This document shows, in pieces, positions 1-33,968 of a stretch of 33,968 nucleotides of DNA. A program made the position numbers and the translations under genes. A model generated the notes under the pieces. That model ran no database searches. It had not been told where the DNA came from and was given only the letters and a program-made list of their open reading frames with translations. Numbering within the stretch: position 1 is the first letter of the stretch; every line of letters begins with the position of its first letter. Source of the DNA: Kiloniellaceae bacterium (GTDB lineage Bacteria > Pseudomonadota > Alphaproteobacteria > Kiloniellales > J153). The stretch spans positions 1-33,968 of the forward strand of contig JAJFGL010000015.1 of NCBI GenBank assembly GCA_021776135.1. The letters are read 5' to 3'.

Positions 1-553
1 CCGGCGACTTGAACCGCTGTTGTTTTCGTTCGCGCCGGCGAACCGGCTGGTGAGAATTCTGGGCTCGATTGTTTTCCCGCAAGCCCTGATCATGGACAGC
101 GGACAGCCGCTCTTTGCGGATGGCGACAGCGTAGGATTTCAACTTGTCCGTGGTAATGCGCTTCGGCGCGAAGCCCTGCTTCTTCAGCAACTTCCGGAGC
201 AATCGTCTCGCCGATTTAGCGCCGCGTCGTGGCTGAACCAGGAAGTCGAGCACCTCGCCTTCGTCGTCTACCGCCCGCCACAGCCAGTGCTTGCTGCCGC
301 GGATCTTGATGACCATCTCGTCGAGATGCCAGCGTGCACTGGCGCGCGGACGGCTGCGGCGGAGATTACCGGCAATCAGTCGGCCGAACTTCAGGAACCA
401 GCGTCGAACCGTTTCGTTCGAAACATCGATACCACGCTCGGCTAGCAGATCCTCGACATCGCGAAATGACAGCGTGAAACGGGCGTAGAGCCAAACCGCA
501 TGTTGGATGATCTCGCGCGAAAAGCGATGCCGCTTAAAGGATATCGGGGTCAT
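1..553 (-). mobile_element. IS6-family transposase, 5' part, catalytic Glu replaced by Gln
   Basis: The minus strand is open from an ATG at 553 to the window edge (184 codons), so the C-terminus lies outside. The product has the IS6 layout: an N-terminal helix-turn-helix region (RHRFSREIIQHAVWLY, then RDVEDLLAERGI), WHLDEM with the first catalytic Asp at residue 78, and TTDKLKSY with the second Asp at 136. The third acidic residue of the DDE triad normally lies in a motif NNRAENSHQP. Here codon 165 is CAG, giving NNRAQNSHQP. The spacing of 28 residues after the second Asp fits this subgroup. By family knowledge the change should abolish strand transfer, unless it is a sequencing error. The terminal inverted repeat was not securely located; the upstream end probably lies between about 580 and 615. 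Confidence 0.9.
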
Positions 554-1111
554 CCCGGGACCGTACCGGTCCCTCCCCGCGCCGGCTATCGACTTAACGT
601 GTCAATGCCGCCCAGAGCAAGGCGGGCCGATGCGCCCGGCGTTTCGGCTACCTGAAGTCAGGATACGCGATGCTAACACCACAGGATCGCAGGAAAGAAC
701 CCAAGGGCATAGTCGGAGCTTGGAATTATGCCTGCCCGTGCAACCGACCGCAGATGCCATTCGATGTCGGACCAGTATTGCTCACATCCGTGCCCCACCA
801 ATACCGACGCACCCGGTTTCTCACGGTGCCTGAGCATTTCGAGGGGTGATTGCAGATTTTCAATGCAAAACCCGACGCACGGTACGTCCGCCAGCGCGCC
901 TCCAACGGGCAATGAAGCGCGTGGACCAGGTTTTGACGAGGGACAGCATCAATTTCGTGTGAGTTTGTGGCCGGTACAATGTAATGACCACCATGTCTTA
1001 AAGATGAAAGGAGGTGATTTTGTTCCGGGCGTACGGCCGAACCGCTGACAATTGTAACAGCTGCTTCAGACGCCCGCATCGGTTTAGGCAACTTAAAGGA
1101 GCCAACAACGC
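554..1111. other. Intergenic stretch with a possible decayed DUF1326 remnant
   Basis: No intact gene is supported here. On the plus strand around 697-740 the translation reads KGIVGAWNYACPCN. Around 853-890 a frame-shifted piece resembles CxFNAxPTHG. Both recall the start of DUF1326 proteins, which have Cys-rich N-termini of the type CNCxxGCPCxFNAxPTHG. Stops and frame changes interrupt the reading, so if real it is a pseudogene. The end of the stretch carries a good ribosome binding site (AAAGGAG) for the protease that follows. The IS6 end must lie somewhere in the first 60 bases. Confidence 0.3.
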
Positions 1112-2149
1112 ATGCGCCGTTCACTCCTTGCAATTCTTCTGACATTGCCCGCTCTGTTCTCTGGAGTGTGGCTGGGATTGAGCGAGGACCCGTTCGATAG
1201 GGTAGCGAAACGGCTTGATCGAAGCGTCGTGCGGATCTTCGTCGTGGGGCCACAGGGCGCGGCTTCGGGGACCGGCTTCGTCATTAGTCGCGATGGCTTG
1301 GCCGTCACGAATTTCCACGTCGTCCAGGCGTATCAGGATGGGTCGTGGAGCATCGTTGTTGCCGACCGCGTAGCGGGTAAGGAACATCGGCGGCCTGCCG
1401 AACTCGTCCAGGCGTTTCCAGGTGAGGATTTTGCCGTCCTGCGCGTTGAGGGACTTGACCGGCCGCCGGTAACCTTCGCGAACCTCGGCGATCATGAGCT
1501 GACAAAGGGTCTCGAGGTCTTCGCGATCGGGTTTCCTGGGGCGGCCGACCGCCTTGGCCCCGTGGACGAGGCCAGTTTCGTACGTGGCGCGATAAGCAGG
1601 ACGTTTTCGGGACCTTGGGCGGAAGGCGCGCCAACCATCCAGATCATCCAGCATAGCGCACAGACTAACCCGGGAAACAGCGGTGGGCCCATGATTGATT
1701 GGTGCGGTTATGTCGTAGGCATCAATTCTCAGCGCGAGGCACATATCGTCTTTGGACCAGGCGGCATCCCACTCGTTGCCGACCCAATCCAGGGCGTGTT
1801 TTATGCGTCTAGCGCCGAGGTGCTAACGGGAAAGCTAAGGCAGTCGAAAATCGCTTTTGAGCGGGCCAAAGATCGCTGTGGAAGCGGGCTCATAGGAGCG
1901 CTGCGGAGGGGGCCTGACAACATATTGGCCATCGGGGCCATCATGCTTTCGATCACGAGCCTCGGATTGTTGTACCGACCGCGAGCCGTGGTTCAGGTGG
2001 TCGTATACTGCGGCGATGTCGTCGGCGCATGCGCCCAAGCAATAGAGCGCGCCGTGCGCAACATACGGTCAAACCGGAAGGACAAACACGAGATTTCAGT
2101 GACTGCGGGGCAGGCCGCCCCTAAGCCTGAGCGAAAGACCGAAGCCTAG
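1112..2149 (+). CDS. Trypsin-like (HtrA-type) serine protease with C-terminal membrane segment
   Basis: The 345-residue product starts with a hydrophobic signal or anchor segment (residues 4-23). A chymotrypsin-fold protease domain follows, with all three catalytic residues in place: His69 in TNFHVV, Asp106 in EDFAVL and Ser190 in NPGNSGGP. No PDZ domain follows, which separates it from classical DegP/DegQ. Residues about 268-288 form a second hydrophobic segment, and the protein ends in a Lys/Arg-rich tail. The likely topology is a periplasmic protease tethered at both ends, with a cytoplasmic C-terminal tail. The start is supported by AAAGGAG about ten bases upstream. The substrate is unknown. 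A role in envelope protein quality control is inferred from the family and from the nearby cell-wall and outer-membrane genes. Confidence 0.85.
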   Translation: MRRSLLAILLTLPALFSGVWLGLSEDPFDRVAKRLDRSVVRIFVVGPQGAASGTGFVISRDGLAVTNFHVVQAYQDGSWSIVVADRVAGKEHRRPAELVQAFPGEDFAVLRVEGLDRPPVTFANLGDHELTKGLEVFAIGFPGAADRLGPVDEASFVRGAISRTFSGPWAEGAPTIQIIQHSAQTNPGNSGGPMIDWCGYVVGINSQREAHIVFGPGGIPLVADPIQGVFYASSAEVLTGKLRQSKIAFERAKDRCGSGLIGALRRGPDNILAIGAIMLSITSLGLLYRPRAVVQVVVYCGDVVGACAQAIERAVRNIRSNRKDKHEISVTAGQAAPKPERKTEA

Positions 2150-2797
2150 CGCTCCGCCCGGTGGCGCGCTCCGAAAAAAGGCAATCTAAGACTTGAATGA
2201 ATTAGAACGAAAGAGATTCCTCAAGTAGGACAGACGCTGCTCGGCTTGGCCCGAGGTTATTTTCAGGGCCTGTTGCAAGGGCATTGTTACGTTAATCGGA
2301 GGCGACCGCAATGGACTGCATCGACGCCCTTTCATGTTACCGCGCTCGCACTTTCCCATAGCTTGAACGCGTCGGTGAGCTATTGCCGAATCTTGGCGAC
2401 GGTTAGGGTGAGGCGGTAGCTTGAGGCTGTTGCCTGACGGCTTCCATGCCGTCGGTGAATTTTACACCTTGGACCAGCTTGACGGCTCTCGCTAGTGACG
2501 CCTGTCGATTTTCACGGACTTGTGTCAAAGACGTGAATTCAAGCCGCCTTGGCGACAAAGCGCCCATAAGCACCCGGCCAAGCGAACGATGACGCCGATA
2601 GGCTTCCGATCGGCCCAGCATGGCCGGCTTGGAATGTGCGTCGATCACACCGGGATACCCAGGTATCACGATGCCTTGTGCTGTGACGACGGTCACACCG
2701 GCGATACGTGTGGCAGGGCTATATATGACTGTAGTGCACACCGCATCCGACGGGCGAGACCAGAGAACATCGGTGTCGATGAAAAGGAGAAGCATTC
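2150..2797. other. Long intergenic leader of the first CBS gene
   Basis: No convincing gene is visible in these 648 bases. The right-hand part (2638-2698) is 45/61 identical, without gaps, to 12841-12901, which lies at a similar distance upstream of the paralogous CBS gene, so it is probably a conserved promoter or leader. A TATATA run (about 2721-2726) and a clear Shine-Dalgarno (AAAAGGAG) precede the start codon at 2798. The left half (2200-2600) has no recognisable protein similarity on either strand. Confidence 0.5.
2682..2697. promoter_or_regulatory. CRP-like palindrome TGTGA-N6-TCACA upstream of CBS gene 1
   Basis: The sequence TGTGACGACGGTCACA is an exact match to the TGTGA-N6-TCACA half-site arrangement of Crp-type regulators. 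Its centre is about 108 bases before the start codon at 2798. The equivalent position upstream of the paralogue at 13010 carries AGTGACGACCGTCACA. The matched position and palindrome support a regulatory site. Which Crp/Fnr-family protein binds it is not known from this window. Confidence 0.6.
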
Positions 2798-3298
2798 ATG
2801 AACGTGGCAGAACTTTTGAACGCCAAGGGCAATCGGATCGTGACGACCCGGCGTCAGTCATCCATTCAGACGATCATGCACCGGATGGCACTGGAAAGAA
2901 TCGGGGCAATCGTCGTCACCGGGACGGGCGGCGACCGGATCGTGGGCATCATCTCGGAACGCGACATCGCTCGCGGCCTGGCCGAGCACGGCACAGAGTT
3001 ACTGACGATGCATGCCGTCGATCTCATGACCCACTCGGTCAGGACATGCGCGCCGCAGGACGGCGTCAAGCAGGTTATGGCGCTCATGACACTGAGCCGA
3101 ATTCGCCACCTCCCGGTGACCGATGACCGAGGACTCTGCGGTATTATCAGCATCGGCGATGTCGTCAAGTACCGGCTGGAAGAGACGAATCACGAAGTGA
3201 ACGCCCTGCGCGATTCTTGCATTGCCGGGCGCCATGGTCGTGGATTCGTGACGGCAATGGGCATCCCATGGCGCGAGTCCAATACGTTGCCTGCGTAA
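2798..3298 (+). CDS. Tandem CBS-domain protein (copy 1)
   Basis: The 166-residue protein consists almost entirely of a CBS pair. The first CBS domain spans about residues 8-70 (GAIVVTGTGGDRIVGIISERDIARGL) and the second about 75-138 (RIRHLPVTDDRGLCGIISIGDVV). Such stand-alone pairs usually bind adenine nucleotides and act as energy or redox sensors. No enzymatic domain is present. It is clearly paralogous to 13010-13462 in this window and differs in having about 20 extra residues at the C-terminus (GRGFVTAMGIPWRESNTLPA). The start is supported by AAAAGGAG, and a CRP-like site lies upstream. The partner is unknown. The next gene begins 75 bases downstream with its own strong ribosome binding site, so the two are probably co-transcribed. 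Confidence 0.88.
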   Translation: MNVAELLNAKGNRIVTTRRQSSIQTIMHRMALERIGAIVVTGTGGDRIVGIISERDIARGLAEHGTELLTMHAVDLMTHSVRTCAPQDGVKQVMALMTLSRIRHLPVTDDRGLCGIISIGDVVKYRLEETNHEVNALRDSCIAGRHGRGFVTAMGIPWRESNTLPA

Positions 3299-3373
3299 TC
3301 CACGAATTTCGGCACTGGCACGAGATGAACGGCGTATCGCCTGGTCAATAAGCTCCACAAGGAGGACATTGCG

Positions 3374-3772
3374 ATGAAACGATTGTGTAAAGAGACACTG
3401 GAAGCCCTGACGAGAAATTATTGGGTAGCCAGCACCGCGCTCTTAGGTCGCGGCAGCGGCATCACGTCGAAGGCTGCGATCGGTCATCTCATCGAATTGA
3501 GTCAGGACCGCGATTATGCAAGGCTCCGCTGCGCGGCCGCCGGCAGGCTCGCGTCGTTGGGATTGAGCGATCTGGTTCATGCCCAGGAAGGAACGCCGAA
3601 CGTCGAGCCGGGGAGTATCGCCTTGGGTCGTATGCCTAGCGGCGACAGCGGATGTCTTGCAGTGCGCGACGATGTTGCTAAAGAGGAGAAGCGCGGAATT
3701 TGCCAACTTCGTGACCTGCGGATCCCACTACTCCCACCGCCGGTTTCGCTCGTGCTCGAAGGAGCGCCCTGA
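3374..3772 (+). CDS. Hypothetical protein, 132 residues
   Basis: I do not recognise a family. The start has a strong Shine-Dalgarno (AAGGAGG, about seven bases before ATG), which supports real translation. Residues 20-70 look helical and rich in Ala/Leu (SKAAIGHLIELSQD, RLRCAAAGRLASLGL), loosely like a HEAT-type repeat. The second half is of mixed composition with no signal peptide or membrane segment, and could be out of its original frame. The gene sits between a CBS protein and a penicillin-binding protein. Its stop is separated from the latter only by an 11-codon reading frame, so it probably belongs to the same transcript. Confidence 0.55.
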   Translation: MKRLCKETLEALTRNYWVASTALLGRGSGITSKAAIGHLIELSQDRDYARLRCAAAGRLASLGLSDLVHAQEGTPNVEPGSIALGRMPSGDSGCLAVRDDVAKEEKRGICQLRDLRIPLLPPPVSLVLEGAP

Positions 3773-3804
3773 ATGGCGAATCCGTATTTCACGCGGGTGC
3801 GCCC

Positions 3805-6300
3805 ATGAGCAGCACCACTGGAGGTCGCAGGTCGCGTATAACTGCCGCGAGGTTCCACTTCCGTCCGTTGACGGGTTTCGTGGGTTTGCTGGGTGCTCTC
3901 GCTAACCCGGTGATGTTCGGGTCGGCGGCCTTGCTTCTTGTCGTCGTGCATTACGGTGCCGATCTGCCGGACCATGAATGGCTGGTGGACCACCAACTGC
4001 CGGAAACGACACGGCTTCATGCGGCGGATGGCACACTGGTAGCCGAGTACGCTCGCCAAAGACGGATCGTGGCATCTCTCGAATCCATACCGGTCCGCGT
4101 CGTCAATTCATTTCTCGCGGCTGAGGACAAGAACTTCTTCACCCACTTGGGTGTCGACATCCTTGGTGTGGCTCGTGCGGCAGTTTGGAATCTTAGTCAC
4201 TCCGGCAACGGTGTGCGGCCACGGGGGGCATCGACCATCACTCAGCAGGTGGCCCGGAACTTCCTTCTGACCAATGAGCCCACGCTCCGCCGAAAGATCA
4301 GGGAAGCGATCCTCGCCCTGCGTCTGGAGCGGACGCTTGGAAAGGAGCGAATCCTGGAATTGTATCTGAACGCGATCTATCTGGGGCGCGGCTCATACGG
4401 GGTAGCGGCTGCGTCTCAAAGCTACTTCAATAAACCCTTGAGCGATTTGACCGTGGCGGAAGCCGCGTTTCTCGCGGCTCTTCCAAAGGCGCCCAGTCAA
4501 TACGCCGCGGCTGGAGGTAAAGCAGCCGTCTTTGCCCGGCGGAACTGGGTCATTCAACGGATGCTCGAAGACGGCCGGCTCGCTTTGGCCGAGGCGGTGG
4601 CGGCGCAGGCCGAACCGCTCGGGATCATACCGCCCGCAAGCGGCGAAATCGATCCCGCAGCCGCGTATTTCACGGAGGAGGTTCGCCGGCAGTTGATTGA
4701 ACGGTATGGCGCGGACGGTGTCTATCAAAATGGCTTGTCGGTGCGCACGACGCTTAATCGTCGAATGCAGCGTCTGGCTACGAAGACATTGCGAACTGGC
4801 TTGATTGCGTATGACAGACGGCACGGATGGCGGGGGCCTTTAACTCATATCGAGCCCGCCGGATCAAGCTGGATGTCAGAGCTCGCCCGCTTTGAAAGGC
4901 CGGCCGGCGCACTCCCCGACTGGCGGATAGCCATGGTGCTGTCCGCCGATGAGCAAGGCGCGGCTATCGGTCTTGCCGATGGCGCCTTGGGAAACATTCC
5001 CTGGGCCGAACTGCGCTGGGCGCGATCGCGGCGGGCGGGGCAACGTACCGGCCCGGAGCCGAAATCACCGAGCGATGTGTTGTCGCGCGGCGATGTTGTA
5101 CTCGTCGAGCCGATCGATCACGCGGGCTCGCATGCGCTGCGCCAGATACCGGAGATCCGCGGCGCCATGATCGCGATAGACCCGAAAAGCGGCCGGATCC
5201 TGGCCATGACTGGCGGTTGGTCGTTCGCCGATAGCGAATTCAATCGCGCCGTCCAAGCTTGGCGGCAGCCGGGCTCAACGTTCAAGCCGTTCGTTGCCCT
5301 GGCCGCCCTCGACCGAGGCCTTACTCCCTCGACCATAATCCTCGACGCCCCAATCGCATTACCCATGGGCGCCGGCCGTGGGCTCTGGCGTCCGGCCAAC
5401 TATTCCAACCGATATTTAGGACCCCGCACGCTCCGCTTCGCGCTCGAGCACTCTCGTAACGTGATGTTCGTGCGGGTCGCGCGCCGCATCGGCATGGACG
5501 CCATAGCGGACTATGCGGAACGGTTCGGCATTATCGACAACATGCCCCGGGAAATTGCCATGGCAATCGGCAGCGGGGAGACCACGCTCCTCAGGATGAC
5601 CAGTGCTTATGCCATGTTGGCGAACGGAGGTTATCTGATACGGCCCACACTGATCGATCGCCTGCAGGATAGAAGCGGTCATACAATTTATCGGCATGAC
5701 GACCGCCCCTGCCCTGCTTGCTCCGAAATCGTTTGGCGCGGCCAAGCCCCGCCGGCGCTTCCCGTCACTCGGGTGCGGATCGCCGATCCGGCGAGCGTGT
5801 ATCAGGTGATTTCCATGATGGAGGGCGTCGTCGAACGCGGCACCGCGCGGCGCGTACGCGAGCTTGGGCGGCCGGTCGCCGGGAAGACCGGAACCACGAA
5901 CGAAAGCCGGGACGCCTGGTTTATCGGCTTTACGCCGGATCTTGTCGTCGGGGTATATGCAGGATTCGACGAGCCACGCAGCCTTGGACCGCGTGAGACC
6001 GGTTCGAGTGTCGCCGCTCCGATTTTCGGCGAATTCATGAAAGCGGCGCTGGCGGGCGTGCCGGCACGGCCATTCCGAATTCCGAACGGCGTTTGGCTTG
6101 TTCGCGTCCGGCTTTCGGACGGGCGGCTGGCGCATTCGGGCGATACAGACGTGATTTGGGAGGTGTTCAGGTCAAAGACACTTCAGAACCCTCCCGCCGC
6201 ACTGGCCAGGCGGAAACCAACCGATGCTCCGAGGTCCGCGTCACACGCGAGATCTCAGGTGGCTTCCACACTCTTGAACGGAGTTGGCGCGCTCTATTGA
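3805..6300 (+). CDS. mrcA: Class A penicillin-binding protein (PBP1A type, bifunctional)
   Basis: This 831-residue enzyme polymerises and cross-links peptidoglycan at the outer face of the inner membrane. A transmembrane segment (about residues 27-50) is followed by a GT51 glycosyltransferase domain with AAEDKNFF (catalytic Glu107) and the signature RGASTITQQVARNF. The transpeptidase domain has SxxK at Ser491-Lys494 (PGSTFKPF), SRN at 550-552 and KTG at 694-696. All key residues are present and the length is normal for PBP1A. The start at 3805 has only a weak ribosome binding site. Its ATG overlaps the stop of an 11-codon frame (3773-3808), which itself starts right after the previous gene's stop, so translation may be coupled. 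It may be an extra copy rather than the housekeeping one, because its neighbours are accessory stress-type genes. Confidence 0.93.
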   Translation: MSSTTGGRRSRITAARFHFRPLTGFVGLLGALANPVMFGSAALLLVVVHYGADLPDHEWLVDHQLPETTRLHAADGTLVAEYARQRRIVASLESIPVRVVNSFLAAEDKNFFTHLGVDILGVARAAVWNLSHSGNGVRPRGASTITQQVARNFLLTNEPTLRRKIREAILALRLERTLGKERILELYLNAIYLGRGSYGVAAASQSYFNKPLSDLTVAEAAFLAALPKAPSQYAAAGGKAAVFARRNWVIQRMLEDGRLALAEAVAAQAEPLGIIPPASGEIDPAAAYFTEEVRRQLIERYGADGVYQNGLSVRTTLNRRMQRLATKTLRTGLIAYDRRHGWRGPLTHIEPAGSSWMSELARFERPAGALPDWRIAMVLSADEQGAAIGLADGALGNIPWAELRWARSRRAGQRTGPEPKSPSDVLSRGDVVLVEPIDHAGSHALRQIPEIRGAMIAIDPKSGRILAMTGGWSFADSEFNRAVQAWRQPGSTFKPFVALAALDRGLTPSTIILDAPIALPMGAGRGLWRPANYSNRYLGPRTLRFALEHSRNVMFVRVARRIGMDAIADYAERFGIIDNMPREIAMAIGSGETTLLRMTSAYAMLANGGYLIRPTLIDRLQDRSGHTIYRHDDRPCPACSEIVWRGQAPPALPVTRVRIADPASVYQVISMMEGVVERGTARRVRELGRPVAGKTGTTNESRDAWFIGFTPDLVVGVYAGFDEPRSLGPRETGSSVAAPIFGEFMKAALAGVPARPFRIPNGVWLVRVRLSDGRLAHSGDTDVIWEVFRSKTLQNPPAALARRKPTDAPRSASHARSQVASTLLNGVGALY

Positions 6301-6370
6301 TCCTTCAACGGCACCGTCAAGTTAATGGCCGTGGCGGCGCGATGACAGCGGCTGGCGCGGAGGCGTGAGA

Positions 6371-6508
6371 ATGAACCGGCTACAGAATGCAAGGCCGCGA
6401 CCGTTAGATGGCCGCCACGTCATGGGATCTGGCGGAAGCGCCGGCGCGAGAGAGTCTCCCGTTACGGGCAGCCCGGGCCATGCCGTGAAGAAGCCGCCAG
6501 TTCGATGA
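6371..6508 (+). CDS. Small ORF (45 residues) coupled to the desaturase
   Basis: This short reading frame begins at an ATG preceded by GGAGG about seven bases upstream, the best Shine-Dalgarno in this stretch. It ends in ATGA, so that its stop overlaps the start codon of the desaturase at 6505. The peptide is basic and rich in Gly/Pro/Arg (MNRLQNARPRPLDG at the N-terminus) with no membrane segment and no family I know. The arrangement suggests a translated leader that delivers ribosomes to the desaturase, whose own ribosome binding site is weak. It could also be the decayed N-terminal part of something larger. Confidence 0.45.
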   Translation: MNRLQNARPRPLDGRHVMGSGGSAGARESPVTGSPGHAVKKPPVR

Positions 6509-7545
6509 CGGCCGTGGACACACCGGCCGCCCATTCCGGCCAAGAGGACCCGAGGGTGACCGCGGCCCGCTTCCAGGGGGCCGTGCTGAGAACAAGCATC
6601 GGTCAAGCTGTAACATCGTTCGGCGGATTTTTCTGTATCTGCGCCGCCATGTACCTCGCCATCGACGTGTCGTACTGGATCATGCCTGTCCCGGCTCTGC
6701 TGGGGGCCGGCTTCCTGGTGCGGATCTTCATCATTCAGCACGATTGTGGACATGGCTCGTTCTTTGGCTCCCGGCGTGCCAATCACGCGCTCGGTGTCGC
6801 TTGCAGCCTGCTCACGCTGGCGCCGTATGCCGCTTGGCGCCGACAGCATGCCGGCCACCATGGGGTCTGGAACGATCTCGATCGAAGATTGAGCGGCGCG
6901 GATATCTACTCGTCCTGCCTGACCGTCGTTGAGTACGAGGCGATGGGCATGTGGCACAGGCGCGGGTACCGCTTGACGCGCCATGCGCTGGTCTCGAACA
7001 TCCTGCTTCCGCCGCTGATTTTCATTCTGCTATATAGACTGCCGTTCGATATGCCCAAGACATGGCGGCGTGAGCGCCGGGCCGTCTACATGACCAATCT
7101 AGCGTTGGTGGCGGGGATCGGAGGGCTGGGTTCTCTGGTCGGGTTCGACCGGGTCGCGGCCGTGCAATTGCCGATCATGATGCTGGCTTCGATCATCGGG
7201 GTTTGGCTGTTCTCCGTGCAACACCGCTTCGAGCACACGTTCTGGGCACGGCACGGCGAGTGGAGTTTCACCACGGCGTCGCTCCGGGGCTCCTCCTATT
7301 TGAAGCTGCCTCCTATCCTCCAGTGGTTCACCGGAAATATCGGTTTCCACCACATTCACCACCTCAATCCGCGTATACCGAATTATCGTTTGCAGGCGTG
7401 CCAGGATGCGAACCCCACTCTACGAACGGCTCCAATCCTGACGCTTCGCAGTGGACTCGAGCAGTGGCGTTATGTTCTGTGGGACGAGGAAAAGGGGCGC
7501 ATGGTGCGGTACAACTCAAATTTGACGAAGGCCCGCCTGACGTGA
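6505..7545 (+). CDS. Membrane fatty acid desaturase
   Basis: This 346-residue integral membrane di-iron enzyme has the three histidine boxes of the desaturase/hydroxylase superfamily: HDCGH (residues 79-83), HAGHH (115-119) and HHIHH (282-286). Hydrophobic segments occur at about 35-75, 95-112, 160-182, 195-215 and 220-238. Such enzymes introduce double bonds into acyl chains of membrane lipids using oxygen and an electron donor. The exact regiospecificity cannot be read from the sequence. It follows the penicillin-binding protein and the 45-codon ORF on the same strand with an ATGA overlap. The context suggests adjustment of envelope composition. Confidence 0.88.
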   Translation: MTAVDTPAAHSGQEDPRVTAARFQGAVLRTSIGQAVTSFGGFFCICAAMYLAIDVSYWIMPVPALLGAGFLVRIFIIQHDCGHGSFFGSRRANHALGVACSLLTLAPYAAWRRQHAGHHGVWNDLDRRLSGADIYSSCLTVVEYEAMGMWHRRGYRLTRHALVSNILLPPLIFILLYRLPFDMPKTWRRERRAVYMTNLALVAGIGGLGSLVGFDRVAAVQLPIMMLASIIGVWLFSVQHRFEHTFWARHGEWSFTTASLRGSSYLKLPPILQWFTGNIGFHHIHHLNPRIPNYRLQACQDANPTLRTAPILTLRSGLEQWRYVLWDEEKGRMVRYNSNLTKARLT

Positions 7546-7857
7546 GAGCCACCCTGGGAGAATCCATTTCGCCTTGAAGGCCTTCATGCGATCGGCCGGA
7601 CCATAAGCCGCCGTGGCCACCGCCGAAGAGGCGCCTCGCACGCCGTCCCGGCTCACATCTCGCTCCGCGTCTCGGCCGGATTGCGTGCGGCCTTGGCGGC
7701 GAGGGCGCCGCCATCATTCCGGACCTTGGCTTCGTTCGCGGCCTGGCCGAGACCGGCATGGCCTCGCACGGAGTTGTGATTGGCTTTGATATTCCCGGTC
7801 TCCACTTCAGGTGCAGTATGCAGCCAGAACGTCATTTGCGATGGAGCGCCTTATCTC
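7546..7857. other. Intergenic stretch before the PagL-like gene
   Basis: No gene is supported. A 60-codon frame on the minus strand (7653-7835, with the segment NHNSVRGHAGLGQAANEA) looks somewhat protein-like and may be a remnant, but I see no ribosome binding site or family. No terminator after the desaturase could be identified. Confidence 0.3.
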
Positions 7858-8409
7858 ATGCGTTGGATCATTCTTTCGGTCGCTTTCCTTTCCTCTTTGG
7901 TTCTGTTTGCGCCGGCGCCGGTCCATGCCGCCGAGGACCGTGTGCTGCTGGGCCTCGGCGCCTTCGCCTTCGACGAAAAGAATGAGGGGGATCTGGCCGC
8001 CGAGGTGAGGTTGGAGTACCTCTCCGGCTGGCGCCTGCTGGACCAGACCTTCGGGCCACGCTTCGGAGGTCTCGGCCCCTATGCGGCCTTGAGCGTCAAT
8101 ACCGATGGCGGCGTCTTCGGGTCCGGTGGCCTGTTTCTGGATCTGCAGCCATTTAAGAACGTCTACGTCCGGCCCTTCGGCGGCGTTGGCGGCTACAGCG
8201 AGGGGGGCGCCCGCGAATTGGGGGGCGTTTTCCAGTTCGAGACCGGGGCGGCCGTGGCCTATCGTTTCGAAAGCCAGACCGAGCTCGGACTCATCTTCAA
8301 GCATATTTCCAACGCCGGGATCCACGACGACAACCCGGGCGTCAACTCCCTGATGCTGACCGTGAGCGTCCCGCTCGGTAGGTTACTTAGTCCGTTGTAT
8401 GGCGATTAG
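7858..8409 (+). CDS. Outer-membrane acyloxyacyl hydrolase / lipid A 3-O-deacylase (PagL-like)
   Basis: The 183-residue protein has a signal peptide (MRWIILSVAF..., predicted cut after VHA at residue 24) and alternating beta-strand segments typical of a small outer-membrane barrel. The C-terminal motif FKHISNAGIHDDNPGVN carries the PagL catalytic His149 and Ser151. The position where PagL has its third catalytic residue (a Glu 12 residues after the Ser) is Asn163 here, so activity is uncertain. PagL removes the 3-O-linked acyl chain of lipid A. The start chosen is the ATG immediately before the signal peptide, with GGAG 11 bases upstream; longer in-frame starts would spoil the signal sequence. 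It fits the envelope theme of the preceding genes. Confidence 0.75.
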   Translation: MRWIILSVAFLSSLVLFAPAPVHAAEDRVLLGLGAFAFDEKNEGDLAAEVRLEYLSGWRLLDQTFGPRFGGLGPYAALSVNTDGGVFGSGGLFLDLQPFKNVYVRPFGGVGGYSEGGARELGGVFQFETGAAVAYRFESQTELGLIFKHISNAGIHDDNPGVNSLMLTVSVPLGRLLSPLYGD

Positions 8410-8442
8410 GGGACGTGGGCCGCTGTTGTATTTGCGGCACGG

Positions 8443-8469
8443 AAGGTTCCCTTGATGAAGTGGAACCTT
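8443..8469. terminator. Stem-loop after the PagL-like gene
   Basis: AAGGTTCC and GGAACCTT form a perfect 8-bp stem with an 11-base loop, 33 bases after the stop codon. No T-run follows, so Rho-independent termination is not certain. Confidence 0.4.
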
Positions 8470-8530
8470 AAGGTGTGGCCTCAAAGGGGCGATCCATGCT
8501 CCGTCACGTCTTTTTGACCGCTCAACGTCC

Positions 8531-8680
8531 GAAACCGCGATTTATCGGTACAAAACCACTATCGGCCGACGACTTCGAGCCCGGAATTTGTCCAGCCAGC
8601 GGATCGAGGTGAAAGTGGCGTGCTCGATCATCCACAAGATGACCCGACGGGGAATGCCCGATAGCTATCGGATCCCCTGA
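8531..8680 (+). pseudogene. C-terminal remnant of an IS5-family transposase
   Basis: About 50 codons are open in one frame and end at a TGA (8678-8680). They read TAIYRYKTTIGRRLRARN, then SSQRIEVKVACSIIHKM and RRGMPDSYRIP. This matches the conserved C-terminal end of IS5-type transposases (RYKxxIGxRLRARxLxxQxxExxxxxxxLNxMxxxGxPxSxRI). There is no start codon and no DDE core, so it is a dead fragment. The element's right end may be the repeat at 8714-8732. Confidence 0.75.
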
Positions 8681-8713
8681 CTCGAAGAGGCTGACAGGAA
8701 CTCGGCTCTATCC

Positions 8714-8732
8714 GGCTCTGTGCGACAAAGCC
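8714..8732. repeat. Probable IS right end or hairpin abutting the next gene's stop
   Basis: Read on the minus strand, GGCTTTGTCGCACAGAGCC starts like the terminal repeats of IS903/IS5-type elements (GGCTTTGTTG...). It is also a 7-bp imperfect hairpin with a 5-base loop. It lies 33 bases after the IS5 remnant and directly touches the TAG stop of the gene on the minus strand (8733). It may be the IS terminus, a terminator of that gene, or both. Confidence 0.4.
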
Positions 8733-9611
8733 CTAATTTTCTGTGTCGCGCTCCGGGTCCGCGGCGAGTTCGTTGTCGATCAGGCGTTCGATGTTGGCGG
8801 TGCTGGTGCTGCGATCGCCGGCGGCCACGCCCAGGTTGATCTGACTCCGGGCCGTTCCTGCATCGCCCAACAGATAGTGCAGCGATGCGAGCATGAAAGC
8901 CGCATCCGCATTGCCTGAGGTTCGATCCGGATACGTCTGGTACCTGGTGATCAGTTGCTCGATCCTCGGGCGAAGCGATTCGTCGATTATCAAATAGTGC
9001 ATCGAGTCGGGATCTATCCGGAGCGCCCGCCGCATCGCCCAAACGCCTCGCCGCAAGTCGCCCGCGGCGGCCGCCGATAGCGCGTACCCGACCTTGGATT
9101 TACCCACTTTAGGATGGCGGGCTGCCTCCGCCGCGAAGACGGAGAGCGCCGCCGAATACTCTCCAGAGGCCAGCCGTGCCCAGCCGCCTTTATAAGTGCT
9201 GCCAGGATCGCTTTCGAGAGGCTTTCCGCCGTTTGACTGCGGTGCGGGTTCCGGATCGCCGTTATATGCGCTGCCGGCGATTGTGGGAGCGCGCGAAGGG
9301 GAAGAGCCGCCGCTGTACACGCCGCCGCGTGTGTAGCCGTAATAGGGGTAACCGCCATAGTAACGGCCACCACGGTATCCCCGATAATTGCCGCCATAGC
9401 GACTGCCTCGGTAACCGCCATAGTGCCTGCTGTAACCGCCGTAGTGGCCGCTTCGGTAGCCTCCATAGTGCCCGCCATAGTGGCCACCGTAACCGCCATA
9501 GTAGCCACCGTAACCCGCGTGGGCTTGTACGGCCGCGAAAACCAGGCCGGCTGCCAGACTGATCGGGACGATGCGCATGAAGGTACCGCGAAAGGCGGGA
9601 TTCTTGCTCAT
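8733..9611 (-). CDS. Secreted Gly/Tyr/His-repeat protein with helical (TPR-like) C-terminal half
   Basis: The start at 9611 (MSKNPAFRG) has AGAGGAG eight bases upstream; longer frames lack this. The 292-residue product has a signal peptide (about residues 12-32, ending VQAHA). Residues about 33-95 are low-complexity repeats of GGY, HYGGY and RGSRYGG type. A short Ser/Pro linker follows. Residues about 150-292 are Ala-rich helical pairs (WARLASGEYSAALSVFAAEA, DLRRGVWAMRRALRIDPDS) that look like tetratricopeptide repeats. It is probably periplasmic or surface-exposed. The His/Tyr repeat could bind metals or pack in the cell wall, but this is a guess. The stop codon directly abuts a putative IS end, so the original C-terminus may have been changed. 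Confidence 0.75.
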   Translation of the reverse strand: MSKNPAFRGTFMRIVPISLAAGLVFAAVQAHAGYGGYYGGYGGHYGGHYGGYRSGHYGGYSRHYGGYRGSRYGGNYRGYRGGRYYGGYPYYGYTRGGVYSGGSSPSRAPTIAGSAYNGDPEPAPQSNGGKPLESDPGSTYKGGWARLASGEYSAALSVFAAEAARHPKVGKSKVGYALSAAAAGDLRRGVWAMRRALRIDPDSMHYLIIDESLRPRIEQLITRYQTYPDRTSGNADAAFMLASLHYLLGDAGTARSQINLGVAAGDRSTSTANIERLIDNELAADPERDTEN

Positions 9612-9777
9612 GACGATTCTCCTCTGTGTTTTGTCTCTCCTTACAGGTCTTTCGGTCATCGCGAACAATCGATAGCCGTCCACTAACTTCGGTGAAGCCC
9701 TATCGGCAAGCTGCCTCTCGGAGCATTTTCCCGTTTGATCGTCCGGCGCTTGCGGTTTACGCCCCGGCATCGCCCGT

Positions 9778-10272
9778 TCAGGATTTTCCACTTCGGGTTA
9801 GGTTTATAGCGGCAATGCCGGCGGCGATGTTGAGGCCCTTGTTGCCTTCGATGCTAAGCGGCTGCAGGCTGATCGATTTGCCGCCGCCGCCGATAAGCAC
9901 ATTGGCTCCGGCCCCGATTCCGGCCGAAGCACTTGCGGTCGCGCCGGTGTAGGTGCCAGACAGCGCCCCCGGGTCAACATCGATCGAGGGCGCGAAGACC
10001 GCCCAAACGATCACCGCCGAGGACAGATAGCCGATGTCCACCCCGAACTTGGTGATCTTTCCCGTGTACCGTACGGCTGCGCCGCTCGCCGGCGCGTAGC
10101 TGCAGTTCAAGGAACGCGACGAGCCGAAGATAATACCCCACCCGCTGGAAACATTGCAGGTCAGGAAGCCCGCCTTGACACCGCCCTCGGCGGTGGCCTG
10201 CGTCGCACTAAGAATCGTTGCGGATAGCAGTACACTCGCGGCTACGAGCGCTGCGGAAAGGCGTGATTTCAT
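9778..10272 (-). CDS. DUF992 family secreted protein
   Basis: The 164-residue product has a signal peptide (MKSRLSAALVAASVLL, cut near ATA/AEGG) and then the DUF992 pattern: KAGFLTCNVSSGWGIIFGSS, a second Cys in LNCSYAP, KFGVDIGY, and a Gly/Ala-rich C-terminal half ending in LNIAAGIAAINL. DUF992 proteins are common in Alphaproteobacteria and their function is not known. Two Cys residues could form a periplasmic disulfide. The ATG at 10272 was preferred over 10284 because GAGG lies six bases before it. Confidence 0.85.
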   Translation of the reverse strand: MKSRLSAALVAASVLLSATILSATQATAEGGVKAGFLTCNVSSGWGIIFGSSRSLNCSYAPASGAAVRYTGKITKFGVDIGYLSSAVIVWAVFAPSIDVDPGALSGTYTGATASASAGIGAGANVLIGGGGKSISLQPLSIEGNKGLNIAAGIAAINLTRSGKS

Positions 10273-10475
10273 GGGGAGCCTCATTGCTGAAATTGTCAAA
10301 GGGAGCGTATTACAGTCATATAGTCGGTGCATCGTCGCGATTCAGTGGCTGTCATGCATCGCAAACAATCAAAAACTCGTGAACGCCGCAAGAGTGGAAA
10401 TCCATGCTGCGGGTTATTTTATCGACCCGCGAGTCTCATCGAGCCCAAGCATGTCAATGACGATAGTCTCCGTTT

Positions 10476-10790
10476 TCATAGAGTGCCCAAGATTACAAGC
10501 AGAACGAGCGCGGCCGTAGAGCCGGCGAAGGGCAAGATGCCTTCACAGAGTCGAGACAGTCTGCATAGAGGATGGTCACTCTTTTCGCCTCGGGGCACTT
10601 TCTCACTTTCGGACTCTGAGTCCAGAGCCGCCTGAGCGGCCGGCCCGCGCACGCGCCGAGCTGTCTCGACCGCGGCCCAAACGTCTTCCGCTATGATTCC
10701 ATCGCTCCGCATGACAAGGTGGATCACAGGATCAGCCATCACTTGCTGCAATGTCGGCTCGACTCCCAGCCCAGTCCAATTGGTTTCCAT
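10476..10790 (-). CDS. Small hypothetical protein with C-terminal membrane segment
   Basis: The 104-residue protein starts with METNWTGLGVEPTLQQVMADP and has an AAGGAG Shine-Dalgarno before its ATG. The first 50 residues resemble short conserved peptides of the type 'xEPTLxxVxxDPxxxxxMRxDG', but I cannot name the family. The middle is charged. The last 20 residues (FAGSTAALVLLVILGTL) are a hydrophobic tail that probably anchors it in the membrane. It lies 63 bases downstream of the next small gene on the same strand and probably shares its transcript. Confidence 0.6.
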   Translation of the reverse strand: METNWTGLGVEPTLQQVMADPVIHLVMRSDGIIAEDVWAAVETARRVRGPAAQAALDSESESEKVPRGEKSDHPLCRLSRLCEGILPFAGSTAALVLLVILGTL

Positions 10791-10853
10791 TAAGTTCTCC
10801 TTTGTGTGTTCGTCGAGATCCGGATTCCGGCGCCTTCCGCCACTCCAGGAAAC

Positions 10854-11093
10854 TCAGCGTGAAGATTGCCGCTTGCCATATAAGTCCCGGACTGCTCGCT
10901 CGGCATCTCGCCTGCGTGAGAAGACCCGGCGATCCAGCGGCCAGGTCTCCGCCATAGCGGCGTAGAAGACGAATCCGTGACCCTCCATTGTCAGCAAGCC
11001 GACAGCTTGCCCCTCGATCTCCATAATGCAGCAGCTATCGCATCCGTTTGCCTTGGTGCCTTGACCATCCGACCGCTTGGCCGCTTCTGTCAT
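10854..11093 (-). CDS. Small hypothetical protein, 79 residues
   Basis: The ATG at 11093 has AAGGAG about six bases upstream and was chosen over the longer frame at 11126. The product (MTEAAKRSDGQG...) contains a GCDSCC cluster near residue 20, a central hydrophobic stretch (QAVGLLTMEGHGFVFYAAM) and a basic helical C-terminus (RRRDAERAVRDLYGKR). No family was recognised. The CxxCC cluster could bind metal or take part in redox chemistry. It is followed on the same strand by the 104-residue protein. Confidence 0.6.
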   Translation of the reverse strand: MTEAAKRSDGQGTKANGCDSCCIMEIEGQAVGLLTMEGHGFVFYAAMAETWPLDRRVFSRRRDAERAVRDLYGKRQSSR

Positions 11094-11196
11094 GGGTTGC
11101 TCCTTGCCAAAATTGTGCTGACGCATCCGGCTCGGTTCGATGTCCGAGCCTGTACATCTCTAGGTCACGGCGTAGGGTCGAGCAGTGCGGCGAGAC

Positions 11197-12015
11197 CTAT
11201 CGCGGCACGGCACGTTCGTTAGAATTGGCTGCGACGACGCTGGTTTTGAGCTTCTCGCGGAGGCTTCGGGTCAAGGCGCGGACACCGCCCCCGTGCCGTT
11301 GAATGAACGATCCGTACTCGGCGCGCAGGGTAATCGCCATGCTGACGCCCTCGGCGACCACGTCGACCACTTCGTACCGGCCCCCGTTCCGCCGAACCCG
11401 CCAGTCGACATTGAACGGTTCGCCCTGCGGGCGGATGAGTTGGGACGTTACCGTAAGCAACGTGGGGTCGGTGGGGTTCTGACGAACCGCGCCGACGCGG
11501 AGCCGCTCGCCTGGGTATTTGGTCAGAATGGGCGTGAAACGCTGTACCGTTGCCTCGAGGAAGACGTCGAGGAAGGTGCTCCGCTCCTCGACGCTGGCTT
11601 TTCTCCAGTACCGGCCGAGAACGAAGCGGCCGATCATCTCGATGTTCAGATTGTCCGCCAGCAGGATCCGAAAACGGCGCTCCCGCTCTTGCGGCTCGAC
11701 GTCCGGGGCGACCACTTGCTCGATCGCGCGCGTGCCCAAGTCCTCGATGAAAGCGCCCGCGTCTAGGGTGCCGGCCGCCTGCGGGGCCGCGAAAGGCACC
11801 ATCGCCAAAACCAGCATCAAAACAACTGGGGCGATCCATCGGAACGCCCCTAGGCGCCGCCGAGCTCCTTGGGGCCTTCCCGCCGAGGCGGTCAACGCGC
11901 CCGTTACCAATATGCGCTGCAATCGCACCTGCGGGTTCTTTTTGCGGATCTCGATCTTAAAACACGCATACTCTCGTGGTTTATGCGTTCCACCGAAGTT
12001 TGCTAGATACATCAT
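11197..12015 (-). CDS. MlaC/Ttg2D-family phospholipid-binding protein (orphan)
   Basis: The 272-residue product has a long basic N-terminus, then a hydrophobic signal or anchor segment (about residues 60-80, IAPVVLMLVLAMVPFAAP). The mature MlaC fold follows: AFIEDLGTRAIEQV, RFRILLADNLNIEMIGRFVLGRYWRKAS, FLDVFLEATVQRF and DWRVRRNGGRYEVVDVVAEGVSMAITLRAEY. MlaC-type periplasmic proteins shuttle phospholipids (or, as HpnM, hopanoids) between the membranes. No mlaA/B/D/E/F partners are in the window, so its transporter must be elsewhere. The start has AAGGTG upstream. The N-terminus is longer than usual, so an internal start is possible. Confidence 0.85.
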   Translation of the reverse strand: MMYLANFGGTHKPREYACFKIEIRKKNPQVRLQRILVTGALTASAGRPQGARRRLGAFRWIAPVVLMLVLAMVPFAAPQAAGTLDAGAFIEDLGTRAIEQVVAPDVEPQERERRFRILLADNLNIEMIGRFVLGRYWRKASVEERSTFLDVFLEATVQRFTPILTKYPGERLRVGAVRQNPTDPTLLTVTSQLIRPQGEPFNVDWRVRRNGGRYEVVDVVAEGVSMAITLRAEYGSFIQRHGGGVRALTRSLREKLKTSVVAANSNERAVPR

Positions 12016-12072
12016 TGTTCAACACCTTTATTCGGGCGACGAAAGCAGTGCCGCCATCCGGTTATCCAGATC

Positions 12073-12171
12073 CTAGAGGGGCATGGGAACCCACACCCCT
12101 GACGGCATGCCAAACGCGATCGGAATCGCCGCCAGAATGATAGCGACGATCAAGGTCAGAAAACGGTTCAC
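12073..12171 (-). CDS. 32-residue membrane peptide (GTG start)
   Basis: A GTG at 12171, preceded by AAGGAG at optimal distance (GAAGGAGACTGCC-GTG), opens a 32-codon frame ending at 12073. The product (starting M/VNRFLTLIVAIILAAIPIA, ending in GVWVPMPL) is a single hydrophobic helix with a Pro-rich tail. This resembles short conserved membrane peptides or signal-peptide-like proteins. It is immediately upstream of the MlaC-like gene on the same strand (57 bases apart) and probably in its operon. Confidence 0.55.
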   Translation of the reverse strand: MNRFLTLIVAIILAAIPIAFGMPSGVWVPMPL

Positions 12172-12328
12172 GGCAGTCTCCTTCGCAGTTTTAATCCTTT
12201 TATGCGGCATCGCCGGACAATACGTTGCGTCGGACGTGCATCGCGCGCATCCCCGGTCAGGTACGAGGCCTCGTGTTCCTAGTGGAAAAACACCTGGCCG
12301 TGACGAACGCGACGCGACGAACAAAGGT

Positions 12329-12361
12329 GTCGCCGGCCCGAGGGGGCGTCGGGCCGGCGAC
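12329..12361. terminator. Perfect 13-bp GC-rich stem-loop
   Basis: GTCGCCGGCCCGA pairs perfectly with TCGGGCCGGCGAC across a 7-base loop. No T-run follows on the plus strand. On the minus strand the stem is followed by ACCTTTGTT. It is not adjacent to the 3' end of any gene, which is unusual for a terminator. It could be an RNA structure or a protein-binding site upstream of the leftward operon. Confidence 0.45.
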
Positions 12362-12884
12362 CAGGGGACAGCCGCCCTTAGTTCAGCAGAACGGCTGCGG
12401 GGAGTCGACAAGCGGACTCCAGGGAAGTTGCACGCTCCACGAGGCGAAGCGGGAAGCGAACCGCGGCGCTCGCCGTACCTGTCTCCCGCGTCCCGATGAA
12501 GCATCAATATCTGTCCTCTCCACTCCGTGTCAGGCCCCGTTACAACCGCGCGTGCCGAACAGGGAGCGCCTTGTAAACGCATTCGCCTAATATACTTAGA
12601 GTGGTGTTGGGTCCTTGCAGTGACAGCCATCACTCATCACAATTTTGTGCTAATGTTGTGAGGGCGCGGAACGAGGTGACTTTCAGCCAGTCCTATTCGA
12701 CCCATGGTCCGCCGAGAAGACTGGCGCCTCTGCTGCGCTTCTCTCCGTTCAGGTCCGGAAAAACCGTTGGACCAGCGTGTTCACCATCGATAACGGGCCG
12801 GGTGTGGGCCATGGCAAGATGCGCGCCATCGGTGGTCTTTGCATCGATCACGCCCCGGCAATCCTGCATCACGATGCGTTGAAC

Positions 12885-12900
12885 AGTGACGACCGTCACA
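12885..12900. promoter_or_regulatory. CRP-like palindrome upstream of CBS gene 2
   Basis: AGTGACGACCGTCACA (AGTGA-N6-TCACA) is centred about 117 bases before the start at 13010. It matches the TGTGACGACGGTCACA upstream of the paralogue in sequence and position. Confidence 0.55.
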
Positions 12901-13009
12901 CGCACGTTGGGCGGCCCCCGCGTATCTATGGGTTTCTTAAGTATGCACGACAAATCGGAGCGGAAAGTCGGTACCGCAATTTGCGGTCCCGCCCAGAGGA
13001 GAAACTCAC

Positions 13010-13462
13010 ATGAACGTACAAGGACTACTAAAGGCTAAGGGAGATAGAGTCGTAACCACGTATCCCGTGATGACGATTCAGACGATTATCCGCCGGATGA
13101 CCCTGGAGAAGATCGGCGCCGTTGTGGTGGTGGACTTGGCCAATGGCCGCATCGTAGGAATAATCTCTGAAAGGGACATCACCCGCGCCTTGTCCGAGAA
13201 CGGCCCGGAGCTACTCAAAATGCGTGTAGCTAAGGTCATGACCCGATCAGTCAAGACCTGCACCCCGCAGGATAATGTCAAGCACGTTATGGCGGTCATG
13301 ACGCGCAGTCGCATTCGCCACCTTCCGGTCATCGATGACGGCCGCCTGTGCGGCATCATAAGCATCGGAGACGTTGTGAAAAATCGATTGGAAGAGATGG
13401 AGCTTGAAGTGAACATTATGCGCGACGCATGCATCACCGCTCGCTATGCGGCGGCGTTCTGA
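13010..13462 (+). CDS. Tandem CBS-domain protein (copy 2)
   Basis: The 150-residue CBS pair is paralogous to 2798-3298. Shared signatures include RIVGIISERDI, VKTC/VRTC.PQD, SRIRHLPV and GLCGIISIGDVVK (LCGIISIGDVVKNRLEE here). It is the canonical length for small single-unit CBS proteins, which sense adenylates. The start is supported by GAGGAG. It carries the same type of upstream block and CRP-like site as copy 1. The downstream flank (CTGGTC, TTGCTCCA and an AAAGGACGTTGAC that parallels the AAGGAGGACATTGCG before 3374) also resembles that of copy 1, suggesting a segmental duplication whose following gene was lost. Confidence 0.9.
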   Translation: MNVQGLLKAKGDRVVTTYPVMTIQTIIRRMTLEKIGAVVVVDLANGRIVGIISERDITRALSENGPELLKMRVAKVMTRSVKTCTPQDNVKHVMAVMTRSRIRHLPVIDDGRLCGIISIGDVVKNRLEEMELEVNIMRDACITARYAAAF

Positions 13463-13713
13463 CGATTTCGCAAGTGCGCCGCATATGGAATCTGTATTGC
13501 GCTGGTCGTGTTGCTCCAACTTACTGAAAGGACGTTGACTAGAACAGGAGGATCCCGGGTCGGACCCTGACTCGGGGGAATAGGATTCGTGCTATTTTCG
13601 TTATTTGCCGGGAGGCGATGTCTTCGCGTACCGGTAGCGCAGCGCAGCTGCTTCCCGCCGTCGGGCCATGCGCCCGGATCAATCGAAAGGTTTTCGAACC
13701 AAACGGGTGCATC

Positions 13714-13902
13714 ATGCTTCCCTCAAAATTCTCGGAAGACCGGCAGGAGAGGTTGCGCGTGGTCCTATATGCGGTGCGCGATTACTCGAGAAACCCGTCG
13801 AAGGACAACGCTGCTGCTGTCGAGCTCGCATGGAGTCGGGTTCGACGGTTCGATGCCTTAGCTCGCTGGCGATGTCTGGCGGGACGAGACCCAGGACGAT
13901 AG
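13714..13902 (+). CDS. Possible small hypothetical protein, 62 residues
   Basis: The reading frame MLPSKFSEDRQERLRVVLYA... is strongly helical and charged, with an even mix of residues unlike a random frame. It ends at 13902. There is no clear Shine-Dalgarno before the ATG, and no family is recognised. It may instead be a fragment. Kept at low confidence. Confidence 0.3.
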   Translation: MLPSKFSEDRQERLRVVLYAVRDYSRNPSKDNAAAVELAWSRVRRFDALARWRCLAGRDPGR

Positions 13903-14201
13903 GCATAGGGAACCGGTTGGCCAGTGAGTCGAGATGCCTTGGGCCGTCGTTAGAAAGTCAGCCGCAAACTGGCGTTGCCGCACTCTTGGCAGCGCTGAAA
14001 CCCAGGGCTGGCTAGCGGCAACCGTTGTGCTAGCCAGTGCCACCATACGAATTGAAGCCGGTGCGACACTGGTGTTGCTATTGGTCGGCCGAGCACGCGA
14101 ATTGGTGATAGGTATCCTGGACCCATAAACCGTTCGCAGCATGGATTTGGCGCCCCGCCAGGCCACTCAGTTTGTATATTTTCATCTAATTTTAAATATG
14201 C

Positions 14202-14237
14202 AGAACGGCTCGGAGGCGAAATTTTTCTTGCCGTTCT
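14202..14237. promoter_or_regulatory. Inverted repeat AGAACGGC...GCCGTTCT upstream of the response regulator
   Basis: Two perfect 8-base arms are separated by 20 bases that include an AT-rich run. The repeat lies 105 bases before the regulator start and could be an operator or a stem-loop. No T-run follows the right arm. Confidence 0.35.
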
Positions 14238-14342
14238 CCAATGATTCGCACGCTAGCGGTGTAACCATTTAACCAATCCAATCATCAAAAGTGATGAGAG
14301 GGGCCTTGTGCGTCTCAAACGACACGTTCAGGTGCCCGCAAG

Positions 14343-15071
14343 ATGGCCCAATATTTGCTGGAGACTGACGCCTTCATGAGCACATCAGATGCAAAGCGAT
14401 TTTTACTTGCTGATGGAAACGAGATATCTCGAGCCTCATTGGCCGACTACCTTCGGATGGCCGGAGAATTCACGGTTACGGAGACGGGATGTGGCAGTGA
14501 AGCGCTCGATCTTGCCGTATCGGAACCCTTTAATGCGGTTCTCCTGGATTTGCAGCTCCCGGACATCGACGGACACGATCTTTGCAGACTTTTGCGTCGC
14601 GGCGGCGTTCGAATCCCGATCATTCTGACTGCGCCCACCGCGTCTGACGCGGATGCTGTTCTCGGCCTTAACTATGGCGCAAACGACTACGTGGCTAGGC
14701 CGTTCAGGTTAGCAGTCCTGTTCGCGCGACTGCGAGCTCATCTGCGTCAACACGAGCAAAATCACGCGGCTGCGTTCATGATAGGTCGGTATGAGCTTCG
14801 GCCAAGCGGACGGACGCTCATCGACCGCGAACTGAAAATTGAGTTTCGCCTGACCGAAAAGGAAACGGCCATGCTGCGGTACCTCTACGAAAGACGGGAA
14901 GATGTTGTTTCGCGGGACGAACTCCTCCGTGACGTCTGGGGTTATCATCCAAATGTCGCAACCCACACGGTGGAGACCCATGTCTATCGCTTGCGCCAAA
15001 AGACAAGGGCAGGTTCATCGAACGCCCAACTAATATTGACCGAGCAGGGGGGCTACCGGCTCGACTGTTAA
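14343..15071 (+). CDS. OmpR/PhoB-type response regulator with degenerate receiver pocket
   Basis: The 242-residue product has a receiver domain (about residues 18-133) and a winged-helix DNA-binding domain (about 145-242, with RLTEKETAMLRYLYE, VSRDELLRDVWGY, THTVETHVYRLRQK and GGYRLDC). The phosphoacceptor Asp69 (VLLDLQLPDIDG) and Thr96 are present. The usual acidic pair near the N-terminus is reduced to LLADGNE (one Asp followed by Gly), and the invariant Lys of the YVxKPF motif is Arg119 (YVARPF). Both changes weaken classical phospho-signalling by family knowledge. No histidine kinase is adjacent. An alternative start is the ATG at 14376, which fits family alignments better; neither start has a strong ribosome binding site. 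Confidence 0.88.
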   Translation: MAQYLLETDAFMSTSDAKRFLLADGNEISRASLADYLRMAGEFTVTETGCGSEALDLAVSEPFNAVLLDLQLPDIDGHDLCRLLRRGGVRIPIILTAPTASDADAVLGLNYGANDYVARPFRLAVLFARLRAHLRQHEQNHAAAFMIGRYELRPSGRTLIDRELKIEFRLTEKETAMLRYLYERREDVVSRDELLRDVWGYHPNVATHTVETHVYRLRQKTRAGSSNAQLILTEQGGYRLDC

Positions 15072-15121
15072 GGTCCAGACGAAGATTGATCAACATCTGA
15101 ATCACTCTTCAGGGCATTTCC

Positions 15122-15138
15122 GATCCGCCGCGCGGATC
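15122..15138. terminator. Stem-loop between convergent genes
   Basis: GATCCGC and GCGGATC form a 7-bp stem with a 3-base loop, followed by an AT-rich TAATATTTAT. It sits between the response regulator (plus strand, stop 15071) and the anti-sigma gene (minus strand, stop 15174), so it could end transcription from either side. Confidence 0.45.
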
Positions 15139-15173
15139 CGTAATATTTATGCACAAGCAATCGGTGGCATCGT

Positions 15174-15491
15174 TCAGGTGCGCCGATATCGTTCATCTTT
15201 GGCAGCGATGATCGCTTCCACAAGATCTTCCGGAACGTCACCTGGGACGGGATCCTCCAGCCTTTCGAAGACAGCCTTACTGAGCGCCACACTGCGCTGG
15301 TATGCAGCTAGATAACTGCGGCAATCGTGGCAAACCATCAGGTGTATATCGAAAATAACGTGCTGCTTTGTTGGCAGCGTGCCTTCGAAATAATCGAGCA
15401 CGAAATCTTCGAACTCGCGACAGGTCAGCATCAGCGGGAGCTTCATGACGGCAGAGCGGAGTTTTCGCATTGTGGTATGTCCGGTTTTCAT
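15174..15491 (-). CDS. Zinc-binding (ZAS) anti-sigma factor
   Basis: The 105-residue protein has the zf-HC2/ZAS motif: Cys24 in LTCREFEDF, then His50-x3-Cys54-x2-Cys57 (HLMVCHDC). It has no transmembrane segment, so it is a soluble anti-sigma. In this family a zinc-bound form sequesters the cognate ECF sigma factor, and oxidation or a ligand may release it. Its start codon overlaps the stop of the sigma gene as ATGA (15488-15491), which gives translational coupling and 1:1 stoichiometry and identifies its partner. Confidence 0.85.
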   Translation of the reverse strand: MKTGHTTMRKLRSAVMKLPLMLTCREFEDFVLDYFEGTLPTKQHVIFDIHLMVCHDCRSYLAAYQRSVALSKAVFERLEDPVPGDVPEDLVEAIIAAKDERYRRT

Positions 15492-16096
15492 AGTTCGCCC
15501 CTCGACCAGAGAGGTTCCAACTTCTTTTTCAAGGCGGCGCGGGCTCGGTGCAACCTAGTTTTGATTACACCGGCGTTGGTCTCTAGCAAGGTCGCGGCTT
15601 CTGCAGTGTCATATCCTTCGATGTCGCGGAGCGCCAAAACGATACGGTAACTCTCTGGAAGGCTCGCGATAGAGCGGCAGACAATATTCTGCACGTCGTT
15701 GCGTTCGAGCATCCGCTCCAGCGGTTCATTGAAACGCCAACTGGGCTCCACCCGACAGCCGTCGGAATCGAACACGGGAAGCAAGTCGTCGAGCGACTCC
15801 GTTTCCTTGCGCTTTCGCTTTCGCAGCAGACCGAGGGCGGTATTGACGACAATCCGGTGCAGCCAAGTGCGAAACGACGAGCGGCCTTCAAAGGAAGCAA
15901 TCTTGGCGAAGGCCAGCAAGTACGCTTCCTGAACGCACTCCCGGGCTTCGTCCTCATTCCCCAACAAGCGGCGGGCAACCCAGAGCATTGCCGCGCCATG
16001 TTCGCGGATGGCGCGCTCCAAGTCATTTCCATCAGCAGCGTAGTCTTGATTGACCGCGATTTGTTCCGTTGGCTCGCTCACCTGGATCTCAACCAA
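15488..16096 (-). CDS. ECF-family RNA polymerase sigma factor
   Basis: The product of about 202 residues has region 2 (AMLWVARRLLGNEDEARECVQEAYLLAFAKIASFEGRSSFRTWLHRIVVNTA) and region 4 (SLPESYRIVLALRDIEGYDTAEAATLLETNAGVIKTRLHRARAALKKKL). It directs RNA polymerase to a stress or metabolic regulon when freed from the anti-sigma factor that follows it. The start is uncertain: the frame opens with a TTG at 16096, a GTG exists at 16081, and no strong ribosome binding site is visible for either. A perfect 16-bp tandem duplication lies just upstream. The regulon is unknown; the PHB genes that diverge from it are plausible targets by position only. Confidence 0.88.
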   Translation of the reverse strand: MVEIQVSEPTEQIAVNQDYAADGNDLERAIREHGAAMLWVARRLLGNEDEARECVQEAYLLAFAKIASFEGRSSFRTWLHRIVVNTALGLLRKRKRKETESLDDLLPVFDSDGCRVEPSWRFNEPLERMLERNDVQNIVCRSIASLPESYRIVLALRDIEGYDTAEAATLLETNAGVIKTRLHRARAALKKKLEPLWSRGEL

Positions 16097-16521
16097 AAGA
16101 AAAGTCCAACAATAGGTAGCACCCTAGATGGGTAGCACCCTAGATGGTGCAGAAAGTGAAGAAAAGCCACTTAATTTGGCTAGCCGCCGCGAACGGGCCG
16201 CCACATGAAGGGACAACTGGGGCCTGTTCGCCGACTCTGCCAAAAAATCATACCACGAACGCGCTATTGATGCCCATATTACCGGCAAGCAAACAGCAAA
16301 GCGCCGAATACCCGAAAAGGGCACCTCTAACTAGTTAAGAACACACGAACACCATGCCTCTGCGCGGAAGCGGCGTCTATCGCGGAAGTGCGGCTTGCGC
16401 CTTTGAGTGGACCCTGTAACCTTTTTCGGCGCTTCCGCGTCTAATATTGTGACAACTTGGCACATTAACGCATCCGGCTGATCGGCTAGTGAACGCATAT
16501 CGATGAAAACAGGACAATTCC
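16097..16521. other. Divergent intergenic region between the sigma and phasin genes
   Basis: This 425-base region holds no gene. It contains the tandem 16-bp repeat (16115-16146) and three copies of CGCGGAAG: two direct at 16363-16370 and 16381-16388, and one inverted at 16432-16439. Both the leftward ECF promoter and the rightward phasin promoter must lie here. An AACAGGAC stretch before 16522 acts as the phasin ribosome binding site. Confidence 0.5.
16115..16146. repeat. Perfect 16-bp tandem duplication
   Basis: GGTAGCACCCTAGATG occurs twice head to tail and is followed by GTGC. It lies 18 bases upstream of the presumed ECF sigma start on the minus strand, so it falls in the leader or core promoter of that gene. 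Confidence 0.85.
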
Positions 16522-16923
16522 ATGAACAATTCACCGCATCAGCGTGGCGACAAGCAGCCTATCGGGAGCGAAACCCTGCCGGGGATGGAGGTCCAGGATC
16601 TGGTGGAGGCGCAGCGCAGGGGCATCGACGCGCTCATTGAAGCGCAAATGATTACGGCCCAAGACGCGCACGCCGTTGCGAGAAAGCAGGCCGACATTAT
16701 GCGTGAGACTTTCAATCGCATCTCGAGCCTGGCGACGGAAGTGATACAGGCGGGCAATCCGCAGCAGACCGCTGTGGTCGATTCCAAGGCAATTCAAGCC
16801 GGCCTCGAGAGGGCATTCGAGCACATGAGGGAACTCATGGGGGCGATGATCGAGACGAATATGTCGGTGTTCGATGTCATGAATTCGCGCATCGCCGACA
16901 TGTTCGATCAATCCGAACAATAG
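16522..16923 (+). CDS. Phasin-family protein
   Basis: The 133-residue, entirely helical protein lacks signal peptide and Cys. It contains DLVEAQRRGIDALIEAQMITAQDAHAVARKQADIMRETFNRISSLATEV and a C-terminal amphipathic helix (AFEHMRELMGAMIETNMSVFDVMNSR). This matches small phasins that coat polyhydroxybutyrate granules. The next genes encode acetoacetate decarboxylase and 3-hydroxybutyrate dehydrogenase, which supports a PHB role. It starts at an ATG with AGGA upstream. The symbol phaP is possible but not certain. Confidence 0.75.
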   Translation: MNNSPHQRGDKQPIGSETLPGMEVQDLVEAQRRGIDALIEAQMITAQDAHAVARKQADIMRETFNRISSLATEVIQAGNPQQTAVVDSKAIQAGLERAFEHMRELMGAMIETNMSVFDVMNSRIADMFDQSEQ

Positions 16924-17093
16924 CGCCCGTTTAGTCATCCGGCGGACCGGCGATAGATCGGCTTAAGCCGAGAGCTCATCCAAGGCCCCAAAGAGAATTG
17001 GAAGACACGGCCCAGTTGCAACAGCCGAGGGCCGACCTCGCGCGCGAGGAACCGAACGTCGAGCCGTACGCCTATAAAGGAATTGTAGCGACA

Positions 17094-17837
17094 ATGACAC
17101 GAGACGAGATTCTGGCCCTGCCATCCATGCCACCGGGCAATCCGAGCTATCCTTTTGGACCCTACCGCTTCGTCGACCGGGAGTATTTCGTCGTCGTCTA
17201 TGGGAGCGATCCCGCGGCGATCCGGCACGCCGTACCCGAGCCGCTAGAGCCCGATGGCAGCAACCGGGTCCTCTATGAGTGGATCGCCATGCCCGACAGC
17301 ACGGGCTTCGGCAGCTACTCGGAGTCCGGTGTCGTCATTCCCTGCCTGCTCGACGGTAAGCCGGTTAACTATACCGCCCAAATGTACCTGAACGACGAAC
17401 CGCCGATCACGGCGGGGCGGGAGATCTGGGGATTCCCGAAGCGATGGGGCCAACCGAAGCTACGGGTCGAGACCGACACATTGACGGGAACCCTAGACTA
17501 CGCGGGCCAGCGGGTCGCCCTGGGCACCATGGGCTACAAGTACGAAAACCTATGCCAGGACCCGGCGGAGTGCCGCAAGAAACTGGAAATGACCCAGGTC
17601 AACCTGAAACTTCTGCCATGCGTGACCGGCAAGCCCTTGGTTGCCCAGTTGGTCGCCTACAACCTCACGGATATCGCCGTGAAGGGGTATTGGGGCGGGC
17701 CGGCGCGTCTTCACCTGGTTCCCCATGTCAACGCGCCGGTGGCGGACTTCCCGGTGCATAAGATGATCGGCGGGCTGCACTTCGTCGCCGACATGACCCT
17801 GCCGTACGGTCGGGTCGTGCACGACTACCTCTCCTGA
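17094..17837 (+). CDS. adc: Acetoacetate decarboxylase
   Basis: The product of about 247 residues converts acetoacetate to acetone and CO2 through a Schiff base. The active-site segment REIWGFPKRWGQPKL places the Schiff-base Lys at residue 116. The second Lys that follows in clostridial ADC is Arg here, which keeps a positive neighbour. Other family landmarks are SMPPGNPSYPFGPYRFVDREY and GGLHFVADMTLPYG. The ATG at 17094 is preferred because family members start just before SMP, although AAAGGA lies 13 bases away; a TTG at 16998 would add 32 residues. It sits between the phasin and 3-hydroxybutyrate dehydrogenase genes and so acts on the product of the latter. Confidence 0.85.
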   Translation: MTRDEILALPSMPPGNPSYPFGPYRFVDREYFVVVYGSDPAAIRHAVPEPLEPDGSNRVLYEWIAMPDSTGFGSYSESGVVIPCLLDGKPVNYTAQMYLNDEPPITAGREIWGFPKRWGQPKLRVETDTLTGTLDYAGQRVALGTMGYKYENLCQDPAECRKKLEMTQVNLKLLPCVTGKPLVAQLVAYNLTDIAVKGYWGGPARLHLVPHVNAPVADFPVHKMIGGLHFVADMTLPYGRVVHDYLS

Positions 17838-17867
17838 ACAGGCTTAAACACAAAGGAAGATCAAGCG

Positions 17868-18650
17868 ATGTTGCACGGAAAGAATGCGATCGTGACCGGT
17901 TCGACAAGCGGTATCGGCCTTGGGATAGCGGAGGCGCTCGCCCAGGCCGGCGCGAACGTCATGATGAACGGATTTGGCGATGCCAAGGAGATAGAGGCAG
18001 ACCGCGCGCGGTTGGAAAAGGACCACGGCGTCAAAGTGCTATACTCGCCGGCCAACATGATGGACCGACATGAGATCGCCGGCATGGTCGAGACGGCGCG
18101 CGAGACGTTCGGCTCGGTCGATGTTCTCGTCAACAACGCGGGAATTCAGCATGTCGCGCCGATCGAGACGTTTCCGCCGGAAAAATGGGACGCGATCATC
18201 GCGATCAACCTTTCCGCTGCCTTCCACAGCATGAGGGCGGTGATTCCGGACATGAAGGAGCGCCGCTTTGGCCGGATTATCAACATCGCTTCGGCGCATG
18301 CTCTGGTCGCCTCGCCGTTCAAGTCCGCCTATGTGGCGGCTAAGCACGGCATCGCGGGCTTGACCAAGACCGTGGCGCTGGAAGCCGCCGAGCATGGTAT
18401 CACCGTCAACGCGATCGCACCCGGCTATGTGCTCACGCCGCTTGTCGAGGCGCAGATCCCCGACACGGCAAAGGCACGCGGCATCAGTGAGGAGGAGGTC
18501 AAGCGCGATGTCCTTCTAGCCGCGCAGCCGACCAAGCAATTTGTGACGGTCGAGCAACTCGGGGAATTGGCCGTTTTCTTGTGCGGCGATGCGGCGGCCT
18601 CGATAACCGGGACGATCCTGCCGGTTGACGGCGGGTGGACAGCACAATGA
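17868..18650 (+). CDS. bdhA: D-3-hydroxybutyrate dehydrogenase
   Basis: The 260-residue short-chain dehydrogenase has the nucleotide-binding TGSTSGIG (residues 10-17), NNAG (89-92), catalytic Ser142, Tyr155 and Lys159 (YVAAKHG), and the C-terminal LPVDGGWTAQ. It matches 3-hydroxybutyrate dehydrogenases, including the signature NNAGIQHVAPIETFP and QPTKQFVTVEQLGELAVFLC. It interconverts 3-hydroxybutyrate and acetoacetate with NAD(H). AAAGGAAG precedes the start. The previous gene (30 bases upstream) would consume acetoacetate, and the following patatin overlaps by ATGA. Confidence 0.93.
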   Translation: MLHGKNAIVTGSTSGIGLGIAEALAQAGANVMMNGFGDAKEIEADRARLEKDHGVKVLYSPANMMDRHEIAGMVETARETFGSVDVLVNNAGIQHVAPIETFPPEKWDAIIAINLSAAFHSMRAVIPDMKERRFGRIINIASAHALVASPFKSAYVAAKHGIAGLTKTVALEAAEHGITVNAIAPGYVLTPLVEAQIPDTAKARGISEEEVKRDVLLAAQPTKQFVTVEQLGELAVFLCGDAAASITGTILPVDGGWTAQ

Positions 18651-19684
18651 GCGCCAAGGCATCCGCCGGTAAATCGCCGAAGATGGTCAACATCGCCCTG
18701 CAGGGTGGCGGCGCGCATGGCGCCTTTACCTGGGGCGTACTCGACCGCCTTCTGGAAGACGGCCGGATCGGCTTTGAAGCCATCAGTGGCACCAGTGCCG
18801 GAGCCATAAACGCGGTTGTCGTTGCCGATGGCATCATGAAGGGCGGCCCTGACGGGGCGCGTCAGGCGCTGGAGGACTTCTGGCAAGCGGTCAGCCGCCA
18901 AGGCGCCAAGAGTCCGATTCAGCGCTCTCTGGTCAACGTTTTCATGGGCGACTGGAGCCTTGAAACCTCCCCCGGATATCTGTTCTTCGACCACCTGACA
19001 CGGCTGGCGTCGCCCTACGACTTGAACCCCTTAAATCACAACCCGCTCCAGGATCTCCTGGAAGCACAGGTCGATTTCGACCGGGTCACCGCCTGCAATA
19101 AAGTGAAGCTGTTCGTCTCCGCGACCAACGTCCACACTGGGCGCGTAAGGGTCTTCACCTGCGGCGAGATTACCTCGGACGTAATCATGGCCTCGGCCTG
19201 CCTGCCGTTCATGTTTCAGGCCGTCGAGATCGAGGGCGTGCCGTATTGGGACGGAGGTTACATGGGCAACCCGGTCCTGTTCCCATTCTTCAACTCCTGC
19301 GCGTCGAGCGATGTGGTTTTGGTTCAGATCAACCCGATCGAGCGCAAGACGACACCGCGCACCGCACGTGAGATCCTCAACCGGGTGAACGAGATCACGT
19401 TCAACAGCTCGCTCCTAAAGGAGCTGCGCGCGATCGAGTTCGTCGCGCGACTGGTCGACGACGGCAAGCTGGACCCCGCCGATTACAAGCAGGTGCTTCT
19501 GCACCGGATCGATTCGGTTGAGGAGATGGCGGCGCTCTCGGCCTCGAGCAAGCTCAACGCTGAATGGGCGTTCCTCGTCCATCTTCGCGACATCGGACGC
19601 GAGGCCGCAAGCGGGTGGCTCGAACGGCATTACGACCGAATCGGCGAGGGGTCGAGCGTCGATATCCGAACCCTCTTCGACTGA
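18647..19684 (+). CDS. Patatin-like phospholipase/esterase
   Basis: The 345-residue alpha/beta hydrolase has the patatin elements: LQGGGAHGAF (oxyanion hole, about residues 18-27), the nucleophile motif GTSAG with Ser50, and the DGG motif with Asp202 (YWDGGYMG). The start codon overlaps the bdhA stop (ATGA), so the two are translationally coupled. The C-terminal 120 residues (NEITFNSSLLKELRAIEFVARL...) are helical. Such patatins are commonly found beside bdhA. A role in granule or lipid turnover is plausible but inferred from context. No signal peptide is present, so it is cytoplasmic. Confidence 0.87.
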   Translation: MSAKASAGKSPKMVNIALQGGGAHGAFTWGVLDRLLEDGRIGFEAISGTSAGAINAVVVADGIMKGGPDGARQALEDFWQAVSRQGAKSPIQRSLVNVFMGDWSLETSPGYLFFDHLTRLASPYDLNPLNHNPLQDLLEAQVDFDRVTACNKVKLFVSATNVHTGRVRVFTCGEITSDVIMASACLPFMFQAVEIEGVPYWDGGYMGNPVLFPFFNSCASSDVVLVQINPIERKTTPRTAREILNRVNEITFNSSLLKELRAIEFVARLVDDGKLDPADYKQVLLHRIDSVEEMAALSASSKLNAEWAFLVHLRDIGREAASGWLERHYDRIGEGSSVDIRTLFD

Positions 19685-19827
19685 TCGAGTCGCGTGGGCT
19701 CATGGGCGCCGGCCGGAAGAGGAAAATTGGACCAATTGCTTGGGTCGTTACGATGATAAGCGCCCACGCTCTATGACCAACATTAGCCGCGTCTTATAGC
19801 GATGGGCAGCAGGAAACACCGGCTGAC

Positions 19828-20853
19828 ATGGCTTTTTTGACCCCGCTCGCGGTGATCTCACTGGGCCTTGCGGGTCTTCTTGGTTTCGCCGCGCACCGGG
19901 CCAGTATCTGCACGGTCATGGCCGTCACGGAGGTTCTTACGACTCGCCGGGCTTTCATGCTCGTGAGTTTCGTCAAGACCGTTGCGTGGGTCATGCTCAT
20001 CACGCTGGCCGTAAGTCTGGTCTCGCCCACCGCCCAGCGAAGTGGTTGGAGTGTTTCGGCTCAATCCATGGTAGGCGGCCTTCTGTTCGGGGTTGGTGCC
20101 GCCACCAACCGCGGTTGTGCGTTTTCGACCTTGACGCGGCTCGCTTCGGGCCAACTTTCGATGCTATTTACACTGGCGGCGTTCTGCCTCGGAACAGCCG
20201 GTCACATCTTACTCGTATCAAATCACCTTTTGCCGGCTTCCACACCGGCGGCAGCTTACCTGGGTCCGCCCGCGCCGTGGACGATCGCGCTACTCGCGGT
20301 TCTCGGTCCGTGGGCTGTTTGGGAAGGCTTTCGCATTTGGCGCCGCCGCCCGGCCGGAACACCAATAAGGGCCCTTGCGTTTGCGGACCGTTACCGGTTA
20401 TCGACCGCCGCCCTGATAATAGGGATCAGCAACGCGGCCCTTTATGAGTTTCATGGCACCTGGACTTATACCAGCGTCCTCGGCAGGGGCGTCGGGTGGG
20501 CTTTGGGGGCAGGCGTGGGGCCTCATGCCGTGTACTGGGCTCTTTTTGCTTCCCTGTTCGCCGGCATGATCCTATCGGCCTGGCTCAAGGGGCGTTTCAG
20601 GCTCGATTGGCACCCGTCACCAAAATGGCCGATGTACTCACTCGGTGGATTGCTGATGGGCCTGGGGGCGGCCATGGTTCCCGGTGGCAACGACGCTCTA
20701 ATTCTGAGCGCGATCCCTGGGTTGTCGCCCCATGCTCTCCCGGCGTACCTGGCCATGATCGTCGGGATCTTGTTCTCCCTTTTGGCCATGCGCCGCATCG
20801 GCGGGCAAATTCCACCCATCGACTGTCGTGGCGATATCTGCGCGCGCGACTGA
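19828..20853 (+). CDS. YeeE/YedE-family (thiosulfate/sulfur) transporter
   Basis: The 341-residue polytopic membrane protein has about nine to ten hydrophobic segments. It carries the paired YeeE/YedE motifs HRASICTVMAV (Cys28) and GAATNRGCAFSTLTRLASG (Cys97), and a later MVPGGNDALIL. Family knowledge: TsuA-type members take up thiosulfate via conserved Cys residues. Here one fused protein carries both halves. The C-terminus ends in a Cys pair (DCRGDIC). No TusA-like partner lies next to it. Together with the sulfite-reduction operon 7 kb away, it points to sulfur assimilation, but the substrate is inferred. Confidence 0.82.
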   Translation: MAFLTPLAVISLGLAGLLGFAAHRASICTVMAVTEVLTTRRAFMLVSFVKTVAWVMLITLAVSLVSPTAQRSGWSVSAQSMVGGLLFGVGAATNRGCAFSTLTRLASGQLSMLFTLAAFCLGTAGHILLVSNHLLPASTPAAAYLGPPAPWTIALLAVLGPWAVWEGFRIWRRRPAGTPIRALAFADRYRLSTAALIIGISNAALYEFHGTWTYTSVLGRGVGWALGAGVGPHAVYWALFASLFAGMILSAWLKGRFRLDWHPSPKWPMYSLGGLLMGLGAAMVPGGNDALILSAIPGLSPHALPAYLAMIVGILFSLLAMRRIGGQIPPIDCRGDICARD

Positions 20854-21071
20854 ACATGGGGCGGACGGCACGTCTACCTCTTCGATGGTTTCGATTGAAG
20901 TGTTTGGTACCGGTTACGTTGACACGAAAACAGTCAGCAACCCCTGATTGTCTGGGGCGAGTCCGCCGCTTAGGTAACCTTTGGGCCGCGCCCGGCATCT
21001 AAAAAAGGATAGATAGGACCGTATTCGCCCAACTCAGTGCGCGAGTCGGAGAATCGTCGGAGGTTACCACA

Positions 21072-21467
21072 GTGAGATTCTATAGACGCGCCCTAGTTTT
21101 GTTTGTGGCCGTTGTGCTCGGGCTCAGCCCTGCCCATGCGGCAGGCAACGCTGAAAGCGGCAAGAAGATCTTCGCAAAGTGTAAGGCTTGCCACAGCGTA
21201 AAACCCGGCAAACATCGCGTCGGCCCGAGTCTTGCCGGCGTCATCGGAAGGGTGGCGGGAACGGCACCCGGGTACAAGTATTCCAAGGCCATGCAGGCGT
21301 ACGGTGCCTCCGGCATTGTCTGGAACGAGCAAACTCTTGACACCTACCTGACGAACCCGCGACAGGTCGTCAAGGGGACCAAAATGACTTTTCCGGGCCT
21401 CAAGAAACCCGAGCAGCGTGCCGATCTCAACGCCTTTTTGAAAGAGCAATGGAAGCCATCGGAGTGA
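21072..21467 (+). CDS. Secreted class I cytochrome c
   Basis: The 131-residue product has a signal peptide (RRALVLFVAVVLGLSPAHA) and then a single-haem cytochrome c domain: CKACH (Cys37, Cys40, His41) and the distal ligand Met105 (KGTKMTFPG), with the GPSLAGVIGR segment of mitochondrial-type/cytochrome c2 proteins. It is a periplasmic electron carrier. The start is a GTG with GGAGG eight bases upstream. The gene stands alone upstream of the NDH2 fusion, so it may belong to an alternative respiratory branch. Confidence 0.9.
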   Translation: MRFYRRALVLFVAVVLGLSPAHAAGNAESGKKIFAKCKACHSVKPGKHRVGPSLAGVIGRVAGTAPGYKYSKAMQAYGASGIVWNEQTLDTYLTNPRQVVKGTKMTFPGLKKPEQRADLNAFLKEQWKPSE

Positions 21468-21678
21468 CAGGCTTGAGCGCTCAGGTCCGGGCTACCCGGC
21501 GTGGCTGAATCGCCCGACGCATATGCGAGGTTCGTGTACGAGTGGCGAATCACCTTGCGGCTGCCGCGTCGTTTTTTGTGCGGGCCAAAGACATCCTGTT
21601 CGAGACAGTAGCATCGTCCGTCAGATCCATGAGCTCCGACATTCCGCCCGCCCGATTTACTGTTCCAGGTAACAATGC

Positions 21679-23880
21679 ATGACAAAGTCACATCCAGTGT
21701 CTCGCGCTCCTCTCGAATACCGGACTGGCCCTGTTCGCCGCTCCGTGACTGCCTTAAATGGTCTTTTGGGCACACTCACAGGAGCACTTTATCCAGTTGT
21801 CGACATGGTATTACGCCTTTGGATAGGGTTGGCGTTTTTTCTCTCAGGCGTCGTTCTATGGACTGACCTGGATACCAGGACACAGTTGCTCTCGACGGTG
21901 ACAGGTGCCGGAGTGCTTGCATCGGGTTCCGGGGATTATCTTACCGGTTCCATCGAGATGCTCGCGGGGCTTCTTCTTATCCTGGGCCTAGGCGCGCGCT
22001 TTGCCGCGGCGCTTTTGGTCACCGTGGCTATGTGGTTTCACGCGCAGCAACCCGGTTTCGGCATCGATTCCACGTGGCTTCTTCTGACCGGTTGGTTCGT
22101 GATCGCCGGTGTGGGCCCGATCTCCTTTGATCGCTTGTTCGGGCTAGGTCTGCCCGAATCGGCGGTGGTATTTGCAAAGCCGATCGCGCGCTTTTGTTCG
22201 CTCCTATCGGTTTGGATCGTTCCGCTTTATCTTCTCGGCTTTCGCATTCTTGTTAGCTGGGCATTTTTCTCGAACGGTTTTGGGAACATAAAGGGCGCCG
22301 CTAACACCGTTTACGTGTTCCTGCCGGACTATTGGGTTGCCGTCGAAGTGCCCGGTGCAATCGCGTCGGCTATAACTTCGATCGAGTTGGTTTTCCCCGC
22401 GTTCGTCGCGATTGGATTGGCAACCCGATTTTCAGCGATCCCGCTACTATTGATAGCACTGCTGCCAGAGCTGTTATCTCTCGAGGGCACAACTCATTTG
22501 CAGTGGGCTGCAATGCTCGCCCTGCTAATGACCGGCGGTCCGGGGCGTCTTTCCGCGGATCATCTGGTATGGAAATTCCTTCGCAAGCGCTACCCGGAAT
22601 TGGCGGGGAAGGCGCCGTTTCCGCTAAACGAGCTTCCGCATGTGATTGTGGTCGGAGCGGGATTCGGCGGCATCGGTGCCGTGCGCGCTCTGCGCCATGC
22701 ACCGTGCCGCATCACCTTGATAGATCGGCACAATTACCACCTCTTTCAGCCCCTGCTGTACCAAGTCGCGACCGGCGGGCTCTCTCCCGCCGACATAGCG
22801 ACGCCGATCCGCAGCATGGTGCGGAACCAGGCCAACGTGACCGTTTTGATGGGTCGGGTTCAGGAGATCGACAAGGAAGCAGACGCCGTGGTCCTTGAAA
22901 ACGGCAGGAGGATCGATTTCGATTACCTGATCCTGGCCACCGGTGCCCGCCACGGCTATTTCGGCCGAGACGACGATTGGGAAAAGCTCGCGCCCGGCCT
23001 GAAGAAAATTGATGACGCGACCGAACTTCGCAGCCGTCTGCTCCTCGCTTTCGAGAACGCCGAAAGCACGACAAACGCGACTCTGCGCCGAGACTATCTG
23101 AGCTTTGTTATCGTGGGTGGCGGCCCAACCGGGGTGGAGCTCGCTGGGGCCATGGCCGAACTCGCACGCCACGGACTGAGCGGCGAATTTCGCAACATCG
23201 ACCCGGCCAGCGCCCGCATCATCCTCGTCCAGGCCGGCGACCGCGTCCTGCCGACCTTCCCGGAAAGCCTCTCGCGAAAGGCGTTGCGATCGCTCGAGCG
23301 CCTCGGTGTGGAGGTGCGCCTCAACAGCATGGTAGAGGACATAGACGACGACGGTGTCGTGATCGCCGGAGAGAGAGTTGCTTCGAAGACCGTCTTCTGG
23401 GCTGCGGGCGTCATCGCCTCGCCTGCGGGCAAGTGGCTCGCGGCGGCGACGGACCCGGCCGGCCGCGTCATAGTCGAAGCGGATCTCAGCATTCCGGGCC
23501 GGCCGAACGTATTCGCCGTTGGTGACACGGCGGCCTCCTCCAGTTGGAAGGGCAAGCCCGCTCCGGGCCTCGCGTCCGCCGCCAAGCAAGGCGGCGAACA
23601 CGCCGCCCGCGTGGTGCACGCGATGCTGGAAGAGCGCTCCCCTCCGGGGCCCTTCGTTTACGAACACGCCGGAAGTCTAGCGACCATCGGCCGTAAAGCC
23701 GCGGTAGTCGATCTCAACGTGTTACGTTTCAGCGGAGCCCCGGCCTGGTGGTTTTGGGGTCTGGTTCACGTATTCTTCCTGGCGGGAACGCGAAATCGTA
23801 TCGCGGTGATGATCCAGTGGGCCTGGGCATACATTACCTATCGCGGCGGCATGCGGCTCATTACTGGGGGAAGCCGTTAA
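21679..23880 (+). CDS. Fusion of two DoxX-like membrane domains with type II NADH dehydrogenase
   Basis: The 733-residue protein starts with roughly 300 residues of hydrophobic helices arranged as two tandem DoxX-like units (about residues 40-155 and 175-300; LRLWIGLAFFLSG... and FRILVSWAFFSNGFGNIKG...). A soluble type II NADH:quinone oxidoreductase follows: FAD-binding GxGxxG at 326-331 (VGAGFGGIG), the DRHNYHLFQPLLYQVATGGLSP motif, NAD-binding GGGPTGVELAG from residue 480, and AVGDTAA (Asp616). NDH2 passes electrons from NADH to quinone without proton pumping. DoxX domains resemble quinone-linked membrane proteins, so the fusion could tie the dehydrogenase to the membrane and its quinone site. 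The start is weakly supported (AGG). Confidence 0.88.
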   Translation: MTKSHPVSRAPLEYRTGPVRRSVTALNGLLGTLTGALYPVVDMVLRLWIGLAFFLSGVVLWTDLDTRTQLLSTVTGAGVLASGSGDYLTGSIEMLAGLLLILGLGARFAAALLVTVAMWFHAQQPGFGIDSTWLLLTGWFVIAGVGPISFDRLFGLGLPESAVVFAKPIARFCSLLSVWIVPLYLLGFRILVSWAFFSNGFGNIKGAANTVYVFLPDYWVAVEVPGAIASAITSIELVFPAFVAIGLATRFSAIPLLLIALLPELLSLEGTTHLQWAAMLALLMTGGPGRLSADHLVWKFLRKRYPELAGKAPFPLNELPHVIVVGAGFGGIGAVRALRHAPCRITLIDRHNYHLFQPLLYQVATGGLSPADIATPIRSMVRNQANVTVLMGRVQEIDKEADAVVLENGRRIDFDYLILATGARHGYFGRDDDWEKLAPGLKKIDDATELRSRLLLAFENAESTTNATLRRDYLSFVIVGGGPTGVELAGAMAELARHGLSGEFRNIDPASARIILVQAGDRVLPTFPESLSRKALRSLERLGVEVRLNSMVEDIDDDGVVIAGERVASKTVFWAAGVIASPAGKWLAAATDPAGRVIVEADLSIPGRPNVFAVGDTAASSSWKGKPAPGLASAAKQGGEHAARVVHAMLEERSPPGPFVYEHAGSLATIGRKAAVVDLNVLRFSGAPAWWFWGLVHVFFLAGTRNRIAVMIQWAWAYITYRGGMRLITGGSR

Positions 23881-24374
23881 TCCAACCGGGTAAGGTTTAT
23901 GAGCCGGCTTTAGAAGGGTGACGGGCTTTAGAACCCGCCGCGCGTTTATGGTTGGTGCCGGGGACGCAGGAAACCGGAATTGGCAGTGAGCTGAAACCAT
24001 CGATTGTGCTTTTCCCAGTCGAATCCGCACCCTCACCCTCACCCGCCACTGTGGTTATTCCCTGGACCAAGGTTTAGATCGGCGCGGTGTTGGCTTGGCG
24101 GTATGACTCAGCCGACGGATGGGAGCAATTCGTGGGCATTGGGCCACAGAAATGCGCGATTATGTGTAACCTATGCGACCTATAACGCATCCAAAATAGA
24201 GGCCGTTAATATCTCTGATCAATTCTACTGTCGGACGGCCCACCGAGATAATCGAAGAGTGTTAAATTACCAATGGCTATCAGCGCTAACCTTTGGTGCC
24301 ACATTTTCTTCCGAGGATGTGTTCGAAGCTGAACGGAGCCAAGCTGTCCGTTCTCTGAACGATAAGGACGAGAC
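23881..24374. other. Intergenic region before the beta-helix gene
   Basis: No gene is supported in these 494 bases. A 124-codon plus-strand frame (24004-24378) has no family signature or start signal and is treated as spurious. Several AT-rich segments at 24180-24290 are plausible promoter DNA for the following gene. Confidence 0.4.
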
Positions 24375-26441
24375 ATGACGGTCAGAACCAAACCAGCTAA
24401 AGCAACCAACGCGAAAGCCCAATGCGCCTTGTATCTTGTGGCCATCGTGCTCTCTTGGGGGGTCAGCGGACCAGATGCGCGCGCGCAAATTCCCGTTCCC
24501 TTGACCGATCCGTCATGCGGCGGGGTGCTCAGAGAGGTGGCGAGCATGGCCGCGCTTCAAGAGGCCATCGCCGATGTGAACAAAGGGCATCTTAAACCAG
24601 GCAGCGTCATTCGGATCAAGCCAAATATCTATCCCGTCGATCGGATCAGCGGCCCTCTCAGCGTGAAGGACATAACGGATACGACCGAGGAATGTCCGAT
24701 CACGATTGAGGGTATGGGGGCCAGTACCGTAATTGACGGAAGACGACAACCTGGAATCGAGCGCCCCGACGTCGAGGGGATCGAGACTTTGGGAATTATC
24801 GATCTCATAGAGAGAACAGAGGAACTTGATGCCAAGAAGTCTACAAATACCGCACATTATTTTCGGGAAGATCTTGTCAACTGCTTCAAGGTCAAGCGAT
24901 CATCTTGGATCGTCATAAGAAACCTAACGATCGAGAATTGCTGGCCAAGCGCTTTGTTTATCAAGGATTCGCGCTACGTAACCTTGCAGGATACTGTCAT
25001 TATCGGCTCGAGTTGTGCCGTCGTGGCGTTCGGCAAATCCGATCACCTGCTGATCGAGCGCAATGACTGGACCCAGGATCCCAGTGGAGACATTTGGGCG
25101 CGCATTCCTTGGGGCGTCACTCATCACGGCTCAAGACAATATTTCAACGGGGCGTTTTTGGGCGGCAAGAATGTTACGGGTGGTGTTGTGTTTCGATACA
25201 ACAAACTCCGCAATGCCTATAACGGCGTAAGGATGAAAGTGGACGGGTGCAGTCGCCCGGCTGGCTGCGGGCGGGGCATGAACGTTGAGATCTACAACAA
25301 TTCCTTTCGTTACATCCGCGACAATCCGACGGAGCCGGAGAGCTTTGCGGCAAATTGGTGGATCCATCACAACGAGATCTACAATGCCCATGCGTGGTTC
25401 TCGTTCGATGGTGTTCGCGGCGGTCCGTTTTACGTGTTTGGCAATACAGGGTGGTTCGACGACGTCCCCGCTCGTCGCTGCAAAGATGTGGATTGGGCCA
25501 ACGACAGGACCGCAACGGGTAAGCCTACTACAGGGAAGGAGTGCAGCGCGAGCCGAGTTGGCAAGGTGCTGAAACTTGGTAATGCAGCCAGCATGCCTTT
25601 GTACGTGTTTCATAACAGTTGGTATTTGCGATCTCCGATCGCTGGTGGCGGGCGGAGCGGGCCGCTGCGCCATTGGAACAACGCCATTGAGTATTGCGTA
25701 CCATTGACCCGCGATCAGATCTGCCAGCCACGATGGTTCTTCAGCGCCTTCAAAGGGGACGAGTTTATCTGGGACGACGAAAGTGGCTACGACTTCCGAC
25801 ATGATTTGAGCAACCACCCAAGTTTTCCGAATGGCCTGCGGGCTCAGGGATTTCCGGTGGATGGCCTGCATGCTGAGACCGTGGGGTTCGAAAACCCCCG
25901 GATCGGCAACTTCGCCCTATCCCGCGGCAGTCCCGCGGAGAGAACTGCCTGCAAGGTATCCTGGTCGAGCCAAGTCAATCTGGTTTGTGCCACGCCACCG
26001 CCCGATGGGGCCCCGGACATCGGCGCGCTCCAACGTGGAAAACCCATAAAGGGGCCGGTATACCGGCACTTCGATGGGCCGGATGGGCCAGATAGCCAAT
26101 ATGTAGAGCGGCCGCGAATCGTTGACGTCGAATGGGGAGAGGTGACGAACGCTAGCTTGCCGATCCAGATTACTTTTTCGGTGCCGATCGCTTACGCGGA
26201 TGAGTCGGTGCCCGTCGTGTTGAGTTTCAGCGGCAAGGGCGCATACCTAGAAACGGACTGCCGGATCGACAAATCCGAGCCGGCGGTGTTGGCGTGTATT
26301 TTTGCGGATTCCAGGCTCCATCGGACACAGGCCGAAAAGATTTTCTTACCCCGCAACATTGTCCGGCGTGACGGGCGGCGGGCGCCGGTGACTTTGTGGG
26401 CCCGGGCCGATTCACGCCTTGGCCTCATGCCGCGTCAATGA
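24375..26441 (+). CDS. Secreted right-handed parallel beta-helix protein
   Basis: The 688-residue product has a signal peptide (hydrophobic residues 17-31, likely cut after ARA near 37) and a repeat pattern typical of parallel beta-helix (pectate lyase/NosD-like) proteins: SWIVIRNLTIENCWPSALFIKDSRYVTLQDTVIIGSSCAVVAF, MNVEIYNNSFRYI, WWIHHNEIYNA and FYVFGNTGWF. The N-terminal region (VIRIKPNIYPVDRI) matches the start of such helices. A C-terminal beta-sandwich-like part follows (residues about 580-688). Several Cys may form disulfides. The catalytic function is unknown; polysaccharide binding or lysis is a reasonable guess. A decent Shine-Dalgarno (AAGGA) supports the start. No neighbouring glycan genes were seen. 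Confidence 0.7.
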   Translation: MTVRTKPAKATNAKAQCALYLVAIVLSWGVSGPDARAQIPVPLTDPSCGGVLREVASMAALQEAIADVNKGHLKPGSVIRIKPNIYPVDRISGPLSVKDITDTTEECPITIEGMGASTVIDGRRQPGIERPDVEGIETLGIIDLIERTEELDAKKSTNTAHYFREDLVNCFKVKRSSWIVIRNLTIENCWPSALFIKDSRYVTLQDTVIIGSSCAVVAFGKSDHLLIERNDWTQDPSGDIWARIPWGVTHHGSRQYFNGAFLGGKNVTGGVVFRYNKLRNAYNGVRMKVDGCSRPAGCGRGMNVEIYNNSFRYIRDNPTEPESFAANWWIHHNEIYNAHAWFSFDGVRGGPFYVFGNTGWFDDVPARRCKDVDWANDRTATGKPTTGKECSASRVGKVLKLGNAASMPLYVFHNSWYLRSPIAGGGRSGPLRHWNNAIEYCVPLTRDQICQPRWFFSAFKGDEFIWDDESGYDFRHDLSNHPSFPNGLRAQGFPVDGLHAETVGFENPRIGNFALSRGSPAERTACKVSWSSQVNLVCATPPPDGAPDIGALQRGKPIKGPVYRHFDGPDGPDSQYVERPRIVDVEWGEVTNASLPIQITFSVPIAYADESVPVVLSFSGKGAYLETDCRIDKSEPAVLACIFADSRLHRTQAEKIFLPRNIVRRDGRRAPVTLWARADSRLGLMPRQ

Positions 26442-26841
26442 CTCAGCGGTGATGTGCGCGCTCAAGGTCTTCGTATCTCCTTCGCGGAACACCGACGCTC
26501 GGCGCAGCAGACTCCGTGTAGCTCAACGCTTATGCAATCTGCTGCTCCATAAATCGACGGCACTTTTCCGGCCAGACCTTTTTCATGCCGCCACAGGCTG
26601 TTACGAAAACTCTCGGGTTCATCGGCCCAATTCTCCGGAAGGAGATCGGTCCATCCCTCGGTCGATCCTGACTGACCCCGACGCGGTCCCGGACCACGTC
26701 CGGCCGGGGAAGAGCGCGAGTCTTGGCGGGTCCGCCACGTCATTGTGAACACCCTATAGGCGCAAAATGCCAAATGATTGGGATCGGAATTCGTAAGCGA
26801 CGGGGTCCGGTGCCCATGGGCGTCGAACCACGGGGCGGGAC
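26442..26841. other. Intergenic DNA of unknown origin
   Basis: I see no gene. On the minus strand a piece reads FRNSLWRHEKGLAGKVPSIYGAADC near 26530-26610, but it has no start or family and may be a remnant of a mobile element. The stretch lies between the beta-helix gene and a truncated gene, close to the rearrangement point at 27.09 kb. Confidence 0.3.
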
Positions 26842-27096
26842 ATGACCGACTTGTCCAATTCGCCGACCGAGGTCTGGAGCCTCCGGGCAACGCTATCGGG
26901 CCAACGCCTGTTCGCGGGCATGGACAGCGGCGCCCTCGAGTCGATTCTTCGGGACGTGGAATGGTTCAGCCGGCCAGGCGGCTCGGTCCTGTTCCACGAA
27001 GGCGATCCCGGCGACGCGCTCTATCTGGTGACCTCCGGTTCCCTGGCCGCGACGGTGCTCCAGGGCGACGGCGCCAAGATTGTGGTGGCCCAGATT
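26842..27096 (+). pseudogene. Truncated cyclic-nucleotide-binding-domain protein (N-terminal fragment)
   Basis: About 85 codons encode the start of a cNMP-binding domain: GQRLFAGMDSGALESILRDVEWF, SVLFHEGDPGDALYLVTSGSLA, then AKIVVAQI. After this the frame runs into DNA antisense to cysH and no longer resembles any domain (the reading frame stays open to 27267). In intact relatives the domain continues and is often followed by a patatin phospholipase. The break is at about 27085-27100, the same place where cysH (minus strand) loses its C-terminus. Confidence 0.75.
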
Positions 27097-27605
27097 TCTT
27101 GCCCCGACCAATCGGCGAGGGGATTAAATTTCGCCAGCCTGTTATCCGTATCCCATTCCTCGAACGGCAGGTCACGGCGGGTCGGTGACTGCGCGCAACG
27201 CTGGCCGGTTATCCAAGCTCGTTTGCCCGCGAGCGCGCGTTTGAGTGGCTTTACTTTGTGGATATAGCAGCACTCGCGGCGCCGGAGCGCGCTTTCGTAG
27301 AAGGCGTTCGGCCCGTGCGTGGCGGCGAACGTCTCCACGTCCGCGGTCGAGGGCGCGAACACCGTCAGCGGCACCCGGTAACGCTGGCGCGTTTGCTGCA
27401 TCAGGCGGTATGTCTCCTCAGGTAGGCGGCCGGTATCGAGGGTAAAGACGCCGATGCTGAGGCCATGACGATCAATGAGGTCGGTCAGCAACATGTCCTC
27501 AGCGCCGAAGTTGCTCGCAAGTTCCGCGGGGGTGTGTTCCCGCGAGATGGTCCGCAACCGTTCAAGGACTTCAAATTCCTTGCTGTGCGTGTCGATCACG
27601 CTCAT
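27087..27605 (-). pseudogene. cysH: cysH (phosphoadenylyl/adenylyl-sulfate reductase), C-terminally truncated
   Basis: The minus-strand frame starting at 27605 (MSVIDTHSKEFEVLERL) encodes a CysH: AELASNFGAEDMLLTDLI, GVFTLDTGRLPEETY, RRRECCYIHKVKPLKRAL and FNPLADWSGQEIWA. Intact proteins continue for about 60 residues with a Cys-x-x-Cys pair and an ECGLH-type active-site Cys. Here the similarity stops at IWA (27087-27092) and the frame runs through antisense cNMP sequence to a stop at 27021. The iron-sulfur and catalytic Cys residues at the C-terminus are therefore missing. It is the last gene of the cys operon, and the enzyme is probably inactive. Confidence 0.8.
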
Positions 27606-27759
27606 CGGTATACGCTGGTGTTTGTGTGCACACCCACCGTCCCGGCGGCGTGGAAGAACCATTCGGCGGGCAAGCCGGCGGCAAGCGGTATCTGATTTGA
27701 CGTCAATACAGGCATGGGCGAGACCTTGTGCGCGACCTGCGCGATACGAGCCGCGGAGA

Positions 27760-28281
27760 TCAGCCGCAGGTTCCGTTCAGAAACGCGTTTGTGGTGTCGT
27801 TGCGGATCATCGCCGCGGAGCGCCGCCGGTCTGCCGCGGTCTGGTACACGGCCTCGATTTCGTCGAATGCCGCAATCGCTTTTTCCGCCGCCGTTTTGTC
27901 GGCAAACTCGAAGGCGTCGAAACCGCAGCGCCGCATGAATTGCACTTGATCGCGCAGTATGTCGCCAACAGCGCGCAGTTCCTCGGTGTAGTGGTGGCGC
28001 TGGCGCAGCAACCGCGCCGTCGAATAGGGGCGGCCGTCCTTGAAGGTCGGAAATTCCAGCGCCACGACGCCGAACCGCGGCAAGTCGTTGATGATGGTGT
28101 CGACGCCTTCGTCGCTTTTCAGGCGAATGCCGAGCGGGGCGTTGCGCCCAACCAGCACAGTCTGCTCGGCCTGCCAGCGTGCCAACGAGATGATCACCCC
28201 GCCGTCGGCGGGCAGCGCCATCTCGTCGTCGACATGCTGCCAGGTGTCGATGACAACCTGTTTGCTCTTAATGAGCGGCAT
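27760..28281 (-). CDS. DUF934 (sulfite-reduction associated) protein
   Basis: The 173-residue protein begins MPLIKSKQVVIDTWQHVDD and carries the DUF934 core (LGIRLKSDEGVDTIINDLPRFGVVALEFPTFKDGRPYSTARLLRQRHHYTEELRAVGDILRDQVQFMRRCGFDAF). This family is a regular companion of cysI in Alphaproteobacteria and is assigned to sulfite reduction, although its biochemistry is unsettled. Its start overlaps the end of cysI by 14 bases, indicating translational coupling. The downstream partner cysH is truncated, so the pathway is broken at the level of (P)APS reduction if no other copy exists. Confidence 0.88.
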   Translation of the reverse strand: MPLIKSKQVVIDTWQHVDDEMALPADGGVIISLARWQAEQTVLVGRNAPLGIRLKSDEGVDTIINDLPRFGVVALEFPTFKDGRPYSTARLLRQRHHYTEELRAVGDILRDQVQFMRRCGFDAFEFADKTAAEKAIAAFDEIEAVYQTAADRRRSAAMIRNDTTNAFLNGTCG

Positions 28282-29923
28282 AGAGAGTCTCCTTGAAAGG
28301 CTCCTTGCCGACACGGCGATAGGTGTCGAGGAAGCTTTCGCCGTCGGTGCGCAGGCCGACATAGGTGGTGGTGATGGTTTCGATCGCGTCGACAACGTTG
28401 TCATAAGACACCGCCGGCCCGATGATCTCGCCGAGGCTGGTGTTCTCGTCGGCGCTGCCCCCGAGCGTGATCTGGTAATACTCCTCGCCCTTGCGGTCGA
28501 CGCCAAGCAATCCAATATGGCCGACATGGTGATGGCCGCAGGCGTTGATGCAGCCGGAAATCTTCACCTTGAGCTCGCCGATATCGTGCTGCTGCTTGAG
28601 ATCGGCGAACCGCTTGCTGATGTCTTGGGCCAATGGAATCGAGCGGGCATTCGCGAGGCTGCAATAATCCATCCCTGGACACGCGATAATGTCGCTGATC
28701 AGTCCGAGGTTTGGCGTCGCTAAATCGTGGCTCCTGAGCGTCTGCCAGACATCATAAAGATCGGCCTGACGGACATGCGGTAGCACCAGATTCTGCTCAT
28801 GCGTCACCCGGATTTCACTGAAGCTGAAACGCTCGGCGATCGCCGCGACGGCGTTCATCTGTTCCGCTGTCGCATCGCCCGGAATGCCGCCTTCGGGCTT
28901 CAACGAGATATTGGCAATGTCATAACCCGGCTGCTTGTGCGGCGCGACATTGGTGCGCGCCCATTGCGCGAACTCGCGATCCTCGAGTCGGTAGCGGGCG
29001 AATAAGGCGTCGTGTTTCGCCAGGGGTTCGAAACGCGGTGGCGCGAAGAAGGCGGCGATGCGATCATGCTCGCCGGCCGGTAGATCGACCGCGCTGTCAC
29101 GGATTGCTTCCCACTCGGCGTTAACCCGGCGGATGAATTCCTCGGCGCCCAGCGCGTGCACGAGTATCTTGATTCGCGCCTTGTACATGTTGTCGCGCCG
29201 GCCGGCTTGGTTGTAAACGCGCAGAATTGCCTCGATGTACGACAGCAGGTGGCGTTTTGGCAGGAAGTCGTGAACCGTGACGCCGATCATCGGCGTGCGC
29301 CCGAGACCGCCGCCGACAATCACCTGATAGCCCATCGCGCCGGCCTCGTCGGACTTGATGATCAGGCCGATGTCGTGGACGCGCGCGGCCGCGCGGTCGC
29401 GCGGCGATCCGGTGACCGCGATCTTAAACTTGCGCGGCAGGAACGAGAACTCCGGGTGCAAGGTCGACCATTGGCGCACGACTTCCGCGGTGATGCGCGG
29501 ATCGGCAACCTCGTCGGCCGCGGCACCGGCATACTGGTCGGCGGTGACATTGCGGATGCAATTGCCGCTGGTCTGCAGCGCGTGCATTTGAACTTCGGCC
29601 AGCTCGGCCAGGATGTCCGGCATCTCCTCCAGCTTGGGCCAGTTGAATTGCAGGTTCTGCCGCGTCGTGAAGTGGCCGTAACCCTTGTCGTAGCGTCGTG
29701 CGATATGCGCCAGCTTACGCATCTGATGCGATGACATCGTGCCGTAGGGGATGGCCACGCGCAGCATATACGCATGCAGCTGCAGATAGAGGCCGTTCAT
29801 TAGCCGCAGCGGCTTAAACTGTTCCTCGGTCAATTCACCCGCCATGCGGCGGCGCACCTGGTCGTGGAACTGTTCGACGCGCTGATCCACCAGCGATTGG
29901 TCGATGGCGTCATAGAGATACAT
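28268..29923 (-). CDS. cysI: Sulfite (nitrite/sulfite) reductase hemoprotein
   Basis: The 551-residue enzyme reduces sulfite to sulfide with six electrons using sirohaem and a [4Fe-4S] cluster. The N-terminal FTTRQNLQFNW and a sirohaem-binding half are followed by the two cysteine motifs that hold the cluster: ACPGMDYCSLA (C-x5-C) and KISGCINACGHHHVGHIG (C-x3-C). The length and order match CysI of the ferredoxin/NADPH family. It sits between DUF2849 (upstream) and DUF934 (overlapping downstream) in the cys operon. Electron donor genes are not in the window. Confidence 0.92.
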   Translation of the reverse strand: MYLYDAIDQSLVDQRVEQFHDQVRRRMAGELTEEQFKPLRLMNGLYLQLHAYMLRVAIPYGTMSSHQMRKLAHIARRYDKGYGHFTTRQNLQFNWPKLEEMPDILAELAEVQMHALQTSGNCIRNVTADQYAGAAADEVADPRITAEVVRQWSTLHPEFSFLPRKFKIAVTGSPRDRAAARVHDIGLIIKSDEAGAMGYQVIVGGGLGRTPMIGVTVHDFLPKRHLLSYIEAILRVYNQAGRRDNMYKARIKILVHALGAEEFIRRVNAEWEAIRDSAVDLPAGEHDRIAAFFAPPRFEPLAKHDALFARYRLEDREFAQWARTNVAPHKQPGYDIANISLKPEGGIPGDATAEQMNAVAAIAERFSFSEIRVTHEQNLVLPHVRQADLYDVWQTLRSHDLATPNLGLISDIIACPGMDYCSLANARSIPLAQDISKRFADLKQQHDIGELKVKISGCINACGHHHVGHIGLLGVDRKGEEYYQITLGGSADENTSLGEIIGPAVSYDNVVDAIETITTTYVGLRTDGESFLDTYRRVGKEPFKETLYAAH

Positions 29924-29952
29924 CTGGCTGCTCCTGTCGCGTGCGGGCCGGC

Positions 29953-30249
29953 TTAAAGCTCGGCCTGCTTGCCTATATCGGGGCGCACCGTCGGGCCCTT
30001 GGCGCGGATCAATTCGCGGTACCGCGTCGGCCGGCGTTCGCCGCCGCTCTCGTCGATGTCGATGAGGTAAGGTTCGACGACAAGGCGCGCGACCTCGGCG
30101 GCACGCGCCGCCGCCATCGCCGCCTCGCCGGCCTCCTTGTCGGTAACGGCGTGCGCGTCGGCGATACGCTCGGACCAGCCGCTACCGTCGGTCATATAGA
30201 CGACAAGGCCATCCCCGAGCCGGTTCGCCGAGATCACCTGAGTGGCCAT
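29953..30249 (-). CDS. DUF2849 protein (sulfite reductase operon)
   Basis: The 98-residue protein (MATQVISANRLGDGLVVY...) matches DUF2849, a family found between cysG and cysI in Alphaproteobacteria. Conserved elements are SANRLGDGLVVYMTDGSGWSE and RYRELIRAKGPTVRPDIGKQAEL. Its role is unknown. The start at 30249 has GGGGAG at good distance; upstream ATGs in frame are less well placed. The gene starts 13 bases after the cysG stop, so they form one operon. Confidence 0.85.
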   Translation of the reverse strand: MATQVISANRLGDGLVVYMTDGSGWSERIADAHAVTDKEAGEAAMAAARAAEVARLVVEPYLIDIDESGGERRPTRYRELIRAKGPTVRPDIGKQAEL

Positions 30250-30262
30250 ATGCATCTCCCCA

Positions 30263-31687
30263 TCATGCTTGCGCATACGCTTGCGCGCGGGCATCGACGC
30301 CCGGTGCCGACTCCCTGGCGAGCGCCGCGACATCGCCGATGACGATCAGGGCCGGGCCGACGATACCGCGCCCGGCCACGGTCGCACCCAACGTCGCCAG
30401 GGTGCCCCGGGCGACGATCTGTTCCGGGCGGGTGCCGTTCTCAATCACGGCAACCGGCATCGCAGGCCGCATCCCGTGCGCCACTAGCCGATCGCCGATG
30501 ATGCCCGCCGTTGCGACGCCCATGTAGATCACCAGCGTGTGCCGGGTGGCGGCGAGGCTCGCCCAATCCGGCTCCGGTGCGCCGTCGCGCATATGGCCCG
30601 TTACGAAGGTGACACCCGAGGTGTAATCGCGATGGGTCAGCGGCAGACCTGCCGCCGCCGCGCAGCCGGTCGCCGCAGTGATGCCGGGGATAATCTCGAC
30701 GGCGATGCTGGCGGCCTGGAGATGGGCCATTTCCTCGCCGCCACGGCCGAATACGAACGGATCGCCGCCTTTCAGGCGCGCCACACGACGCCCGGCACGG
30801 GCCTGTGCCACCAGCAGTGCGTTGATCGCCTCCTGGTTCATGGCATGGTTGCCGCGCGCCTTGCCAACATAGATTCGCTCGGCATCGCGGCGCACGTAAT
30901 CCAGGATCCGGTCGCCGATCAGCCGGTCGTAGACGACCACGTCGGCATCCTGCATCGCCCGCAGCGCCCGCAGCGTCAGAAGGTCGGGGTCGCCCGGGCC
31001 CACGCCGACGAGGGCGACCGACCCTTCCAACGATGGAGCGGTGCCGCTATTGACCAGACGCAGCATGGCGCTGGTGGCCTGAGGCTCGCGGCCTTCGAGG
31101 ACGAGCCGCGCCACCGGGCCGTCGAAAAAGATTTCCCAGAACCGGCGGCGGCGTCCGCTATCGGGCTGGGTGCCGGCAATGGCGGTGCGAAATCGCTGCG
31201 CGAATCGCGCGAGATGCCCAAGGCGCGATGGCAGCAAGGCCTCGATCTGTTCGCGCAGCCGCCGCACGAGCACCGGCGCCGCACCCGCGCTGCCGATCGC
31301 GACGAGGATCGGATCGCGCTCGACGATACCGGGAAACACGACCGTCGAGAGATCCGGCCGGTCGACGACATTGACCGGGATGTTCGCCTGCCGGGCGGCC
31401 GCGGCAAATGCTTCGGCCGTATCGCTATCGGCGTCCGCGACGACAATCAGAGCGTAGGCGGCCAACCGGCGCCGCGACAGGTCCGGCAGTCCATCGGCGC
31501 GCTGCACGACGCGCACCTTGCCGTCGCGTGCCAGCGCACGAATCTCCGCATTGATGGCGCTGGCGACGACCGTCGGCCGGGCGCCCGCGCGCAACAGCAA
31601 GCGCAGCTTGCGTGCCGCATTTTCGCCGCCACCGGCGACAAGACATTCGCGCCCCTCAAGGTCGGCGAACAAGGGCAGATATTTCAT
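30263..31687 (-). CDS. cysG: Sirohaem synthase (uroporphyrinogen-III C-methyltransferase / precorrin-2 dehydrogenase-ferrochelatase)
   Basis: The 474-residue bifunctional protein makes the sirohaem needed by CysI. The N-terminal CysG-B Rossmann domain has LVAGGGENAARK (Gly19-21) and the GSAGAAPVLVRRL segment with Ser133, equivalent to the regulatory Ser128 of the Salmonella protein. The C-terminal methyltransferase has VGVGPGDPDLLTLRAL (about residues 228-243), YDRLIGDRILDYVR and VARLKGGDPFVFGRGGEE. It is the first gene of the leftward cys operon. The ATG at 31687 was preferred because the 29 upstream residues of the longer frame do not belong to the domain. A divergent Lrp-type regulator and a palindrome lie upstream. 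Confidence 0.93.
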   Translation of the reverse strand: MKYLPLFADLEGRECLVAGGGENAARKLRLLLRAGARPTVVASAINAEIRALARDGKVRVVQRADGLPDLSRRRLAAYALIVVADADSDTAEAFAAAARQANIPVNVVDRPDLSTVVFPGIVERDPILVAIGSAGAAPVLVRRLREQIEALLPSRLGHLARFAQRFRTAIAGTQPDSGRRRRFWEIFFDGPVARLVLEGREPQATSAMLRLVNSGTAPSLEGSVALVGVGPGDPDLLTLRALRAMQDADVVVYDRLIGDRILDYVRRDAERIYVGKARGNHAMNQEAINALLVAQARAGRRVARLKGGDPFVFGRGGEEMAHLQAASIAVEIIPGITAATGCAAAAGLPLTHRDYTSGVTFVTGHMRDGAPEPDWASLAATRHTLVIYMGVATAGIIGDRLVAHGMRPAMPVAVIENGTRPEQIVARGTLATLGATVAGRGIVGPALIVIGDVAALARESAPGVDARAQAYAQA

Positions 31688-31789
31688 GTCACTGTCATCC
31701 CTGCGCCTCTGCCGCAACCGGGCAGAGCAAAGTGTATAGATGACAGATTTAGAAATATATTTTTCCTTTGGCAATATGATTGATAGAAA

Positions 31790-31806
31790 TAGAACAATTC
31801 GTTCTA
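31790..31806. promoter_or_regulatory. Perfect palindrome between cysG and the Lrp gene
   Basis: TAGAAC-AATTC-GTTCTA has perfect 6-base arms and a 5-base spacer. It lies in an AT-rich intergenic segment of about 150 bases between the divergent cysG and Lrp/AsnC genes. It is a good candidate operator for the adjacent Lrp-type regulator and probably controls both directions. The flanking AT-rich DNA (AAATATATTTTTC, TATAATATC) offers -10-like sequences. Confidence 0.65.
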
Positions 31807-31840
31807 TAATATCAACGTACAGAGAGAAATTTGTCTAAAA

Positions 31841-32305
31841 ATGGGAATTTTGCGAATGGATGAGATGGACCGTCGGATATTGAGAATCCTGCAGGAGGAC
31901 AGCGGTCTGTCGACCTCCGATGTGGCGCGCCAGGTCGGCCTGTCGGCCTCGCCTTGCTGGAAGCGGATAAAGCGGTTGCAGGACGACGGCATCATCAAGC
32001 GCCAGACCGCCGTGCTCGATGCCAGCCGCCTCGGTTTTGGCCTCACAGTCTTCGTCAGCATCAAGACCGGTGAACATTCGAAGAACTGGCTGGAGGAGTT
32101 TTCCGAAAGGATAACGGCCATGCCGGAGGTGATGGAATTTCACCGCATGGCGGGCGAGGTGGACTATATGCTCAAGGTCGCCGTGCGGGACATGGCATCG
32201 TTCGATGAGTTCTACAAACGCCTGACCGGCATCACGGCACTAACCGAAGTCACGTCGCGCTTCTCGATGGAGACGATCAAGGAAACGACGGCACTGCCGA
32301 TTTGA
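31841..32305 (+). CDS. Lrp/AsnC-family transcriptional regulator
   Basis: The 154-residue regulator has an N-terminal helix-turn-helix (residues about 8-60, ILRILQEDSGLSTSDVARQVGLSASPCWKRIKRLQDDGII) and a C-terminal RAM/AsnC ligand-binding domain (about 72-150, LTVFVSIKT, MPEVMEFHRMAGEVDYMLKVAVRDMASFDEFYKRL). It is divergent from the cysG-cysI operon with a palindrome between them, so it most likely autoregulates and controls that operon. A second in-frame ATG at 31856 (MDEMDRRILR) fits the usual start of the family and has GGGA upstream. Ligand unknown. Confidence 0.9.
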   Translation: MGILRMDEMDRRILRILQEDSGLSTSDVARQVGLSASPCWKRIKRLQDDGIIKRQTAVLDASRLGFGLTVFVSIKTGEHSKNWLEEFSERITAMPEVMEFHRMAGEVDYMLKVAVRDMASFDEFYKRLTGITALTEVTSRFSMETIKETTALPI

Positions 32306-32488
32306 GGAGGCTCTCAAGTTGACGACGATTTTGGTGGTTATGCGTCCGCGATTTGGTCCTTGAACGCCGGATCAAGTGGCCGGCTGTAAGATGGTCCATC
32401 TCCGGCAACCGTGCGCTAACCCGCTGGTTTTGACATGGACTTGATATTCGCGGTCTAACCCTTTGATTCCTTTGGGTCGCGAGAGGTA

Positions 32489-32532
32489 TCATAATCCGCG
32501 TGTCGGGGGTTCGAGTCCCTCTCCCGCTACCA
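32489..32532 (+). other. 3' half of elongator tRNA-Met (CAU): probable attachment site
   Basis: The bases TCATAATCCGC, then GTGTC, GGGGG-TTCGAGT-CCCTC and TCCCGCT-A-CCA give the 3' part of a tRNA: anticodon loop from U33 with CAU anticodon (32490-32492), 3' strand of the anticodon stem, variable loop, T-arm, acceptor 3' strand, discriminator A and encoded CCA. The expected 5' half (matching acceptor strand AGCGGGA or similar, D-arm, GCGGA of the anticodon stem) is absent: the upstream DNA (GTCGCGAGAGGTA) does not pair. Such truncated tRNA ends are classic attachment-site remnants of integrative elements. The rest of the gap 32306-32666 contains no gene I can support. Confidence 0.7.
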
Positions 32533-32666
32533 AATCCTTCATGTCTGGCGCCGCAGCCCCTGAATCGGCAGGTTTTCCAAGGTAAATGGCCGCTTTAAGG
32601 CGGTTTTAATGTTTAGTAGCCCAATTTCGGCGAATCGTCTAAATCTGCCCCCATCTTGAGGAGACC

Positions 32667-33968
32667 ATGGGACAAGTCCTGATGCCTGAACCGGCTGGCC
32701 GGATCCGCGACGTGCGCCTGACAACGGCGCTGGAAGAGCGCTATCTGTCTTATGCGCTCTCGACCATCATGTCGCGCTCGCTGCCCGATGTGCGCGACGG
32801 CCTGAAACCGGTTCACCGGCGCTTGCTTCATGCCATGCGCCAGCTCAAGCTCGATCCGGGCTCCGGCTTCAAGAAGTCGGCGCGCGTGGTCGGCGACGTG
32901 ATGGGCAAGTTCCACCCCCATGGCGACCAGTCGATCTACGATGCCCTGGTCCGCTTGGCCCAAGATTTTTCCGTGCGCTACCCGCTGATCGACGGCCAAG
33001 GCAACTTCGGCAATATCGATGGCGATAACGCCGCCGCCATGCGCTATACCGAGGCGCGGCTGACCGAGGTGGCCGGGGCGCTGCTGGAAGGTATCGACGA
33101 GGATTCGGTCGATTTCAAACCGACCTACGACGATGAATCCGAGGAGCCGGTGGTGATGCCGGCCAACTTCCCGAATTTGCTGGCCAATGGCGCCCACGGC
33201 ATTGCCGTCGGCATGGCGACCTCGATCCCGCCCCATAACGTGGGCGAGATTTGCGACGCCCTGAAGCACCTCATCAAGACCCCCAAGGCAACCGTCGGCA
33301 AGCTGGTCGACTTGATGCCGGGACCGGATTTTCCCACCGGCGGTATCCTGGTCGAGGCGCGCGAGAACATCGTCGAGGCCTACAAGACCGGGCGCGGCGC
33401 GTTCCGCCTGCGGGCGCGCTGGGAGGTCGAGAAGCTGAAGGGCGGCGGCTTTCAAGTCGTGGTCACGGAAATCCCGTTCCAGGTTCAGAAATCGCGCCTG
33501 GTGGAAAAGATCGCGGAGCTTCTGACCGCCCGCAAGCTGGCCATGCTGGGCGACGTCCTGGACGAATCGACCGACGTGGTGCGCTTGGTCCTGGAGCCCA
33601 AGAGCCGCAACGTCGACCCTCAGGTTTTGATGGAATCCCTGTTCCGCCAGACCGATCTGGAGGTCCGTATCGGCCTCAACATGAATGTCCTGGGCGCCGA
33701 CAACACGCCGCGGGTGATGAACCTGCGCGACGTTCTGCGCGCCTATCTGGACCACCGCCACGTGGTGCTGTGCCGGCGCACGCGCTTTCGCCTGGATAAG
33801 ATCGCCCGCCGTTTGGAGGTCCTGGAAGGCTACTTGGTCGTCTTCCTCAACCTCGATGCCGTTATCAAGATCATCCGCGAGGAGGACGAGCCCAAGCCGG
33901 TCCTCATGAAGCGCTTCAAGCTGATCGATGGCCAGGCCGAAGCAATCCTGAATATGCGCCTGCGCGCC
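32667..33968 (+). CDS. parC: DNA topoisomerase IV subunit A (5' part)
   Basis: The first 434 codons are present and the gene runs off the window. The ATG has GAGGAG nearby (TTGAGGAGACC-ATG). The product is the GyrA/ParC breakage-reunion domain: [72 protein letters not shown] with active-site Tyr127, and [15 protein letters not shown]. It relaxes and decatenates chromosomal DNA with ParE. The lack of the long GyrA-type N-terminal tail and the [18 protein letters not shown] segment favour ParC. In place of the quinolone-associated Ser (E. coli ParC Ser80) it has Gln. This is a core chromosomal gene beyond the probable integration boundary. Confidence 0.9.

Follow-up and report, generated by a model that had tools for sequence, protein, structure and literature searches.

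A 3' half of tRNA-Met(CAT) next to parC as the probable right end of a genomic island in an alphaproteobacterial assembly

What is half a tRNA gene doing beside a core gene, and if it is the mark of an integrated element, where does that element lie? We considered this question for the whole of contig C7, a 33,968-nucleotide stretch (hereafter the window) of a Kiloniellaceae assembly (G000; 70 contigs, 97.9% complete), in comparison with assemblies from the same genus (G001-G003) and from another genus of the same order (G005 and G008). An earlier sequence-only reading had noticed the 3' half of a tRNA-Met gene next to parC and suggested that it was left behind at an integration boundary; the observation is confirmed in substance, and that first interpretation is supported by what follows. 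The fragment is probably the attR of a genomic island that a tyrosine recombinase inserted within the 3' half of tRNA-Met(CAT); a scar of this attR-like kind, marking an island at a tRNA-Met gene, belongs to a known class of structure.

The fragment occupies positions 32488-32532 of the forward strand, extending from the anticodon loop to CCA. The truncation was read correctly, with the 5' half missing and the CCA end present, but the start had been placed one base late, at 32489, and the fragment is 45 nt long. All 45 positions agree with the corresponding half of an intact tRNA-Met(CAT) gene located 3' of mnmA on another contig (C51:21196-21272), and a BLAST search of the assembly with that tRNA gives this gene as its sole full-length match; identity over all 45 positions to the one full-length match excludes chance. 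The intact gene predicted to exist elsewhere in the genome is therefore present and carries the identical half, and the second copy that had been sought upstream is found on this separate contig. ARAGORN typed the C51 gene as tRNA-Met, a label that for a CAT anticodon covers both elongator tRNA-Met and CAT-anticodon tRNA-Ile as possibilities. No tRNA was predicted by ARAGORN in the window, an Rfam search of positions 30000-33968 at E-values up to 1 gave no match, and no further copy of the core is present in the window even with seven substitutions tolerated, in agreement with the single copy originally reported.

An integrase had been expected at the other end of the element, and such a gene does lie 255 bp 3' of the intact C51 tRNA-Met, inside the element (L003:7904-8941, numbered within the 19-kb C51 locus L003). 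Its product matches phrog_1 (E 9.5e-24), and its match to Pfam Phage_integrase is partial (positions 9-103 of 172) and below the cut-off; its catalytic domain is incomplete, and a PF00589 search over the same genome does not list it. Alignment with three plasmid homologues (28-33% identity there, 24-33% in another comparison) indicates that the stretch with the R-H box (HDLRH, YALRH and HSTRH in the homologues) is missing and the tyrosine is retained. A search of viral contigs for relatives of this integrase returned no match. Judged from its sequence, the integrase is probably inactive, and since it is without this catalytic stretch, the island is probably now fixed and immobile. An empty site is represented by the same-genus assembly G002, in which mnmA (85% identical) is followed by tRNA-Met and then by an ORF that we read as histone H1-like; no integrase was recognized on reading the G002 ORFs after mnmA and tRNA-Met.

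Lone 3' halves of this tRNA are also found in other genomes. A pattern scan yielded 104 stretches from one genome per GTDB species and eight from viral contigs, for a total of 114 hits in 112 loci, from which we dropped five hits whose loci contain an intact tRNA on inspection by eye (L169, L171, L199, L203 and L268) and five repeats sharing the same 40-nt left flank. At least 101 lone fragments in GTDB species genomes and at least three in viral contigs were kept, these being lower bounds because the pattern required a non-A base followed by the core from its first base; for the same reason, the common start point of the fragments is partly by construction. Unconstrained BLAST found 3' fragments starting at tRNA positions 27-33 in G000, G004, G005, G009 and G010, along with two shorter fragments of 31 nt (G016:C406 and G009:C37). 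Integrase ORFs were located within 2 kb of 23 of the 104 lone fragments, and they are about nine times denser near the fragments (23 in 347 kb, 0.066 per kb) than farther away (3 in 413 kb, 0.007 per kb), as counted with a profile built from eight motif-picked ORFs of these same loci. The catalogue shows how often the tRNA-Met gene serves as an attachment site.

The two ends also share a short word. Across the whole window there is a single TTTGACAT octamer, at 32429 (-59 from the core), where it belongs to the putative integrase arm-type site TTTGACATG (32429-32437, forward strand); the 19-kb C51 locus has three, always within the 255-bp gap between tRNA and integrase. Dinucleotide shuffles equaled this statistic in 9 of 1000 cases on the window side and in 0 of 1000 on the C51 side. 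Weighing against a shared site, the longest word common to both flanks measures 9 nt, a length equaled by 87 of 500 mononucleotide shuffles. Three of the 104 lone fragments carry the octamer within 200 bp to the left of the core, L257 at -59, L227 at -59 and -48, and L228 at -52; the left flank of L257 is the flank of the G005 copy of the conserved right end described below. The motif CTAA (32455-32458, forward strand) stands at -33; of the 103 lone fragments whose left flank extends 70 bp or more, 9 have it at exactly this offset, against a mean of 0.4 per offset. Column conservation around the lone fragments is otherwise weak, reaching a maximum of 0.68 bits (79 sequences) at -1, the position at which the collection pattern barred A. 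We infer from these recurrences that the octamers, and CTAA, are candidate integrase sites.

The two ends of the proposed island lie on separate contigs, which overlapping contig ends allow to be joined. When C51 is reversed, its end coincides with the first 96 bp of C47, and apart from C51 itself no contig of the assembly but C47 matches that end at 100%; the last 59 bp of C47 are identical to the first 59 bp of C7. This second overlap is matched equally well by the last 59 bp of C19, and the same 59 bp also begin G000:C62; the left end of C7 has exact words in common with three G000 contigs. Comparing the G000:C62 flank with the flanks in G001, G003 and G005 by synteny fitted neither C47 nor C19, so C47 is preferred as the left neighbor of C7 on grounds of parsimony. 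The island most likely consists of C51:21195-1, C47 and C7:1-32532, a three-contig union of about 64 kb (21.2 + 10.6 + 32.5). Together with the shared putative arm sites, the overlaps point from the left of the window to the C51 end, the direction in which the other end had been placed. The left end of C7 is a contig-end repeat, a transposase gene (2-553, reverse strand; PF13610) cut by the contig start. Sequence from window positions 1-600 has 22 matches in G000, the window counted, versus four in G003, and several G000 contigs terminate in it.

The right end itself is conserved in another genus. Positions 32352-32534 (forward strand), which include the core, are 85% identical to G005:C142:53914-54096, and a search of 61 genomes of the order at E 1e-20 found this segment in two, G000 and G005. 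The 136 bp to the left of the fragment recur in G005 together with the fragment (85%) but beside different cargo: the left neighbors there read as LysR, TRAP transporter, amidase and flavin oxidoreductase genes, and the cys cluster, which in the window stands left of the fragment, is on its right-hand side in G005. Within L093:3180-14097, G005 has another tRNA-Met half about 9.5 kb to the left of this fragment, and about 100 bp from that left half is an integrase (Arm-DNA-bind_3 and Phage_integrase, above the Pfam cut-offs); reading the ORFs between the two halves, we recognized no integrase. This arrangement is likely an island array. Cis-mobilizable elements and accretion islands offer a possible analogy, in that two tRNA halves enclose DNA in which no integrase was read, beside a segment with its own. 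A more speculative proposal, which we consider rather unlikely, is that the right end of about 180 bp and the tRNA half form a docking module shared by a family of integrase-dependent cargo islands in this order. The module adjoins different cargo in two genera, and we saw no integrase at that end; on this proposal, recombination at the tRNA halves might exchange metabolic modules by means of the integrases of neighboring elements.

The cargo to the left of the fragment reads as metabolic. The last gene before the right end encodes an Lrp/AsnC regulator (31841-32305, forward strand; PF01037), and to its left, all on the reverse strand, lie the siroheme synthase gene cysG (30263-31774; NF007922, above cut-off), a gene for a DUF2849 protein (29953-30333; PF11011), a cysI-like sulfite/nitrite reductase gene (28268-29923; PF01077 and PF03460, reaching the cut-off of none of the 11 NCBIfam models listed) and a cysH-like gene (27021-27662; PF01507) whose C-terminal end is unrelated, homology to G005 stopping at 27088. 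The region from 27.1 to 32.3 kb is 87-89% identical to G005 versus 67-71% identical to the same-genus assemblies G001-G003, whereas parC is 88-89% identical to same-genus G001 and G002 versus 80% to G005, a contrast that fits horizontal acquisition of the cargo. Farther left, the region from 14.2 to 19.7 kb has matches of 80-84% in G008, which belongs to the genus of G005. GC content is 0.599 for C7 (600-32350), 0.598 for C47, and 0.575 and 0.624 for the two C51 parts on the island side, a small difference from the 0.614-0.631 of three chromosomal stretches on C51 and C32. Reading the island ORFs by eye, we noticed neither relaxase or conjugation genes nor phage structural genes. Positions 27021-27264 are an overlap of two converging genes that look cut, perhaps by a deletion or an assembly join: the cysH-like gene on the reverse strand and, on the forward strand, an ORF from 26842 that we read as a cyclic-nucleotide-binding protein and for which NCBIfam gave no match.

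To the right of the fragment, positions 32594-33968 (forward strand) hold the parC upstream region and the 5' part of parC (TIGR01062, above cut-off), which is cut by the contig end. The description of the fragment as adjoining parC thus holds for the contig, but the bin contains another parC allele besides this one, and in the relatives examined parC does not adjoin the tRNA. The other parC of the assembly, on C32, is 87.7% identical to it over 901 bp and syntenic with G002; that copy (L047) is itself cut near codon 135 by a contig end. Among the parC loci of 29 relatives (L006-L034; up to 1.5 kb upstream, some ended by the contig), none carries the fragment with seven substitutions tolerated, and the refuting case named in the earlier reading, relatives that bear it with no inserted DNA, did not turn up there; ARAGORN on 23 of these loci predicted no tRNA-Met and one tRNA-Gly. 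With the downstream flank of the G002 tRNA, the right flank shares only 8 nt, followed by different sequence and parC; the histone H1-like ORF of G000 is on C46, beside genes that we read as rluD- and rpoH-like.

The unexpected flank bears most on where the window comes from. Because of the second parC allele, an overlap with G003 and neighbors unlike those seen in relatives, another species may be the source of C7 or of its right part, or else the flank may have undergone rearrangement. A true attR in C7 DNA from a co-occurring species represented by the G003 bin, with a left end at that species' own tRNA-Met and not at C51, is a possibility that we take seriously, though we would not favor it. 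The last 141 bp of C7 (33828-33968) are identical to the first 141 bp of G003:C62 (L098:1-141), and G003 matches the parC part of C7 only there and in gyrA, while G000 has its other parC on C32. A classifier based on composition (AUC 0.90; trained on 217 pieces, 18 of them from G003) places G003:C62, the parC end of C7 and C7 from about 24 kb nearer G003; it classes C7 from 0.6 to 24 kb as G000, however, and since it also marks several C51 and C47 pieces as G003-like, it is unreliable for island DNA and suggestive only. In favor of this possibility, searches of the G003 bin turned up neither an intact tRNA-Met nor mnmA, but G001 likewise has no matches to either. The exact words linking the left end of C7 to G000 contigs and the octamer sites matching C51 also argue for G000. 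Along parC, sliding identity passed from C7 to G003:C62 without an abrupt change. The two contigs seem to share a single assembly graph, with one parC seemingly split between bins, and the parC adjoining the fragment should be treated as possibly mis-binned.

Other explanations concern the junction itself. An assembly chimera, in which the right end of the element was joined through the 45-bp repeat to the tRNA-Met flank of another locus or species, would account for the parC flank, and multi-word assemblers use small word sizes shorter than 45 bp; yet G005 shows the same pairing of core and right end, and a tRNA half beside parC would still need to exist somewhere, which leaves this unlikely. 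We find it similarly improbable that a circular element whose attP contained the tRNA half inserted outside any tRNA gene, using a secondary site flanked by an oxidoreductase gene and parC. An ORF read as a FAD oxidoreductase does end just before parC in G001, G002, G005 and G008, where window homology begins (32594 in the first three, 32603 in G008), and in G000 and G003 even the best match to it reaches just 41% identity. However, an insertion that falls between two genes does not by itself delete one, and the core is a perfect tRNA half. That only half a tRNA is present could also reflect decay of a tRNA-Met gene with no tie to integration, but the 45 nt show no decay, an integrase adjoins the identical intact copy and integrases are enriched near lone copies elsewhere; we rejected simple decay on these grounds and regard it as highly improbable.

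Under the preferred reading, an attR in the window, a tyrosine recombinase would have integrated the element at the 3' half of tRNA-Met(CAT), duplicating the 45-bp core. The element's copy of the core would have rebuilt the tRNA at the left end, on C51, and the chromosome's own 3' half would have been displaced to the right end, in the window. The element would then lie to the left of the fragment, with metabolic cargo that includes the sulfite-reductase-like gene, the siroheme synthase and the Lrp regulator. This places a boundary of the probable 64-kb metabolic island at the tRNA-Met gene, with the sulfur-assimilation genes on the acquired side. Insertion of foreign DNA at tRNA genes is an ordinary bacterial route of gene gain.

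Two known systems resemble this arrangement. Islander (PMC4383910) deals with islands that have a tDNA at one end and its displaced fragment at the other, and its crossover classes include one in the anticodon loop ('A'). The present case shares the intact tDNA at one end, the displaced 3' fragment at the other, the integrase gene and the anticodon-loop 'A' crossover; unlike those islands as described there, its ends are on different contigs, its integrase is incomplete and its right flank is not that of relatives. Paracoccus prophages at tRNA-Met(CAT), ten entries of which nine have tyrosine and one a serine recombinase in the excerpt consulted (PMC6536676), share the same kind of target gene, an alphaproteobacterial host and mostly tyrosine recombinases; they differ, on that excerpt, from the metabolic cargo free of noticed phage structural genes seen here. 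In G005, the contig with the intact tRNA-Met (L095:1-148) stops one base past CCA, and a copy of the first 49 nt of the tRNA (96%) lies just upstream of the intact gene.
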